Of a stretch of DNA of 64,000 nt, positions 1 to 64,000 are shown piece by piece. The notes under the pieces were generated by a model that was given only the letters and a program-made list of their open reading frames with translations, was not told where the DNA came from and did no database searches. How positions within the stretch are numbered: position 1 is the first letter of the stretch; each line of letters starts with the position of its first letter. The position numbers and the translations under genes were made by a program. This DNA comes from Catalinimonas alkaloidigena. Lineage in GTDB: Bacteria; Bacteroidota; Bacteroidia; Cytophagales; Flexibacteraceae. The stretch lies in contig NZ_FNFO01000004.1 in the NCBI RefSeq assembly GCF_900100765.1, positions 62,001 through 126,000 of the forward strand, in the 5' to 3' direction.

Positions 1-491
1 GAGCCACTGGTGGAACCGACCTGAACGCCGGCGATCCGCCCCTGCAAGGCGTCGACCATGTTGGGACGCACCGTTTCGGCGAGCTGCTTGCCCTCCACTT
101 CCTGGACGGCGTAGCCCAGTTCGCGACGTTTCTGTTCCCGTCCGAACGACGTCACGACGACTTCCTGCAACACCTTGGTGTCTTCTTCCAGCGTGACATC
201 GATCACCGACCGCGCGCCGATTTCCTGTTCGGTTGTTACGTAACTCACGTACGAGAACGTCAGCGTACTGACGTCGGGTGGTACGGAAAGCACGTACTTT
301 CCGTTGATGTCGGTGATGGTACCGATGGTCGTGCCTTTGACCAGCACCGACACCCCTGGCAGCGGGTCCTGGGTGCTGGCATCCGTTACGGTTCCCGAGA
401 CGCTACGCGATTGCGCGTGCAAGGGCCCCACCCAAGGAAGCAGCAACAACAAGGCTCCTACTACCTGAACTAGTAGCTTTTTTTGCATCAT
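1..491 (-). CDS. SusC/RagA-type TonB-dependent receptor, N-terminal part (cut by window edge)
   Basis: The first 163 residues can be read, and the gene continues beyond position 1. Tandem ATG codons at 491 and 488 open a hydrophobic signal peptide ending near LHAQ. A carboxypeptidase-regulatory-like domain follows (SGTVTDASTQDPLPGVSV, then GTITDINGKYVLSVP). After it come LQEVVVTSFG and MVDALQGRIAGVQV, the usual start of the plug domain in SusC proteins. Members of this family sit in the outer membrane and import oligosaccharides or other large nutrients with a SusD lipoprotein. No SusD partner is visible because the downstream side lies outside the window. There is no STN domain, so it need not signal to an anti-sigma factor. 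The family call is secure; the substrate cannot be told. Confidence 0.88.
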   Translation of the reverse strand, partial: MMQKKLLVQVVGALLLLLPWVGPLHAQSRSVSGTVTDASTQDPLPGVSVLVKGTTIGTITDINGKYVLSVPPDVSTLTFSYVSYVTTEQEIGARSVIDVTLEEDTKVLQEVVVTSFGREQKRRELGYAVQEVEGKQLAETVRPNMVDALQGRIAGVQVGSTSG

Positions 492-799
492 GAAGAATTG
501 ATTTGTTGGGAGTAAAAAAATGGTGGATGCGCTAAGGTATAGGCCAACCGCTAGATAAAAAACACTTTCGGACAGATACTGCCCGAAGGTCGTTAACATT
601 TACCCAGCAAAATCCTCCTAAAACCAAATAAACACAAAGTACAACGCGGGTTTCTTGAAATTTCATCAAGAACCACCTACTTCCCTCCCAAGCGAGGCAC
701 AAGACCCGCGTACGACACCGAGGCCGCTCACAGGTCGACAAAGAATGATCAGAAAAATGCTCCGGAAGAGCGGCCGCCCGTATCGGTGATGTGCAGGGC
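492..799. other. Intergenic region between SusC-like gene and gldG
   Basis: About 308 bases with no credible gene. The right part is the 3' flank of gldG and the left part is the upstream region of the SusC-like gene, so a promoter for the latter is expected here. I could not point to a clear -7/-33 pair or a clear terminator. Short open frames here have no recognisable content. Confidence 0.5.
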
Positions 800-2512
800 T
801 CAGGCCTGGGTCAACGTCGGCGCTTTCCGCTCGTACTTGCGTTTGCGCCAGAAATAGCGCCCCACCCCAAACAGCACCAGCAGCGCCAGCGGTGCCACAA
901 GGTTGAGCAGTTGCCACTGCACCCGTTCCTGCTCGATGCGGGGTGCATCCAGCGGGCGGAGGGCAATCTCTTTGTTGCGCGCCAGCACCACGCCGTCTTC
1001 GTCCAGCATGTATTCCAGCGCGTTCATGATGAAATCGCGGTTCGAAAAGGTCAGGCCCGACACCCGGTCGAAGCCAAGCGGAAATGCGTCGGTCCGGTCG
1101 CGGTTCACTTCGTTGCGGGGCAAATCGCCGTCGGAGACGATCAGCACCTGGGAAGGTTCGTTCTGCTCCCGGAACTCGAACGTCTTGACCGTGACCGGCG
1201 AAAGGCGGTTGGTGTAGAGGGATTGGAAGCGCCCTTCGAGCAGGTACGCGACGGCCTGCGGTCCCGCCTGGAACTGCTCCCGCTGAGGTTGCAACCGGGC
1301 CTCGTTGAAGTTGACCCGCGCGGGCGACGGCCGAATCCGCGAGTACTGCGAGGTGAACATCAGGGGCGTTTTGGTGATGCCGTCGGCCTTGACCGTGTCG
1401 ATGGTACTGACAAAGCGGAGGTACACCGCATCGAGGTTTTTGGTGATGGGGTGGTCGGCAAACTGGTTGGCCAGCGGGAAGAACCACCACGGCATCGGGC
1501 GCATTTGTGGTTGGTCGCCCATGTAGCCGACGAACATCGGGATGTAGGCGGCATTCAGGTCCTGAATCAGGTCGGGGTTGATCCGCACGCCCCACTTGAA
1601 AAACAGGTCGAGCAGGTTGAGTTCCAGCGGAAAGGCCACCGTCCCATCCGGCCCGATGCTATCGAGCTCGATTGCCAGCGGATCGACGAAGAACAATGCC
1701 CGGCCTCCGTTCACCACAAACTGGTCGATCTTGAACTTGTCGGGTTCGCTAAAGGCCGAATCGGGCTTCGCGACGATGATGGCGTCGAACCCCTCCAGGC
1801 TCACCTGCTGGTCGAGGTCCACCTTCTGCACGTCGTAGATGCGCTGGAGGTCCTGCGTCAGGCTGTAGGTCTCGTAATCGTCCAATTCACCATGCTTCCG
1901 GATCAGGCCGATCTTCCGCCGCTGCGTCAGGGTCGCCCGCTGGATGGCCGACGCGAGGCGGTACTCCACCCCTTCCACCGACTGGTTCAGACGGGCTTCC
2001 GGTGACGCGTTCGAGGCGCGCTGGTCGCCCTGCAAAAAAATCACCGGTTCTTCCCGGTCGCCCACGCGGACAATCGCTCCTGGCCAGATCACCTTCTCGC
2101 TCCGTCCTGCCCCTTCGCGGTCCACCAGGTTGGTTGGGATCACGCCCTTCTCCTGCAATTCGCGGTAAAACGCCGCCCGTTCCTTGGCATCGGCAATGGC
2201 ATTGGGGTCCACGAACCGGTACTGCACGTTGTCGCCCGCGTAGACCCGGAACTCGTCCAGCTTCTCCCGAATTGCCTTCTGCAACCGCGCGAAGCCCGCC
2301 GGAAATTCGCCTTCCAGGTAAATGTCCACCAGCACGGGGCGGTCCATTTCCTCCAGCAGCGTCTCGGTTGCCGGGTTCAGCGTGTAGCGTTGGTCTTCCG
2401 TCAGGTCCAGCCGGAAGAACACCTGCGTGCCAATGATGTTCAGCAGCACGATGACGACCAGCGCCACGGCGTACTGCAATCCATCACGGTAGTTTCGAGC
2501 GGTTTTTGGCAT
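800..2512 (-). CDS. gldG: GldG, gliding-motility ABC transporter auxiliary/substrate-binding protein
   Basis: A 570-residue protein with an N-terminal membrane segment (about residues 13-33), a long extracytoplasmic region and a second membrane segment near the C-terminus (LLNLVAPLALLVLFGVGRYFW) followed by a basic tail. The start (MPKTARNYRDGLQYAVALVV), the early DLTEDQRYTLNPATETLL segment and the length fit the GldG family. In Flavobacterium johnsoniae GldA (ATPase), GldF (permease) and GldG form an ABC complex needed for gliding. Here gldF lies upstream on the same strand, but an unrelated HNH nuclease gene (2550-3248) and a 20-base palindrome separate the two. In most relatives gldF and gldG are adjacent. 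Expression may therefore depend on read-through of the palindrome. Confidence 0.92.
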   Translation of the reverse strand: MPKTARNYRDGLQYAVALVVIVLLNIIGTQVFFRLDLTEDQRYTLNPATETLLEEMDRPVLVDIYLEGEFPAGFARLQKAIREKLDEFRVYAGDNVQYRFVDPNAIADAKERAAFYRELQEKGVIPTNLVDREGAGRSEKVIWPGAIVRVGDREEPVIFLQGDQRASNASPEARLNQSVEGVEYRLASAIQRATLTQRRKIGLIRKHGELDDYETYSLTQDLQRIYDVQKVDLDQQVSLEGFDAIIVAKPDSAFSEPDKFKIDQFVVNGGRALFFVDPLAIELDSIGPDGTVAFPLELNLLDLFFKWGVRINPDLIQDLNAAYIPMFVGYMGDQPQMRPMPWWFFPLANQFADHPITKNLDAVYLRFVSTIDTVKADGITKTPLMFTSQYSRIRPSPARVNFNEARLQPQREQFQAGPQAVAYLLEGRFQSLYTNRLSPVTVKTFEFREQNEPSQVLIVSDGDLPRNEVNRDRTDAFPLGFDRVSGLTFSNRDFIMNALEYMLDEDGVVLARNKEIALRPLDAPRIEQERVQWQLLNLVAPLALLVLFGVGRYFWRKRKYERKAPTLTQA

Positions 2513-2529
2513 GTTTCATATTTTGCTAG

Positions 2530-2549
2530 CAACGGAATTAATTCCGTTG
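2530..2549. repeat. Perfect 20-base palindrome between HNH gene and gldG
   Basis: CAACGGAATTAATTCCGTTG is a perfect palindrome that begins on the base after the HNH stop codon (2552-2550) and ends 17 bases before gldG. As RNA it can form an 8-bp stem with a four-base loop. No strong U-run follows, so it is a weak terminator candidate at best. It could equally be a protein-binding site or a mark of the insertion that brought in the nuclease gene. Confidence 0.6.
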
Positions 2550-3248
2550 TTACATAATTCTATCGCTTTTCTGAAGATTGTGCCGAGCGCAAAGCAGTTG
2601 TATATTTTCAGCTTTTAATGAAGTTCCTCCTTTAGAAAAGGGGAGTATATGGTCAAAATGCAAATTATTAGTACTACCACATTGAACACATTTTCCTTTG
2701 TCTCTTTTCCATACTTCCAGCTTCACGGAAGTAGGAATCATCCGATTATGCTCAACATATTTTAATTCCTTTGCTCGCTCTTCTTTTAATTGAATGGTTT
2801 TATCGGTTGTCACTAACTTAAACTTGAATACATTTCTCTTATCAATCTCCTCAATCCATGCATCGACTAGTTGAAAAACTCCACTATAAACCCAAATTCC
2901 GTCTTTAATCTTCTCATACCCCTTTACAAATTCAGTTACAGAATTTCCTTCTTTGAAGTCTTTAGCAGCTCTGTAAAACTTTCCGTTTTGAGTTAACAAA
3001 CCGGAAGGTGTATACATTTCCTGATTTACTTTCTTGGGAGTATCTGCCAAATTACTTGGCACATCATGTCCTTCATAAATGAGCACCTTGCCGTCTTCTT
3101 CCACTCGGTCTGCATAAGGAGCACCTTTGCGCAAAGAAATCAGAATAACACTTGTCTTTCCTCCAACCCGGAAATTCATTCCTCTCTGTAAAGAATGCCC
3201 TTCTGCTGTACACATTTCGAGGTATGAGATAATGTCACCTGGTTGCAT
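2550..3248 (-). CDS. SRA-like/HNH endonuclease, predicted modification-dependent restriction enzyme
   Basis: About 232 residues from the ATG at 3248. A GTG at 3272, overlapping the gldF stop, would add eight. The last 60 residues are a classic HNH nuclease: paired cysteines (CVQCGS), the HFDHILPFSKGG core and LLCARHN. The N-terminal part resembles an SRA/YDG domain, which flips and reads modified cytosine: GKVLIYEGHDVP, then FVKGYEKIKDGIWVYSGVFQLVDAW, which matches the SRA pattern of VRGY followed by YDGLYKV. SRA-HNH proteins are known 5-methylcytosine-dependent (type IV-like) restriction enzymes. The gene is visibly AT-rich beside its GC-rich neighbours and splits gldF from gldG, so it was probably acquired. 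The HNH call is firm; the SRA call rests on motif resemblance. Confidence 0.8.
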   Translation of the reverse strand: MQPGDIISYLEMCTAEGHSLQRGMNFRVGGKTSVILISLRKGAPYADRVEEDGKVLIYEGHDVPSNLADTPKKVNQEMYTPSGLLTQNGKFYRAAKDFKEGNSVTEFVKGYEKIKDGIWVYSGVFQLVDAWIEEIDKRNVFKFKLVTTDKTIQLKEERAKELKYVEHNRMIPTSVKLEVWKRDKGKCVQCGSTNNLHFDHILPFSKGGTSLKAENIQLLCARHNLQKSDRIM

Positions 3249-3265
3249 TGTAATCTCTGAACTAG

Positions 3266-3994
3266 TTACCACTTCCTACTCCCCAGTACGAGGTGCGTGG
3301 AGGACAGCATCACAGCGATGACGCTGACAAAATAGAGCACGTCGCGCGAGTCGATCAGGCCCTTGCTGATGGTGGCGTAGTGGTAGGCGATGCCGAGTTG
3401 GTCGATGAGGCGCGCGGCCTGTCCCCACACGTTGATCGACGCCAGCGCGGCAAATCCTTCGTAAATCACGAAACAGAGAAACACCGCCAGCACGAACGAG
3501 ACGATCTGGTTGTCGGACAGCGATGAGGCAAACAAGCCGATGGCCGTGAACACCGCCCCCAATAACAACAGCCCCAGGTAGGAGCCGATCACCGCCGCCG
3601 AATCGACGTTGCCCTGCGGGTTGCCCAGTTCCCAGACGGTGTAGTAGTACACCAGCGTGGGCAACAGTGCCAGCACGACCAGCACCAGACACGCGAAGTA
3701 TTTCCCCAGGATGATCTGCCAGTCAGTCAGGGGTTTGGTGAGGAGCAGCTCCATCGTGCCGGCCTTTCGTTCCTCCGCAAAGGAGCGCATCGTGACGGCC
3801 GGAATCAGGAACAGGAACACGTACGGGGCCATGGAGAAGAGCGTATCCAGGTCGGCAAAGCCCCACTCCAGGATGCTCGTCTCGGGAATCACCCACGTGA
3901 ACATGCCGATGCCCACCAGAAACACCGCAATCACGATGTAGGCGATCAGCGAATTCAGAAAACTATTGACCTCCTTAGCAAATACCGATAGCAT
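3266..3994 (-). CDS. gldF: GldF, gliding-motility ABC transporter permease
   Basis: A 242-residue ABC-2-type permease with about six hydrophobic segments, beginning MLSVFAKEVNSFLNSLIAYI. The cytoplasmic segment RSFAEERKAGTMELLLTKPL is the conserved coupling region of this family. It should form the membrane channel of the GldAFG transporter required for gliding in Flavobacterium. gldA lies upstream on the same strand, 591 bases away across a relic nuclease gene and two repeats. gldG follows after the inserted HNH gene. The stop codon (3268-3266) overlaps the alternative GTG start of the HNH gene. Confidence 0.92.
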   Translation of the reverse strand: MLSVFAKEVNSFLNSLIAYIVIAVFLVGIGMFTWVIPETSILEWGFADLDTLFSMAPYVFLFLIPAVTMRSFAEERKAGTMELLLTKPLTDWQIILGKYFACLVLVVLALLPTLVYYYTVWELGNPQGNVDSAAVIGSYLGLLLLGAVFTAIGLFASSLSDNQIVSFVLAVFLCFVIYEGFAALASINVWGQAARLIDQLGIAYHYATISKGLIDSRDVLYFVSVIAVMLSSTHLVLGSRKW

Positions 3995-4030
3995 AGCGTC
4001 TCACCAGTCCTATTTTTTTTTTCACATCAT

Positions 4031-4126
4031 TGTCATTTCGACCAACGGGAGCCGGGTGGCCGGTGCCAGATCTTCTGACTTTTGGAACAAGATCTCTCAC
4101 TTTGCTTCGCTCCGTTCGAGATGACA
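4031..4126. repeat. Palindromic interspersed repeat, copy A
   Basis: Outer arms TGTCATTTCGA (4031-4041) and TCGAGATGACA (4116-4126) are inverted copies with one mismatch. Two AGATCT blocks lie inside. Copy B (4470-4556) has the same outer arms. A partial look-alike ending TTCGAGATGACAGG sits near 23961-23974. This resembles the REP-like repeats scattered through many Bacteroidota genomes. The two full copies bracket a GIY-YIG nuclease relic. Confidence 0.75.
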
Positions 4127-4141
4127 GAAGTGGTTTTTTCA

Positions 4142-4440
4142 TTACTCAACTTCATCGTTTAGAAAGCTCCATTCCAGATTTAAACTCGCGATGAGCGTTT
4201 CTTTCTTCTTCCGATTCCCTTTCTTGATCTCTTTCTCTCGCTCCATTGCATCGTATATGGAATCGAAACGCTCCCAATAAATCAGGTGGCAGCAATGATA
4301 CCGTCCGGCAAAAGATTTAGAGTTTCCCCTAGTCTCGAATGCTGCTTCATGCGTGTGGCCAGATCATTTGTTACCCCTGTATAAAGCACTGTCCTTCCCG
4401 GATTTGTCGTGATGTACACAAAATAATTGTGCTCATTCAT
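4142..4440 (-). pseudogene. GIY-YIG nuclease (UPF0213-like), frameshifted
   Basis: From ATG at 4440 the frame reads MNEHNYFVYITTNPGRTVLY then TGVTNDLATRMKQH, a textbook GIY-YIG N-terminus (YVYIT...YTGVTNDL). It then runs to an early stop. The remaining family sequence continues in another frame: ETRGNSKSFAGRYHCCHLIY, WERFDSIYDAMEREKEIKK, and finally EWSFLNDEVE before the stop at 4144-4142. A single-base loss near 4340, where a Phe or Tyr codon is expected after the conserved QH, explains the break. Intact relatives are about 95-100 residues, so the whole gene is present but broken. It is flanked at 15 and 29 bases by the two copies of a palindromic repeat. A sequencing error cannot be excluded. 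Confidence 0.82.
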
Positions 4441-4469
4441 TCCTATCTCTTGACTCACTTCTCCATTAT

Positions 4470-4556
4470 TTTGTCATTTCGAGCATTAGCGAGAAATCTA
4501 AACCCACCGATAGAAGATCTCTCCCGTGCCACGGCGACTGTCTTCGAGATGACAAA
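4470..4556. repeat. Palindromic interspersed repeat, copy B
   Basis: Outer arms TTTGTCATTTCGA (4470-4482) and TCGAGATGACAAA (4544-4556) are inverted copies matching at 12 of 13 positions. An internal GAGAAATCT...AGATCTCTC pair lies between them. It shares its arms with copy A (4031-4126). It ends 29 bases short of the gldA stop codon. Confidence 0.75.
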
Positions 4557-4585
4557 GCGAGATGAAACTTCGTCCTCCGCTTCCA

Positions 4586-5515
4586 TTACTCTGCCTGCGG
4601 TTGAGCCGCCGGCGTTTGAGCAGTGAGTTCCCGGAACACCTCTTCCATCGAGTTTTCCTGACGCTGAAGCCCCACCAGCGGCCAGCTTCGTTCGGCGGCC
4701 AGGCGGAACACCGCCCCCCGCAGGTCCTGATTTGCTTCGGTCAGCAGTTCGTAGCGATGGCGGGGCAGCACGCGTACGTCGCGGATGCCGGGGAGTTGCG
4801 CCAGGACCGTCTCGTCGATGGCCTGTTCAAACTCGACCTGGATGGTAGAGCCGCCGCGCAGCGCCTCGACGGGCGAGTCGGCAACCAGCTTGCCGCGGTT
4901 GATGATGACGACGCGGTTGCAGAGCGCCTGCACTTCGGGCAGGATGTGGGTGGAGAAGATGACCGTCTTTTCTTTGCCCACTTCGCGGATCAGGTTCCGG
5001 ATTTCCAGGATCTGGTTGGGGTCGAGGCCCGTCGTGGGCTCGTCGAGAATCAGCACCGACGGATCGTGGATCAGCGCCTGTGCCAACCCCACCCGCTGCC
5101 GGTAGCCCTTCGAAAGCGCGCCGATCTTCTTGTGCTGTTCGCGTCCCAGTCCGGTGAGTTCCACCATGTCGGCGGCCCGTTTCTTCGCGGTTTGGCCGCG
5201 GAGGCCATAAATCCCCGCCACAAAGCGGAGGTACTCGTGCACGTAGAGGTCGAGGTACAGCGGGTTGTGTTCGGGCAGATAGCCGACCTGTCGCCGCACT
5301 TCTGTGGGCTGCGTCTCCACGTTGAAACCGTTCAGCGTCACGAGGCCGCTCGTCGGCGGCAGGTAACAGGTGGCGATTTTCATGGTCGTAGATTTCCCCG
5401 CCCCGTTCGGTCCCAGGAATCCCAGGATATCGCCGGTTTCGACCCGAAACGAAATGTGATCGACAGCGTGCTGGCTGCCGTATGTTTTTACCAGTTGATC
5501 AACGACTACGGACAT
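4586..5515 (-). CDS. gldA: GldA, gliding-motility ABC transporter ATP-binding subunit
   Basis: A 309-residue ABC ATPase starting MSVVVDQLVKTYGSQHAV. The ATG at 5515 was chosen because the frame extension to 5551 lies outside the family start. It has a Walker A (GPNGAGKSTT), an ABC signature (LSKGYRQRVGLAQAL), a Walker B with catalytic Glu (VLILDEPTTGLDP) and a switch His (IFSTHILPEVQ). The roughly 80-residue C-terminal extension fits GldA/ABC-2 ATPases. It powers the GldF/GldG complex encoded downstream. It is divergent from the GH78 gene, with a 135-base shared upstream region. Confidence 0.92.
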   Translation of the reverse strand: MSVVVDQLVKTYGSQHAVDHISFRVETGDILGFLGPNGAGKSTTMKIATCYLPPTSGLVTLNGFNVETQPTEVRRQVGYLPEHNPLYLDLYVHEYLRFVAGIYGLRGQTAKKRAADMVELTGLGREQHKKIGALSKGYRQRVGLAQALIHDPSVLILDEPTTGLDPNQILEIRNLIREVGKEKTVIFSTHILPEVQALCNRVVIINRGKLVADSPVEALRGGSTIQVEFEQAIDETVLAQLPGIRDVRVLPRHRYELLTEANQDLRGAVFRLAAERSWPLVGLQRQENSMEEVFRELTAQTPAAQPQAE

Positions 5516-5650
5516 GGCGCGTGAAATTACTAAAATCAGCAGGTGGGACAACCGTTGCCGTCAGCCACCGGCCGCCGATGTAAGAAAACAATGAAACCGG
5601 TTCATTTTCAGAGAGTAACGCAATTCAAGCAGGATTATTTACTTTGGCGT

Positions 5651-8029
5651 ATGATCTGCAAACGCCTCGTTTTCCTCCTCCTCTTCTTCGTTTCGCTCTC
5701 TACCCTGCAGGCCCAGGAACGCCCTTACCGGACCGACGACCGCTGGAACTGGCACAGTTGGTACGCACAATGGATTGCCCCGCCCGACATCGACCCGTAC
5801 GCCTACGGGGTGTATCACCTGCGGAAATCGTTCGGGTTGTCCTCGGTGCCGGCCTCGCTGCCGGTGTATGTATCGGGCGACAACCGCTACCGGCTCTACG
5901 TGAACGGCCACTACGTGGGCTTCGGCCCGGCACGCGACGATGCATTTCACTGGCCGTACGATTCGCTCGACCTCGCGCCGCACCTGCAACGAGGAAAAAA
6001 TGTGATTGCCGTAGAGCTGGTAAATTTCGGACCTGACCGGCCGGTAGCGCAACATTCGGTACAGACGGGGTTTATTCTACAAGCGGCCGATACGGCCTAT
6101 CACACCACGATCAACACAGGGACGCCAGGCTGGAAAACGCTTCAGAACGAGGCCTACCAGCCGATTCCGATCACGACGCCCGCCCTGCACGCGTACGTGG
6201 CCATCGGCGTAGCCGATTCGGTGGCGGGGGCACGGTACCCCTGGGGCTGGCAACGGCCGGACTTCGATGATGCCGCGTGGGCCGACGCCCGGCGGATTCA
6301 GCAGGGGATTGGACCGGGGTTCGTCACCGATGCGAAGTGGCTGCTCGTGCCCCGCGCCATTCCGCCGTTGGAAGAAACGCCCATGCGCTTGCCCCGTGTG
6401 GAGCGGACCGAGGGCCTCACCGTCGCTCCAGCGTTTCTGGCGGGCAACCAACCGATCACCATCCCGCCGAATACGCAGGCTTCGCTGCTGCTGGACAATG
6501 AGGTGCTGACGGTAGGCTATCCGGAATTGCGGGTTAGCGGCGGGCAGGGCAGCCGGGTGCGGGTAACTTACGCCGAAGCCTTATTCGACGACCGGTTGCA
6601 AAAGGGCAATCGAGACGCGACGGAGGGCCGGAAAATTTTCGGCTACCACGACTCGTTTTTGCCCGACGGCGGCCCCGACCGCCTGTTCAAACCGCTGTGG
6701 GTCCGGACGTTCCGCTACGTACAGCTCGACATCACGACCGGGAACGCCCCGCTGACCCTTCAGGATTACTACAACGTGTTCACGGCCTACCCGCTCGAGG
6801 AGCGCGCCCGGTTTGCCAGCGATGATGCTTCGCTCGACGCCATCTGGTCGGTAGGGTGGCGAACGGCCCGCCTCTGCGCCGGAGAAACGTATTTCGATTG
6901 TCCCTACTACGAACAATTGCAATATGTGGGCGACACACGCATTCAGGCGCTGATCTCACTCTACGTGGCGGGCGACGCCCGGCTGATGCGACAGGCGCTT
7001 CTTCAGTTGGATCATTCGCGGATTCCGGAAGGCATCACGCAGAGTCGCTACCCGTCGCACCTGCGCCAGCTCATTCCGCCGTTCTCGCTGTTCTGGATCG
7101 CGATGATCCACGACTACCACCGCCACCGTAACGACTCCGACCTGGTGCGCTCGCTGCTGCCGGGCATTCGTACGGTGCTGGACTGGTACGGCCGACGCGT
7201 CGACCGGACCGGCATGCTGGGACCGCTGCCGTGGTGGAATTTCGCCGACTGGGCCTTTCCGCACGGCATTCCACCGGGGGTGGACGAAGGCGGCTCCGCG
7301 CTGATTTCGTTGCAGTACCTCTACGCGCTGCAATACGCCGCCGGCATCATGGCCGACTTCGGACTGGCGGAAGAGGCCGAACGCTACGGACGGGAGGCCA
7401 TCAATCTCAAAAACACGATCTACCGACGCTGTTACAGCAACAACCGGGGTCTGCTGGCCGATACGCCCGAACACGAAGCCTACTCGCAACACACCAACGC
7501 CATGGGCGTCCTGACAAACGTGATTCCGCTGGAGGACCAACCCCGCGTGATGCGCCGCCTGCTCGAAGACGCCGAACTGACGCAGACCACGTTCTACTAC
7601 CGCTTTTACCTGATGCAAGCCCTCTACAAAGCGGGGCTTGGCGACCTGTACGTGGAGCAACTCGCCCCCTGGCGTGCGATGCTGGAGCTGGGCCTCACCA
7701 CTTTCGCCGAACAACCCGACCCGACCCGCTCCGACTGCCACGCCTGGAGCGCCTCACCCAACTTCGATCTGCTCGCCACCGTTTGTGGCATCCGTTCCAC
7801 GTCGCCGGGATTCCGGACCGTCCGCATTGCCCCGGCGCTGGGACCGCTCCGGCAGGTGGAAGGCGTCGTGCCCCATCCGCAGGGCGAAGTCGCGGTTCAG
7901 TTTCAAAAAGATGCGCAGGGACGCCTGACAGGCACCGTTTCGCTCCCCGAAGGCGTCACCGGTGTGCTGGTCTGGAACGGCGAAGAAAAGAAGTTGAAAG
8001 GCGGCGAACAGAAGGTCAGTATGAAGTAG
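5651..8029 (+). CDS. GH78 family alpha-L-rhamnosidase, secreted
   Basis: 792 residues from the ATG at 5651, which begins a signal peptide (MICKRLVFLLLFFVSLST, cleavage near LQAQ). The in-frame extension upstream to 5543 would bury the signal peptide. An N-terminal beta-sandwich carries the GH78-like segment YVSGDNRYRLYVNGHYVGFG. It is followed by the (alpha/alpha)6 catalytic barrel with FDCPYYEQLQYVGDTRIQ, the equivalent of the family's DCPQRDER...GD acid region, and WWNFADW. A C-terminal beta domain starts near FRTVRIAPALG. The family removes terminal L-rhamnose from plant and microbial glycans. It stands alone here; no SusCD pair is adjacent. Substrate preference cannot be read. Confidence 0.85.
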   Translation: MICKRLVFLLLFFVSLSTLQAQERPYRTDDRWNWHSWYAQWIAPPDIDPYAYGVYHLRKSFGLSSVPASLPVYVSGDNRYRLYVNGHYVGFGPARDDAFHWPYDSLDLAPHLQRGKNVIAVELVNFGPDRPVAQHSVQTGFILQAADTAYHTTINTGTPGWKTLQNEAYQPIPITTPALHAYVAIGVADSVAGARYPWGWQRPDFDDAAWADARRIQQGIGPGFVTDAKWLLVPRAIPPLEETPMRLPRVERTEGLTVAPAFLAGNQPITIPPNTQASLLLDNEVLTVGYPELRVSGGQGSRVRVTYAEALFDDRLQKGNRDATEGRKIFGYHDSFLPDGGPDRLFKPLWVRTFRYVQLDITTGNAPLTLQDYYNVFTAYPLEERARFASDDASLDAIWSVGWRTARLCAGETYFDCPYYEQLQYVGDTRIQALISLYVAGDARLMRQALLQLDHSRIPEGITQSRYPSHLRQLIPPFSLFWIAMIHDYHRHRNDSDLVRSLLPGIRTVLDWYGRRVDRTGMLGPLPWWNFADWAFPHGIPPGVDEGGSALISLQYLYALQYAAGIMADFGLAEEAERYGREAINLKNTIYRRCYSNNRGLLADTPEHEAYSQHTNAMGVLTNVIPLEDQPRVMRRLLEDAELTQTTFYYRFYLMQALYKAGLGDLYVEQLAPWRAMLELGLTTFAEQPDPTRSDCHAWSASPNFDLLATVCGIRSTSPGFRTVRIAPALGPLRQVEGVVPHPQGEVAVQFQKDAQGRLTGTVSLPEGVTGVLVWNGEEKKLKGGEQKVSMK

Positions 8030-8123
8030 TGCGACTTTGTTAGAGCCCCACGAGAAACAGCACGTTTCGCCATTCGCTGCTTTCGTAAACGTAGTACTTC
8101 TGGCGCAACGTATCTGATCCCTA

Positions 8124-8357
8124 TTGACCAATCTCAAAATCATCGCCAGGCTTCGCGCTTCTACCTTCACGGACGAAGACGGTGGCACCTACACGCGGGC
8201 GTTTCAGCCCGGCTTGACCGAGGAAGCACTGGAGGAGCGACGGAAGCGATTTTCCACTCATCACCTCGCCGATGAGTCAAGAGAAATCTTGCGAGTCACC
8301 AGAGGGTCCAATGAAACCTTCCTGGAAAATGCGCCTCGAGCGCGCTGCTCAGTATAG
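8124..8357 (+). pseudogene. SMI1/KNR4-like protein remnant
   Basis: The open frame starts at a TTG and contains FQPGLTEEALEERRKRFSTH followed by ESREILRVTRGSNET. This matches the opening of SMI1/KNR4 domains (PGLTEEEIxxLExxL, then LPxEIRELLxxTxG). The remainder of that domain, normally more than 100 further residues, is missing: the frame runs into unrelated sequence and stops at 8357. Bacterial SMI1/KNR4 proteins are often immunity proteins against polymorphic toxins, but no toxin gene is nearby. I treat it as a decayed fragment. It fills the otherwise empty 8030-8401 gap. Confidence 0.5.
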
Positions 8358-8401
8358 ATTTCGCGACACGTGCTCTTTCCTCGCACAACCCTTCATGTCC
8401 C

Positions 8402-9196
8402 ATGCACGAAAACACCCTGGCGCAACTGGGCGTCCGCGCCGATACCCTGACGGAAGAAGAAAAGGCTTTTCTGGACCAACACGGCTACCTCGGGCTGGGC
8501 AAGCTTTTGTCGGATGAGCAACTGGAGGCGATTCGCCAAACGCTGGCGACGCTACTGGCCCGCGAAGGCGAACGCGCGGGGGCCGAACTGATGGACTCGC
8601 CTTACATCCGCCATCCGAAAGAGGCGGGGGCCGACCGGCTGGCCGATCTGGTCAACAAAGGTGCAACCTTCGATCTGTTTTACACGCATCCGCGTGTGCT
8701 GGCGGCGGTGGCGCACGTGCTGGGGCCTTATCTTAAACTTTCATCGCTCAACTACCGGGCGGCCAAACCGGGGATGGGTCTCCAGAAACTCCACGTTGAC
8801 TGGCACGAGGTGGTCGCTCCTCACGACTTCAAGGTGTGCAACTCGATCTGGCTGCTGGACGACTTTACGCGGGAAAACGGGGCCACGCGGCTCGTCCCGG
8901 GTACGCACCGGTCGGGGGAACTGCCGCAGGAGATCCTCGCCGATCCGATGCAACCGCATCCCGACGAAGTGTTGATCGAAGCACCCGCCGGATCGGTGTT
9001 TATCTTCAACTCGCACACGTGGCACGGCGGCACCACAAACCAGACGGCAGCGGCACGACGGGCCATTCACAGCTACTTCTGCCGCGGTGACCAGCCCCAA
9101 CAAATCGACCAGCAACGGTACATTCGGCCAGAAACCCTGGCGCGCCTCTCCCCTGCCGCCATTCAGATTTTGGGCGTGCAGGTGGTGAAGGAGTGA
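8402..9196 (+). CDS. Phytanoyl-CoA dioxygenase family protein
   Basis: 264 residues. The non-haem Fe(II)/2-oxoglutarate dioxygenase facial triad is visible as HVDWHE (His-x-Asp, about residue 132) and the distal His in SHTWHGG (about residue 205). The 2-oxoglutarate-binding Arg is likely in ARRAIHSYF. The segment ENGATRLVPGTHRSG is typical of the PhyH family. Such enzymes hydroxylate lipids, amino acids or small natural products in the cytoplasm. No signal peptide is present. Neighbours do not reveal the substrate; the gene upstream is a relic and the one downstream is convergent. Confidence 0.88.
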   Translation: MHENTLAQLGVRADTLTEEEKAFLDQHGYLGLGKLLSDEQLEAIRQTLATLLAREGERAGAELMDSPYIRHPKEAGADRLADLVNKGATFDLFYTHPRVLAAVAHVLGPYLKLSSLNYRAAKPGMGLQKLHVDWHEVVAPHDFKVCNSIWLLDDFTRENGATRLVPGTHRSGELPQEILADPMQPHPDEVLIEAPAGSVFIFNSHTWHGGTTNQTAAARRAIHSYFCRGDQPQQIDQQRYIRPETLARLSPAAIQILGVQVVKE

Positions 9197-9509
9197 GGAA
9201 GCGATTGAGTGAAGAAGCGGTTGGGGAATGAGTGGCTGTTTTCGTGCGCATCACTCTTCACAACGCAGTTGAAGGGAATCTGAAACGGAAAATCTTCTTT
9301 TTTGAAGTAGCGGCTCACCACATCGGTGGCATTCAAAAACCGATGGTGCTTCCGCTTATCGAGAACCTAAAATCCTTTTGCGGACTCCGCTCATCCATCT
9401 TCCATTCTTCTTATCTCTGCACCGCCCCCCGTTCATCGTCAAGGGTCCATACCAGCGTACTAAATTTCTTTTGAGGAGTCGGAGCAGCCCATCTTCATCC
9501 CCCAGCTCC
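9197..9509. other. Intergenic region, convergent gene ends
   Basis: 313 bases between the ends of the PhyH gene (plus) and the transglutaminase gene (minus). I see no convincing gene, tRNA or repeat. No clear hairpin with a T-run was found either. It holds only short frames with no recognisable content. Confidence 0.5.
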
Positions 9510-10430
9510 TTACGTTGGTTCGGCCCTGCCGTGTGCGTCAAAGTGAGCGGATTCTTTGAGGGGAATCACGTCGACTTCGACCTTGAGCGTTTGTTTGCCG
9601 CTGCTCTGGAAAATGCCCTTGATGGGCGTTACGTCGCCGTAGTCGCGGCCCCAGGCCAGCACGAGGTGGCGCTCGTTCGGGATCAGGTTGTTTGTCGGGT
9701 CGAAGTCAACCCAGCCGCGGTCGGGCATGTAGACCGAAATCCACGCGTGAGAGGCGTCAGCACCCTGCAGTTTCTTCTTGCCGGGGGGCGGCAGCGTTTC
9801 CAGGTAGCCGCTTACGTAGCGGGCAGGCAGGCCGAGGCTCCGCAGACAGGCAATGGCGAGGTGAGAAAAGTCCTGACAGACGCCCTTTCGCTCTTTGAAC
9901 ACCGTTTCGACGGGGGTGTGGAGGGTGGTAGCACCAGACACAAACTTGAAATCCTTGAAAATGCGGGCAACCAGCGCCCGGGTCGCGTCGAACAGGCTGC
10001 GGTCTTTGCGGAACACCTGCGCAGCGTAGGCGGCCATGTCCGCGTTCCAGCGTACGAACGGCGACGGCAGAATAAACGGGCAGAGGTCCAGGCCGTACGA
10101 TTCGTGCTGGTAGATCCGCTCCCGCGCTTCTTCCCAACTGTACGCGTCGTCGAAAAGCTGCGCTTCCGTATCGGCCGGTTGCTTGTCGATGAGGCTGCGT
10201 ACCGTCACCGTCATTTCGTGGTGGGGCGTGTTCAGCGCAAAATAAAACGTTTTGTTGCCGAAAAAGTCGTCGGCATAGATCAGCTCACGGGGCGTGGGCG
10301 TAATCTCGATCTCGATTTCTTCGGGCTGCTGCGTCTCCAATACCTTCGGAATCAGCCAGGCCCGGCTCTGGCACGTGCTGGTTTTGGCGTGGTAGCGGTA
10401 GATCGTCTTGTGGGTCAGTTCGTATTTCAT
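9510..10430 (-). CDS. Transglutaminase-like cysteine protease family protein
   Basis: 306 residues. It has the N-terminal beta domain typical of this group (start MKYELTHKTIYRYHAKT) and a transglutaminase core with Cys in GVCQDFSHLA, His in DASHAWISVY and Asp in GWVDFDPTNN. The family contains proteases, peptidases and amide-transfer enzymes, all working through a thioacyl-enzyme. No signal peptide is visible, so it should be cytoplasmic. Its ATG overlaps the stop of the ATP-grasp/alpha-E gene by four bases (ATGA), so the two are translationally coupled. It is the last gene of a three-gene operon containing a second, larger transglutaminase. Its role may be to release or edit the product of the ligase partners; that is inference. 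Confidence 0.88.
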   Translation of the reverse strand: MKYELTHKTIYRYHAKTSTCQSRAWLIPKVLETQQPEEIEIEITPTPRELIYADDFFGNKTFYFALNTPHHEMTVTVRSLIDKQPADTEAQLFDDAYSWEEARERIYQHESYGLDLCPFILPSPFVRWNADMAAYAAQVFRKDRSLFDATRALVARIFKDFKFVSGATTLHTPVETVFKERKGVCQDFSHLAIACLRSLGLPARYVSGYLETLPPPGKKKLQGADASHAWISVYMPDRGWVDFDPTNNLIPNERHLVLAWGRDYGDVTPIKGIFQSSGKQTLKVEVDVIPLKESAHFDAHGRAEPT

Positions 10431-12997
10431 TTCCGCGGTGGGTCGTTGAACAACTGCGAAAAAGAGTGTTGTTCGAGGGTGTGGTTGAAATACATCTCCG
10501 TCAACGTGATCGACAGCTGCGAAATGCTTTCGCCGAGCGTGTGCAGCATCGCGTCGAGGTTTTCGTAAAAGCCCGTCTCCCGGTTTTTCTCCGTCAGGTT
10601 TTCCAGGTCCGACAACTGGAGCGTCGTGATGGACGACAGCACCAGCTTCTGGGCAGCGTTCAGGCGGCCTTTTTTCAGCGGGCTGGGCAGCGCGTCCAGG
10701 TGCTTGCTGAGTTTCTGAAGCTGGTACGACAGCGAATACGGCAACGACGAGGAGAACAGTAGCGTGTCGAGCACGTACCGGAGTTCCATCGACGAGCGGT
10801 AGCGTAGACGGTAGTTGGTCAGGCTGTTGTGATACACAAGCGCCGCTTCGAACAGGGTGTGCTGCGCCGTGCCCGGCTGCTGGAACGTCAGGACCGACCG
10901 GATAATGGCGATGGAGTTGAGAATCCGCTCGATGATTTTCCCGATTTTAAACAGCAGTTTCCCGGCGTGCTGCGGCATGGTTTCGGTCACTGTCCCGTAG
11001 AAGGTGAACAGCAGCGTGATGATCTCGCGTAATTTCTGCTGGATGTTGAAAATCAGCGATTCCGCATCGATGGCTACCTGCAACTGCTCCTGCGCCTCTT
11101 TGATCAGGTCCATCACCCGCCACGATTCCAGCGAGAGGTGATCGCGCACCGAAATGGCGGAATTGAACAACGCGCCCAGGCTGAAGGTGATCGAACCCAG
11201 CTTGCGGGGGTCGCCGACCAGCGCCCGGATTTCGTCGAGCGGATGGAGCACCGGCGCTTCGTCGTCATCGTCCAGAAAACCGGGGTAGCTGCCCGTCAGG
11301 TGCGTCAGGGCTTTCAGCAATTCCTGCAACGCGGGATCTTCTTCGGCGACCGCCGTCCGCGAATATTCGTTCATCACCTCCAGCACAATGTGGATGAAGT
11401 TGGCCGTGGCAATGCCCCGGTCGGTCATGCGGGCCAGCCAGAACAGGTTTTCGGCACTGCGGCTCGGCAACGACACTTCTTTGTTGCTGAACATGCTGGT
11501 CGACAGCGACAGCGAATGCCGCTCCGGATCGTGCCCCGATACCACCCACGTGTCTTTCGAAATGCCACCGTAGCGGTTCGAAACCGAAAAGCTTTCCTTG
11601 TCGACCGACCGACGCGACAGCCCTCCCGGCATCACCTGATACCCTCCTTTGCCGGCCATCGCAAAGCAGCGCACCGCCGCCATCCGCGAATCGATGCCGT
11701 TTTCCGTCAGAGACGGGACCGCCGAAAAGCTGACGTCTTCGTGCCCCACGAACTCGAACGGCGTGGCTTTGATCTGCCGTTTCAGTTCGTCGAGCGCCTT
11801 TTTCGAAAGTTCTTTGCCGTAAACGCGCTTGAAATGGTCGGATCGGTCGATCTTCTTGATCACCAGCTTGTCGAGGTTGTCGAGCACGAAGCTGAGCTCT
11901 TTCGGCTGGCCACACCACCACGTGGCCATCGTGGGCAGTTTCAGATCTTCCTGCAACAGGTATTGGGAGGCGGCGTTCATGAACGCAAACAGCCCCCGGT
12001 TTTCCAACAGGCTGCAACCGGGCGGGTTGACCACCGTCACGTTACCGCGGCGCATCACGTCGATCAGCCCGGCTACGCCCAGCATGCTGGTTTCGTTGAA
12101 CTCCAGCGGATCGCAGTAGAGGTCGTCGATGCGGCGGATGATCACGTCCACTTTTTGCAGCCGGTCGATGCAGCGCAGCCACACGTAACCGTCGCGCGCC
12201 ACCAGATCGCTGCCCTGCACCAGCGTGTAGCCCAGGTACGACGAGAGGTACGAATGCTCGAAGTAAGTTTCGTTGTTGGGCCCCGGCGTCAGGTAGACGA
12301 TGAACGGATCTTCTTTGGCGTGGGGCAGAATTTTCAGGATCGACTCGTGAAAGTGCGACAGAAATTCGGCAACGGGCAGCACGTGGATGTGCTCGTAGAG
12401 GTCGGGCAGGATGTTGCTCACCACGCTGCGGTTTTCCAGCGCGTAGCCCATCCCCGATGGGGCCTGCGTCCGGTCGCTCAGGACCCAGATGCGCCCGTCC
12501 GGCCCGCGCGCCAGATCGGCCGCGTGGATCACCAGCTGGTAGTCGCCGGGAATGCGCAGCTGCTGACATTCGCGCAGAAAGCCGCTGTGGCGGTAGATCA
12601 GTTCCGGCGGCAGCACCTTGTCGCGGATCAGTCGTCGCTCGCCGAACAGGTCGAGGAGCATCAGGTTGAGCAGTTCGGCGCGCTGTTTCAGGCCGGCCGA
12701 AATCGTTTGCCACTCCTGCTCTTCGATCAGCAGCGGAATGGGGTCGATCTGCCACGCGCGGCTCAGTCCCTGCGGGTCGTCGTATACGTTGTAGGTAACG
12801 CCGTTTTCCTTCAGTTGCCGAATAATTTCCTGGTGACGCGCCTCCAGTTGCGGCAGGCCCAGGCGTTGCAGGTTGGTGAGCAGTTGCGCCCACGCCGGCT
12901 TAAACTCCCCGGATTTCTCCAGAGTTTCGTCGTACGATACCACCAGACTTCGGTACAGTTCAGCCAGGGAAGGCGATTCCTGCTCGATCAAACTCAT
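10427..12997 (-). CDS. Circularly permuted ATP-grasp ligase fused to alpha-E domain
   Basis: 856 residues from the ATG at 12997. The open frame continues upstream to 13561, but that part is antisense-like sequence overlapping the preceding gene. Residues about 1-500 are a circularly permuted ATP-grasp domain (family hallmark LSDRTQAPSGMGYALENRSV; also FIVYLTPGPNNETYFEHSYL and VNPPGCSLLENRGL). From about residue 530 (LPSRSAENLFWLARMTDRG) an alpha-E helical domain runs to the C-terminus. In many bacteria these two are separate neighbouring genes. ATP-grasp enzymes join carboxylates to amines or thiols, so an amide or peptide ligase is likely. The alpha-E ER motif appears to read DR here. Both ends overlap neighbours by four bases. 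Confidence 0.85.
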   Translation of the reverse strand: MSLIEQESPSLAELYRSLVVSYDETLEKSGEFKPAWAQLLTNLQRLGLPQLEARHQEIIRQLKENGVTYNVYDDPQGLSRAWQIDPIPLLIEEQEWQTISAGLKQRAELLNLMLLDLFGERRLIRDKVLPPELIYRHSGFLRECQQLRIPGDYQLVIHAADLARGPDGRIWVLSDRTQAPSGMGYALENRSVVSNILPDLYEHIHVLPVAEFLSHFHESILKILPHAKEDPFIVYLTPGPNNETYFEHSYLSSYLGYTLVQGSDLVARDGYVWLRCIDRLQKVDVIIRRIDDLYCDPLEFNETSMLGVAGLIDVMRRGNVTVVNPPGCSLLENRGLFAFMNAASQYLLQEDLKLPTMATWWCGQPKELSFVLDNLDKLVIKKIDRSDHFKRVYGKELSKKALDELKRQIKATPFEFVGHEDVSFSAVPSLTENGIDSRMAAVRCFAMAGKGGYQVMPGGLSRRSVDKESFSVSNRYGGISKDTWVVSGHDPERHSLSLSTSMFSNKEVSLPSRSAENLFWLARMTDRGIATANFIHIVLEVMNEYSRTAVAEEDPALQELLKALTHLTGSYPGFLDDDDEAPVLHPLDEIRALVGDPRKLGSITFSLGALFNSAISVRDHLSLESWRVMDLIKEAQEQLQVAIDAESLIFNIQQKLREIITLLFTFYGTVTETMPQHAGKLLFKIGKIIERILNSIAIIRSVLTFQQPGTAQHTLFEAALVYHNSLTNYRLRYRSSMELRYVLDTLLFSSSLPYSLSYQLQKLSKHLDALPSPLKKGRLNAAQKLVLSSITTLQLSDLENLTEKNRETGFYENLDAMLHTLGESISQLSITLTEMYFNHTLEQHSFSQLFNDPPRK

Positions 12998-15900
12998 GTT
13001 CTTCTTCTCCAAAAACGTCGAAGGTCTAAGGTACTGGGAAATTCGGTATTCACCAGTTCGATAGGCGCATCGTAGCGGACGTCGCGTTTGGTTTCGGCCA
13101 TAAACCGGGAGGGTTGCGCGGTGTTGTTGAACGCCACCTGCACATTCGCGATGGCCTCGGGCGTGTGACCAAAATCCCAGAAACGACTGATGCGACGCGA
13201 CTCCGCCTCGTAGGCGTTGATCGGGTAGGTATCGTAATTGCGGCCACCGGGATGCGACACAAAATAGGTGCAGCCGCCCAGCACTTTGTTGTTCCAGGAA
13301 TCGACCACGTCGAACACGAGCGGCGTATCGACCCCGATGGTCGGGTGCAGCGCCGACGGCGGATTCCAGGCTTTGTAGCGCACGCCCGCCACGTATTCGC
13401 CCTTGGTGCCCGTGGCCCGGAGCGGTACCCGGCAACCGTTGCAGAGCAGGATGTGGCGATGCTCGACAAACCCGTTGACTTTGACCTGTACGCGCTCGAC
13501 CGACGAATCGACAAAGCGGGCCGTGCCGGTGTTGGTGATCTCCTCGCCCAGCACGTGCCACGGCTCAATGCCGAAGCGCAGTTCGAGTTGAATGTTGTCC
13601 ATCGTAACGGTCCCGAAACGCGGGAAACGGAACTCCATGAACGGATCGAACCAACTGATGTCGAAGTCGTAGCCGGCCTCTTTGAGGTCCTGCACCACGT
13701 CGAGCATGTCGAGGTAGGTAAAGTGCGGCAGCATGAAGCGGTCGTGCAACTCGGTTCCCCAGCGGATCAGCTTGTGCTTGTAGGGTTGCTTCCAGAACTT
13801 AGCCACCAGCGCGCGGATCAGCAGCATTTGCACGAGGCTCATGTGCTTGTGCGGGGGCATGTCGAACCCGCGGAACTCGAGCAGCCCCAGCCGCCCCGCC
13901 GACGAATCGGGCGAGTACAGCTTGTCGATGCAGAATTCGGTGCGGTGGGTATTGCCCGTAATGTCGGTCAGCAGATTTCGGAACACGCGGTCCACGATCC
14001 AGAACGGCACCTCTCCCCCGTCGGGAATCTGTTCGAACGCAATTTCCAGTTCGTAGAGGCGCTCGTCGCGGCCCTCGTCCACGCGGGGCGCCTGGCTGGT
14101 CGGTCCCACAAACGCGCCGGAAAACAGGTACGACAGCGCGGGGTGGTGCTGCCAGTAAGTAATCAGGCTCCGCAGCACATCCGGGCGGCGCAGCAGCGGG
14201 CTGTCCGACGGCGTAGCCCCGCCGATGGTGACGTGGTTGCCGCCGCCGGTGCCCGTATGGCGACCGTCGACCATGAATTTCTCGGTGCCCAGGCGGGCCT
14301 GAAACGCCTCTTCGTAGAGCGTATCGGTGGTCTGCACCAACTCCTGCCAGCTGCTTTGCGGGTGGATGTTGACCTCGACCACGCCGGGGTCGGGCGTAAT
14401 CATCAGCTTCTGAATGCGGTAATCGGACGGCGGCGCATACCCTTCGATGCAGACCGGCAGGTTCAGCCTGGCGGCGGTAGCTTCGATCGAAGCGATCAGG
14501 TCCAGGTAATGCTCGAAGTAATCGACCGGGGGCAGAAAGAGGAACAGCACGCCGTTGCGGCATTCGATGCCCAGGGCCGTGCGCACCACGTTGATGGCAT
14601 AGAGTGGCTTTTTCTTCTCGGGAGCACCGTTCGACCGGCGCTTGTCGGTTTTTTCCTCGGAGTCGTCCACCCACGTCCGGGGGCGCAACTGCGCTTCGTG
14701 CTCGCTTCCGTAGCGCGCATCGATGGCCGGTTGGTACGAGGCCTCAAACTCGGGCAAGTCTTCGAACAGGCTGCGCTCGACCGGATCGTCCACCAATTCG
14801 TCAGGTACGTAGGCCAGCGACTCGAGCGGCAATCGCAACCCGACCGGCGAGTTGCCCGGAATCAGGAGCAGGTGTTTCCGCCGGAACTGCCAGCGTCCGC
14901 TCGCCCAGGTCTGGAAGTCGTAGCTCCAGGTCAGCGGCAGCACGTAGCCCACCGGCTGGTTGAGGCCATGCGCCAGGTTTTCGGCCAGTTTGCGGCGCTC
15001 GACCGGGTCGCTCAGGTCCACGTCGAGGGGATCGAGGTTGACCGGCACTTCCGACTCTTTTAACAGCCAGTAGACCGGATCTTCGTAGGCAGGCAGAGCA
15101 TAGGCAGCGCTGACCCCCAGGTGGCGTGCCAGTTCCTGCATGAACCGCTCGGCATCGTGGGTGGTGTGGCCCTGGTCCTCGTAAGGCGAGGCCAGCAGAC
15201 GCATGTCGTGCCACATGGGTACGCCGTCTTTCCGCCAGTAGAGCGAGTATTGCCAGCGCGGGAACGGCTCGCCCGGATACCACTTGCCCTGCCCGTAGTG
15301 GGGCAGGCCCTGGTGTCCGAATTTTTCTTTGAGGCGCAGCAACAGATCGTAGGCCAGTTTGCGCTTGTGGGGGCCGTCGGCGCGGGTGTTCCATTCGGGC
15401 GCTTCCATGTCGTCGACCGAGACGAAGGTAGGCTCTCCGCCCATCGTCATCCGTACGTCGCCGTCAATCAGGTCCTGCTCCACCTTTTCGCCCACGGCCA
15501 GCACCTTCGCCCACTGCTGTTCGGTGTAGGGTTTGGTGACGCGCGGATCTTCGAAAATGCGCCGGACCGAGTTTTCGAACTCAAACTCCACTTCGGCGAT
15601 GCTGGTCAGGCCCGTTACGGGCGCAGCGCTTTTGTAGTGCGGCGTGCACGACAGCGGAATGTGTCCCTCGCCCGCAAACAGACCCGACGTGGCGTCCAGC
15701 CCGATCCAGCCCGCTCCCGGAATGTAGGCCTCCGCCCAGGCGTGGAGGTCGGTAAAGTCGGCCTCCGGTCCCGAAGGCCCGTCGAGCGACTTCACGTCGG
15801 CGGTGAGCTGCACCAGGTAGCCCGACACAAAGCGCGCCGCAATGCCCAGGTGCCGCAGCAGTTGCACAAGGAGCCACGCCGAATCGCGACACGACCCCAT

Positions 15901-16437
15901 GCGCCTGGTCAGCGTCTCTTCGCAGGCCTGCACACCCGGTTCCATCCGGATAGTATATCCCACCAGTTGGTTTACCTTCTGGTTGAGCTTCACCAGAAAA
16001 TCGACGATGGCCGGACGGTCGTCGTGCTGCGGCCGCATCTCTTTCGCCAGGGCACTCAGGCGCTGCCCCTCTTCGTTGATTTCCAGGTAAGGCACCAGCT
16101 CTTTGCGCAGTTGCTTCTCGTAGCGGAACGGATACTGTTCGGCATACTCCTCCACGAAAAAATCGAAGGGGTTGATCACCTCCAGCCGCGCCACCACTTC
16201 CACGTCGATGCTCAGTTCCCGCGTCTGCTCCGGGAACACCACCCGCGCCTGGTAATTACCGAAGGGGTCCTGCTGCCAGTTGATGAAATGGTTGGACGGC
16301 GAAAGCTTGAACGTGTACGATTCGATGGGCGTGCGCGAGTGCGGAGCGGGCCGCAGGCGAAACACGTGGGGACTGAGGGTGGTCAGCCGGTCGTACTTAT
16401 AAACAGTTTTATGACGGAGCGCTACTTTAATGGCCAT
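12994..16437 (-). CDS. Transglutaminase / DUF2126 putative amidoligase fusion
   Basis: 1147 residues. Residues 1 to about 300 form a transglutaminase unit: Cys in RMGSCRDSAWLLVQLL, His in FTDLHAWAEAYI and Asp in WIGLDATSGL. The remainder is DUF2126, opened by MTMGGEPTFVSVDDMEAPEW and containing HYGQGKWYPGEPFPRWQYSL and GRHTGTGGGNHVTIGGATP. As I recall, DUF2126 has been grouped with glutamine-synthetase-like amidoligases by comparative genomics. Together with the ATP-grasp/alpha-E gene and a second transglutaminase it forms a compact operon with four-base overlaps. No signal peptide. The pathway product is unknown; peptide tagging of proteins or synthesis of a small peptide are candidate ideas. 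The operon promoter should lie just above 16437. Confidence 0.88.
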   Translation of the reverse strand: MAIKVALRHKTVYKYDRLTTLSPHVFRLRPAPHSRTPIESYTFKLSPSNHFINWQQDPFGNYQARVVFPEQTRELSIDVEVVARLEVINPFDFFVEEYAEQYPFRYEKQLRKELVPYLEINEEGQRLSALAKEMRPQHDDRPAIVDFLVKLNQKVNQLVGYTIRMEPGVQACEETLTRRMGSCRDSAWLLVQLLRHLGIAARFVSGYLVQLTADVKSLDGPSGPEADFTDLHAWAEAYIPGAGWIGLDATSGLFAGEGHIPLSCTPHYKSAAPVTGLTSIAEVEFEFENSVRRIFEDPRVTKPYTEQQWAKVLAVGEKVEQDLIDGDVRMTMGGEPTFVSVDDMEAPEWNTRADGPHKRKLAYDLLLRLKEKFGHQGLPHYGQGKWYPGEPFPRWQYSLYWRKDGVPMWHDMRLLASPYEDQGHTTHDAERFMQELARHLGVSAAYALPAYEDPVYWLLKESEVPVNLDPLDVDLSDPVERRKLAENLAHGLNQPVGYVLPLTWSYDFQTWASGRWQFRRKHLLLIPGNSPVGLRLPLESLAYVPDELVDDPVERSLFEDLPEFEASYQPAIDARYGSEHEAQLRPRTWVDDSEEKTDKRRSNGAPEKKKPLYAINVVRTALGIECRNGVLFLFLPPVDYFEHYLDLIASIEATAARLNLPVCIEGYAPPSDYRIQKLMITPDPGVVEVNIHPQSSWQELVQTTDTLYEEAFQARLGTEKFMVDGRHTGTGGGNHVTIGGATPSDSPLLRRPDVLRSLITYWQHHPALSYLFSGAFVGPTSQAPRVDEGRDERLYELEIAFEQIPDGGEVPFWIVDRVFRNLLTDITGNTHRTEFCIDKLYSPDSSAGRLGLLEFRGFDMPPHKHMSLVQMLLIRALVAKFWKQPYKHKLIRWGTELHDRFMLPHFTYLDMLDVVQDLKEAGYDFDISWFDPFMEFRFPRFGTVTMDNIQLELRFGIEPWHVLGEEITNTGTARFVDSSVERVQVKVNGFVEHRHILLCNGCRVPLRATGTKGEYVAGVRYKAWNPPSALHPTIGVDTPLVFDVVDSWNNKVLGGCTYFVSHPGGRNYDTYPINAYEAESRRISRFWDFGHTPEAIANVQVAFNNTAQPSRFMAETKRDVRYDAPIELVNTEFPSTLDLRRFWRRRT

Positions 16438-16979
16438 ACGCGTAAATTACACCAGATCAGTGGGAAACGAAGACGAATGCGTGGGGGTTGACGGGATTTG
16501 AAAAACGTGGTGGTGCGCAAAAAGGCTGATCGGTCTTCAAGGGGCCGCCGAACGGTTCCCCCAAGCCCATCAGCCTGTGTTCAAAAGTACGGCAAGCCCG
16601 GGGATTTGCAAACGCCCGCCCCCACGAAGCGCAGGAACGCACCAGCGCGGTTTTCAACGACAGAACTGCCTACCGTTCCCCTATGTCCCCAGGTGACGCT
16701 TCGGACTTTAGAGACTCTGCCTTGCTCCAGCACTTTTTGCCAGGGAGGGATGGGGTAGAGTGAAAAAAATGACCCACAGTAGGCCATCGCTGCGTGGGTA
16801 GTAGGTCGAACCAAGTTGGTATTGGCGAAGCGCTACGGTCGTACCTGTCGCCAGACACAATCCTACCTATGACGAAGTGACGCAATTGGGCACAGCGGCG
16901 TTCAAGCTTAAGGCTGTAGCCAACAACTCTTTTGGACCTACTATCAAATTGATACTACCGTTCACAGCGGAAAGGGCAC
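16438..16979. other. Intergenic region upstream of the transglutaminase operon
   Basis: About 540 bases. The left end must hold the promoter of the 16437-9510 operon. The right end runs into the terminator of the small lipoprotein gene. Short frames in between show no recognisable protein. No repeat or RNA gene was recognised. Confidence 0.5.
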
Positions 16980-17011
16980 AAAAAAACCTGTCTGCTGAAG
17001 CAAACAGGTTT
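16980..17011 (-). terminator. Rho-independent terminator of the 17032-17589 gene
   Basis: On the minus strand AAACCTGT (17011-17004) and ACAGGTTT (16991-16984) form an 8-bp stem with a 12-base loop, followed by a run of seven T. It begins about 20 bases after the stop codon of the lipoprotein gene. It would also keep read-through from entering the operon promoter region beyond. Confidence 0.85.
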
Positions 17012-17031
17012 ACATGCTTTTTTAGTTAAGG

Positions 17032-17589
17032 TTATTTAGCGGTTGCCTCAAATGTACACTTGGCGGTAAAAGTAACCGTATAATCCATAGGTTTGTCTAC
17101 AGTTCCATCAAAGACAATATGTAGTACCGGATTGCCTGAATTACTGGGATCTTCCATAAAGTTTGTATGAATATAATCTTTCAACGCCTTATCTTGGACT
17201 ACGACAAACTGATCTAATTGCTCTTGCAGTGTTCCAGCGGAAGGCTTGAAAGAAAGTCGATAGTGCACGTCATTATAGATCGTAATTTCTGTATTGGTAG
17301 GGGTTGCACTCTCACCCGAAAGATTATCCATTACCTCGAACGTAATTTTCTCTATTGTGGCATCTTTGATGTTCTCTTTGTTTGCCTTATACTCTTCGGA
17401 GGCCAGGTCGATAATTTCTTCCACAGAGAACGTCCCGGCATCTTCCGATGAAACTCTGATAGTTTTTACAATCTCAGTAGGTACTTTAATGGTTAGATCG
17501 TCCGTCAGATCCTCACAGGAGAAAGCCGTTAGACTGAACGTTCCGATAAATACCAAAGCGTAGCCAGCTAGTTTCGTAAAATTATTCAT
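17032..17589 (-). CDS. Predicted lipoprotein of unknown function
   Basis: 185 residues from the ATG at 17589. A longer in-frame start at 17661 would put unlikely sequence before the signal peptide. The N-terminus MNNFTKLAGYALVFIGTFSL is followed by a loose lipobox (TAFSC), so the mature protein would begin CEDLTDDLTI and be anchored to a membrane. The rest looks like a beta-rich periplasmic or surface domain (alternating ITFEV, TEITIYNDVHYRLSF and MDYTVTFTAKCTFEAT). I recognise no family. It is monocistronic with its own strong terminator, and its coding sequence is more AT-rich than its neighbours, which hints at acquisition or relaxed composition. Confidence 0.7.
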   Translation of the reverse strand: MNNFTKLAGYALVFIGTFSLTAFSCEDLTDDLTIKVPTEIVKTIRVSSEDAGTFSVEEIIDLASEEYKANKENIKDATIEKITFEVMDNLSGESATPTNTEITIYNDVHYRLSFKPSAGTLQEQLDQFVVVQDKALKDYIHTNFMEDPSNSGNPVLHIVFDGTVDKPMDYTVTFTAKCTFEATAK

Positions 17590-18081
17590 AATGTTTCTTT
17601 GAAATGTTCGGTAAGATATTTCTATCATTATTTTTGTGCAAAATATTATTTCTATAGCCATGTGCCATTTCCGTAATGCAGCATGACTTAGGAGCTATTG
17701 CAGGGGTGGTTTTTAGCAAAAACAACATGAAAGTGCGCAATCGAAAGGCCTCACAGTTAACTTGTCTGTACCTATCTTCAACCCCTTTGTAGCGGTAGAG
17801 CGTTAGGCAACGAAACTTTTACCTTTCCACCTGCCCTTGTACCATCTTAGCCTTTTGTCGTTGAGATCCTTACGCTAGCAAAGCCCCCCGCACAGCGTAA
17901 AACCTTTTGTCGCTTTACACACTATGCGGATCAGTATTCTTTCTGTTACTTCTGACAACGGTCTCGTGTAAATAGCCTATTAGCGCAGGCCGAAGCATGG
18001 TTTCACACGCAACTGGTGCCCCATTCCCCACCGCCAACCACCTTTCCGGAAAATCCAGTGGGATTTCCTTCCAACCATTGC
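17590..18081. other. Divergent intergenic region
   Basis: Roughly 490 bases between the lipoprotein gene (minus) and the ArsR operon operators (plus). The first 100 bases are AT-rich and probably hold the lipoprotein promoter. No gene or RNA was recognised in the rest. Confidence 0.5.
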
Positions 18082-18123
18082 GTAGCCAAATAACTACGCA
18101 TATATTTGTAGTCAAATAACTAC
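18082..18123 (+). promoter_or_regulatory. Two ArsR-type operators overlapping a -7 promoter element
   Basis: GTAGCCAAATAACTAC (18082-18097) and GTAGTCAAATAACTAC (18108-18123) are two copies, offset by 26 bases, of an imperfect palindrome with GTAG/CTAC ends. Between them, touching the second copy, is TATATTTG (18101-18108), an exact match to the Bacteroidota -7 consensus TAnnTTTG. The second operator ends three bases before the ArsR start codon. Binding there would block transcription start, so autorepression of the operon is the natural reading. Confidence 0.75.
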
Positions 18124-18126
18124 ACA

Positions 18127-18450
18127 ATGCGCCTGAGACGAGACGTTTTCCAAGCTATCGCCGACCCGACCCGCCGTGCCATCCTGCTACTGGTCGCTTC
18201 GCAATCCATGACGGCGGGCACCATCGCCACTCACTTCGACACGGCCCGCCCCACCGTGTCGAAGCACCTGCAAATCCTCACCGAGTGCGAGCTACTGGCC
18301 CAGGAACCAAGTGGCCGGGAGATGTACTACCACCTCAACCCACTGAAGATGAAGGAGATCGCAGATTTCCTCGAACCCTTCCGGCAATTGTGGGACGACC
18401 GGTTCAACAAACTGGAATCGCTGATGAAATCTTACCCCTCCCAACCCTAG
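18127..18450 (+). CDS. ArsR/SmtB-family winged-helix transcriptional repressor
   Basis: 107 residues with the family opening [17 protein letters not shown] and the recognition-helix region [13 protein letters not shown], followed by the wing ([17 protein letters not shown]). There are no metal-binding Cys pairs, so it belongs with the SdpR-like members that accompany SRPBCC genes rather than metal sensors. It is the first gene of an operon with SRPBCC, DoxX-like and YdeI/DUF1801 genes (2-base gap to the next). Two palindromes at 18082-18123 are its likely operators. Confidence 0.9.
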
Positions 18451-18452
18451 CC

Positions 18453-18926
18453 ATGGAACGAAAAACCCACCTCACGGCCGAAGAAGGCAAGCAGGAACTT
18501 GAAATCACCCGCGTGTTTGCGTTGCCGGTCGACCTGTTGTTCAAGGCGTATGCCGAGCCCGACCTGGTCGAGCAATGGATGAGCACGAAGGTGCTGAAAC
18601 TGGATAACAAGCCCCACGGCGGCTGGCGGTTCGAAACCACCGATGCGCAGGGGAATGTAGTGTTTCAGGCGCACGGCGTCGTCCATACGTTTGTCCCGAA
18701 CCAGCAAATCGTCCGCACGTTCGAAATGTCGAATGCCGGTTTTCCCCCGCAACTCGAATTTCTGGAGTTTGAGCGCCTCACCGACGACAGCAGCCAACTC
18801 CGTATGCACATCGTGTTCAGATCCGTCGCCGACCGCGATCAACTGCTGCGCCTTCCCTTTGCGTACGGCCTCAACATGGCCCACGATCGGCTGCAGGAAG
18901 TCGTGAGCAACTCATTGAGCTACTGA
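18453..18926 (+). CDS. SRPBCC (AHSA1-like) domain protein
   Basis: 157 residues from ATG 18453, two bases after the ArsR stop. ELEITRVFALPVDLLFKAYA, DLVEQWMS and HGGWRFETTDAQGNVV are the usual landmarks of the Aha1/START-like hydrophobic-cavity fold. Proteins of this group next to ArsR repressors are common in Bacteroidota; they are thought to bind hydrophobic small molecules, but no ligand is established. The long in-frame extension back to 18285 overlaps the ArsR gene and is not real. Confidence 0.88.
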   Translation: MERKTHLTAEEGKQELEITRVFALPVDLLFKAYAEPDLVEQWMSTKVLKLDNKPHGGWRFETTDAQGNVVFQAHGVVHTFVPNQQIVRTFEMSNAGFPPQLEFLEFERLTDDSSQLRMHIVFRSVADRDQLLRLPFAYGLNMAHDRLQEVVSNSLSY

Positions 18927-18952
18927 CCTTTACCCTCATCCCTCCTAGTCAC

Positions 18953-19351
18953 ATGGCGAAGCGAAATCAGATCATCTATTGGATTGCCACGCTCTGGCTG
19001 GCCCTGGGAATGGGGTCGACCGGCGCGGTTCAGATCCTCCACCAGCCGGCAGAAGTTGAAAACATCACGCAGTTGGGCTATCCCCCCTATTTCCTGACCT
19101 TGCTCGGCTTCTGGAAAATTCTGGGCGTCGTGGCGGTGCTGCTGCCGAAGTTTCCTCTACTCAAAGAGTGGGCCTACGCGGGCTTTTTCTTCGCGATGTC
19201 AGGGGCGACGTTTTCCAGAATTGCGGCGGGCGATTCGTTCGCGGCCCTGGCGCCTTCGCTGTTGCTGCTGGTGCTGACCGTGGTTTCGTGGTACTTCCGG
19301 CCCGCGAACCGGAAGGTTGCGTCGGTCCATCTTCAACCCCGACAGGCATGA
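18953..19351 (+). CDS. DoxX-like integral membrane protein
   Basis: 132 residues with four hydrophobic segments (starting IIYWIATLWLALGMGSTGAV; later FLTLLGFWKILGVVAVLL) matching the DoxX-like family. The function of these small quinone- or redox-associated membrane proteins is poorly known. The stop codon overlaps the next start by four bases (ATGA at 19348), so it is coupled to the YdeI/DUF1801 gene. It is co-transcribed with the ArsR and SRPBCC genes. Confidence 0.85.
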   Translation: MAKRNQIIYWIATLWLALGMGSTGAVQILHQPAEVENITQLGYPPYFLTLLGFWKILGVVAVLLPKFPLLKEWAYAGFFFAMSGATFSRIAAGDSFAALAPSLLLLVLTVVSWYFRPANRKVASVHLQPRQA

Positions 19352-19971
19352 ATCCGAAAGTCGATCACTACCTTGCCGAAGGCTGCGGGCGGTGTCCCCT
19401 TGGCGGCACGCCCGACTGCAAAATCCACGCTTGGTCGGCGGCGTTAGCGCAGTTGCGCGCCCTCCTGCTCGACTGCGGGCTGACCGAAACGCTGAAGTGG
19501 GGCGTGCCGTGCTACACGTTTCAGAGTCGGAATCTGGTGATGATCCATGCGTTTAAGGACTACTTTGCGCTTAACTTTTTTCAGGGAGCGCTGTTGCACG
19601 ATCCGGAAGGTCTGCTCGTCCAGCAAACCGAAAACGTACAGGCCGGGCGCCAGATCCGGTTCACGCACGCGCGGGAAGTCACGGCCCGGGAAGCCACCCT
19701 CCGCGCCTATGTTTACGAAGCCATCGAGGTGGAACGAGCGGGCCTGAAAGTCGTAATGAAAAAGACGTCGGAGTTTGCCGTGCCGGCCGAGTTTCAACAG
19801 CAGCTGGATCAGGATCCGGCGTTACAAGCCGCCTTCGAACGCCTGACGCCCGGGCGGCAACGCGGCTACCTGCTCCACTTCGCTCAACCGAAACAAGCGA
19901 AAACCCGGGCCGCACGGGTCGAAAAATACCGTTCGCACATTCTCCGGGGAAAGGGGCTGCACGACCGATAG
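19348..19971 (+). CDS. YdeI/OmpD-associated, DUF1801 domain protein
   Basis: 207 residues from the ATG overlapping the DoxX stop. It has a DUF1801-type core (ETLKWGVPCYTFQSRNLVMI, then FKDYFALNFFQGALL) and a C-terminal YdeI-like helical part ending FERLTPGRQRGYLLHFAQP and RVEKYRSHILRGKG. Near the N-terminus is an unusual Cys-rich stretch (CGRCPLGGTPDC). Such proteins regularly follow ArsR/SRPBCC genes; their biochemical role is unknown. It is the last gene of this operon and ends 51 bases from the convergent sensor gene. Confidence 0.85.
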   Translation: MNPKVDHYLAEGCGRCPLGGTPDCKIHAWSAALAQLRALLLDCGLTETLKWGVPCYTFQSRNLVMIHAFKDYFALNFFQGALLHDPEGLLVQQTENVQAGRQIRFTHAREVTAREATLRAYVYEAIEVERAGLKVVMKKTSEFAVPAEFQQQLDQDPALQAAFERLTPGRQRGYLLHFAQPKQAKTRAARVEKYRSHILRGKGLHDR

Positions 19972-20022
19972 TCACCCTACTGCAAGAGTCAATCGTCAGG
20001 TCACCGTCCAGGGCGGCGGGCC

Positions 20023-21141
20023 TTACACTTCGGTCAGGCCCTGGTTTTTCAGGTTGATCTGGTAATACGCCTCGTGTAGTTTCCGCAACCGGCTGTCCAT
20101 CTCTTCCGACACCCGTTTGATGTAGCCGGCGTACTCGCGCAGGTTGTGCTCATCCAACGCACACTGGTTGATGACGTCCATCAGTCCCAACATGGTGGCC
20201 ACTGGTCCGCGCATTTTGTGCGAGATGTCGAACAGGATCTGTTCCAGCGTTTTAATGTATTCTTTCCGTTCCGTAATGTCCTGAAACGTGCCGTACCAAA
20301 CGACCGTCCCGTCGGGTTTCCGCTCCGGGTTGGCGTTGGCCCAGTGCCAGAGCGTTTGTCCGTCGGTGGTGATCACCCGGTATTCCATGTTCCAGCGGGT
20401 CAGGTTTCGGAACGACTCCTGGATGCTCTCCTGCACCGGCACGATGTCGTCGGGGTGCATGGAAGCAAACGCCACGCCGGGGTTGGCTTTCAGTTCGTCG
20501 AGGTCCAGGTGCGGGTGCAGCGCCGCCATGCCCTTGCTGATGAACGGAAACGCCATGGAACCGTCCGGCCGCATTTCGAACTGGTAAATGGCTCCCGGTG
20601 CGCAGTCGGTCAGTTTGCGGAGGCGGGCCGCGTTTGACTCGATTTTGTTGGCCTGTTCGATCAACAATCGCCGGGTTTCCAGGTGGTCCATCGCTTTTTT
20701 GGCCAGAAGCATGAGGGCCTTTTTCTGATCGCCGGTAATCTTGCGTGGTTTTGTATCGATCACACACAAAGTTCCGAGCACATTTCCGTTCGGCGTTTCC
20801 AACGGCGCACCCGCGTAAAAGCGGATGTAAGGCGCGCCCTGCACAAACGGATTGGCTTTGAAACGTTCGTCGTTGAGCGGGTCGTCGATGACCAAGACCT
20901 CTTTCGCCTGGTGCAGGGCATGTTGGCAAAACGACACCGACCGGGGTGTTTCGGAAACGTCGATGCCTCTCCGGGCTTTGAACCACTGCCGGGTATCGTC
21001 CAGAAAGGAAATCAAGGAAATGGGCGTACCACAAACCGCAGACGCAATCTCCGCCAGTTCGTCCAACTCTTTCTCAGGAGAGGTATCCAGTATTTTGTAA
21101 GCCAGCAGCTCTTCCAATCGGACTTGTTCTCGCATAAACAT
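20023..21141 (-). CDS. GAF-PAS-DHp sensor protein lacking an ATPase domain
   Basis: 372 residues, cytoplasmic. A GAF domain occupies about residues 10-160 (ISLISFLDDTRQWFKARRGI; FYAGAPLETPNGNVLGTLCV). A PAS domain follows (about 180-300, ending GTFQDITERKEYI). Next is a histidine-kinase dimerisation helix with an H-box (FDISHKMRGPVATMLGL). Histidine kinases continue with a catalytic HATPase domain of about 120 residues, but here the protein stops about 60 residues after the His, apparently intact. It may be phosphorylated in trans, act as a phosphotransfer protein, or be a truncated kinase. A well-spaced Bacteroidota promoter sits upstream (21327-21357). Confidence 0.85.
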   Translation of the reverse strand: MFMREQVRLEELLAYKILDTSPEKELDELAEIASAVCGTPISLISFLDDTRQWFKARRGIDVSETPRSVSFCQHALHQAKEVLVIDDPLNDERFKANPFVQGAPYIRFYAGAPLETPNGNVLGTLCVIDTKPRKITGDQKKALMLLAKKAMDHLETRRLLIEQANKIESNAARLRKLTDCAPGAIYQFEMRPDGSMAFPFISKGMAALHPHLDLDELKANPGVAFASMHPDDIVPVQESIQESFRNLTRWNMEYRVITTDGQTLWHWANANPERKPDGTVVWYGTFQDITERKEYIKTLEQILFDISHKMRGPVATMLGLMDVINQCALDEHNLREYAGYIKRVSEEMDSRLRKLHEAYYQINLKNQGLTEV

Positions 21142-21326
21142 AACCCTTGATGTATGGTCTCTAAACGGGGTGCGCAGTGTTGATGGCCTGTGCGAACCGG
21201 GAGAGACGGAGCGATGCCCACATCATGGCTCGGTCTGTTGGTTGCGGCGTCACCCTTTCGTAACTCCTCTTAGGCAAGTTATTATTTTCCGCTCGTTAAT
21301 CTAAACCAAACAACCTTTTGTTTGCA

Positions 21327-21357
21327 CAAAAATACAATTACACCGCATAATCACAAC
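21327..21357 (-). promoter_or_regulatory. Bacteroidota-type promoter for the GAF-PAS gene
   Basis: On the minus strand GTTG (21357-21354) is separated by 19 bases from TATTTTTG (21334-21327), matching the -33 TTG and -7 TAnnTTTG elements with canonical spacing. The start codon is about 185 bases downstream, so a long leader is implied. The rest of the 21142-21451 gap holds no gene I can recognise. Confidence 0.55.
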
Positions 21358-21451
21358 GGTTTACCCTTCTCTTGATCCCACAAGACCGGTTGCAGATTTC
21401 AGAAAGCCCTTAGCTCCTTCGGCGCAAAGATGGCTCAGCATTCGGGTTAGG

Positions 21452-23710
21452 TTACGCTCCGTACAGCCACGTTTTTTCGGCACCGCCCTGGCGATAGGTA
21501 ATTTGCACGGTGCGCTGCAACAGCGCGTAGAACGGCAGGGTTTCAGCGCGTTCGAGCAGATAGAAACCCAGCGTTCGGACGTACAGCGCCTGTTCCCAAA
21601 ACTCCTCCATCTTCTCGAAACTGCGCCGCAACACACTCTCGTAAGGGCGACGTTGCGCGATGCCCGTCTGCAATTCCTGCAAGCCCAGGTTGAACTGTTC
21701 CCAGTCGCGGAACACCTGCGGATGGAGGCGCGCAATGCCTCCGAACAAGTACGGCTCTCCGGCGGCGTTGCGGTTGCGGGCGTACTCGCCTTCGCGCTGC
21801 GCTAACGCCTGGAAACCCGCTTTTTGCAGCGTGTCGGCGGCGATGCGGGCCAGATGCTGCGGCGAGGTTTGCGGATGCTCCGCGTAGTATTTCCAAAGGT
21901 TGGCATACAGACGCTCCCGTTCGGCCACGGTGGTGCGGCCGGGGTAGTCGTGCCAGTACGGGAGCGCTGCGCCGAGCGCCCGGTACCAAGCGTCCGGTTG
22001 GGGTTGGGTCAGCTCCGGCAGCAAGCGTTCGAACTGTTCGGGCTCGATTTTGAGCTGACAACTAAACCGTACCTCTTCGGCCCCGGCCAGCGTCGTTTGC
22101 AACGTCTGAACCAGGCCCTCCGTGGCACTTGGGGCCATGGCCCGCCACAGCGTCGCCAGGTCGATCCATTCCGACAGGGTCTCTTCAGAGAGTGGTTTGC
22201 GCACAGTGCGGTGTTCTTCTTCCCACGACAAAAACAGGCCGTACCGGAAATCGGACGCGCGCGGGGAGTCGACAAACGCGTCCATCGCCGCGTTGAAATC
22301 GACGCCGTAGCGCGTCGTTTCGCCCCGTTTCCAGCCGCCGCTGCCCGCCTCGTACACCCGCACACCCAGCACGCTCACTTTTTTCTGGTCCCGTTCGTTC
22401 AGTTGCTCTATCGCCCGAAATTGCTTCTGGTCTTTGCCGCTCACCGTCCACGGTCCCAGCCCCAGCGAAAAACCCCACGCCTGTTTGATCTCCAGGGTAT
22501 TTTGTTTCAGAAAGGTATGCACCTGAAACGGATCGCGGCTGTGCAGCAAGGCATCGGCCTGGAAATTGCGCAACGCAGCAAAATGCTTGTCGAGCGTCGG
22601 GCGGGGCATGCTCAGGTCCAGCACCAGCTCGTTGGTGCGTACCCGGCTGTATTCGTACGAAAAACCGGCCTGTGCGCGGGCAATGGCAGCTTTGGTCAGA
22701 ATCCCCTTCAGTTGGGCGTGGGTCTCCTGCCAGCGATGCTGCAACTGTTGCAGGTTCTCGTTCCAACCTTCGGGAAAAAGACGGTCGGCAGCCTGTTGTA
22801 CCAGCTTCCGGTCTACGTCGCCGAGCTTCTGCACGCCGTCGACGCCTACCACCTGCTCGAGTTTCTGCCGGCCTAGTCCCGTCAGTTGCGTCATCAGTTC
22901 GTTCACCAGGCCCGTCAACACGTCGAGCGTACTCAGCGCCACCTGCACACCGGCCTGCACCGTGCCCCCCACACTCCGGGAGCGCGCCTTCTGGTACGAT
23001 ACGCGGTAGGTCGTGGCACGGTCGCGCACCACCACCAGCCGAAACTGGTCCGCCAGACTCAGGCTAAAACTGGCCGAAAGGTTACTGCCCAGCACCACGC
23101 CCGTCACCTTTTGCAGCGCCAGCGTCCGCTGAATGAGCGGAAACGCCCCCGCCAGCAGGTCGACCCACTGGACCGTGGCCTGCACCGCCAGCGAATTCTG
23201 CACCTGCAACGCGATGGCTTCCTGCGGCTGGAACCGATTCTCGGGCGGCAGGCTGAACACCAGCGGCAACTGCGCCAGATCCTGCGCAATGACTTCACTA
23301 ACGCGCTCGTGTGGAGCATGGACGCGGTAGGTGCTGAACACCACCGCCTGGTTGCCCGTCAGTTGCAGGCCCAGCCGTTTGTACACGCTGCCCAGCGACA
23401 GATCCGCCCCGACTTGCAGTCTGTATTTGCACCAGACGCGCCCGCCCTGAAAGCGAAGCACGGCCTGTGGCCCTTCCGCCCCGGCTCCGACCAGCACGCC
23501 GTCTTCGTCCACATCGTCGTCCGAGTTGAAGACCCTGATTTCGAAGTTGCCGCCGATGCCCAGCGCAAAAGTGGTATTCTCTTCCTGCAATTGAATGGGC
23601 GGGGCGTACCGCCCGTCGAGGACGTTCAAGTGTACATCCTGATCACCCAGTTTTTGCCCGGCCAGCGTCGCCAGCAGTTCGGAGAGGTTGGGAATGGAAA
23701 GTTGACTCAT
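21452..23710 (-). CDS. Large protein of unknown function
   Basis: 752 residues starting MSQLSIPNLSELLATLAG, with no signal peptide and no clear membrane segment. The first 250 residues look beta-rich (FALGIGGNFEIRVFNSDDDV; AVLRFQGGRVWCKYRLQVGA). The middle and C-terminal parts are helical with many Gln, Trp and Arg residues. I recognise no catalytic motif or family. Homogeneous GC-rich composition and length argue for a real gene. It lies 319 bases upstream of a membrane-protein gene on the same strand, and the two may work together. A structural or assembly role is possible but unsupported. Confidence 0.7.
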   Translation of the reverse strand: MSQLSIPNLSELLATLAGQKLGDQDVHLNVLDGRYAPPIQLQEENTTFALGIGGNFEIRVFNSDDDVDEDGVLVGAGAEGPQAVLRFQGGRVWCKYRLQVGADLSLGSVYKRLGLQLTGNQAVVFSTYRVHAPHERVSEVIAQDLAQLPLVFSLPPENRFQPQEAIALQVQNSLAVQATVQWVDLLAGAFPLIQRTLALQKVTGVVLGSNLSASFSLSLADQFRLVVVRDRATTYRVSYQKARSRSVGGTVQAGVQVALSTLDVLTGLVNELMTQLTGLGRQKLEQVVGVDGVQKLGDVDRKLVQQAADRLFPEGWNENLQQLQHRWQETHAQLKGILTKAAIARAQAGFSYEYSRVRTNELVLDLSMPRPTLDKHFAALRNFQADALLHSRDPFQVHTFLKQNTLEIKQAWGFSLGLGPWTVSGKDQKQFRAIEQLNERDQKKVSVLGVRVYEAGSGGWKRGETTRYGVDFNAAMDAFVDSPRASDFRYGLFLSWEEEHRTVRKPLSEETLSEWIDLATLWRAMAPSATEGLVQTLQTTLAGAEEVRFSCQLKIEPEQFERLLPELTQPQPDAWYRALGAALPYWHDYPGRTTVAERERLYANLWKYYAEHPQTSPQHLARIAADTLQKAGFQALAQREGEYARNRNAAGEPYLFGGIARLHPQVFRDWEQFNLGLQELQTGIAQRRPYESVLRRSFEKMEEFWEQALYVRTLGFYLLERAETLPFYALLQRTVQITYRQGGAEKTWLYGA

Positions 23711-24029
23711 AGACTGACAAAACGTGAAAGAGAATGCTCTATGTTACAAAAAGCTTTCTTGACCCCATTCCATGTGCAGCTCCGTCATGGGAAGATATTT
23801 CTATCGAAAGTCGCGCCTGATCGGGCGTTCTCTTGAGGCAGTAGGATGCCAAGGATGAAACCGTAGTCCGTTATCGTTGCGCAGAAAGCGATCCGCCGCC
23901 GTGTGCGCAATCTTTTGACTTCTGCAACAGCCCTTCCAGACCAAGCACCATCCGCTTTTCGGTTCGAGATGACAGGAAGCTACTGAATGGATACCGGCTC
24001 CTACACCTAGGGCCTTTGCTTGCCCCGCT
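23711..24029. other. Intergenic region with a degenerate palindromic repeat
   Basis: 319 bases with no gene. At 23961-23974 the string TTCGAGATGACAGG matches the right arm of the repeats at 4031-4126 and 4470-4556. Upstream of it (from about 23908) AATCTTTTGACTTCTGCAAC resembles the core of copy A. The left arm is missing, so this looks like a decayed copy. Confidence 0.5.
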
Positions 24030-24986
24030 CTAGCGTTTGGGGCGGGAAGCGGGCGACGCGGGCGTGGCGACGTCGGGAGGGCGTTTTTCGGCGGGGGGCG
24101 TTCCGGAGCCGCGCAGCGTCATGATGCGTTTCAGAAGGTCGAACCAGAAGGGTGCACCCAGCGAAATGGCCAGGGCCGTTACCATCCAGCCCAGCAGTTG
24201 CAACAGGATTTTATCGATTTTGCCCTTCTGCCAAAACGCCCAACGCTCGGCGGTCCAGCCCATACCGAGCATGTTGCGGACGGGTTCTACCTGCTCGTGC
24301 AGCAGTTCCTGGGCTTTCTGGTAAACCAGCAGGTTAGTGCTGTCCACTGCGGCTTTGCGCAACGTGGGGGGCGGGTCCTGCCGGAACGTTTCAGCCATGA
24401 TCATGATCTGCCGCAACGCCTCCGGATCGGACGAAAGCGTACGGGTCATTTGCAACGTATCGGCGTTGAACACCAAGGCAATGCCCATCCCGATGCTGAA
24501 CAGGATCACCTGCACCTTGCGTTTGTACCAACCCGAAGTGCGATCCATCATCTCGTCGAACCAGATTTCGAGCGACGCCCGGAACGCGTCGTAATCGCCC
24601 TGCACCTCCTCATAGAAAGACAGGAGCAACTGTTTTGTTTCGCCGTCGGGCAGGTTCTGCAAGGCCTTACGCAGGTCTTTGCCGGGTTCGCGTTCCTGCA
24701 ACAGATGCAGGAGCGCACGCGAAAAGTTGTTTTTTGTGATGTACTCGGGTTTGCCCCGGTCGCCTCGGTCGGCAAACCGCTTGATGAGGGGAAGGCGATA
24801 GAAGGCGGCACTCAGCTCCGAAAAGCCGGGATCGTCCAGCATCACCGAAATGGCCCGGTGCAGGGTTTTCCCACGCAAACTCAGGGCGTTGGTGATAATT
24901 TCGTTAAGGTTGGTCGCCAGCAGGCTCAGCAACAGGTAGATAAAAATGAGTCCGGTGACAACTTCCAGCGTGTGGAGACTGAACAT
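24030..24986 (-). CDS. Membrane protein of unknown function
   Basis: 318 residues from the ATG at 24986; the alternative start at 25019 adds eleven unlikely residues. There is an N-terminal membrane helix (VVTGLIFIYLLLSLLATNLN), a long cytoplasmic helical region (about residues 30-160), then VQVILFSIGMGIALVFN and a C-terminal LLGWMVTALAISLGAPFWF segment before a Pro-rich basic tail. ATNLNEIITNALSLRGKTL looks conserved-like, but I cannot name a family. It is downstream of the hybrid regulator and upstream of the 752-residue unknown, all on the minus strand. Function unknown. Confidence 0.75.
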   Translation of the reverse strand: MFSLHTLEVVTGLIFIYLLLSLLATNLNEIITNALSLRGKTLHRAISVMLDDPGFSELSAAFYRLPLIKRFADRGDRGKPEYITKNNFSRALLHLLQEREPGKDLRKALQNLPDGETKQLLLSFYEEVQGDYDAFRASLEIWFDEMMDRTSGWYKRKVQVILFSIGMGIALVFNADTLQMTRTLSSDPEALRQIMIMAETFRQDPPPTLRKAAVDSTNLLVYQKAQELLHEQVEPVRNMLGMGWTAERWAFWQKGKIDKILLQLLGWMVTALAISLGAPFWFDLLKRIMTLRGSGTPPAEKRPPDVATPASPASRPKR

Positions 24987-25160
24987 GCATGACGGGTTAA
25001 GCGCGAAGTAAGTACGCAATTAACCCGCTGATTGTCAACCGATCCGCGATAGGAATGTACGCCAGGTCGGTTTCTGCCTTCCCCAGGCCGAACGTGCGCA
25101 TACCGAAAACGCCGGGGCGGCGCGTGGGCCTGACACACGACTGGCTCCGTCGGCCGCGGG

Positions 25161-28100
25161 CTATCCTACCACACTTTTGGAATCGGACTGGCTGGCGTAT
25201 TCGGACGGCGTAACGTCGAAGAGTTCTTTAAAGCATTTGGAGAAGTAGGACAGGTTGTTGAACCCTACTTCGTAGGCGATTTCGGAGACGGTGCCGCTTT
25301 GCGCGCCGAGCAACGTGGCGGCCCGCTTCAGCCGCAGCGTACGGATAAACTCGTTCGGCGACTGGTTGGTAAGCGCTTTTAGTTTGCGGTAGAGCTGCAT
25401 CTTGCTCAGCGCCATTTCCTGCTCGAAGGTGTCGACCGCAAAGTCCGGATTACCCATGTGTTTTTCGACCACCCCAATGGCGTTTTGCAGGAAACGCTCG
25501 TCCGACGAAGTCACGGCAATCTCCGAAGGCTCCAGTTTCACTTCCCGCTTCACCACCTCCTTACCGAACCGTTCGCGCAGCTTCCGGCGGCTCTCGACCA
25601 GATTGCGCACGCGCACGCGCAGTTCCTGCGGATGGAAGGGCTTGGTGATGTAGTCGTCGGCACCGGTTTCCAGGCCATCGAGGCGGCTTTCGACCGAGGC
25701 ACGGGCGGTCAGCAGCACCACCGGAATGTGGCTGGTTCGCTCGTCGGTTTTCAAACGGCGACACAGCTCAATGCCGTCCATCCGGGGCATCATCAGATCG
25801 GAAATGATCAGGTCGGGCACCAGTTGAATGGCTTTGTTGAGCCCTTCCTGTCCGTGCACTGCCTCCTCCACGCGGTAGAGCGTGTCGAAGCTTTCGCGAA
25901 TGTAGCGCCGCACCTCCGTGTTGTCTTCCACAATCAGGAGCAGAGGCACTTGCTCGTCGTCGGTGGTCAGCGGTGTCGGGAAGGCGTCTTCCGTCTCAAA
26001 CACGATGCTCGGTTTCCGGGGCGGCGCCACCATCGACTCTTCGGCGGGCAGGAGTCGCTCCTGCAGTTGCAACGGCAGCCGCACCGTGAAGCGCGAGCCC
26101 TTGCCCAGTTCACTATCGGCCGAAATCACGCCCCCGTGCAGGGCCACCAGTTCGCGGGTGAGGGCTAACCCGATGCCGGTGCCCTCCTGTTCGCGGGTGT
26201 GCGAGCCGTCCACCTGGTAAAAACGGTCGAAAATCTTCTCGACGCGGTCGGCCGGAATGCCGATCCCCGTATCGGCCACCACGATTTCGACCATTTCCCG
26301 ATCGTTGAGGGTTTGCCCTACGGTACGCACGCGGATTTCGACCCGTCCGCCTTCGGGCGTGAATTTAAATGCGTTGGAAACGAGGTTCGACACGATTTTC
26401 TCCACCTTGTCGCGGTCGAAGTAGGCGTACAGTTGCTCGCGGGTCGACTCGAACAAAAGCTCCACGCGCTTCCCTTCGGCCAGGGACGAGAACGAATAGA
26501 CGATCGATTTCAGGAATCCGAGCAAATCGCCTTCGGTCGGTTCGAGTTTGACGTTGCCGGCTTCCAGCTTGGAAATGTCGAGGAGTTGGTTGATCAATTG
26601 CAGCAGCCGCTGGGCGTTGCGGTGCATCATCTGCACTTCGTTCCGGTCGGCATGGTCGGGAGTCATCTGCGCCAGCTTCTTTTGCAACGGCCCCAGAATG
26701 AGCGTCAGCGGCGTGCGGAACTCGTGCGAGATGTTGGTGAAGAAGCGGGTCTTCATGTGGTCGACCTCCATCAGTTTTTCCGATTCGAGGCGTTTCAGGC
26801 GCAGCTCGTTCCGCAGGCGCTCCCGCCGCACCACGTACTGCCGCCACTGCCAGAGCACCAGCACCGCCACCACCACGTAAAGTGCGTAGGCCCACCACGT
26901 TTGCCAGAAGGGCGGCGTCACGACGACGTGCAGCGAGGCGGTATGCTGACTCCAGACGCCGTCGCTGTTCGTGCCCCGCACGCGGAAAGTATACTCGCCG
27001 GGCTCCAGGTTGGTGTAGGTCGCCAAGCGTTGGCTGGCATCGGTGTAGTTCCACTTGTCGTCGAAACCCTCCAGCATGTACGCGTAGTAATTTTTATGCG
27101 GAGCCGTAAAATCGAGCGCGGCAAAGCCGAACGACAGCACGTAGTCCTGGTACGAAAGCACCAGTTCCGGCGTCAGATACAGCGGCTGCGTCAGCAAGGG
27201 CTTGCCGCGCTCAGTTCGTCCTTCGCCGATGGCCACCGACTCGTTAAAAAGTTTGAATTCGTTGATCAGCACGGGGGCCTGAAAAGGACTGTCCTGAATC
27301 TGCTCGGGCATAAACATGTTGAAGCCATTGTGCCCCCCGAACATCATCATGCCGTTTTGCAATTTGCAATGGCTTGCCATAAAGGCCGTACCCTGCAAGC
27401 CGTCGGTGACGTCGAACTGCTTGAAGGCTTCGGTATTGGGGTGATACTTCACAATGCCCCGGTTCGTGCTGAGCCAGAGGTTGCCGTTCCGGTCTTCCAA
27501 AATGCCCATCACGCTGTTGAGCGCCGCCCCAGCCCCCGGGGGCAGCACCCGGTGGAAAGTGCCCGTTTCTCCGTCGAACCAGCTCAGGCCACTGCCGTCG
27601 GTACCTATCCAAATGCGCTGGCGGCTGTCTTCAAACACCACGTTGGGGCTGTTGCTGCCCAGACTTTCGGGGCTGCGCGAGTTGTACATAAAGCGGGTGA
27701 GCCGAAGTTCGCCCGCCTCGTCGAACTGTACGCGGTTCAGGCCGCCCTCCGACGTGCACACCCATCCGGTGCCGCTCCGGTCCACAAAAATGGATTTGAT
27801 CTGATCGTGCGATAGCGATTTGGGATTCTCCGGATCGTAGTACAGGTGCCGGGTGGTCTGCTGCACGGAGTCGTACACGTACAGGCCGTTGCCCCACGTC
27901 CCGATCCAGAACTTGCCGTCCGGCCCCAGGGTTAGCGAAGAGAACGGCGCTTCGTTGATCGATACCAGCGTGTCGCCGTCGGGCAGCGCTTCCAAGTGCT
28001 GAAAAATGCCGGTGTGCTTGTCGAGCAGTTCCAGGCCGCTGCTGGTGGCTACCCACAGCTTCCCCGTGGCGTCTTCGCGAATGCCCCACACGCGGTTGTC

Positions 28101-29369
28101 GGCCAGGCTCTCCTGGCGGCTGTCCTGATGATGATAGCGCGTAAATTTCTGCGTTTTCGGATCGAAACTGCACAGTCCCTCCCCCCAGGTACCGATCCAG
28201 ACCAGCCCATCGCTTCCCTCGTACATCACGTTGATGTTGCCTTCGGGAACGGTGTTTTTGTCCAGCGGATTGTTCTGGTATAACAAAAAGCGCTGCCCCC
28301 GCGGGTCGAACTTGCTGAGGCCGTTGTCGTGACCCGCCCAGATGATGCCCGAGCGGTCTTCCAGCAGACTGGTAATCCAGCTTCCCTGCAAGGATTTCGG
28401 GTCCAGGTAATCCGACTGGTAGCGCAGAAAATGTCCGTCGTTCCACAACGAAATGCCGCCGTTGTAGGTCCCCACCCAAACGTTTTGCTGCCGGTCAATT
28501 TGCAGAGACAACACGGCATTGTCGCCCAGCGAATGCGGGTCCTGCGGATCGTGCCGGTAAATGTCGTACTGGTGCGAACGGGGGTCGTAGCGGTGCAGGC
28601 CATTGCCCTGGGTACCGATCCACAGCACGCCCGCCCGGTCGAAGCGCATCACTTTGACGTACTGCCGCCGGGCAGTTTGCTGGCCCGTTAGCGTGACAAA
28701 CGAAGCGAACGATTCTTCCCGGCGGTCGAACCGGTAGATGCCGCTGCCCCACGTCCCGACCCAGAGATACCCTTCGTCGTCTTCCACAATGGTGTTGATG
28801 GCATTGCTAACGGGGCCTTCGTCGGTCGGAATCCGAAAGGTGGTAAACTGGTCGCGCTGCGCGTCGTAGCGGCTGAGGCCGTTGTTGGTTCCCACCCAAA
28901 CGACGCCCTGCGAGTCGGTGAACAGGCACCAGAGGTTGTTATCCCCCAGAGAATGTGGATCGTTGTGATCGGCCAAGTAGGCCCGGAAATTTTCGTGCAG
29001 CCGGTCGTAGCGGTTCAGTCCCCAGTTGGTTGCCACCCAGAGTCGCCCGGCCGAGTCGGTCGCCAGGGCTTTGACCCAGTTGTTCGACAGAGAAGTGGAG
29101 TCGCCGGGTAAAAAATCGAAGAGGTCGAAGGCGTAGCCGTCGAAGCGGTGCAGGCCGTTTTGGGTGCCCACCCACAGGAACCCTTCGTCCGTTTGGGCCA
29201 GGCAGTAAACCGAAGTGCTGGACAGCCCCTGTTCGACCGACAGATGCGTAAAGGTAACGGCGGTAGGTTGCGCCTGGCTGCTCGCGATCTTCCCGCCCCA
29301 CAGCACAAACATCAGCCATAGGAACGGTAAGCACTTTCCCGTAAAAGTACGTGACTTACACAAGCGCAA
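25161..29369 (-). CDS. Hybrid two-component system regulator (HTCS), one-protein sensor and AraC-type activator
   Basis: 1402 residues. After a signal peptide (ends near SSQAQ) come about a dozen two-component-regulator propeller repeats (recurring GxLWVGTxxGLxRYD), a Y_Y_Y domain (YYAYMLEGFDDKWNYTDASQ), a membrane helix (WWAYALYVVVAVLVLW), a kinase core (H-box NISHEFRTPLTLILGPL; ATP lid DTGIGIPADRVEKIFDRFYQ), a receiver (VEDNTEVRRYI; phospho-Asp in IISDLMMPRMDG) and a C-terminal AraC DNA-binding domain (VSEIAYEVGFNNLSYFSKCF). Such proteins sense glycan fragments in the periplasm and switch on utilisation loci. No SusCD pair is adjacent; the nearest downstream-transcribed neighbours are unknown genes. 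The target is undetermined. Confidence 0.95.
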   Translation of the reverse strand: MRLCKSRTFTGKCLPFLWLMFVLWGGKIASSQAQPTAVTFTHLSVEQGLSSTSVYCLAQTDEGFLWVGTQNGLHRFDGYAFDLFDFLPGDSTSLSNNWVKALATDSAGRLWVATNWGLNRYDRLHENFRAYLADHNDPHSLGDNNLWCLFTDSQGVVWVGTNNGLSRYDAQRDQFTTFRIPTDEGPVSNAINTIVEDDEGYLWVGTWGSGIYRFDRREESFASFVTLTGQQTARRQYVKVMRFDRAGVLWIGTQGNGLHRYDPRSHQYDIYRHDPQDPHSLGDNAVLSLQIDRQQNVWVGTYNGGISLWNDGHFLRYQSDYLDPKSLQGSWITSLLEDRSGIIWAGHDNGLSKFDPRGQRFLLYQNNPLDKNTVPEGNINVMYEGSDGLVWIGTWGEGLCSFDPKTQKFTRYHHQDSRQESLADNRVWGIREDATGKLWVATSSGLELLDKHTGIFQHLEALPDGDTLVSINEAPFSSLTLGPDGKFWIGTWGNGLYVYDSVQQTTRHLYYDPENPKSLSHDQIKSIFVDRSGTGWVCTSEGGLNRVQFDEAGELRLTRFMYNSRSPESLGSNSPNVVFEDSRQRIWIGTDGSGLSWFDGETGTFHRVLPPGAGAALNSVMGILEDRNGNLWLSTNRGIVKYHPNTEAFKQFDVTDGLQGTAFMASHCKLQNGMMMFGGHNGFNMFMPEQIQDSPFQAPVLINEFKLFNESVAIGEGRTERGKPLLTQPLYLTPELVLSYQDYVLSFGFAALDFTAPHKNYYAYMLEGFDDKWNYTDASQRLATYTNLEPGEYTFRVRGTNSDGVWSQHTASLHVVVTPPFWQTWWAYALYVVVAVLVLWQWRQYVVRRERLRNELRLKRLESEKLMEVDHMKTRFFTNISHEFRTPLTLILGPLQKKLAQMTPDHADRNEVQMMHRNAQRLLQLINQLLDISKLEAGNVKLEPTEGDLLGFLKSIVYSFSSLAEGKRVELLFESTREQLYAYFDRDKVEKIVSNLVSNAFKFTPEGGRVEIRVRTVGQTLNDREMVEIVVADTGIGIPADRVEKIFDRFYQVDGSHTREQEGTGIGLALTRELVALHGGVISADSELGKGSRFTVRLPLQLQERLLPAEESMVAPPRKPSIVFETEDAFPTPLTTDDEQVPLLLIVEDNTEVRRYIRESFDTLYRVEEAVHGQEGLNKAIQLVPDLIISDLMMPRMDGIELCRRLKTDERTSHIPVVLLTARASVESRLDGLETGADDYITKPFHPQELRVRVRNLVESRRKLRERFGKEVVKREVKLEPSEIAVTSSDERFLQNAIGVVEKHMGNPDFAVDTFEQEMALSKMQLYRKLKALTNQSPNEFIRTLRLKRAATLLGAQSGTVSEIAYEVGFNNLSYFSKCFKELFDVTPSEYASQSDSKSVVG

Positions 29370-29526
29370 AGGAATCTAGGTGACGAAACGGAGGTTCCCT
29401 AACCAAGTCTAAAGATACGAACTACGCCTCCCCCTTTGAAAAGATCAATTCAAATTTAGTCGAGCATATATCCTTTCTCGCCTAAAAAAATCAAACTTTT
29501 CGACAGACCTACCGTTTTAGGCCGGT

Positions 29527-29596
29527 GATGCACGCGGTAAGGGTGCCTGAAGGTACCGTTCCCTTCGCAGGTACGTTCAGGCATCCTTGGTGCATG
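29527..29596 (-). terminator. Extended stem-loop downstream of the Tat isomerase-like gene
   Basis: GGGTGCCTGAAGGTACC (29541-29557) and GGTACGTTCAGGCATCC (29570-29586) are inverted copies with two mismatches around a 12-base loop. An outer ATGCAC/GTGCAT pair extends the stem. It follows the stop codon of the 29604-30584 gene at once. There is no immediate T-run, so it is either a terminator or an mRNA-stabilising hairpin. Confidence 0.55.
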
Positions 29597-29603
29597 GGGC
29601 CGC

Positions 29604-30584
29604 TTATGCCAGCAGTTGCGTCAGGTTCTGGTAGCTGGTCGCGATGCTTTCCAGCGGATTGCCCGGCGTCTGATCCTGCTCCACGAAGTAGTACTTCATG
29701 CCCGACTTGTCGGCGTTTTCGAAGATCCGCTTGAAGTCGATCGTACCGTTGCCCACTTCCGTAAAGAATTTCTTTTCGGTGTTATCCATGTCTTTCACGT
29801 GCCAGAGCGGGAAACGACCGGGGTATTTCTCGAACCAGGCCACCGGGTCCTGATTGCTTTTGCTCACCCAGTAGAGGTCCAGTTCGTATTTGACCTGCTC
29901 CGGGTCCAGTTGTTCCAGCATCATCTCGTACATCGTTTTGCCGTCGTACTGCTGACTGAATTCGAAGTCGTGGTTGTGGTAACAGAACTGGACACCCGCC
30001 TTCTGGCAGGCCTCACCGGCTTTGCTCAGCGTCTCCATCGTGCGCTTCAGGCCATCAAGCGTGTTGTACTCGCTCGGGAACATGTAGGCGCACACCAGGT
30101 ACTCTTGCCCGGCTTCGGCGGCCATGTCGACCAGTTGCTGGGTGCCGTTGGTTAGGGTCAGCATGCTGGCCGGAAGAGGTGCTTCCTGTTGCGTTTGTCC
30201 GCCCGCCAGCACGTGGCCGCTGCGGAGGGTCAGGCCCAGGTCTTTCATCATCGACGCCAGTTCGGCCGGCTTCATGCCGTAATAGTGACCTTTGCTACCG
30301 GCGGCGATCTCCATGTTTTTGTAGCCGATGTCGGCGACTTTTTGCAGGGTGCCTTTGGTATCCTGATCCATCTGCTCACGGACGGTGTACAGTTGCAAGC
30401 CAATGGCGGCCAGCGAAGCGGGCATGGCGTTCGACGCGGCAGTGGCAGGGGCCGTGGTCGAATCGGTGGCGGTGGCGTCGGTGGATTTACTGCCGTCGGA
30501 ACAGGCCGGCAAGATTAAACTCCCCATGCCCAGGACGGCCGATGTTTTGAGGGAGTTTTTCAAGAAAACTCTTCGGTTGATCAT
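29604..30584 (-). CDS. Sugar-phosphate isomerase/epimerase-like TIM-barrel protein, Tat lipoprotein
   Basis: 326 residues. The N-terminus NRRVFLKNSLKTSAVLGMGS carries a twin-arginine motif followed by a lipobox (LPAC), so it should be exported folded and lipid-anchored. A Thr/Ala-rich linker leads into the xylose-isomerase-like TIM barrel: IGLQLYTVREQMDQDTKGTL, VQFCYHNHDFEFSQ, and LYWVSKSNQDPVAWF with WHVKDMDN near the metal site. Periplasmic members act on sugars or sugar derivatives; no reaction is established for this group. It lies 88 bases downstream of the patatin gene on the same strand and may share its transcript. A paralogue (39552-40466) lies on the other side of the same operon. 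Confidence 0.88.
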   Translation of the reverse strand: MINRRVFLKNSLKTSAVLGMGSLILPACSDGSKSTDATATDSTTAPATAASNAMPASLAAIGLQLYTVREQMDQDTKGTLQKVADIGYKNMEIAAGSKGHYYGMKPAELASMMKDLGLTLRSGHVLAGGQTQQEAPLPASMLTLTNGTQQLVDMAAEAGQEYLVCAYMFPSEYNTLDGLKRTMETLSKAGEACQKAGVQFCYHNHDFEFSQQYDGKTMYEMMLEQLDPEQVKYELDLYWVSKSNQDPVAWFEKYPGRFPLWHVKDMDNTEKKFFTEVGNGTIDFKRIFENADKSGMKYYFVEQDQTPGNPLESIATSYQNLTQLLA

Positions 30585-30672
30585 AAATTTGGATAGAGAT
30601 TGTGTGAAGAAGGCTGTAAAGTAGAGCAGAAAATTTGATTTTTACCAGTTTCCGCTCTTTCCCCCTTCACGG

Positions 30673-32217
30673 TCAGGCCACGTACTGTTCCCAGAGGGCG
30701 CCGGCGAAAAATTGCCCGAAGCGCGCCAGCAACGCGGCCGATTGCCCCAGGTGTTCGCCGTTGATGGCGTGGAGCGAACGCAGCAAACGCGTGAGTTCGC
30801 CCAGCGACAGTTTCAGGATGCCCGCCCCGACGACCGGCCCGGTGGCGTCGGTTCCGCGGTGCAGCGTGATGTACAGCGTCGTGGTGTCGGACAGGAGATC
30901 GAAGCCGGGGTCGTCGCGCACGTCTTTGTGCCCGGCCAGGTAGTACGGTTGTCCGTCGTGGACGAAGGCCAGCTCGTACACCATGCGTTTGTGCGTCGGG
31001 TCGTTCGTCGGCGTAAACAGGTTGAACTTGCCCCGCCACCCCGGCAGGGCCTCGCCCCACCCCGGCACCGCGACGCGCCCCGTCAGGTGGCCTGCGTGGT
31101 CGGCGTCTTCCACAAAAGCGTCCAGATCGTGGAGGTAAATCGCGGCGTGGAGTGCCAGCTTCGTCCCGGCGGCTTTGCCCCGCGCAGCCCCTTCGTGCGG
31201 CTCGGTGCTTCCCAGGTGAAACCAGCCTTCCATCGTTTCCCGGAACGCAATGCCCGGTCGCAACGCCTGCATGGCGGTAGCTTCCGGCGTCCAGGCAATG
31301 CCCGCTTCCGAGCGCGTCTCCAGGTACGTTTTTGCGTCGGCATAACCCAGGCTGATGAGCGTGGCCGCGTCGATGCGGTTGACGTAGAAATCCGGATCGA
31401 GCGGCAGAGGAACGGCGGGTCGGATGACGTGCAGGCGGATCGGCCGGGTTTGCCCGTAGGCCGGTTCGCCCCGCGCAATGCGTTCGTTCAGGTCGCGGAT
31501 GCGGTCAAATTCTTCGAACAACACGCCGTTGGCGCTCATCTCGATCATGTGCACGTACTGGTTGAAGGGCCCGTCGAGGTACTGCGGATGGTTGCCGATG
31601 CACCAGACCAGCCAGATCTCTTCCGCGCCGCGTTTCACCGCTTCCATCAGGTTGGCGTCTTTGATCCAGACAGCATCCACGTAGGACGCGCCGCGCCACG
31701 TCACGGCGGGCATCAGCATCGGCAGCGAAACGCCCGCCACCAGCAGCGGCAATTCGACGTCGGCGTGCGGAATGGCTTCGTTGGTCTTGCGGCCGTAGTT
31801 GCAGACGTTGAACGTGCCCACCATGCCGGTCGCCGCCCGGATTTTCGCGACGTCGATCCCCAGGTGCGGCAAGACGTGCCGTTCGATTCCGTCGGCATCG
31901 CCCAGGGCCGGGACGTTCGGTCCGCGCAAATACTCCGGCAACGGCAGCAGCGAGACAAACTTCCGCACCGGGAGCGTCTGCCAGCGGTCGGCCATGGCGG
32001 TGGGCGTCAGCCCCGAAAACAGCATCGCCAGGTTGAGCGTGCCACCCGAGGTGCCGTCGGCGTGATGAAAACAAAGTCCGGCTTCGTCCAGGGCCTGCAA
32101 TACGCCTGCCTGATAGGCCACGCGCATGCCCCCTCCCGCCAGCACCAGGGCCCGTCGCGGACCCTGGTCACCAGCCGGAGGACTGCCCCACACCCTATGC
32201 GATTGCGTTGCGTTCAT
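30673..32217 (-). CDS. Patatin-like phospholipase with extra C-terminal domain
   Basis: 514 residues from ATG 32217. The patatin fold shows the oxyanion loop (LVLAGGGMRVAYQAGVL), the nucleophile elbow (DGTSGGTLNLAML, Ser in GTSGG) and a candidate Asp in SYVDAVWIKDANL; the usual DG(G/A) appears as DA. The lipase part ends near residue 315. From RPGIAFRETMEGWF (about residue 320) a further 195 residues form a domain that also ends the GMC oxidoreductase at 35075. Shared blocks are FNLF, AGHKDVRDDPGFDLLSDTTT and FGQFFAG. Patatins hydrolyse acyl esters of lipids. It is the last gene of the seven-gene operon; its start overlaps the preceding membrane-protein gene by 23 bases. Confidence 0.88.
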   Translation of the reverse strand: MNATQSHRVWGSPPAGDQGPRRALVLAGGGMRVAYQAGVLQALDEAGLCFHHADGTSGGTLNLAMLFSGLTPTAMADRWQTLPVRKFVSLLPLPEYLRGPNVPALGDADGIERHVLPHLGIDVAKIRAATGMVGTFNVCNYGRKTNEAIPHADVELPLLVAGVSLPMLMPAVTWRGASYVDAVWIKDANLMEAVKRGAEEIWLVWCIGNHPQYLDGPFNQYVHMIEMSANGVLFEEFDRIRDLNERIARGEPAYGQTRPIRLHVIRPAVPLPLDPDFYVNRIDAATLISLGYADAKTYLETRSEAGIAWTPEATAMQALRPGIAFRETMEGWFHLGSTEPHEGAARGKAAGTKLALHAAIYLHDLDAFVEDADHAGHLTGRVAVPGWGEALPGWRGKFNLFTPTNDPTHKRMVYELAFVHDGQPYYLAGHKDVRDDPGFDLLSDTTTLYITLHRGTDATGPVVGAGILKLSLGELTRLLRSLHAINGEHLGQSAALLARFGQFFAGALWEQYVA

Positions 32218-32590
32218 GTGCCAGCAGCGACCAGAAGTAAAACATGACGAGCGCCGACAGCGCATCGAAACCCGCCACACCCAGCGCCAGCGCGCCGAAA
32301 ATGCCTTTGTATACGCCCAGCGCGACGCCCAGCACTGCCCCGGCTTTCTGACAACTAGCCCAGAACAGGGGCACGCGGGCCGTTTCCGGTTGGCGCAGGG
32401 CGTGCAGCACCAACCCGCCGAATAGGGCCATGAACATTCCGACGAGGCTGAAAAAATGGGCGCTGGTCGGGGTAGTGACCGCCCCGATCAGTTGCAGCAC
32501 CAAACTCGGGGCCACCACTTGCGTCAGGCCGCTGGCCAGGGTGATCCAGGCGATGGCGCGCACGATCCACGAAAGGGTTTTGAAGTTCAT
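32195..32590 (-). CDS. Small four-helix membrane protein, unknown function
   Basis: 131 residues with four hydrophobic segments (IVRAIAWITLASGLTQVVA; FFSLVGMFMALFGGLVLHAL; a Gly/Ala-rich third; ALVMFYFWSLL). There are no catalytic motifs. Its start overlaps the stop of the upstream membrane-protein gene by four bases, and its end overlaps the patatin start. It is thus firmly embedded in the lipid-enzyme operon. It could anchor or shuttle hydrophobic intermediates, but this is inference. Confidence 0.8.
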   Translation of the reverse strand: MNFKTLSWIVRAIAWITLASGLTQVVAPSLVLQLIGAVTTPTSAHFFSLVGMFMALFGGLVLHALRQPETARVPLFWASCQKAGAVLGVALGVYKGIFGALALGVAGFDALSALVMFYFWSLLAHERNAIA

Positions 32591-33069
32591 CGGGTAAGGG
32601 GTTTAGGGTACACCAGCACGGCAAAGTAGGCCATCATGCAGAGCCACTGGAACGTCCACAAGCTCACACGAATCCGGTTCAGCCGCATCCATTTGGTCAG
32701 GACGTCGTCGAGGGTGGCCTGGTCCTGAATGCCCGCCGCCATGCTGGCGTTGTAAGGGAAAATGTAGAGAATGGTCAGGGCCGTGGCGGCCATTACTCCG
32801 ATCAACACGCCGATGGGAAACCACCGCCGCCAGGAGCGCCACTCGTCCACGACCATGAGGCCCGCGCTGAGCAGCATCAGCATGGTCTGAATGCGGAAGA
32901 AGTTGGTCGCCGCCGTCACCTGCGGCACAAACTGGTTGTAATAATTGTCGGGCGTGAGTTGCGGAGCAATCGGGAACGAAAACAGCCACAGCGACCAGCC
33001 CGTGCCCAGATACATCGAGACGCACAGGAACAGGAAACAGGCGTTCAGCAGAAACAGCGGATTTTTCAT
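32587..33069 (-). CDS. Four-helix membrane protein, DUF1772-like
   Basis: 160 residues with four hydrophobic segments (start NPLLFLLNACFLFLCVSM-like, then MLMLLSAGLMVVD, PIGVLIGVMAATALTILYIF and TFQWLCMMAYFAVLVY). The segment WMRLNRIRVSLWTFQW resembles the last-helix signature of DUF1772/anthrone-oxygenase-like membrane proteins, though I am not certain. It lies six bases downstream of the acetoacetate-decarboxylase-like gene and overlaps the next gene by four bases. If the resemblance holds, it could be an oxygenase acting in the same lipid pathway. Confidence 0.75.
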   Translation of the reverse strand: MKNPLFLLNACFLFLCVSMYLGTGWSLWLFSFPIAPQLTPDNYYNQFVPQVTAATNFFRIQTMLMLLSAGLMVVDEWRSWRRWFPIGVLIGVMAATALTILYIFPYNASMAAGIQDQATLDDVLTKWMRLNRIRVSLWTFQWLCMMAYFAVLVYPKPLTR

Positions 33070-33075
33070 GCCGGG

Positions 33076-33963
33076 TCAGATTTGATAGTGCGCATAGTCT
33101 TCTTCGCGCGGCGGGGCCAGCCACGTTTCGCTCCGTCCCAGGTCCACGACGCTCTCCAGCCCCTCGGGCATCGTGGCGGGGGGAGTGTCGTAGGTCAGGA
33201 ACCAGCATTGAAAGTAATCGTCGAGCACGCCGTTGGCCGCCGGAATGAACAGGGTGAACAGCGCCTGCGGATCGATGTCCAGCGTTTTGAGGGCAGCCAC
33301 GTTGGGATGATCGCCGACGTACAGCCGGGCGTTGGCGCGGTGCAACAGTCCGATGCCCGCCCGCCCCCGGAAGTAGATGTTCGAAGCCATCAGCATGTTC
33401 CGAAACTGGCAGTAGTTGGTGGCCCCCACGTTGACCGGCACCACGATCTTTTTGGGCTTGTCGATTTCGATGCGAACCGCAAACTGGCCGTCTTTTTCGT
33501 AGTGGCTGATCACTTCCGTATCGGTGATGTGGTACGCCAGGTTGGCCTGGTGCTTGGGCATGCCCCAGATGCCCTTCCCGCCCTTGACCGACACTTCGGT
33601 ACTGACGGGCAGATCGAGAATGAACTGCCCCGTTCCGAACCGCTTGATCAGCATCCCCGGCAACAGCGGCGGCGCGGGGCGCGGGCCGTGCGTGCAGGCG
33701 ATAGCAATGCTGAATTCGATGTAGCGCCCGATGCTGGTAATCAGGTAGTTGATCACCGTCACCAGCAGTAACCCACGTCCGTCCCACAGGGTAACAGGGT
33801 GCAGCTCGTTGCCAGGCAACAGGGCGGCGGCGCGGGTAGCGTCGATTGGAAAACCGGCCATCAGCGCGGGCGAATTGCGGGCGTAAACGGGCAGGTGGTA
33901 CGGAATGCCATCGACCAGGGCGTAGCGCCCTTCGTAGGCCTGGATGCGGGTGGTAGTTGGCAT
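33076..33963 (-). CDS. Acetoacetate decarboxylase (ADC) family protein
   Basis: 295 residues. The segment VSVKGGKGIWGMPKHQANL matches the ADC-family core that precedes or carries the Schiff-base lysine region, and TVINYLITSIGRYIEFSIAI matches the upstream strand-helix with Tyr/Glu. ADC-superfamily members decarboxylate beta-keto acids or catalyse aldol/dehydration steps on keto substrates, so a role downstream of the oxidoreductase is plausible. It is the fourth gene of the operon, 53 bases after the alpha/beta hydrolase and 6 before the DUF1772-like gene. Which lysine is catalytic cannot be settled by eye. Confidence 0.78.
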   Translation of the reverse strand: MPTTTRIQAYEGRYALVDGIPYHLPVYARNSPALMAGFPIDATRAAALLPGNELHPVTLWDGRGLLLVTVINYLITSIGRYIEFSIAIACTHGPRPAPPLLPGMLIKRFGTGQFILDLPVSTEVSVKGGKGIWGMPKHQANLAYHITDTEVISHYEKDGQFAVRIEIDKPKKIVVPVNVGATNYCQFRNMLMASNIYFRGRAGIGLLHRANARLYVGDHPNVAALKTLDIDPQALFTLFIPAANGVLDDYFQCWFLTYDTPPATMPEGLESVVDLGRSETWLAPPREEDYAHYQI

Positions 33964-34016
33964 AGAAAGAAACAGATTAAAGAAGCGAAAACCGGAGCGT
34001 CACGCGCGCGTTCGCC

Positions 34017-35078
34017 CTATTTTTCCAGTTCCTGTAACATGAGCGGGAACACGTCTCGCCAGGCATGCTTGCCCATAAACACGTCCAGGTGGCTGTAGTC
34101 CGGCAGTAGGTGGAACGTATGGTAGTCGGGTCGGAGGCGGTTCAGGAAGTGGAACGTGCGCGCCTGGCTCTCCGGCAGAAAACAGCGGTTATGCGCCCCG
34201 GCAAACAGCGCAAAGCGCGCGTCGGTCTGCAAAGGCGTGGTTGTAAAATCGTGGGGCAGCCCTTCCACGTCACCTAACGACACCAGGTGCCCGGCCCGGA
34301 GGCACGCTCGCATCTGTTCGTAGAACCGGATGGGCACGGCCGCAAACTCGTCTTCCAGCCACGTGTGGGTTGCGTCGTTCAGGTTCTCGTGCCGCCACAG
34401 GGCCGGCGTGCCGCTGCCGTAGGTGAAGCTTACCTGCCGGCACACGTTGTTGGTGCACTCGTGGTGGGTGAGTTTCACCAGGCCGTTGATGGCTTTGGCA
34501 AACGGCGTGGGCGCGTGGCGTCCCCACTGCGGATTGAGGTACGCGGAAAACTGCTTGACCAGCGGAATGGCCCAGTTGATTTTGAACGACGACCAGTGCG
34601 GCACCACCGGATGCAGCGAAACGGCGTTGCTCACGATGGTTTTGACCTCCGGGACCAACCCCGCCAGTGCCGACATGGTGAACGACGTGGAGCCCTGGCA
34701 GTGGATGATGGCCTTCACCTCCGACCAGCCGGTCTCTTCCACAATTTTTTTGACGGCGGCGGGATGATCGTACCGGGCCGCTTCGTCGAGCGTCCAGGGC
34801 GTGGGCAGGAGGTTGATGCTGGCGCGCCAGTCTTCCAGCCACACGTCGTAGCCGTGCGCCACCAGCATGTCGACCAGCGTCTGGCGAACCGGCGGCCGGA
34901 AAATGTTACTCCGCACCCCCGCGCCGTGGACCAGCATCACGGGGCCGCGACTCGGCTTCTGCGGGCCCTGCAGTTGCGTCAGTTGCCCCCGCACCCCATC
35001 GCCCGCCCGAAACGGCACCCGTCGTTCTTTGTACCGCGTTTTTTCGAACGGGGCATCAACCTCCAGTGCTTTCATCAT
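34017..35078 (-). CDS. Alpha/beta hydrolase with Cys at the nucleophile position
   Basis: 353 residues. The oxyanion region is GPVMLVHGAGVRSNIFRPP, the lid and strand region includes YDVWLEDWRAS, and the elbow is AIIHCQGSTSFTMSAL, where Cys occupies the nucleophile place of the usual G-x-S-x-G box, as in PHA-synthase-like lipase boxes. The catalytic His is probably in LLPDYSHLDVFMG. The acid position reads GAHNRCFLPES with Asn, not Asp. The activity may thus be acyl transfer or a non-standard hydrolysis. Its ATG overlaps the GMC oxidoreductase stop by four bases (ATGA), so the two proteins are coupled. Confidence 0.85.
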   Translation of the reverse strand: MMKALEVDAPFEKTRYKERRVPFRAGDGVRGQLTQLQGPQKPSRGPVMLVHGAGVRSNIFRPPVRQTLVDMLVAHGYDVWLEDWRASINLLPTPWTLDEAARYDHPAAVKKIVEETGWSEVKAIIHCQGSTSFTMSALAGLVPEVKTIVSNAVSLHPVVPHWSSFKINWAIPLVKQFSAYLNPQWGRHAPTPFAKAINGLVKLTHHECTNNVCRQVSFTYGSGTPALWRHENLNDATHTWLEDEFAAVPIRFYEQMRACLRAGHLVSLGDVEGLPHDFTTTPLQTDARFALFAGAHNRCFLPESQARTFHFLNRLRPDYHTFHLLPDYSHLDVFMGKHAWRDVFPLMLQELEK

Positions 35079-37396
35079 GCATAGACGTCAATCAGGTTCG
35101 CCGCAAAGAACTTGGCAAAACGCGCCTGTGTCGCCAGGCGCTCCAGCCGTTTGGAGGTATTCAGTACTTTGATGGTGGTCATCTGCCGTCGGAAGTCGTC
35201 CGGGTCGATGTGCAGGATGCCTTTGCCCAGCACCGGGGCGCGCTCGTCCGCGCCTTCGTACAGGGTGACAAACAGCGTGGTGGTGTCTTTCCACAGGTCG
35301 AAGCCCCGGTCGTCGCGGATCACCTTGTGCCCTTCGAAGAAGTACGTATGGCCCTCTTCCGACGTCAGTTGCATGCGGTAGCGCATGTAGCGCCCTTCCT
35401 GGTGCTCCTCGTCGGCCACAAACAGGTTGAACGTACCTTCGGTCGCGATCAGCGGATCTGGCGACAAAGCCGGCGCTTCGACCGTACCGAACATGGCGGC
35501 CTCGTGCTGCGGATCTTCCATCATCTTCTCCAGGTCGGGCGATTCGATGGTCAGGATGAACGAGAACGGTGAGTTTTCTTCTTTGCCCACCCGCTCGCCA
35601 CGGGCGTAATCTTCTTTTTCGTAGAGGGAAAAGAAGCCGTTCATCCGCTCCGTAAACTTGATGCCGGGACGGGTTTCTTCTTCGGGCTCCGGTCCTAGAG
35701 CGGGGAAATCGTAGGAGATGCTCCAGCCCCGGTCGGCCGCCATGTAGTGGCAGATGCGCTCGGCCAGGGCCGAGATGGTCAACAGCGGGTTGACGCCCAG
35801 CGTACGCGGCACGATGGCGCCGCAGGTCACATACAGCCCTTCGTACACCGCCGTGTCGCCTTTGCCCGAAAAGACCTGCCCTTTGTGGTTGACCACGCCC
35901 GTCTGCACCGTTTCGCCCATCGCACAGCCGCCCAGCGGGTGGACGGTGGTCAGGTTGTGTTTCATCACCTTGTTCCAGGTCGGGTTCTTGATGTACGTCC
36001 CGCCCAGTTTTTGCGTGACCTTCCGCAGGTTTTCGCTGACTTTCTCGAAAATCTTTTGCGTGCCGGCCCCCGGCCAGGCGATGTGCAGCCGGTCTTTCTC
36101 CAATTCCATCCGCCCTTTGGCGTTGTCGTGGGTCATCACCAGATAGGTCATCGTGTTTTTCACAGCCCCGTCGTAGGCGCCTTTCACCATCGACCCGAGG
36201 CGGCGGGTCCACTCTTTCAGGTTGTCGGCAAAATCCCGGTCGGTGTCCTTGCCGGTGAGATCGGCGGCGGCCAGCAGCGCCTGCGGCACGAACTTGGCCA
36301 ACGCGCTGGGAATCACTCCTTCTTCAATCACCATGCCTTCTACCTGCTGCGCGGGCGCTTTGCGTAGGTCGATGATGCCCGTGATGCAGGGCCCACACCG
36401 GTCCGCGTCGTTGACCTCTTTCAGGCCGGTGCCCACGCCATTGATGGCGATGTCGTTGTTGAAGGCGAACCCCAGAAAATCGCCGTTGCCGGTAAAGCTT
36501 TCGCCCAGTCTCGGGGAGACGTGCAAGCCCCTGGCCCGCGACCGCAACAGAATTTCGGTGCTGCCCAGCGCGCCCGCCGCCAGCACCACCAAGTCGGCAC
36601 TGACGAACAGTTCGGGTGCGTTGAAGCGTTTGCGGCCGCTGCGGTGCTCGTAAAATACGCGCCAGCGGTCGCCCACCTGCTCGATCCACTGTACGCCCAC
36701 CTCGGTAAAAATCTCCGCCCCGAAGTTTTTCGCATCGGGCAGGTACGTCATGGCGGTGGTGTTCTTCGCGCCGGTGTTGCAGCCACTGACACAATCGCCA
36801 CAGCCCGGACACGCCTCCTGGTGTACGCCCACGTGGTTCACCTTGTCTTCGAAGTTCACGTTGATGGGAGGCCGGTAGAACACATTATCGCCGAACCCCG
36901 CCGCACCCGCCTGCAGGGCGGCCAGTTTCGCGGGAGTGGTCAGCGTTTCGGGAAACGGCACCGGTTTGAGCATTTCGGTGGCGCGCGCAAACCCCTGGTC
37001 CAGCTGGGCCTGGTCGTGGCGCAGCGCGGCGGGCCACTCGTCGGCCTCCAGCACCCAGCGCTCGGGTTTGAGCGATACGTTGGCGTTGATCAGCGAGGTG
37101 CCGCCCAGCCCGCACCCGACCAGTACGTTGATGTCGGGATTGACGTGGAAATTGTAGAGGCCCGTGCGCGGACCAATGTGTTTGTCGGGCAGGTCGAGTT
37201 GCATTTCGGTGGCGGCTTCCCACTGTTGGTCGGGAAACTCGCCGGGCAGAAATTCCTTGCCGCGTTCCAGCAGACAAACCTGCCGTCCGGCGCGGGCCAT
37301 GCGGGAGGCGGCAATGCTGCCCCCGTACCCGGACCCGATCACGACGACGTCGTAGTGCGGTTTGAGGGCGCTAAGCGGACTCGCTAATCGTTTCAT
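35075..37396 (-). CDS. GMC-family FAD oxidoreductase with Cys cluster and extra C-terminal domain
   Basis: 773 residues. The FAD-binding motif is at residues 15-30 (VVVIGSGYGGSIAASRM), and GGTSLINANV and the C-terminal HPLGGCAMG and NPLLTISALAERI fit the GMC/cholesterol-oxidase-like group. A Cys array CPGCGDCVSGC (CxxCxxCxxxC, about residue 195) could bind an iron-sulfur cluster. The oxidoreductase proper ends near residue 570. From RPGIKFTERMNGFF the last 198 residues form the same domain found at the C-terminus of the patatin at 30673. The family oxidises alcohols or sterol-like lipids. It is the second gene of the operon; its start overlaps the metallophosphoesterase end by 26 bases, and its stop is coupled to the alpha/beta hydrolase. 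Confidence 0.9.
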   Translation of the reverse strand: MKRLASPLSALKPHYDVVVIGSGYGGSIAASRMARAGRQVCLLERGKEFLPGEFPDQQWEAATEMQLDLPDKHIGPRTGLYNFHVNPDINVLVGCGLGGTSLINANVSLKPERWVLEADEWPAALRHDQAQLDQGFARATEMLKPVPFPETLTTPAKLAALQAGAAGFGDNVFYRPPINVNFEDKVNHVGVHQEACPGCGDCVSGCNTGAKNTTAMTYLPDAKNFGAEIFTEVGVQWIEQVGDRWRVFYEHRSGRKRFNAPELFVSADLVVLAAGALGSTEILLRSRARGLHVSPRLGESFTGNGDFLGFAFNNDIAINGVGTGLKEVNDADRCGPCITGIIDLRKAPAQQVEGMVIEEGVIPSALAKFVPQALLAAADLTGKDTDRDFADNLKEWTRRLGSMVKGAYDGAVKNTMTYLVMTHDNAKGRMELEKDRLHIAWPGAGTQKIFEKVSENLRKVTQKLGGTYIKNPTWNKVMKHNLTTVHPLGGCAMGETVQTGVVNHKGQVFSGKGDTAVYEGLYVTCGAIVPRTLGVNPLLTISALAERICHYMAADRGWSISYDFPALGPEPEEETRPGIKFTERMNGFFSLYEKEDYARGERVGKEENSPFSFILTIESPDLEKMMEDPQHEAAMFGTVEAPALSPDPLIATEGTFNLFVADEEHQEGRYMRYRMQLTSEEGHTYFFEGHKVIRDDRGFDLWKDTTTLFVTLYEGADERAPVLGKGILHIDPDDFRRQMTTIKVLNTSKRLERLATQARFAKFFAANLIDVYA

Positions 37397-39107
37397 GGAG
37401 GTGGGATTTAGACACTAGGGAGGTGGGAATGTGGATCGGCGGCTCGATGAGGTCCGGCGTCAGGGGCTCCGCCGGTTGGTACCAGGGCGCGCCGTGGGCA
37501 GCATGGGCCTGATACGTCCAGCGACGCGGTACCCGCCGAATGCCCACGGGGTAGATCGTCAGGCCATCGGCCGTCAGGTGCAATCGCAGGAAGTTCTTGA
37601 AGTCCTGCCCGCGAAACGAGGAATACGCTTCGGTTTCGTGGGAGCCCAACAGCAGCGTGCAGCACAACAGGTAGAGCCCCATCAGCGTGGCGCTGAGGCC
37701 GCCTCCCAACACGCCCACGCCCAGGGCAATGGCCCACGGGCCCAGCGGAAGCCCTTCAATTTCAAGGGCGCGGACCAATTCGTCCGAGATGGTACGGGCG
37801 GCGATGTACATCAGACTCGCCTGCGCCAGGCCGTGCAGCGCGCCCATCACCTGCATGCCGCCGGCACGCTTCATGCTGGTGTCGGCAAAGGCGAAGATGC
37901 CCGCCCCGACCAGAAGCATCAGTCCCAGAATGGCGAGTTGGCTTTCTGTCCGTAGGGCCCAGGCAAACAGCAGATAGACCACGGCCATCAGCCCCGCGAA
38001 CGACGGATTGTAGACGGGAAACAACAGGTTTTTCCAGGCTTGCCCTCGGCTTTGCGACGCATTTGGGTAGCACTGACGCTGTGTGAACGCACGCGTGGCC
38101 TGTTTATCGTGCGCATCGGCCACTACGGCCCGTTTCGGCACATGGTGCGTGGGGTGCATAAATGCGCCGCCGCCTCCGGCCGTAATCATCCATTCCGACT
38201 GGTCTTCGTTCGTGTAGCTGACGTAATGGTGCAGGTCGCCCGTCAGGGTTACCACCCGGCGCAGGCCGAACGCCTCGTGCTCGATGCACTCCCGGCAGAA
38301 GTATTCCAGGTTTTTGAGGGGGCGGTCGCTTTTCTTGTATTGTGCATAAACCCAGGCGGGTTCGGAAGTACAGAGGATCACCCGGTCGCCACGGTGCGCT
38401 TCTTCCCGGGCCACCCACCGAAAATAGTCGAGTTGCGGCTGGTCGATATCGGCCGACAGTTGGATGTCGATGCCCCAGAGCCACCAGCCGTGCGCCAGCT
38501 TCACGGCAAAATAGCTGCGCTTTTGTTCCGTTTTCCACCCGCCGATCCACCGCTGCTGGCAGAACTGTTTCAGAAATGCCCCGAGGCCGTCGTACCAGTC
38601 GTGGTTGCCGGGAATGGCGTACAGTTTCGGAGCTTTTCCTTCGGGGATGTAGGAGCGGGCTGCCCGAAAGGGGCCCACCAGCCGGTCGTTGTACGCATCG
38701 GCCTGCGGCGTCGGATACACCTGATCGCCCCCCATCACCAGCACATCGCCCCGCCGGGTGTCGTGGCCGCCCACCGTCAGGGTCTCATGACCCAACAGGT
38801 ACGCCAGGGCGTAGGTGGGATTGAAGCCGTCGCCGAGGTCCGACACGTAGTCGATCCAAAGTTCTTCCTGTTCGGCCTCTTTGCATTGAAACGTAACGGG
38901 GTCCGACAAACACGCCTGCAACTCGCGCCGGTCGGCGTACGAGCCAAACAGGTCCGACACCACGGTCTGGATGCCGGTGCGCGTCAGTTGCCGGAAATCG
39001 AACCAGCGGGTCATGCGCCGGCGGGTAAATCCCAACCGGGCGGGATCTTCTGCGGGCGGCGAAACGGGCATGTCCTCAGGCGGAGGAGAATACGGAGCTG
39101 AATCCAT
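37371..39107 (-). CDS. Metallophosphoesterase with C-terminal membrane domain
   Basis: 578 residues from ATG 39107; the in-frame extension to 39248 carries no plausible sequence. Calcineurin-type metal-binding motifs occur in order: YVSDLGDG, LVMGGDQVYP, AIPGNHDWYDG and TLTGDLHHYV. After about residue 370 four or five hydrophobic helices follow (SFAGLMAVVYLLFAWAL; LAILGLMLLVGAGIFAFA; LGVGVLGGGLSATLMGLYLL), then a soluble tail. It should be an inner-membrane phosphoesterase. It is the first gene of the seven-gene lipid-enzyme operon, so its promoter lies in 39108-39360. A phospholipid or phosphorylated lipid substrate is a reasonable guess. Confidence 0.85.
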   Translation of the reverse strand: MDSAPYSPPPEDMPVSPPAEDPARLGFTRRRMTRWFDFRQLTRTGIQTVVSDLFGSYADRRELQACLSDPVTFQCKEAEQEELWIDYVSDLGDGFNPTYALAYLLGHETLTVGGHDTRRGDVLVMGGDQVYPTPQADAYNDRLVGPFRAARSYIPEGKAPKLYAIPGNHDWYDGLGAFLKQFCQQRWIGGWKTEQKRSYFAVKLAHGWWLWGIDIQLSADIDQPQLDYFRWVAREEAHRGDRVILCTSEPAWVYAQYKKSDRPLKNLEYFCRECIEHEAFGLRRVVTLTGDLHHYVSYTNEDQSEWMITAGGGGAFMHPTHHVPKRAVVADAHDKQATRAFTQRQCYPNASQSRGQAWKNLLFPVYNPSFAGLMAVVYLLFAWALRTESQLAILGLMLLVGAGIFAFADTSMKRAGGMQVMGALHGLAQASLMYIAARTISDELVRALEIEGLPLGPWAIALGVGVLGGGLSATLMGLYLLCCTLLLGSHETEAYSSFRGQDFKNFLRLHLTADGLTIYPVGIRRVPRRWTYQAHAAHGAPWYQPAEPLTPDLIEPPIHIPTSLVSKSHLHETISESA

Positions 39108-39322
39108 AAGCCAAAACGGAAAAGAAGGCTGAGACGAAAATCGGTGCGTGGCTTCTGGCCGAAGAGGAATCGGTCGGCACCGGAACGAACACTGTACGGA
39201 AACTGAACGGACGGCTCCCGAATGCCCGGGGGGCATTCCTGACCGCAACTGCCTTTTGGGGGCTGAGTAAAAAGGCGATTGAATTGCGTTTAAAGCTAGG
39301 AATAATTGGATATAAACGCAAC

Positions 39323-39338
39323 AAATTAACGTTAATTT
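39323..39338. promoter_or_regulatory. Perfect 16-base palindrome, candidate operator
   Basis: AAATTAACGTTAATTT is a perfect palindrome in an AT-rich island of the divergent promoter region. It stands 216 bases before the metallophosphoesterase start and 214 bases before the isomerase-like start, so one dimeric regulator could control both sides. Confidence 0.45.
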
Positions 39339-39365
39339 CTATCTGAGCCTCAGCATGTTATCGTG

Positions 39366-39490
39366 GCAGGGCTCCGGCAAACGCATGGCCGGGCCGGCAA
39401 CCCTCACGCAACTCCGCATTTTTTGCTACCTTCCCTCCGCACGGAGCGGTCAGCAAGGCGATGGCGACTTGGGTGCGTCAGCACCCACGA
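39366..39490 (+). promoter_or_regulatory. Structured 5' leader of unknown class
   Basis: AGGG (39368-39371) pairs with CCCT (39401-39404), enclosing CCGGC (39374-39378)/GCCGG (39388-39392). Further hairpins are CTCCG-ca-CGGAG (39435-39446) and TGGGTGC-gtca-GCACCCA (39470-39487). The string CCGGCAACCCTC recalls the core of SAM-I/IV riboswitches, but other conserved parts of those are absent. It precedes the Tat isomerase-like gene by about 60 bases. It is a candidate cis-regulatory RNA only. Confidence 0.3.
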
Positions 39491-39551
39491 ACTTCCGCCC
39501 TTTTTTCGTGCCGTTTTCTGCATCAAACTCCAAACGTATACCTCTACTCCT

Positions 39552-40466
39552 ATGCACCTTTCTCGCAGATCTTTTCTCAAAACCAGCGCGCTTGCCGCGG
39601 CCGGGGCCACCCTCCTGCCGCCGAAGCTGCTGGCCGCCCGCAAACCCAAAGAACTGGTGGGCGTACAGCTCTACTCGATTCGCGACGCCATGAAGGCCGA
39701 CCCGCTCGCCACGCTCACCAAGCTGGCCGACATGGGCTACCAGCACGTAGAACACGCCAACTACATCGACCGGAAATTTTACGGCTACGCGCCGAAAGAA
39801 TTTAAAAAGGTGCTGGACGATTTGGGCCTGAAAATGCCCAGTGGCCACACGGTGATGCGCGGCGAGCACTGGGATGCCGCGAAAAAAGACTTCACCGACG
39901 CCTGGAAATACACCGTGGAAGACGCCGCCGTCCTGGGGCAGGAGTACGTGATCAGCCCCTGGCTCGACGAGTCGCTCCGGAAGTCGTACGACGGCCTGTT
40001 GCAGTTTATGGAGGTGTTCAACAAAAGCGGTGAACTGTGTAAAAAGTCGGGCATGAAATTCGGCTACCACAACCACGACTTCGAGTTTAGTGAGTCGCTC
40101 AACGGCCAGACGCTCTACGACCTCATCCTGACACATACCGATCCGAAGCTGGTCATCCAACAGCTGGACATCGGCAACATGATCGGCGGCGGGGGCGACC
40201 CGCAGGCCATCCTGAGCAAATACCCAGACCGTTTCCCGTCCATGCACGTGAAAGACGAGATCGCCAGCCAGGAAGAGCACAGCGGTTACGAAAGCACCAT
40301 CCTAGGCAAGGGCATTGTCGGCACGAAAGAGATCGCCGCGATGGGCAAAAAGATGGGCGGCACGAAGCACTTCATCATCGAACAAGAATCGTACCAGGGC
40401 ATGGACCCTCTGGATAGTGTGAAGGAAGACCTGATGATCATGAAAAAGTGGGGCTACGTCAGCTAG
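39552..40466 (+). CDS. Sugar-phosphate isomerase/epimerase-like TIM-barrel protein, Tat-exported
   Basis: 304 residues from ATG 39552, the start of a twin-arginine signal (HLSRRSFLKTSALAAAGATL); the frame extension to 39363 is leader sequence. The TIM-barrel body carries VGVQLYSIRDAMKADPLATL, MKFGYHNHDFEFSE, QQLDIGNMIGGGGDPQAIL and MHVKDEI. It is clearly paralogous to the 29604-30584 protein (QLYxxRxxM, KxADxGY, LGLxxxSGHxxxxG, FxYHNHDFEFS) but lacks the lipobox, so it should be soluble in the periplasm. The reaction is unknown; periplasmic relatives are linked to sugar oxidation or isomerisation. A strong terminator follows at 40497-40524. Confidence 0.88.
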   Translation: MHLSRRSFLKTSALAAAGATLLPPKLLAARKPKELVGVQLYSIRDAMKADPLATLTKLADMGYQHVEHANYIDRKFYGYAPKEFKKVLDDLGLKMPSGHTVMRGEHWDAAKKDFTDAWKYTVEDAAVLGQEYVISPWLDESLRKSYDGLLQFMEVFNKSGELCKKSGMKFGYHNHDFEFSESLNGQTLYDLILTHTDPKLVIQQLDIGNMIGGGGDPQAILSKYPDRFPSMHVKDEIASQEEHSGYESTILGKGIVGTKEIAAMGKKMGGTKHFIIEQESYQGMDPLDSVKEDLMIMKKWGYVS

Positions 40467-40496
40467 CCTCTTAGTTTTTGATAGGGAAATTGATAC

Positions 40497-40524
40497 AAAA
40501 GCGGCTTTCTAGGCCGCTTTTTTT
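40497..40524 (+). terminator. Rho-independent terminator
   Basis: GCGGC (40501-40505) and GCCGC (40513-40517) with flanking AAAA/TTTT extend to a 9-bp stem around a 7-base loop, then seven T. It ends the 39552-40466 transcript, 30 bases after its stop codon. Confidence 0.88.
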
Positions 40525-40677
40525 ATTTGAGAGAATCTTTTTGAAAGCGTATCGATAGACGAGATAAACGTACCACTTTTCTTTTGACGACGCCTTCGTA
40601 AAAGTGGTACGTCGAGACGGCGGCAGCTTCTCGTGTGTTTCGTGGGTGGACGCCTCCCTTACGCCGCTCTGTTTCAT

Positions 40678-42012
40678 CTACTCCTCCGGTGCGTCGGCCA
40701 GCCACTGCCACCGTGTGGCCCAATCCTCCAGAAATTCGGTTCGCCATTGGGCTACGGTCCGAGCCCCCTGCTGCTTCGCCATGAACGCTTCAGGTTCGGT
40801 TCGGTCGCTGTACCACTGGTTTCCGAGGGGATAGTCCTGCGCGTGCACCGCGCCGGGCCACGGGTTTTGGCTGACGTACGCGCCCGTTTGTGTGGGGAAG
40901 CCGGGCAGGTTGCTGCTGATCCGATACGTACTGGTTTCCTCCTGCTTGGACGAATAGCGCACGGCGTATTGCCCACCACCGAGGGCATAGCCCGGCCAGG
41001 TCTGCTGGTTCACTTCCAGCGTAAAACAAGCGGAATCGGGCGGCACGGGCAGGTCGGGACCCGGGAAGCGCCATTCCAGCGTGGCGTAGACCGGCACAGT
41101 GTCCCGCTCGGTCGACGGGCGGTCGAAGATGCGCCGGGCGCTGTGGGTGATGGGTGTAAAACTGCCGCCCCAGCTTTCGCCGGTCGGGTCGTGGGGATCG
41201 CCGTGCATGACGTAGGCCAGCGAAGGGGTATCGCCCATTTTAACCGACCCGCCGTAATGTTGTTTGAAATTGCGACCCAGGTGGCCCCGCGCCCGGATCG
41301 CGTGGTCGTAGTACCCGTCGTTGCTCAATTCTGTCGGCGCGCCCTCGTCCATGAACCAGCCTCGGTACGTGGCGTTGGCCTCGATGAACCACAGGTCGGG
41401 ATGATGCTCGGCCAGGTAGGCGTAACTGTTGACGCTCCATTTTTTGTTGGGCCCGCCGATCCAGTAGACGCGGATGTGCTCTTTGATGTCGGGGGCGTCG
41501 TGCACGGCCTGCGCCAGATCTTCCAGCCCGCCCCAAACCAGCACCCACAACGGTTGGTCGCTCGTTTTCCGCGCACAGCGCACAATCCACTCGGAACCTT
41601 CCGTAGGCACCGACCAGCCCGGGTAGGGAGCGGCGTCGACCGCGCCCTGTTTCGTAACGCTCCGCAGCGAGTCCGGCGCGGGGAAACCGTCCGCGTGCGC
41701 TTGCAGGCGCGGCAGGTCCTGTGCGTAGAGGTCGATCATCGCCAGAATGGCCTCCTTCCGGCCAGGACCGTACGGCGACGACAACAGCCCTTCGGTCTGA
41801 AAACGGTCGGCGTACATCAGGAAATGGATCATCGACTGGAAATCGTCCGGATCGGTGCCCCCGATGTCGGTGCTGATCAGGATACGGGGCTTGGCCGTGT
41901 CCGTGGTCTGGTCTGGCGCGGGCGTGGTGCACTGCGTCAGGCACAACAGCATCGCACCGGCGGCCACAAATCCGATCCAGCGGTGCCTAACGAGCGGAAT
42001 GCAAATGAGCAT
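40678..42012 (-). CDS. DUF1593 nucleoside-hydrolase-like lipoprotein
   Basis: 444 residues from ATG 42012; the in-frame extension to 42096 precedes the signal peptide and is not real. The signal peptide (WIGFVAAGAMLLCLTQC) ends in a lipobox. The body opens RILISTDIGGTDPDDFQSM, the Asp cluster that binds calcium and ribose in nucleoside hydrolases, and continues VWGGLEDLAQAVHDAP and IGGPNKKWSVNSYAYLAEH. The C-terminal third (from about VPVYATLEWRFPG) is a beta domain typical of DUF1593 proteins. These are secreted, probably glycan- or nucleoside-degrading hydrolases. It is divergent from the ECF sigma gene of the neighbouring utilisation locus. Confidence 0.85.
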   Translation of the reverse strand: MLICIPLVRHRWIGFVAAGAMLLCLTQCTTPAPDQTTDTAKPRILISTDIGGTDPDDFQSMIHFLMYADRFQTEGLLSSPYGPGRKEAILAMIDLYAQDLPRLQAHADGFPAPDSLRSVTKQGAVDAAPYPGWSVPTEGSEWIVRCARKTSDQPLWVLVWGGLEDLAQAVHDAPDIKEHIRVYWIGGPNKKWSVNSYAYLAEHHPDLWFIEANATYRGWFMDEGAPTELSNDGYYDHAIRARGHLGRNFKQHYGGSVKMGDTPSLAYVMHGDPHDPTGESWGGSFTPITHSARRIFDRPSTERDTVPVYATLEWRFPGPDLPVPPDSACFTLEVNQQTWPGYALGGGQYAVRYSSKQEETSTYRISSNLPGFPTQTGAYVSQNPWPGAVHAQDYPLGNQWYSDRTEPEAFMAKQQGARTVAQWRTEFLEDWATRWQWLADAPEE

Positions 42013-42236
42013 AGGGCAGGTGAGTTTACAGAGAAGACCCTTTTCCGGGCCCGACCTACCCCTCCGGCCGAAAAATTCTAGCACACGGGCAGCCACCCGC
42101 CACTTTTCGACGAAGCATCGGGTATGGATGGGGGGCGTCGGGCTTCTATGTAGCTAACCGGAGCGGATTCCCCCGCGCCCCACACGACTACAGATGCCCC
42201 GCCCGCCGGCGTGCGTCGTTCCGGTTGCTGGAAGCC

Positions 42237-42827
42237 ATGCCTACGAACGCCACCGACATAGCACTTTGGGAACAGTTCCGCCAGGGAGACGCCGCCGCGT
42301 ACGAGCAGTTGTACCGTCGGTTTGCGCCCACGCTGTACAGCTACGCGGTGCGGTTTGCGCCGCACGAGCCCGAGTGGGTGGAAGACTGTATCCAGGAGTT
42401 GTTCATCTACCTGTGGCAGCACCGGACGCAGGTGGGGCCAACGGCTTCGGTCAAACACTACCTGTTCAAAGCACTGCGCCGCGAGGTGATGCGCCGGTTT
42501 CGGCGACCGCGGCGGCTGATTACCTACGGCTCGGAAGAGGCGACCTACGAGTTTCTGCTTTCCCTTGCGGGCGAGGCGGATCGTCAGGACCAGGAGCAAC
42601 GCCAGGAACAAAGCGCGCACCTGCGGCGCATCATCGAACGACTGCCCAGTCAGCAGAAAGAAGCGCTCCTGCTCCGCTTTCACGACGAACTGACGCCCGA
42701 CGAAATCGCCGACATCCTGTCGGTCAGCGCCCGGACGGTCTACCGCCTGTTGGACCGGGCCTTGGCCACGCTGAAGAAAAACCGGATGCTGCAAACGCTG
42801 CTGCTGGCAGCCTTGTGGATGAGTTGA
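42237..42827 (+). CDS. ECF-type RNA polymerase sigma factor
   Basis: 196 residues from ATG 42237 (a TTG at 42225 in frame is less likely). Region 2 is visible as YEQLYRRFAPTLYSYAVRFA and DCIQELFIYLWQHR, and region 4 as LPSQQKEALLLRFHDELTPD followed by the helix-turn-helix EIADILSVSARTVYRLL. It is the first of a sigma-FecR-SusC-SusD series, the classical trans-envelope signalling arrangement in which the STN domain of SusC tells FecR to release sigma when substrate is bound. Confidence 0.93.
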   Translation: MPTNATDIALWEQFRQGDAAAYEQLYRRFAPTLYSYAVRFAPHEPEWVEDCIQELFIYLWQHRTQVGPTASVKHYLFKALRREVMRRFRRPRRLITYGSEEATYEFLLSLAGEADRQDQEQRQEQSAHLRRIIERLPSQQKEALLLRFHDELTPDEIADILSVSARTVYRLLDRALATLKKNRMLQTLLLAALWMS

Positions 42828-42926
42828 GGCGCCTTTTTACAACTTTTTCATTTTTTTTCGGGTGGGCTGTCAAAAACAGGGGGCCGCGTTCCTATGGAGA
42901 GATGAACCGCAGATTTCTCCACCGCT

Positions 42927-43925
42927 ATGCCGTACCAGCACTTCACTTCGAAAGATTTTCTTCAGGACGAGCGCTTCTGTCGCTGGGTGAGGTCGCCCGA
43001 CCCGGAATCGGATGCCTTCTGGCAACAGTGGCTCCGCGCGCACCCCGAACAGCAGCCGGAGGTGGAGGAAGCCCGGCAATTTCTGGTGTGGATGCAACAG
43101 AACCAGCAATCGCCCTCGGACGCGCAACTGGAACGGATGTGGCACACGATTCAACAGGCGCAAACCTCCCCGGCGGACGCCACGCCTGCCCGCCTCGTCC
43201 CGCTGCGCCGCTCGCCCGTGCGGTGGATGGCCGCGGCCTCGGTTACGGTATTGCTTTCAACCCTCTGCTACCTGTTTTGGATGAACCGGGAACGGACCTT
43301 CACGACCGGCAACGGCGAGCGGCTGTCGCTCCTGTTGCCCGATAGCTCGGAGGTGATGCTGAACGCCAATTCCGAACTGCGCTACCCCGCCCGGTGGACC
43401 GGTCAGCGGGACGTGTATCTGGAAGGCGAAGCTTATTTCTCAGTGCGACCACTCACGTCGGACACCGGCCGGGTGAAACTGGTGGTACACACGCCGAAGC
43501 TGGCGGTCGAAGTGCTGGGCACCCGCTTCAACGTGGCGGCCCGCGAGGCGCGTACGCGGGTGGTCCTGGAATCGGGTAAAGTACGGCTCACCACGCCACA
43601 GGAAGTCATGCTGATGCAACCGGGCGAATTGGTGGACTACACCGATCGGCTGGTAAAAGAACGCATCGACCCACGCGCCTACACCGCCTGGACCGACGAC
43701 GAACTGATTCTGGACAACAAAACCATCGCCGAAATCGCCGAAATCCTGGAAGAAACCTACGGGTTGCAGGTCACCATTGCCGACACCTCGGTAGCCAACC
43801 TGCGCCTGTCGGGCAGCCTGGAAATGGACAGCGCCGACGCCATTTTGCAGGCCCTCGCGCTGGCCTATCACCTGGACATCACCCACCGGCAAAACCAGGT
43901 CCTGATCCGCAAGCAGTCCCATTAA
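42927..43925 (+). CDS. FecR-family anti-sigma factor
   Basis: 332 residues. A cytoplasmic sigma-binding N-terminus (about 1-85) is followed by one membrane helix (WMAAASVTVLLSTLCYLFWM). The periplasmic FecR domain contains LSLLLPDSSEVMLNANSELR, WTGQRDVYLEGEAYFSV and VEVLGTRFNVAAREARTRVV. A C-terminal DUF4974-like domain has IAEILEETYGLQVTIAD and LRLSGSLEMDSADAILQALA. It should hold the ECF sigma factor encoded 99 bases upstream until contacted by the STN domain of the SusC protein encoded 48 bases downstream. Confidence 0.93.
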   Translation: MPYQHFTSKDFLQDERFCRWVRSPDPESDAFWQQWLRAHPEQQPEVEEARQFLVWMQQNQQSPSDAQLERMWHTIQQAQTSPADATPARLVPLRRSPVRWMAAASVTVLLSTLCYLFWMNRERTFTTGNGERLSLLLPDSSEVMLNANSELRYPARWTGQRDVYLEGEAYFSVRPLTSDTGRVKLVVHTPKLAVEVLGTRFNVAAREARTRVVLESGKVRLTTPQEVMLMQPGELVDYTDRLVKERIDPRAYTAWTDDELILDNKTIAEIAEILEETYGLQVTIADTSVANLRLSGSLEMDSADAILQALALAYHLDITHRQNQVLIRKQSH

Positions 43926-43973
43926 CCTTACTTATCCCTCATTTTACTACCTCAAATCACAAACACCTACCCT

Positions 43974-46900
43974 ATGCAGTATTCTACCCGCCAACTTCTG
44001 GGGACCCTGGGGGTTTACCTGTTGCTCCACGGAGCGACGCCGGAAGCCCGCGCCCAGCAGCTCGTCTCGCTGCGTCAGCCCGCCCAGGAGTCGTCGACCG
44101 CCTCCGAAGCGGCCCGCACCCTGCCGGACGTGTTGCAGGAACTCAAGTCCAAATACAGCGTCCATTTTATGTTTGCGTCCGAACTATCGGACCAGAAAGT
44201 CACGATTCCGCAGCCCCTGCAAGGCACCCTGGATGCACAGCTGCGGCGGATTACCCAACAGACCGGTCTGCTGATCCAGCGCCTCGACGACCACAATTAC
44301 GTTATCTATCAACCACTCCAAGCGCCGGAGCCGCTGCTGGCGCAGCAACCCGCCACCCCCGCACCGGCCCCGCTGTCACGGCAACTCGCCAACCAGCGGG
44401 CGAGGCGGCAGGCCCTGGCCCGCACCATTTCCGGTCGGGTGATCGACGCCGCCGGCGAAGGGATTCCAGGGGTCAACATCGTGGAGAAGGGCACCAGCAA
44501 CGGCACCATCACCGACGTACAGGGCAGCTTTACGCTCTCGGTGAGCGACGACGCGACGCTGGTGTTCAGCGCGGTGGGTTACAACCCGCAGGAAATTGCA
44601 GTGGGCAACCAGTCGGTGATTAACCTCACGCTGGAAGAGAACGTCCAGGCCCTGTCGGAAGTGGTGGTGGTCGGCTACGGCACCAAGCGCAAAAGCGACC
44701 TGACCGGCGCGGTGAGCCAGGTCAAACAGGACGAGTTGAGCGTGGTGGCCGCGCCCAATGCGCTGCAGGCCATTCAGGGACGCTCGTCCGGGGTGTCGGT
44801 TTCGAACGCCAACCAGCCGGGTGCCCAGCCGACCATCCGCATCCGGGGAGCCGGTTCGATCAACGCGGGGAATGATCCGCTCATTGTGGTGGACGGCTTT
44901 CCGCTCGTGAACGGCAACCTGAACGACCTGAACTCCAACGACATCGAATCGATCGAGATTCTGAAGGATGCCTCGGCGACAGCCATTTACGGCTCGCGCG
45001 GCGCCAACGGGGTGGTGATGGTCACGACCAAGAAGGGTTCTTCGGGACAGAACAACCTGACCTTTTCGTCCTATTACGGGGTGCAGTCGCCGGCCCGTCT
45101 GGTCAAGATGCTGAACCGCGACGAGTTCATCGACTTTGTCAACGCCGCCTACCTCAACCAGAACGGCGCACCGGTCTATACACCCGACAGCCCCGCACCC
45201 AACTACGACACCGACTGGCAGGACGCCATCATCATGAACAGCTCCCCCATGCAGGACTACACCGTGACCTTCGACGGGGGCAACCAAACGACCCGCTACA
45301 TGCTGTCGGGCGGCTATTTCTCGCAGAAAGGTCTCCTGGACGCCTCGGGCTTCGAGCGCTTTACACTCCGCACCAACCTGGAACACCAGTTTACCGACTG
45401 GCTGACGGTGGGCACGCACCTGCAGGGCAACCGCTCCATCCGCAACATCAACGAAGGCTCGCCGAGCAACATCTTCCGCTTCGGCTGGCCGACCATGCCG
45501 GTCCGTAACCCGGACGGCAGCTACTACTTCGCGGCCGACGATCCGCAACACGCCGGGTTTGTGGAAGGGCTGTGGAACCCGGTGGCCGACGCGAACGAGA
45601 AGGTAGAGCGGAACGCCACCAACCGGGTGCTGGGCGACGTCTATGCCCAGTTCAAGTTCCTGAAAAACTTCACGTTCCGCACCAACCTGGGCGCCGACCT
45701 GTCGGACGGCAAAGATTTTTACTACGCCAGCTCGCTGCACAGCGCCGGACGTAGCTCCAGTGGCGTCGGGTCGCAGGGCTACAACCAGGCGCAGACGCTG
45801 ATCAACGAAAACGTGCTGACCTACGACAACCAGTGGAACGACCACCGCCTGACGGTCAACGGCGTGTATTCTTACCAACAGTATACCTACCAGAACCTGA
45901 GCATCGGCGGCAGCGGCTTCCCGACCGACCTAACGGAAGTGAACAACATTGCACTGGCGACCAACCTGACGCAGCCCGTGTCGGACAAGTATTCGAGTAA
46001 ACTGATGTCGTGGACCAGCCGCGCTTCGTACGCCTTCCGCGACAAGTACCTGGTGACCCTGACGGGACGCTACGACGGCTCCTCGCGCTTCGGGGCGCAG
46101 AACAAATGGGGCTTTTTCCCGTCGGTCGGTTTGGGCTGGCGGATCATCGAGGAGAATTTCCTGAAAAACTCCAACGTACTGTCGAACCTGAAGCTGCGGA
46201 CCAGCTACGGCGTAACGGGCAACCAGGAGATTGGCAACTACCAGTCGCTCTCGCGCCTGTCCGAAACCTACTACGTGTTCAACGACCAGCTGCTGCTGGG
46301 CTTCCTCGAATCGCTCGGCAACCCGAACCTGAAGTGGGAACGCACCGCCCAACTGGACGTAGGGCTGGACGTCGGCATTCTGAACAACCGCCTCGACTTT
46401 TCGGTCGACTATTACAAGCGCAACACCACCGACCTGCTCTACAACGTGCCGATTCCGACCAACTCGGGCTATCGGAGCATGTTGCAGAACGTGGGTGAAG
46501 TGGAAAATACGGGCGTCGAGCTGGGCCTGAACGCCCGCGTGATCGAAGGCGCGTTTACCTGGGACGTGAGCGGTAACCTGACGCGCAACCGCAACCGCGT
46601 GGTGGAACTGTACGGCGACGTTGACCGCATCAAACTCAGCGAAGAACAGGGGTTGGCGCAATACCTGATCGTCGGGCAGCCCGTCAACGGCCTCTGGGCA
46701 CGGGAATCGGGCGGCATCATCCGAACCGAGGCCGAAGCCGACGCGCTGAAGTCGATCCAGCCGTTCGCGCAGCCCGGCGGGGAGCGTTACGTCGACCAGA
46801 ACGGCGACGGGGCGATCAACGAAGACGACTACGTGCTGATCGGCACCACCGCTCCGAATTTCTACTACGGCCTGTCGACCCGTTTCGGCTTCAAAAACTT

Positions 46901-47318
46901 CCGGCTGGAACTGTACGGTCAGGGCGCGACCGGCATTGCCCTGAACGACACCGACTACCTCACCTACGGCGAGTATCAGATCCAGAACCGGAACTACATC
47001 CCGAGCAAATATGCCTACGACCGCATGTGGCGGGAAGACAACCCGGACGGCACGTTTCCGCGCCCCGGTGCCAAGGAAGTGTACCTCTCGAACCGTACGA
47101 ACGGCGGCCGGAACTTCTTCCTGGTCAAGAACATCAAGCTGAGCTACGACCTGAATCCCGAGCTGCTCAATGTCAGCTGGTTCAAGAAAATCAACCTCTA
47201 CGTGAACGCGCAGAACTACCTGTCGCACGCCAATTTCCGGGGCTACAATCCCGAAAACGGCGACTACCGCTACCCGCTTGCCAAGACCCTGATGTTCGGC
47301 ATCAACGCCAGTTTCTAA
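43974..47318 (+). CDS. SusC-type TonB-dependent receptor with N-terminal STN signalling domain
   Basis: 1114 residues. After a signal peptide (ends near ARAQQ) comes an STN domain (about residues 45-120: LPDVLQELKSKYSVHFMFAS; QTGLLIQRLDDHNYVIYQ), then a carboxypeptidase-regulatory-like domain (ISGRVIDAAGEGIPGVNIVE), the SusC motif SEVVVVGYGTKRKSDLTGAV, the plug (ALQAIQGRSSGVSVSNANQP; YGSRGANGVVMVTTKKG) and the beta-barrel. It imports substrate captured by the SusD protein encoded 13 bases downstream. The STN domain ties it to the adjacent FecR and sigma genes. Confidence 0.95.
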   Translation: MQYSTRQLLGTLGVYLLLHGATPEARAQQLVSLRQPAQESSTASEAARTLPDVLQELKSKYSVHFMFASELSDQKVTIPQPLQGTLDAQLRRITQQTGLLIQRLDDHNYVIYQPLQAPEPLLAQQPATPAPAPLSRQLANQRARRQALARTISGRVIDAAGEGIPGVNIVEKGTSNGTITDVQGSFTLSVSDDATLVFSAVGYNPQEIAVGNQSVINLTLEENVQALSEVVVVGYGTKRKSDLTGAVSQVKQDELSVVAAPNALQAIQGRSSGVSVSNANQPGAQPTIRIRGAGSINAGNDPLIVVDGFPLVNGNLNDLNSNDIESIEILKDASATAIYGSRGANGVVMVTTKKGSSGQNNLTFSSYYGVQSPARLVKMLNRDEFIDFVNAAYLNQNGAPVYTPDSPAPNYDTDWQDAIIMNSSPMQDYTVTFDGGNQTTRYMLSGGYFSQKGLLDASGFERFTLRTNLEHQFTDWLTVGTHLQGNRSIRNINEGSPSNIFRFGWPTMPVRNPDGSYYFAADDPQHAGFVEGLWNPVADANEKVERNATNRVLGDVYAQFKFLKNFTFRTNLGADLSDGKDFYYASSLHSAGRSSSGVGSQGYNQAQTLINENVLTYDNQWNDHRLTVNGVYSYQQYTYQNLSIGGSGFPTDLTEVNNIALATNLTQPVSDKYSSKLMSWTSRASYAFRDKYLVTLTGRYDGSSRFGAQNKWGFFPSVGLGWRIIEENFLKNSNVLSNLKLRTSYGVTGNQEIGNYQSLSRLSETYYVFNDQLLLGFLESLGNPNLKWERTAQLDVGLDVGILNNRLDFSVDYYKRNTTDLLYNVPIPTNSGYRSMLQNVGEVENTGVELGLNARVIEGAFTWDVSGNLTRNRNRVVELYGDVDRIKLSEEQGLAQYLIVGQPVNGLWARESGGIIRTEAEADALKSIQPFAQPGGERYVDQNGDGAINEDDYVLIGTTAPNFYYGLSTRFGFKNFRLELYGQGATGIALNDTDYLTYGEYQIQNRNYIPSKYAYDRMWREDNPDGTFPRPGAKEVYLSNRTNGGRNFFLVKNIKLSYDLNPELLNVSWFKKINLYVNAQNYLSHANFRGYNPENGDYRYPLAKTLMFGINASF

Positions 47319-47331
47319 CCATCACCACCTC

Positions 47332-48906
47332 ATGATCATGAAATTTCATTCCTTCAAATACCTCGCGTTTCTGCTCCTGGCCGGGGGCTTGCAGATGCAA
47401 TGCACCGACCTGACGGAAGACACCTTTACGTTCATTTCGCCCGAGACCTTTTACCGCAATGCCGACGATCTGGACAAAGCGCTGATCGGCGTGTACGACC
47501 GCTATCAGCAGCATTACGGACGCGACGCACGCGGCTACTTTCTGAAGCTGGAGTGCCTCTCTGAGTTCGGCGCTCCCAACCGCACGAAAGACAACCCGCA
47601 CCTGTACAACGTGTGGAGTGATGTGAACAACCCGAGCAACACCATCGACAAGTGGCAGGACAGCTACGAGATCATCAACGCGGCCAACGTCGTGCTGGGC
47701 CGGGGCGAATCGATCGAGATGGACGCCACGCTGAAAGCCCGCATGTTTGCCGAAGCACGTTTCCTGCGCGGACTGACCTACTTCCACCTCGTGCGGCTCT
47801 ACGGCGACGTGCCCATTCCGCAATCGTTCACGCAGGGGCTGGACGGCCTGGAAATTCCGCGCAAGCCGGTCGACGACGTGTATGAATACCTGATTGCCGA
47901 CCTGCACTACGCGGCCGAAAATTTGCCGGTCAGGTCGACCTATGCGGCCAATGATGTGTGGCGTGCCAGCCAGGGCGCCGCGCAGGCGATGCTCGGCAAA
48001 GTGTACCTGTACCGGGGCAGCATGACGGGCAACCGCGCCGACTTCGAAGAGAGCAAGAAGTATTCGGGCATGGTGATCGCCTCCAGCGAATACGCGCTGG
48101 AAGAAGACTTCAAGAACCTCTGGTTCTGGTGGAACACAAGCGCCAAAAACGGCGTGGAATCGATCTTTGAGATTCAGATGGCCCACATCAAAAACGAATC
48201 GAATACGCTGCACATCGACGGGGGCATCAACGTAGTGGACGAAAACCTGGGCTCGTACATGTACCACCGCTACGGTCCTTCGTTTACGGCCTACAACTCG
48301 TACAGCGACCAGGACGCCCGGAAAGAAGGGACCTTCCTGACCGAAGTGGCGCTTTCGAACGGCAACACGATTCGCTGGGTCGAAGCCGACAAAGGCACCT
48401 ACCCCGGTTCGGAAGGTTGGAACTCGGCCTGCCCCGGCAACCTGAAGTACTTTGACCGCACGTCCGAATCAGCCACCATCAAAGAACCCGCCGCCAACAT
48501 TTACGTGATGCGCTACGCGGAAGTGCTGCTGAACTACGCCGAAGCCGAAAACGAACTGAACGGCCCCACGGCCGACGCGTACGAAAAGCTCAACCAGGTG
48601 CGCACCCGCGCCCAGTTGGACGACCTGGAGAGCGGCCTCTCGCAAGAGGAGTTCGCGGCGTGGGTCTACCAGGAGCGTGGCTGGGAATTTATCGGCGAAG
48701 GGCAGTTGTACTACGACGGCATCCGCACGGGCCGCATTGCCGATGGCGTAAAGGCCGAAGTGGAATACGGCGTGGCAAACGAACTGTTTCTGTACACTCC
48801 GCTGCAGTTTGTGCCGAAAAAAGATTTCCTCTGGAAAATCCCGACGTTCGACCTGAACTCCAACGCCGAGCTGATTCAGAATCCGGACAACCAGAGCGCC
48901 GGATAA
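47332..48906 (+). CDS. SusD/RagB-family substrate-binding outer-membrane lipoprotein
   Basis: 524 residues. The signal peptide ends in a lipobox (GGLQMQC), giving a mature start CTDLTEDTFTFISPETFYRN. TPR-rich SusD landmarks include FAEARFLRGLTYFHLVRLYG, the helix DEYVPQ-equivalent DDVYEYLIADLHYAAENLP, and the C-terminal YAEVLLNYAEAENELNGPTA and WEFIGEGQLYYDGIRTG. It caps the SusC barrel on the cell surface and binds the substrate. A terminator at 48933-48974 closes the transcript. Confidence 0.94.
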   Translation: MIMKFHSFKYLAFLLLAGGLQMQCTDLTEDTFTFISPETFYRNADDLDKALIGVYDRYQQHYGRDARGYFLKLECLSEFGAPNRTKDNPHLYNVWSDVNNPSNTIDKWQDSYEIINAANVVLGRGESIEMDATLKARMFAEARFLRGLTYFHLVRLYGDVPIPQSFTQGLDGLEIPRKPVDDVYEYLIADLHYAAENLPVRSTYAANDVWRASQGAAQAMLGKVYLYRGSMTGNRADFEESKKYSGMVIASSEYALEEDFKNLWFWWNTSAKNGVESIFEIQMAHIKNESNTLHIDGGINVVDENLGSYMYHRYGPSFTAYNSYSDQDARKEGTFLTEVALSNGNTIRWVEADKGTYPGSEGWNSACPGNLKYFDRTSESATIKEPAANIYVMRYAEVLLNYAEAENELNGPTADAYEKLNQVRTRAQLDDLESGLSQEEFAAWVYQERGWEFIGEGQLYYDGIRTGRIADGVKAEVEYGVANELFLYTPLQFVPKKDFLWKIPTFDLNSNAELIQNPDNQSAG

Positions 48907-48932
48907 ACGCACGCGTATAGGTTACGTGATCG

Positions 48933-48974
48933 TGGGGCCGTTGCAGAAACCTGTTTTTGCCGGCCCCATTTTTT
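48933..48974 (+). terminator. Rho-independent terminator after susD-like gene
   Basis: TGGGGCCG (48933-48940) and CGGCCCCA (48961-48968) form an 8-bp GC-rich stem with a 20-base loop, followed directly by six T. It separates the sigma/SusCD transcript from the hydrolase gene at 49036, which would then need its own promoter or read-through. Confidence 0.82.
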
Positions 48975-49035
48975 ATACCATCGGCAAGTATAACGCCGCC
49001 CCTTCGCCCTACTCTCCTACTGAATGTCTTTCGCC

Positions 49036-51768
49036 ATGAATCGTTTCTCCCTCCGTATCGGGCTCGTCTTTCTGCTGGTCGGGATGCTGACCGGTTTCCC
49101 CACTCAGGCCCAATCGACCGTTCGCCTGTACGCCCCGGCGTCGCCCGCACCCCGTGTGCAGTTCGGGCTGGACCGCCTCACCCGCGCGCTCGAAGCGGCC
49201 GACCTGAAGATACAGCCCCGCCACGACGCGAAATTGTCCCGAAAGGGAATCCGTGTCGTAGTCGGTTCCTGGGACGATCCCCGTATCGCTGCGCTCCAGG
49301 CATCACAACCGAATCTATTCCCAAAACCCGGTAAGGAAGGCTTTGTGCTGCACGCCACCGACGGACTGGTGGTGGTCGCCGGAGCCGACGCCTCGGGCAC
49401 GCTGTACGGTTGCCTGGAACTGGCCGACCGGATCGAACAGGCGGGTGGCCTGCCGGAGACATTGGACGTGACGGACCAACCCGAAATGGTGCTACGCGGG
49501 GCGTGCATCGGCTTGCAGAAGACGACCTACCTGCCGGGCCGCAAGGTCTACGAATATCCCTACACGCCGGAGACGTTTCCCTGGTTTTACGACAAAGCCC
49601 TCTGGATTCAGTACCTGGATCAGTTGGTCGCAAACCGGATGAATTCGCTGTACCTGTGGAACGGCCACCCGTTCGCCTCGCTCGTACGGCTGGCGGACTA
49701 TCCTTACGCCGTGGAGGTAGACGACGCGACGTTTCAGAAGAACGAAGAGATGTTTCGGTTTCTGACCGAAGAGGCCGACAAGCGGGGCATCTGGGTGATC
49801 CAGATGTTCTACAACATTCTGGTGTCCAAGCCCTTCGCTGAGCATCACCAGTTGGAGACACAAGACCGGGAGCGGCGCATCGTGCCGGTCATCGCCGACT
49901 ACACCCGCAAATCCATCGCCGCCTTTGTCGAGAAATACCCGAACGTCGGCCTGCTGATGACCCTCGGTGAGGCGATGTCGTGGGACGACGACGTGGAATG
50001 GTTCACGAAAACGATCATTCCGGGTGTACAGGATGGGTTGCAGGCGCTGGGCACGACGACCGAACCGCCCATCGTGTTGCGCGGCCACGACACCGATCCC
50101 GAAACGGTGATGGAAGCCGCGCTGCCGCTGTACAAAAACCTGTACACGATGCACAAATACAACGGCGAAGCGCTGACGACTTACCAGCCGCGCGGCCCCT
50201 GGGCGGAAGTGCACCGGGCGCTGAGCGAGCTGGGCTCGACCCACATCGAGAACGTCCACATCCTGGCCAACCTGGAACCGTTTCGCTACGGCTCGCCCGA
50301 TTTTATCCAGAAGAGTGTCCGAGCCATGCACGAGGTCCACGGCGCGAACGGCCTCCACCTCTACCCGCAGGCCTCCTACTGGGACTGGCCCTACACCGCC
50401 GATGCCGCCACGCCGCGCCTGCGGCAACTGGACCGTGACTGGATCTGGTACGAAGCGTGGGCGCGCTACGCCTGGGACGTGCACCGTGACCGGCCGCAGG
50501 AAATCGCCTACTGGAGCGACAAGCTGGGCACGCTGTACGGCTGCGGTCCGGAAGGGCATGACATCCTGACGGCCTACGAGGAATCGGGGGAGATTGCGCC
50601 GAAGCTACTGCGGCGGTTCGGCATCACGAACGGCAACCGCCAGACCCTGCTGCTGGGCATGACGATGAGTCAACTGGTCAATCCGGAACGCTGGCGCGTC
50701 TGGGAACTGCTCTACAGCTCCGACGGGCCGGAGGGCGAAAAGTTGGCCGACTACGTCCGGAAAGAATTGCAGGGCGCCCCCCACGTAGGCGAGACGCCGC
50801 CGCAGATTCTGCAAGAAGTGGTGGCGCATGCGCAACAGGCCGTGGCGGCCATCGACCGAGCTGCCCCCGCCGTGACGAAACAGAAAGAAGAATTTGCCCG
50901 GCTGCAAAACGACATGCATTGCTACGAAGCACTGGCCCGCTTTTTCGACGCCAAAGTCAAGGCAGCGATGCTGGTGCTGGAATACGGCCATACGCGGGAA
51001 CTCCGCTGCCTGGAAGCGGCGATTCCGCTGCTGGAAGCGAGCGTCCGCGCGTACGAGGACGTGGTCCGGCTCACGAAAGACACCTACCTGTACGCCAACA
51101 GCATGCAGACCGCACAGCGGCGCATTCCGATCAGCGGCGAAGACGGGAGCAACAAAACCTGGGCGGAACTTCTGCCCCACTACCAGCAAGAACTGGCGAA
51201 CTTCAAGCGAAACGTAGCACAGTTGCAAGCGCCTTCCCAAGAGGAAGCTACCGCAGACGCACCGGTGGCGCTATCGCCCGTCAAGGTACAGCTCCTGTCT
51301 TCTGACGGCGCTCTTTATCCGCTTCAGGCGGGGCAATCGCTTTTTCAGGACGAGGCCGTGCCGATTCAACAGGTGGCGCCGGCGTTGCAGGCGTTGCAGG
51401 GTGTGCGTTGGTCGCGCTCAACTCAACAGAAACAAGGCACGACGCTGCGGTTCAAAACGACCCGGCCGATGCGGGTGCTGGTCGGCTATTTCGACACGAA
51501 CGACAAAGCGTTTGTGCACCCGCCCGACCTGGAAACCAACGCAAACGCCAACGACCGCGGCCAGGCCGAACTTCTGCTCGCCAATGCCCTGGAGGCGAAA
51601 GGCATGCCCCCGGTGCAGCTCCACGGCTATACCTATCCGGCGGGCACCCACACCCTCTCGCTAAGTAAGGGGCTGTGTCTGGTGCTGGGCTTCGTCGATC
51701 CTTCCGCCGCCATTCCGAACGCTTCCGCCACGCTCCGTCCCGAAACCCTCGATCAACTGTTCGACTAA
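49036..51768 (+). CDS. Putative glycoside hydrolase with GH20/GH67-like N-terminal domain, secreted
   Basis: 910 residues from ATG 49036; an ATG four codons earlier is an alternative. The signal peptide ends near TQAQ. The first 130 residues resemble the zincin-like N-terminal domain of GH20/GH67 enzymes (GIRVVVGSWDDPRIAAL; GFVLHATDGLVVVAGADASG; TLYGCLELADRIEQAGGLP). A TIM-barrel-like part follows (VLRGACIGLQKTTYLPGRKV; YLDQLVANRMNSLYLWNGHP; PNVGLLMTLGEAMSWDDDVE), with helices and a beta tail at the C-terminus. Alpha-glucuronidase-like activity would suit the adjacent enolase-superfamily gene. Exact family and catalytic acids are uncertain. Confidence 0.72.
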   Translation: MNRFSLRIGLVFLLVGMLTGFPTQAQSTVRLYAPASPAPRVQFGLDRLTRALEAADLKIQPRHDAKLSRKGIRVVVGSWDDPRIAALQASQPNLFPKPGKEGFVLHATDGLVVVAGADASGTLYGCLELADRIEQAGGLPETLDVTDQPEMVLRGACIGLQKTTYLPGRKVYEYPYTPETFPWFYDKALWIQYLDQLVANRMNSLYLWNGHPFASLVRLADYPYAVEVDDATFQKNEEMFRFLTEEADKRGIWVIQMFYNILVSKPFAEHHQLETQDRERRIVPVIADYTRKSIAAFVEKYPNVGLLMTLGEAMSWDDDVEWFTKTIIPGVQDGLQALGTTTEPPIVLRGHDTDPETVMEAALPLYKNLYTMHKYNGEALTTYQPRGPWAEVHRALSELGSTHIENVHILANLEPFRYGSPDFIQKSVRAMHEVHGANGLHLYPQASYWDWPYTADAATPRLRQLDRDWIWYEAWARYAWDVHRDRPQEIAYWSDKLGTLYGCGPEGHDILTAYEESGEIAPKLLRRFGITNGNRQTLLLGMTMSQLVNPERWRVWELLYSSDGPEGEKLADYVRKELQGAPHVGETPPQILQEVVAHAQQAVAAIDRAAPAVTKQKEEFARLQNDMHCYEALARFFDAKVKAAMLVLEYGHTRELRCLEAAIPLLEASVRAYEDVVRLTKDTYLYANSMQTAQRRIPISGEDGSNKTWAELLPHYQQELANFKRNVAQLQAPSQEEATADAPVALSPVKVQLLSSDGALYPLQAGQSLFQDEAVPIQQVAPALQALQGVRWSRSTQQKQGTTLRFKTTRPMRVLVGYFDTNDKAFVHPPDLETNANANDRGQAELLLANALEAKGMPPVQLHGYTYPAGTHTLSLSKGLCLVLGFVDPSAAIPNASATLRPETLDQLFD

Positions 51769-51772
51769 TTCC

Positions 51773-52849
51773 ATGTCCCGTATCCAATCGTTCGCCCTCT
51801 ACCGGGCCCAGACCCGCCTGGAAAAACCCCTTTCCGACGCCACGCATACGCTGACCGAAATTTCGTTTCTGGTCGTGCGCCTGCACACCGACCGAGGCGT
51901 GGTAGGCGAAGCGTACCTGCTGAGTTTTCAATACAGTCCCCGCGCCATTGTCGGGGCGTTGCACGACGCTGGCGCGCGGGTGGTCGGCACACCCGTCCAC
52001 GAAACCGGCCGGTTGTTCCAGACCGTCAACCACGACACGGAATACTTCGGACAAGAGGGCCTCAACCGGTGGGCGCAGGCCGCCTTTAACGTGGCGCAGT
52101 GGGATGCGTGGTGCAAAACGCTCGGCCAACCGATCTGGAAAGTGTTGGGCACGCACGCGCACCGGGTGCCAATTTACGGCAGCGGCGGCTGGCTTTCGTA
52201 TTCAGAGAAAGAGTTGCTGGAGGAAGTGACCGGCTACCGAAAGCGTGGCTTCCGGGCGGTGAAGATCAAAGTCGGCAAACCCGACTGGCGCGAAGACCTG
52301 GAGCGGTTGCGCAAGGTACGGGAAGCGGTGGGACCTCGGGTCGACATCATGATGGATGCCAACCAGGGCATGGACGTGTCCACTGCGTTACAACTGGCGC
52401 AGGCGGCCCAGTCCCTGCAGATCCGCTGGTTCGAAGAGCCGATCGACCACACGAATTTTCAGGGGTACCAGACGCTGAAGGCGCAGGCGGGCGTCTCGCT
52501 GGCGATGGGCGAACGCGAATTCAGCCCCCTCCCCCTCCGTGAACTGGTGCAACGCAACGCCCTCGACATCTGGCAGCCCGACCTGCTGCGGATCGGTGGC
52601 GTGGAAGCGTGGCGGCAAAGCGCGGCGCTGGCCCAGAGTTTCCAGGTGCCGGTCCTCCCCCATTTCTACAAGGATTACGACGTGCCGCTCCTCTGTACCA
52701 TTCCCAATGGCGTCGGTGCCGAGTCGTTCGACTGGATCGATCCGCTGATCGACCATCCGCTGGTCATACAAGACGGCATGGCGACGCCGCACGACCGCCC
52801 CGGCTGGGGCTTTAACTTCAAAGACGAATCTCTGACGGAAGTGGGCTGA
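51773..52849 (+). CDS. Enolase-superfamily enzyme (mandelate racemase/muconate-lactonizing group)
   Basis: 358 residues. The barrel residues are visible: the K-x-K base motif in AVKIKVGKPDW, metal ligands Asp in DIMMDANQG, Glu in RWFEEPID and Glu in AMGEREFSP, and the general base His region in VPVLPHFYKDYD. The family abstracts the proton next to a carboxylate, and in sugar loci it usually dehydrates acid sugars or isomerises lactones. It begins four bases after the glycoside hydrolase stop, so both are co-expressed. This points to an acid-sugar substrate such as a uronate or aldonate. It ends six bases from the convergent outer-membrane protein gene. Confidence 0.9.
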   Translation: MSRIQSFALYRAQTRLEKPLSDATHTLTEISFLVVRLHTDRGVVGEAYLLSFQYSPRAIVGALHDAGARVVGTPVHETGRLFQTVNHDTEYFGQEGLNRWAQAAFNVAQWDAWCKTLGQPIWKVLGTHAHRVPIYGSGGWLSYSEKELLEEVTGYRKRGFRAVKIKVGKPDWREDLERLRKVREAVGPRVDIMMDANQGMDVSTALQLAQAAQSLQIRWFEEPIDHTNFQGYQTLKAQAGVSLAMGEREFSPLPLRELVQRNALDIWQPDLLRIGGVEAWRQSAALAQSFQVPVLPHFYKDYDVPLLCTIPNGVGAESFDWIDPLIDHPLVIQDGMATPHDRPGWGFNFKDESLTEVG

Positions 52850-52855
52850 CGCCTG

Positions 52856-53668
52856 CTACCGGGGCCGGCCGTCGCGGTAGAAGCGCGCCAGCCGAATGGG
52901 ATACGACACGTCGATGCCGAACGCCGAGCCGCGCACACCCAGTTGCGGCCGGTAGGTCTGCCCTTCCCAGTCGTACTCCAGGTCGATGTTCACCAGCTTG
53001 CGGAGACCCTGTACGTAGTACAACCGTAGCTGCAACCGATCCTTCCCCTGATGGCGGAACTGCAACGCCGTACCTAACCATAAGGAAGCGCCCCGTCGCG
53101 TCACAACGGTGTTCGTTACATTGTGTGTGAGATTTCCGAAATTTATGAACTCTGTTTTGTTATCATCGCCGTCTGCCACCAGATGATCATAACTGATTCC
53201 GGCAAACGCCTGGACCCGAAACAGAAACAGGTAGAAAATATCGTCGTTGTCGTAAGTGAGGTCGGAGATCCGCTCGGGCCGCCGGTAGAGCCGTCCCCAC
53301 CGGAATTGCTTCAAGTCATAATAACCTAACAACGGGTAATGATCCAGTTCGCCTCCTCTTGCGTGCCGCTGATGCACGCCAGGGGGATTTTTGAATTTAT
53401 AACTCCATCCGGCTCCCCCTCGGTACCAGCCTGACGCTACGCTCCAGCGGTCGTTGAGCCGCAGGTGCAACAGCAACCCATAAGGGACGTGGTTTTCAAA
53501 GTTATTATAGCGGAACCACGACGGACTGCCATCACGGTCCTCTAGCGAACAGGTGAGCACTTGCATGCCATAGTGAGGACGTAAAGAAAGGACAGACTGC
53601 GCATGTAAACCTTGCGCAGCCCCAACAAGTGTCAGCAACAGTACCCACAGGAGCATAGATTTCCTCAT
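52856..53668 (-). CDS. Outer-membrane beta-barrel protein of unknown function
   Basis: 270 residues from ATG 53668 (a GTG at 53674 is alternative). The signal peptide SMLLWVLLLTLVGAAQGLHA is followed by alternating strands rich in Tyr, Trp and Arg (LLLHLRLNDRWSVASGWYRG; RGASLWLGTALQFRHQGKDR; LQLRLYYVQGLRKLVNIDLE) as in small barrel proteins. The middle includes an AT-richer stretch (TEFINFGNLTHNVTNTVV). No family is recognised. It lies downstream of the Oar-like receptor gene on the same strand, beyond a terminator. Confidence 0.72.
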   Translation of the reverse strand: MRKSMLLWVLLLTLVGAAQGLHAQSVLSLRPHYGMQVLTCSLEDRDGSPSWFRYNNFENHVPYGLLLHLRLNDRWSVASGWYRGGAGWSYKFKNPPGVHQRHARGGELDHYPLLGYYDLKQFRWGRLYRRPERISDLTYDNDDIFYLFLFRVQAFAGISYDHLVADGDDNKTEFINFGNLTHNVTNTVVTRRGASLWLGTALQFRHQGKDRLQLRLYYVQGLRKLVNIDLEYDWEGQTYRPQLGVRGSAFGIDVSYPIRLARFYRDGRPR

Positions 53669-53741
53669 TTGCACAGAGCTACTACTTCCTTAAAGAAATT
53701 TCATAAACTTTATTATTCTTCTCTGCCTGTATTGCCCCAAC

Positions 53742-53775
53742 AAAAAAGCCGCCCGGTTCTGCACCCGAGCGGCTT
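53742..53775 (-). terminator. Rho-independent terminator of the Oar-like receptor gene
   Basis: On the minus strand AAGCCGCTCGG (53775-53765) pairs with CCGGGCGGCTT (53757-53747) around a 7-base loop, with one mismatch, followed by T residues. It lies 23 bases after the receptor stop codon. Confidence 0.85.
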
Positions 53776-53798
53776 GTTCAAAAGGTTGTTATTTATCG

Positions 53799-56700
53799 TT
53801 AGAAGCTGTACCGCAGTCCTAATTGCGCGTTCCAGCGGGCGCTGTAGATGCCCGATTGCACAATGCTATAGGGCGTGCCCGGATCATTGAAGGTGAAGGT
53901 GGGCACGTTGGTACCTTCCTCAAAGCCGACAAAGTTGATCAGCGGGAAAGCCCCTCCACTCACGAAGTAGCGACGCCCCCAGTTTTTGTTCAACAGGTTT
54001 GTGACGTTGAACACGTCCAGGGTGATCTGCAGCGTGTGTTTAGTCCCGCCACTGGTTTCGACAAAAAAGTCCTGCGCCAGCTTCAGGTCCACCACCGTCT
54101 CAAACGGCGTGCGCGAGCGGTTGCGTTCGGCATATTGCCCGCGGCGGGTGCTGAGGTAGGCGTCGTTGTTGAGGTAGTTGTCCAGTTCCTGCCACTGTTG
54201 CGCCGCGGTTTTCACTACGTCGCCGGTCTCGTTGACTTGATCGACCAGCACAATTTCACTTTGGGCGGCAGGCACGTAGATCAGGTTGGTCGAGCTGTTG
54301 TTGTTCGACTCGTCGGTCAGGGCATTGTTGTCGTTATAGACGTACGAAAAGGGCTGGCCCGACTGCCCGTTCAGAAACAGAGAGACGGAGGTAGCGGCAT
54401 GTTCCAGGTACGACTGGCGATACGACAGGAACGCCGTTACGCGCGAACCGGCATCGAAGTCGGAGCGGCCCAACGCAGGATGGTTCTTCCCCTCGACACT
54501 CAGCACATCGTCCCAGTTCTCGTAGTTGATGAAGCCCAGCCCGTCGAACAGAGAATAGGCGCGTGTGAACGAATAGGCCGCACCGCTGGTCAGGCCACTC
54601 GGGAACGTCTTCCGCAATTGCGCCGTGAAGTTCCAGGTATATCCTTCGCTGGTATTGTCCACCAGCGTGATGTTGGTATAGGTCGGATCGACCCGACCGG
54701 CGTTGGCATCGCTCCAGTTGTAGCGCGGGCGGTCGTCAGCGCCCTGCAAATTTGTCTCCGAAGGTTTCAGGTTGACGCTCTTGACGTTGATGTTGTTCAG
54801 CGTCTTGGTGTATAGCAACTCGACAGACCCCACCAATCCCCAGGGCAACTGCTGGTCGACGGCAGCGCTGGCCCGGAAAATCTGCGGGTACTTGAAGTTC
54901 TCCACGAACAGATCGACGTCGCCCGATGGACTGGTGCTGTTGAAGAGGTTGGTCCGCCACTGGTCCGGGTTGGCGTAGATCGGCGTGTTCACGCCAAAAA
55001 ACACGCTGCTGTTCAGGCCGTTTCGGATGTACATACCGCCCGGCCACACCCACGGCACCCGGCTGGTGAAAATGCCGGCCCCGCCCCGCAACTGGGTAGA
55101 TTTGTCACCGTTTACATCCCAGTTCAGGCCCACCCGGGGGCTCCACAACACCTGCGTGTTCGGCGTATTGCTGGCGCGCGCACCTTTCAGGTCGTAATAC
55201 TGCTCAAGAAGCGGCACAGTCGTGGTGTTGAATGCCGTATTCTCCAGCGGTGGATTTTCCAGAAAAACCGGAATGTCGGCCCGCAAGCCGAGCGTCAGCT
55301 TCAAATTGCGGGATGCCTGGAATTCATCCTGCGCGTAGAACGCCATCTGCATGGCATTGAACGTAGGTCCCAAATTCAGTGCATTGTCGCCCAGCCGGAT
55401 CTGTGATTGTCCGGGCGCTAATTGTTCATGCCCGAATAATACACGGTCAGGTAGCTCTCCGTTTAGAAAGCGGTTCACACCAGACACTTGTTCGGCATCA
55501 CGTATGACATTATTGAATAGATACTGCGGCGTGGAGAAGATCGTGAACAGGTTCTGAATCTTGAAGAATTCGTTGTGCGTCCCGAACGTAAAGGTGTGTT
55601 TTCCTTTGTACAGGTTAAAGTTGTCGGTCAGCGTGTAGACATCCTGAAACACGATGTTGGAATACGAGAAATTGTCCGTACCGACCACCACTTGCGCCGG
55701 ACCGTCCTGTAGAATGATGCTCGGGAACGGCTGCCCCAGAATGTCGCGGTCGTCGCGCACGGTCGTCACCCCAAAAATCAGGTTGTTGGAGAGTTGCGAG
55801 CCAAAGTTGCTTTTCAGTTCCGCCGCAAACGAGTTGGTCGTCGACGGGAAAATGTAGCCGCCGTTTTCGAACGACAGGTACGTGGTGCTGGGGCGCGGGT
55901 AGATTTTGGTGTTGCCCTTCACATAACTGTGCCGCATCGAAAGCTTATGGTTCTGGTTGATGTTCCAGTCCAGTTTGCCCAGAATCTTCAGCCCGTCGGT
56001 GGTCTGGGCGTTGTTCAGGTAGCCTCCCGGATCGTACGCGTACCGGTCGATCAGTGCCTGCCGGACGGCATCCAGGTCCGCCAGGGTGGCGCCGCCCAGG
56101 TAGTCGTCGATGATGAACGGACGCGGCTCTTCCCGGTTTTCGACTTCTACGTTCGCAAAGAAAAAGAGCTTGTTTTTGATGATGGGTCCGCCGAGGCGAG
56201 CGCCGTACGTCTGCACGGTATAGGGAGCCAGTTTGGTCCGCTCCACATTTTCGTTGTTGGTCGGGGTTTTACCGGTCAGGTCCTCGTTCCGGAAAAAGTA
56301 GTAGGCCGACCCTTCGAAATCGTTGGTACCGCTGCGCGTCACGGCGTTGATGCCCCCACCGGCAAAGCCTCCTAACGTCACGTCGTAGGGAGCCAATACC
56401 ACCTGGATCTGCTCCAGCGCATCGGGGCTGATGGGCGAAATACCCGCCTGCCCGCCGTTGGTCCCCGAGTTGGCCAACCCGAACACGTCGTTGTTCACCG
56501 CGCCGTCGATGAAGATGGCGTTGAAGCGGTTGTTGATGCCCGAAAACGAAATCGCGCCGCTGTTCACCGCCGCCGCATTGCCCACCGACGCCTGGGGCGT
56601 CAGACGAGTGAAGTCGTTCAGACCCCGTTCTACCGTCGGCATGCTGGTGATGGTTTCTTCGTTGATTTTCGTTTCGGCCCCCGTCTGGTTACCATCAAAA

Positions 56701-57083
56701 ATGCCCGAACCGCTGATCACGATCTCTTCGAGCGTCACCGACGATTCTCTCAGCTCCACGGGCAGGTCCAGTGTTTGTCCCAGAGACAGGCTCATGCCCT
56801 CGGTCACCGATTCGTCGAACCCCACGAACGACGTGGTGATGCGGTACGGACCGCCTACGTTCACGTTGTTCAAGGTAAAGCGTCCGTCGGCGTTGGTGAC
56901 GGTGCCGTACTCGAACCCGGTCGGCAGATGGACGGCGATCACCGTCGCACCGGGCAACGGTTCGCCCTCGGTCATGACCACGCCGGTGATCCGGGCGGAG
57001 GTAGCCCCCTGGGCCCATGCATGGCTTGTAAACACCATACACAGCACAGCCCACAGGCCGAAAAAGGGTAGCGTTTTTCGCAT
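53799..57083 (-). CDS. Oar-like TonB-dependent receptor
   Basis: 1094 residues. The signal peptide ends near HAWAQ, followed by a carboxypeptidase-regulatory-like domain (ARITGVVMTEGEPLPGATVI; VTNADGRFTLNNVNVGGPY), a plug with VTLEEIVISGSGIF and the Oar hallmark run (ERGLNDFTRLTPQ; FSGINNRFNAIFIDGAVNN; SPDALEQIQVVLAPYDVTLG; GFAGGGINAVTRSGTNDFEG), and a long barrel ending WNAQLGLRYSF with the terminal aromatic residue needed for outer-membrane insertion. Oar-type proteins transport or export poorly defined ligands. It has no SusD partner, which is usual for this group, and is monocistronic with its own terminator. Confidence 0.93.
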   Translation of the reverse strand: MRKTLPFFGLWAVLCMVFTSHAWAQGATSARITGVVMTEGEPLPGATVIAVHLPTGFEYGTVTNADGRFTLNNVNVGGPYRITTSFVGFDESVTEGMSLSLGQTLDLPVELRESSVTLEEIVISGSGIFDGNQTGAETKINEETITSMPTVERGLNDFTRLTPQASVGNAAAVNSGAISFSGINNRFNAIFIDGAVNNDVFGLANSGTNGGQAGISPISPDALEQIQVVLAPYDVTLGGFAGGGINAVTRSGTNDFEGSAYYFFRNEDLTGKTPTNNENVERTKLAPYTVQTYGARLGGPIIKNKLFFFANVEVENREEPRPFIIDDYLGGATLADLDAVRQALIDRYAYDPGGYLNNAQTTDGLKILGKLDWNINQNHKLSMRHSYVKGNTKIYPRPSTTYLSFENGGYIFPSTTNSFAAELKSNFGSQLSNNLIFGVTTVRDDRDILGQPFPSIILQDGPAQVVVGTDNFSYSNIVFQDVYTLTDNFNLYKGKHTFTFGTHNEFFKIQNLFTIFSTPQYLFNNVIRDAEQVSGVNRFLNGELPDRVLFGHEQLAPGQSQIRLGDNALNLGPTFNAMQMAFYAQDEFQASRNLKLTLGLRADIPVFLENPPLENTAFNTTTVPLLEQYYDLKGARASNTPNTQVLWSPRVGLNWDVNGDKSTQLRGGAGIFTSRVPWVWPGGMYIRNGLNSSVFFGVNTPIYANPDQWRTNLFNSTSPSGDVDLFVENFKYPQIFRASAAVDQQLPWGLVGSVELLYTKTLNNINVKSVNLKPSETNLQGADDRPRYNWSDANAGRVDPTYTNITLVDNTSEGYTWNFTAQLRKTFPSGLTSGAAYSFTRAYSLFDGLGFINYENWDDVLSVEGKNHPALGRSDFDAGSRVTAFLSYRQSYLEHAATSVSLFLNGQSGQPFSYVYNDNNALTDESNNNSSTNLIYVPAAQSEIVLVDQVNETGDVVKTAAQQWQELDNYLNNDAYLSTRRGQYAERNRSRTPFETVVDLKLAQDFFVETSGGTKHTLQITLDVFNVTNLLNKNWGRRYFVSGGAFPLINFVGFEEGTNVPTFTFNDPGTPYSIVQSGIYSARWNAQLGLRYSF

Positions 57084-57422
57084 AGAATAAGGGAGTTAGT
57101 GATTGCGACGCCGAGAGAACTGGTCAGAATCTTATGCAAGACTCATCGAAGGTGGGAGGGTACTGCCAGTCCGAGGTAGGTTGAAACCACTAAGTAAGCA
57201 CGCCGGGCAGAGATTACAAAACATTAATTTTTTTTTCAGGAAATATTATCTTAATGAACTATTCGACATTTTTACGCGGCCTTAGCGCCACGCGGCCCAG
57301 CCGCGCGGCCGCCGTCACCCACCATCGTTTCGTGCCTTTTCTGCCACCGCCTTTTGTGTCGGTTTCGGCAAAAAAGCACGCCGTCTGGCCCGCCTGCGTC
57401 CGTTTTTACCTTTGTTGATTAG
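57084..57422. other. Divergent promoter region
   Basis: 339 bases between the Oar-like gene (minus) and the NCS2 permease gene (plus). TACCTTTG at 57407-57414 matches the -7 consensus and lies only eight bases before the permease ATG, implying a very short or leaderless transcript; no good -33 element pairs with it. An AT-rich patch (57225-57270) may hold the receptor promoter. No gene is seen. Confidence 0.45.
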
Positions 57423-58820
57423 ATGACTCGTCTGTTTCGTTTAGCGCACCATTCTACCTCCCTCCGGCAGGAAATCATTGCCGGGCTGACCACCTTCTCG
57501 ACGATGGCGTACATCATCTTCGTGAATCCGGCCATTCTGTCCAAAGCGGGCATGGATTTCCAGAGCGCGATGCTGGCGACGTGCCTGGCGGCGGCAACCG
57601 GCTCACTACTGACTGGCCTGCTGTCGAACTACCCGTTTGCGCAGGCACCGGGCATGGGCCTCAACGCCTTTTTTGTCTACACACTGGTGTTTCAGGCGGG
57701 CTACACGTGGCAGGGAGGGCTGGCCGTCGTGTTTGTGTCGGGGGTGGTGTTCATTCTGCTGACGCTCTCGGGCTGGCGGGCAGCCATTGCCGAAGCCCTG
57801 CCTCCCGCCATTTTGCACGCCATTCCGGCGGGTATCGGGTTGTTCATCACGCTGATTGGCCTGAACAACGCGGGGATCATCGACGTGAACCAGGGGCCGA
57901 TCATCGACCTGGTGCTTTCGGACGCGTGGCAGGAAAAAGGACAACTGGTCGACCTGGTGAATCAGGCCCCGCCGCAAATCCTGCAGTTCGGGAACTTGAA
58001 CGACCCCAACGTGTTGCTGGCGGTACTCGGATTCGTGCTGATGGCCGTGCTGATGCTGCGCAACGTGACCGGGGCCATTCTGATCAGCATCGTCGCCATC
58101 AGTGTGCTGAGCCTCGTCACCGGCCTGACACCCCTACCCAACCGGGCGCTGAGCTTCCAGTTCGACCTCACACCTACGTTTCTGAAGTTGGACTTCACGC
58201 AACTGTTTGGGCAAGCCGACGGCTCTTTCTTCCGGAAGGTGCTGGACCTGCTGGCCATTCTGATTGCTTTTACCATGGTCGACCTGTTCGATACACTCGG
58301 CACGCTCTACGGCACGGCCGAAAAAGGCGGATTTCTGGACCAGGACGGCAAATTGCCACGCATCAACCGGGCACTGCTGGCCGACGCCATCGCCACCACG
58401 CTGGGCTCACTGCTGGGCACCTCCACCACGACGACCTACATCGAAAGCGGGACGGGCATCGTGGCGGGCGGGCGCACGGGCCTCACCGCCCTGGTCGTGG
58501 GCGGACTGTTTCTGCTCTGCATTTTTCTGTCGCCACTCGCCGGTCTGATTCCCACGGCGGCCACGTCGCCGGCCCTGATCATGGTCGGTGTGCTGATGCT
58601 GGGCTCGGTCCGCAAAATCAATTTCGACGACCTGTCGGAAGCGGTGCCGGCGTTTCTGGTCATCGTGCTGATGCCCTTTACGTACAGCATTGCCAACGGC
58701 ATCGGGGCGGGCATCATCGTCTACGCGCTGCTGCGGCTGGCCAAAGGCGAAATCCGCCAACTGCACCCGGTCATGGCCATCATTGCCGTACTGTTCATCA
58801 TCAAATTCATCATGACGTAG
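57423..58820 (+). CDS. NCS2-family purine (adenine/guanine/hypoxanthine) permease
   Basis: 465 residues with about 12-14 hydrophobic segments. The AzgA/NCS2 landmarks are EIIAGLTTFSTMAYIIFVNP, ATGSLLTGLLSNYPFAQAPG with MGLNAFF, and the substrate-site region FTMVDLFDTLGTLYGTAEKG followed by TTTTYIESGTGIVAGGRTGL. It carries free purine bases across the inner membrane with protons. Downstream are a secreted adenosine deaminase and a NUP-type protein, so the three form a purine-salvage set. Confidence 0.92.
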   Translation: MTRLFRLAHHSTSLRQEIIAGLTTFSTMAYIIFVNPAILSKAGMDFQSAMLATCLAAATGSLLTGLLSNYPFAQAPGMGLNAFFVYTLVFQAGYTWQGGLAVVFVSGVVFILLTLSGWRAAIAEALPPAILHAIPAGIGLFITLIGLNNAGIIDVNQGPIIDLVLSDAWQEKGQLVDLVNQAPPQILQFGNLNDPNVLLAVLGFVLMAVLMLRNVTGAILISIVAISVLSLVTGLTPLPNRALSFQFDLTPTFLKLDFTQLFGQADGSFFRKVLDLLAILIAFTMVDLFDTLGTLYGTAEKGGFLDQDGKLPRINRALLADAIATTLGSLLGTSTTTTYIESGTGIVAGGRTGLTALVVGGLFLLCIFLSPLAGLIPTAATSPALIMVGVLMLGSVRKINFDDLSEAVPAFLVIVLMPFTYSIANGIGAGIIVYALLRLAKGEIRQLHPVMAIIAVLFIIKFIMT

Positions 58821-58824
58821 GCAA

Positions 58825-58847
58825 GTGTAGCGTTTAACGCTTAACAC
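58825..58847 (+). repeat. Small stem-loop between permease and deaminase genes
   Basis: GTGT (58825-58828) and ACAC (58844-58847) enclose GCGTT-t-AACGC (58830-58840). The hairpin lies right after the permease stop codon and has no T-run. It may tune expression of the downstream genes. A related GCGTTAAG string recurs at 61625-61632. Confidence 0.4.
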
Positions 58848-58891
58848 GTAAAACCCCTTTGAACCTTAAACTTTCAACTTCAAACCATTTC

Positions 58892-60475
58892 ATGAACGTG
58901 CGTTTTCCCGGAAGTTGTCTGGTGCTGGTGCTTCTTTTTCAGGCGTGTGCGCCGCGGGTGACCACCGTAGCTCCGACGGATGCACCGCGTGAGGCAGCTC
59001 CGATGCCGTACGCAGACCGGGCCGCGTACCTGGAGGCGCGGCAAGCGTTGCTGCGGGAAGACAGCCTGATGCGGTTCGACGCGGACGTGGTGCTTTCGCC
59101 GCAAGAAGAAGCGGTGAACCGGAAGCTGGTAGCGCTGCGCGACTCGATGATCGAAGGCTACAAAGCCCTGGGCTTTTTTCCTCCGGCCCATCCGTTTTAC
59201 AAGTCCAAGTCGCACATCGAGGCGACGCCCCTTTTCCAACTCTTCCGCCACCTGCCGAAAGGCGGGTTGCTACACCTGCACGGCTCGGCGGCGTTCGACT
59301 TTCACTGGCTGATCGAGCGCCTTGTGACGCAGCCGAACAGCTACGTTTTTTGGCAAGACGATACGGCCGAACACCTGCGGGGCGAGATGTATTACTTTCG
59401 GGAAGGCACCCAGCCCGACGGCTTTTACCCCGCCCATGAACTGGCACAACAAGATGCTTCTTTCCGGGAGGACCTGTACGAACTGCTGGTGCTGGACCCG
59501 GCAGAAATTATGCAGGATACGCTCGACATCTGGGACGAATTCGACCGGATTTTTCAACGCCTGGGGGGCTTTACGGCTTACCAGCCCAACTTCGTAGCCT
59601 ACCACCGCGTTATGTTCGATTCGCTACTGGCCGACGGCATTCAACACGTGGAGCTGCGCGCTTTTCCGGAAGGGCTCTACGACCTGGACCACCCGCGCCA
59701 GTCGGGTTACTACACCGCCGACTCGTCCATTCTGTACCTGGCGCAACTGGAGCGAGAGGTGCAGCGGCAGCACCCGGAATTTTCGCTCATGCTGATCTAC
59801 ACCAATGTGCGCTTTCTGCCCGTTGACGTAACGTTTCAGATTCTGGAACAGGCGTACCGCGTTCGCCGGAAGTACCCTGATTTTGTGCGCGGCTTCGACC
59901 TGGTCGCCAACGAAGATGCCGGACACGAAACGTTGTTTTTCCTCGACAATTGGCTGAAGATGGACTCGCTGGCGCAGGTGTACGGCGTCGATATGCCGCT
60001 CTACCTGCACGATGGCGAAACCGACTGGGCCAGTCTGCTGAACCTTTACGATGCCGTATTGCTGAACAGTCGCCGCATCGGGCACGGCTTCAACCTCAAC
60101 CATTTTCCGTCGCTGCAAGAGCGGATCAAACAACAGGACATCTGCGTGGAAGTTTCACCGCTCAGCAACCAGATGCTGGATTATGTGGGCGACTTGCGCG
60201 TGCATCCGGCCAGTTACCTGCTGCGGCGGGGCGTGCAGATCGCCCTCAGTTCCGACGATCCGGCCATTTTTGGCTACAGCGGCCTGAGCTACGATTTTTG
60301 GTCGGCGTTCCTGGCGTGGCAACTCGACCTGCGGGCTCTGAAAAAGCTGACCCAAAACTCGCTGTTGTACAGCAGCTTACCCGACGAACGCAAACAGGCC
60401 GCACTGGCCCGGTGGGAAGCCGCCTGGAACAATTTTATCCAAGAAGCCGAACTGTTTTTGAATCAAACTCCATGA
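58892..60475 (+). CDS. Secreted adenosine deaminase-family lipoprotein (ADGF-like)
   Basis: 527 residues from ATG 58892; a TTG 33 bases earlier is less likely. The signal peptide SCLVLVLLFQAC gives a lipoprotein. The metallo-deaminase signature is complete: HxH in GGLLHLHGSAAFD, His with Glu in LYLHDGETDWAS, RIGHGFNLN, VSPLSNQML and SSDDPAIFG. The long N-terminal region (about 100 residues before HLHG) resembles extracellular ADGF/CECR1-type deaminases. It would convert adenosine to inosine outside the cytoplasm. Its stop overlaps the next start by four bases (ATGA). Confidence 0.9.
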   Translation: MNVRFPGSCLVLVLLFQACAPRVTTVAPTDAPREAAPMPYADRAAYLEARQALLREDSLMRFDADVVLSPQEEAVNRKLVALRDSMIEGYKALGFFPPAHPFYKSKSHIEATPLFQLFRHLPKGGLLHLHGSAAFDFHWLIERLVTQPNSYVFWQDDTAEHLRGEMYYFREGTQPDGFYPAHELAQQDASFREDLYELLVLDPAEIMQDTLDIWDEFDRIFQRLGGFTAYQPNFVAYHRVMFDSLLADGIQHVELRAFPEGLYDLDHPRQSGYYTADSSILYLAQLEREVQRQHPEFSLMLIYTNVRFLPVDVTFQILEQAYRVRRKYPDFVRGFDLVANEDAGHETLFFLDNWLKMDSLAQVYGVDMPLYLHDGETDWASLLNLYDAVLLNSRRIGHGFNLNHFPSLQERIKQQDICVEVSPLSNQMLDYVGDLRVHPASYLLRRGVQIALSSDDPAIFGYSGLSYDFWSAFLAWQLDLRALKKLTQNSLLYSSLPDERKQAALARWEAAWNNFIQEAELFLNQTP

Positions 60476-61536
60476 AGCATTTTTCTCTCGTTCCCCTTGT
60501 CCTTCTTGTTATTTCTTGTGCAACGCCCGAGCCCGTTGCGGAAGCACCCGCTGCGCAGATTCCGGTGCGGGTGGTGGTTGTCACCATGTTTGAAAACGGG
60601 GAAGACAGCGGCGACCGGCCCGGCGAATTTCAGAACTGGGTGGAACGCCTGCCTCTCGACAGCGTCATCGAATTTCCGCAAGGCTACCGGCAGTTGCGTT
60701 ACAACGCCGAAAAACAGGTGCTGGGGATGGTGACGGGCATGGGGACGGCACGGGCCGCCGCGTCGGTCATGGCGCTGGGCATGGACCCGCGTTTCGACCT
60801 GAGCCAGGCCTACTGGCTGGTGGCGGGCATTGCGGGGGTGGACCCGGAAGACGCCTCGGCAGGTTCGGCAGCCTGGGCCGAATGGCTGATCGACGGCGAC
60901 CTGTCGCACGAAATCGACGCGCGTGAAATTCCCGACGACTGGGCAACGGGGTTCCTTCCTCTGCGCGCGGCCACGCCGTATCAGGAGCCGCTGCCCGACG
61001 ATCCGGAGGGCGCGTTTTACCACCTGAATCCGGAGCTGGTCGACTGGGCCTATCAACTGACGAAAGACACGGAGTTGCAGGACAACGAAGCGGTTGCCAA
61101 CCTGCGTAGCCTCTACAAGAGCCATCCCAACGCACAAAAGCCACCCTTCGTGCTGAAGGGCGATCAACTGGCGGCCAGCACCTACTGGCACGGCCAACTT
61201 CTGAACCAGTGGGCTAACGACTGGACTCGGTACTGGACCCAGGGCAAAGGCAACTTCGTAACGTCGGCGATGGAAGATACCGGCACGTTGCAGTCGCTTT
61301 CTTTTCTGGCGCAGGACGGCAGGGCCAACCTGGACCGGGTGTTGGTCTTGCGTACGGCCAGCAATTATACAATGCAGTACGACGGCATTACGGCGGCAGA
61401 AAGCCTCAGCGGGGAGAAGTTGCAGGGCAAAGGCTATACGGCCTTTCTCCCGGCGCTCGACGCGGCCTATCGGGTGGGTAGCCAAGTGGTGCTGGAATTA
61501 ACGGACCACTGGGATCAGTACGGCCCCGGCAAGTAA
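60472..61536 (+). CDS. NUP-family purine nucleoside permease-like lipoprotein
   Basis: 354 residues from ATG 60472, overlapping the deaminase stop. A lipoprotein signal (SLVPLVLLVISC) is followed by a NUP-family body: VRVVVVTMFENGEDSGDRPG, EFQNWVERL, LGMVTGMGTARAAASVMALG, YWLVAGIAGVDPEDASAGSA, VTSAMEDTGTLQSLSFLAQ and LRTASNYTMQ. Fungal homologues were named nucleoside permeases, but there are no membrane helices here. The sequence resembles the nucleoside phosphorylase fold, so binding or cleavage of nucleosides in the periplasm is more likely. With the deaminase and the base permease it makes a coherent path: adenosine to inosine to hypoxanthine to import. Confidence 0.88.
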   Translation: MKHFSLVPLVLLVISCATPEPVAEAPAAQIPVRVVVVTMFENGEDSGDRPGEFQNWVERLPLDSVIEFPQGYRQLRYNAEKQVLGMVTGMGTARAAASVMALGMDPRFDLSQAYWLVAGIAGVDPEDASAGSAAWAEWLIDGDLSHEIDAREIPDDWATGFLPLRAATPYQEPLPDDPEGAFYHLNPELVDWAYQLTKDTELQDNEAVANLRSLYKSHPNAQKPPFVLKGDQLAASTYWHGQLLNQWANDWTRYWTQGKGNFVTSAMEDTGTLQSLSFLAQDGRANLDRVLVLRTASNYTMQYDGITAAESLSGEKLQGKGYTAFLPALDAAYRVGSQVVLELTDHWDQYGPGK

Positions 61537-61542
61537 GTGCGG

Positions 61543-61640
61543 GTTGAAGGCTTAGCGTGCAGAGAAGTAGCCCTGGTGTCTACACATTGGTAAGGCGAAA
61601 GCGCTTGCTCTCTTCCCGGGTTAAGCGTTAAGCCTTCAAC
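61543..61640. repeat. Long-range inverted repeat between convergent genes
   Basis: GTTGAAGGCTTAGCG (61543-61557) and CGTTAAGCCTTCAAC (61626-61640) are inverted copies with one mismatch, 68 bases apart. They fill the gap between the ends of the NUP gene (plus) and the glycosyltransferase gene (minus) and could act as a bidirectional terminator. Confidence 0.45.
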
Positions 61641-61647
61641 TCCTTAC

Positions 61648-62406
61648 TCATTTGCTTCCCAGAAGCCCGTATTTCAGGATGCAGTAGATGGCCCGTACGC
61701 CGTCTTTCCAGTTGATTTTCTTGCCTTCGGCGTAGGTACGACCGTAGTACGAGATGCCCACTTCGTAGATGCGAATGCGGGGAATGCGGGAAATTTTGGC
61801 CGTGACCTCCGGTTCGAACCCAAACCGTTTTTCCTGCAACGCGACGCCCTTGATCACTTCCGCCCGGAACACCTTGTAGCAGGTTTCCATGTCGGTCAGG
61901 TTCAGGTTGGTAAACATGTTGGACAGGAACGTGAGGAAGTGGTTGCCGATCGTGTGCCAGAAAAAGAGGATGCGGTGGGGCTTGCCGCCCATAAACCGCG
62001 AGCCGTACACCACGTCGGCGACGCCTTCCAGCATCGGGCGGAGCAGGATGTTGTACTCGCGGGGATCGTACTCCAGGTCGGCGTCCTGAATCAGCACCAC
62101 GTCGCCGGTAGCACGCGCAATGCCCGTATGCAGCGCGGCCCCTTTTCCCTGATTTACTTCGTGGCGAAAGTACTGCAGATCCAACTCCGGATGAGCGTCC
62201 TGGTAGCGTCGCAGCGCCCCTTCGGTGTCGTCGGAAGAACAGTCGTTGACAACAATTACCTCCTTGCGCAAATCACCGTCCAGCACAACCGCCCGTACTT
62301 TGTCCAGAATCAGGTGGATGGTCCGGGCCTCGTTGTAGGCGGGAATGACGATCGAGAGCTTTCGGGGCGGATGTGGCGTTTCAGCCAGCGGGTCAGTTAC
62401 ATTCAT
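61648..62406 (-). CDS. DPM1-like family 2 glycosyltransferase
   Basis: 252 residues from ATG 62406; an upstream in-frame ATG at 62448 is the alternative. The GT2 fold shows [56 protein letters not shown], the metal-binding [12 protein letters not shown] and the polyprenyl-phosphate type region [16 protein letters not shown]. There is no C-terminal membrane domain. Family members transfer a sugar from a nucleotide donor to polyprenyl phosphate. A -7 match (TACCTTTG, 62478-62471) lies upstream. Confidence 0.9.
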
Positions 62407-62470
62407 AGAAGCCGGGCACTTCGGTCGGGTGGTTAACACGTTCCCCAACGAAGATCACTCAAAACGGCGA

Positions 62471-62478
62471 CAAAGGTA
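62471..62478 (-). promoter_or_regulatory. -7 promoter element for the glycosyltransferase gene
   Basis: TACCTTTG on the minus strand matches TAnnTTTG exactly, 65 bases before the chosen start at 62406. No convincing -33 element at the right spacing was seen. Confidence 0.4.
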
Positions 62479-62623
62479 TAAAGTTGTGCGCAACCGGTGG
62501 TAACCCGCTACCATTCCTGCGTTTTGCTTCGTCCTTCCATCCGATTTTGCATCCACTCAGCCGATTTTCAGCGTGTCTTATCCTAAAAAACGGTAAATCA
62601 GGGCTTTTTAGCGCCAGCCTCCT

Positions 62624-64000
62624 ATGTTCAAAAACTATTTCAAAGTCGCGTACCGCAGCCTCGTCCGGCAACGCGGCTATACCCTGATCAACGTCATTGG
62701 CCTCGCCGGGGGCATGACCTGCTGCCTGCTGATCTTACTGTTTGTCCGCCATGAGTTGAGTTACGACCGGTTTCAGCCCCGGGCAGAGCGCCTCTACCGC
62801 CTCAACTATTCCATCGAAATGCAGGGCAACGAAATCAACATCGCCCGCACGCCCCCCCCTATCGCCCCGGCCATGCAGGAGTACTTTCCGGAAGTAGAGG
62901 CTACGGCGCGTATTTTTGTGCGCGCCGCCGGACTTTCGACCACCGACGAGAATCCCAAGCGCTACGAAGAGACCCACTTTGCCTTTGCCGACTCGTCGAT
63001 CACCCGCCTGTTTCACTTCGATTTTGTAGCGGGCAATCCGGAACGCGCTCTGTACGAGCCATTTACCCTCCTGATCTCCGACGAAATGGCGGAAAAGTAT
63101 TTCGGGACGACCGATGCCGTTGGGAAAACGCTGCTGCTCGACGGGCAACACCTGTTCCGCGTCACGGGTGTGATTCGCAGTTATCCGGATAATTCGCACA
63201 TCCACTTTCCGCTGCTGGCCAACTACGAGTCGATGCTGGCTACCCTGCCCGAGGGCGGACGCGACAACCTGGCGCAAAATTGGATCATCTCCCACTCGTT
63301 TACATACGTGCTGTTGCATCCACAGCAATCGTACCGGGCCGTCAACGCAAAAATGCGGGGCTTTCTGGACCAACGCAGCACCGCTCCCCTCAAAGACCAG
63401 CAGACGTTTACGCTGCAACCCCTGCTTGATCTTCACCTCCATGCGCCTGCGTTTCAGGCCGTTTCGGAACCGACCGGCGACATCACCTACGTCTACGTCT
63501 TTATTGCCATTGCATTGGTCACGCTGCTGATCGCCTGCATCAACTTCATCAACCTGACTACCGCCCGCTCGTTGCAACGCGCCCGCGAAGTTGGGATGCG
63601 CAAAGTGCTGGGTGCCGAGCGTACGCAACTGATTGGCCAGTTTTTGGGCGAGTCGCTGCTGCTCAGTTTTCTGTCGTTTTTACTTTCGCTTCTGCTGGTC
63701 CACCTGCTGCTGCCCGAACTCAACGCGCTTACCGATAAGTCACTGACGTTCAGCTACCTGTTGGAGCCTGGTCTTCTCCTCAGTTTTGTAGGCGTCTTCC
63801 TGTTGACCGGGTTGCTGGCGGGCGCTTATCCGGCTTTTGTGATCTCGAACTATCGCCCGGTCGAATCGCTGAAGGGCAATCTGGGCCGGGGCCTGCCGCG
63901 GAGCGTCGCTCCCGAGGCCACGGGGAACGATTTCGGCCAATGGCTGGCGCGGCAGGGGCGTGGCTTTTCGCTGCGGAAGGTGCTGGTGGTGGCGCAGTTT
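62624..64000 (+). CDS. MacB/FtsX-type ABC transporter permease, N-terminal part (cut by window edge)
   Basis: 459 residues are visible from ATG 62624 and the frame is still open at 64000. An N-terminal helix (TLINVIGLAGGMTCCLLILL) is followed by a large extracytoplasmic MacB_PCD domain (YRLNYSIEMQGNEINIARTP; ISDEMAEKYFGTTDAVGKTL; FRVTGVIRSYPDNSHIHFPL). An FtsX-type unit comes next (YVYVFIAIALVTLLIACINF; INLTTARSLQRAREVGMRKV; LGAERTQLIGQFLGESLLL). The HPLL-type Bacteroidota permeases of this kind are about 800 residues with two FtsX units. They act in lipoprotein/antimicrobial export or cell-envelope stress with a separate ATPase. No ATPase gene is in view. Confidence 0.9.
   Translation, partial: MFKNYFKVAYRSLVRQRGYTLINVIGLAGGMTCCLLILLFVRHELSYDRFQPRAERLYRLNYSIEMQGNEINIARTPPPIAPAMQEYFPEVEATARIFVRAAGLSTTDENPKRYEETHFAFADSSITRLFHFDFVAGNPERALYEPFTLLISDEMAEKYFGTTDAVGKTLLLDGQHLFRVTGVIRSYPDNSHIHFPLLANYESMLATLPEGGRDNLAQNWIISHSFTYVLLHPQQSYRAVNAKMRGFLDQRSTAPLKDQQTFTLQPLLDLHLHAPAFQAVSEPTGDITYVYVFIAIALVTLLIACINFINLTTARSLQRAREVGMRKVLGAERTQLIGQFLGESLLLSFLSFLLSLLLVHLLLPELNALTDKSLTFSYLLEPGLLLSFVGVFLLTGLLAGAYPAFVISNYRPVESLKGNLGRGLPRSVAPEATGNDFGQWLARQGRGFSLRKVLVVAQF

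Follow-up and report, generated by a model that had tools for sequence, protein, structure and literature searches.

Introduction

How does a gene for a restriction-type nuclease come to lie between two genes of gliding motility, and what could its product do there? According to PMC5682007, GldG likely forms an ABC transporter together with GldA and GldF, and the position of gldG downstream of gldF is described as highly conserved in Flavobacteriia. In Catalinimonas alkaloidigena the two genes are separated by an AT-rich open reading frame (ORF), for which an original prediction, made from the letters alone, had proposed an SRA-HNH nuclease inserted into the operon. We followed up this proposal in a window of 64,000 nucleotides around the locus, addressing in turn the gene and its junction, the origin of the gene, the fold of its product and the genomic settings in which its homologues are found.

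Results

The gldA, gldF and gldG genes were named by NCBIfam models, all three with matches above cut-off (Table 1). Both neighbours of the nuclease gene are intact, the models covering residues 1-239 of 242 in GldF, which ends in ...SRKW, and residues 12-560 of 570 in GldG. The minus-strand reading frame from 2550 to 3272, from which the analysis started, was confirmed as such; the GTG start at 3272 that would overlap the gldF stop was abandoned. In the alignment, the stretch added by this GTG corresponds to nothing conserved among the homologues, and because the conserved starts of the homologues (M..PGDIISY) align with ATG 3248, translation probably begins at this ATG and the GTG is probably not used. 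The gap between the gldF stop and the nuclease ATG is 17 nt, and that between the nuclease stop and the gldG ATG is 37 nt.

Table 1. Features of the nuclease gene and its surroundings (positions in the window).
Feature	Position	Strand	Details
gldG, substrate-binding-like partner of gldF	800..2512	-	TIGR03521, E 6.9e-191
28-nt palindromic repeat copy	2526..2553	.	20-nt perfect core 2530-2549
SRA-HNH nuclease gene	2550..3248	-	232 aa; probable start ATG 3248, alternative GTG 3272
HNH nuclease domain	2553..2738	-	aa 171-232; CxxC 187-190, D199-H200, N215, C220-x-x-H223, N224
SRA-like modified-base-binding domain (predicted)	2799..3248	-	aa 1-150
gldF, ABC permease of gliding motility	3266..3994	-	TIGR03518, E 7.4e-104
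gldA, ATPase of same transporter as gldF/gldG	4586..5515	-	TIGR03522, E 1.1e-132

A gldG match was found in 52 relatives, the best 29 loci of which were examined; 28 of these were informative, i.e. had enough upstream sequence. None of the 29 gldG loci has the nuclease gene between gldF and gldG, in agreement with the proposed insertion at this point. Among the informative loci, gldF lies directly upstream of gldG in 17 (gaps of -4 to 185 nt) and behind another inserted gene in one (G012), and in the remaining ten it is absent within 1.5 kb upstream of gldG, which other genes precede; within the family, the two genes adjoin in six of the seven loci examined. The assumption that gldF and gldG normally adjoin thus holds for the 17 loci and fails for the ten: the pair adjoins often, not always, and its splitting is tolerated. 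Because these ten loci, from relatives in the order, lack a nearby upstream gldF, separation of the two genes may be harmless. In G012, another member of the order, the intervening gene is an unrelated ORF of 324 aa (L028, 468-1442 on the gldG-forward strand), which makes at least two invasions of the gldF-gldG junction. The operon of the window also carries a second insert, a frameshifted GIY-YIG gene between gldA and gldF (window 4285-4440, with the frameshifted remainder reaching about 4150). Its intact 52-aa part matches PF01541 with 28.2 bits, and it is flanked by TTGTCATTTCGA direct repeats (4030-4044 and 4471-4485) and by inverted arms (4056-4076 and 4512-4532).

The original prediction had also noted a perfect 20-base palindrome at the end of the nuclease gene. 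The palindrome is perfect and stands directly after the stop codon, and it was rejected as the end of the insert. The 28-nt stretch around it is identical at 24 of 28 positions to GTAGCGACGGAATTAATTCCGTCGCTAC, the core of which recurs four more times in the genome (L066-L069), three of these copies being palindromic over their full 28 letters, and none of ten other nuclease copies is followed within 60 nt by a perfect palindrome of more than 8 nt. Since the repeat is found elsewhere in the genome and is absent beside these ten copies, the most plausible reading is a dispersed, REP-like element that is there by chance and is not part of the nuclease gene. The copy at L068 lies beside an IS200-like transposase (Y1_Tnp) gene, and the 28-nt palindrome family with this neighbour is a candidate REP/RAYT system. 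In RNA folding an 8-bp hairpin is possible just before gldG; it has no T-run and its fold z-score is only -1.70, with 10 of 200 shuffles folding as well, and a role as a terminator was therefore rejected. A regulatory effect of the hairpin is possible.

The composition of the gene sets it apart from its neighbours. Its GC content is 37.8% and its GC3 31.8%, compared with 58-62% and 78-83% for gldF, gldG and gldA; in a window of 59% GC it ranks lowest in GC content among the 38 ORFs that reach 150 aa, so that the AT-richness claimed at the outset is real. A host-like composition, which would have spoken against an insertion, was looked for, and the composition is foreign. A second AT-rich ORF at 17032-17661 of the window (GC 38.8%, GC3 38.3%) is probably foreign too.

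Of 390 genomes from the order, four encode full-length homologues (G000, G062, G361 and G053, the last with two copies), and four further genomes have a match to the C-terminal part only; in the family, the gene was absent from all ten members searched. At E 1e-30, 14 of 395 genomes in a sample of the phylum match, G000 and G053 among them, and one of these matches (G638) is partial and apparently frameshifted. Beyond the phylum, five loci labelled Latescibacterota, Chloroflexota, Omnitrophota, Nitrospirota and Cyanobacteriota encode homologues with 46-64% identity; four of the five are labelled as MAGs, which makes their taxonomy less sure. Because homologues at this level of identity are found in five other phyla, the nuclease gene is, as judged from these comparisons, horizontally acquired. 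Between G000 and G053, identity is 72% for the nuclease, 62% for GldF and 50% for GldG. In a midpoint-rooted tree, all copies of the order but the second of G053 fall into one supported clade (97/94). This clade stands next to the Omnitrophota copy (88/78), away from the other copies of the host's phylum; the second G053 copy and that of Prochlorococcus sit on long branches and their place is unsure. The frameshifted L083 was left out of A2, and L091 (G774) was added to the tree and the flank comparison only.

The vehicle of transfer was sought among mobile elements. Scans of viral contigs gave 0, 3 and 16 matching loci, and matches in 59 phage and 35 plasmid records all cover less than 80% of the query. 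Only one viral locus covers most of the protein, which gives little support to phage as the vehicle. In this locus (L084:2-520; partial, kept only in A3) a homologue 54% identical over residues 58-231 lies beside an integrase and a capsid gene, and it could be cargo of a prophage or belong to host DNA at its flank. In a bin labelled Lentisphaerae, a fragment at a contig edge (L026:4-117) encodes the C-terminal 38 residues with 95% identity to the window protein, which suggests either that the transfer was very recent or that the contig was misbinned; this row was dropped.

The C-terminal domain of the protein matches the Pfam HNH family (PF01844) with 32.6 bits, above the cut-off of 21.4, and carries catalytic residues of an HNH/beta-beta-alpha-metal domain, the Asp-His pair and two Asn residues, the second of which stands at the final metal-ligand position, where TagI has His. 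The match of the N-terminal part to SAD_SRA (25.2 bits) stays below the cut-off of 30.7, though structure prediction gives this part an SRA fold. A Pfam scan of 21 homologues at E 0.01 detected HNH in 20 and SAD_SRA in 11. The AlphaFold2 model, built from a 7-sequence alignment, has a mean pLDDT of 74.8, which is moderate, and is poor in the linker and in parts of HNH. Its top PDB match by Foldseek is TagI (6ghs, E 1.7e-7); over the whole chain this match has TM scores of 0.44/0.37 and an rmsd of 14.5, i.e. the domains fit and their arrangement in this model does not. With VIA-align, residues 1 to about 160 gave Z scores of 12.2 to the SRA domain of SUVH5, 11.5 to AspBHI, 11.2 to TagI (spanning 139 residues) and 10.6 to MspJI, and the HNH part gave a Z score of 7.3 to Cap5, in a range that the tool rates as middling. 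The SRA fold, on which the original prediction had staked itself, is thus present in the predicted structure. Because a family profile search of PDB chains does not list TagI even at E 10, the modelled nuclease is a sequence-divergent branch of the SRA-HNH enzymes, with a likeness to TagI by fold only.

Other assignments of the protein were set aside: PADLOC returned only weak generic REase_II matches on the HNH part, NCBIfam matches to IscB and Cas9d on the C-terminal part were far below cut-off, and PDB matches to fluorescent proteins (E 0.11 or worse) were treated as noise.

Three residues of the SRA-like domain, Y45, D47 and Y58, are invariant in all 21 aligned copies and are candidate counterparts of the TagI pocket residues Tyr55, Asp58 and Tyr67 given in PMC6212794, with the spacing off by one residue. 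The HNH core is intact in 20 of the 21 copies; in the exception, G053 copy 2, the residues D199, H200 and N224 are missing. This paralogue (L018:6424-7146) has a host-like GC content and LHFALR in place of LHFDHI, and its sequence marks it as possibly a nuclease-dead SRA protein. For the window protein, the domain identity that had been proposed is borne out by the HNH match and the predicted SRA fold, and its sensing of 5-methylcytosine (5mC) is what we infer.

Elsewhere in the order the gene is, with one exception, again found tightly packed between other genes. In G361 and G774 only 5/11 and 22/8 nt separate it from a DoxX-like gene on one side and a permease gene on the other (the neighbour names LysM-like, DoxX-like, peptide permease and thioesterase were assigned by eye). 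The same junction is empty in G770, where the gap is 14 nt, and holds a different ORF in G782 and G305, which suggests that this slot is an exchange hotspot. The ORF that occupies the slot in two close relatives of G361 (L089:833-1441 on the permease-forward strand and L090:817-1431) encodes about 200 aa with, by eye, a signal-peptide-like start. Between G361 and G774 the nuclease has a dN of 0.085 and a dS of 2.08 (NG86), the latter near saturation and above the dS of 1.19 of the neighbouring permease; the low dN relative to dS argues that the protein is kept in that lineage. The G062 copy has gaps of 41/71 nt, and G053 copy 2 is flanked at 26/3 nt by a pair of co-directional genes, whereas G053 copy 1 is free-standing, with gaps of 153/124 nt and neighbours on the other strand. 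Each of the two G053 copies is missing in all 29 congener loci examined for it.

In total, four of the five inferred insertion events in the order placed the gene no more than 71 nt from a co-directional gene on each side, compared with 11 of 88 ORFs across seven regions taken from these genomes, a baseline that includes the nuclease genes themselves (nominal binomial p 0.001, with heuristic ORF calls and a 71-nt threshold picked after seeing the data as the largest G062 gap). The pattern is only suggestive of a recurrent near-bare insertion between co-directional genes in this order. Outside the order clade there are 16 copies, 15 of them assessable (L021 has no upstream ORF), and none of the 15 is co-directional with both gaps at most 71 nt, which argues against near-bare operon insertion as a general rule. 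The copy that comes closest, that of G703, stands 5 nt behind an Mrr restriction gene and 112 nt before the next gene; its linkage to Mrr fits a restriction role. In the 120-nt flanks of 11 copies, the longest shared words are 9 nt upstream and 10 nt downstream and shuffles reach 10 nt, the orthologous pair G361/G774 excepted. The copies thus appear to share neither element ends nor a target, unless the target sites are degenerate.

The distribution of cytosine-C5 methyltransferases (PF00145) bears on the target of the enzyme. The genome itself (99.51% complete) has no PF00145 match, with the control positive in 10 of 14. Across 395 genomes of the phylum, PF00145 at E 0.001 is present in two of 14 carriers of the nuclease gene (G509 and G699) versus 177 of 381 non-carriers (Fisher p 0.026, two-sided, in a comparison that ignores phylogeny). 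That PF00145 is rarer in carriers fits a modified cytosine as the target.

Discussion

Combining composition, distribution, predicted fold and genomic setting, we suggest, with a probability of about 0.8, that the ORF in the gldF-gldG gap is a near-bare, horizontally acquired gene for a compact SRA-HNH modification-dependent (type IV) restriction nuclease. In this model, (i) the nuclease is probably translated from the gld transcript by read-through, (ii) the SRA domain would flip and sense a 5-modified cytosine, 5mC or 5hmC, (iii) the HNH domains, probably paired, would cut nearby, and (iv) incoming modified phage or plasmid DNA would be destroyed, with host DNA spared because the genome lacks a recognisable cytosine-C5 methyltransferase. 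A loose Bacteroidota promoter motif has no match on the minus strand between 2301 and 3400, which is a weak negative.

An alternative is that the gene is a decaying, unexpressed passenger without present function. Its foreign composition and the degeneration of two related copies would be expected of such a passenger, and its intact ORF and motifs and its tight co-directional placement would not; we consider this reading unlikely. The gene could also be a selfish, free-standing HNH mobile gene that, like a homing endonuclease, copies itself into intergenic gaps and uses its SRA domain only as a tether to DNA. Near-bare inserts at differing sites in differing lineages, the two copies in G053, the patchy distribution across phyla and the existence of decayed copies would all follow from this. 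Homing enzymes, however, recognise long sequences, whereas SRA enzymes recognise modified bases, and the candidate SRA pocket residues are invariant. The lack of flank similarity beyond that of shuffles among the 11 copies compared, outside the G361/G774 pair, the conservation of one slot with low dN/dS between two species and the linkage of one homologue to mrr also speak against a selfish gene, which we judge distinctly improbable.

The position inside a housekeeping operon and the low dN/dS in G361/G774 could point to a domesticated SRA-HNH protein in a host job other than defence, e.g. DNA repair or regulation connected to gliding. A host job is hard to reconcile with the absence of the gene from the ten family members searched and of a full-length copy from 386 of the 390 order genomes, with neighbours that vary between most loci and with a codon usage that is still foreign, and we regard domestication as very improbable.

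Read as a restriction nuclease, the gene adds a compact, divergent SRA-HNH branch that is present in Bacteroidota and five other phyla, and it provides a clear case of a defence-type gene that was gained as a single ORF inside an operon and the junction of which is closed in relatives. It thereby becomes possible to test whether solitary type IV nucleases make use of host operons to be expressed at a low level. A broader scenario, in which promoterless restriction genes spread across phyla as bare ORFs and settle preferentially inside housekeeping operons for steady low expression, is a possibility that we hold to be doubtful. What is unusual here is that, within this order, relatives of the gene have landed in operons repeatedly as near-bare ORFs. 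In the literature searched, which was mainly open-access and was queried more broadly than for this pairing, we found no mention of a gld operon that contains an SRA-HNH gene.

SRA-HNH modification-dependent endonucleases are known as a class from TagI, ScoA3IV and TbiR51I, and likeness was assessed against TagI. Judged by the TagI and MspJI details given in PMC6212794, the window protein shares with TagI the order of SRA and then HNH in a single polypeptide, a CxxC zinc half-site and a host without a recognisable Dcm-like methyltransferase, and its Tyr/Asp/Tyr residues are a candidate pocket by analogy. It differs in length (232 aa compared with 285 residues in chain 6ghs), in the second zinc half-site (CxxH instead of CxxD) and in the active site, which is of the HNN type (H200, N215, N224): TagI has Ala228 in the Ala-His pair where the acidic D199 precedes the first His here, an Asn, and His254 where N224 stands. 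The SRA and HNH folds also match those of ScoMcrA (SBD-SRA-HNH), but by length the 232 residues are filled by SRA and HNH and leave no room for an N-terminal sulfur-binding domain. With MspJI and AspBHI the protein shares an SRA-like domain that senses modified cytosine, whereas these enzymes and the Mrr type IV enzymes use a PD-(D/E)XK nuclease domain, as given for MspJI, in place of HNH; Mrr is linked to the family through the one homologue that adjoins mrr. The type of enzyme is thus already known, and the member described here is divergent, compact and found at an uncommon location.
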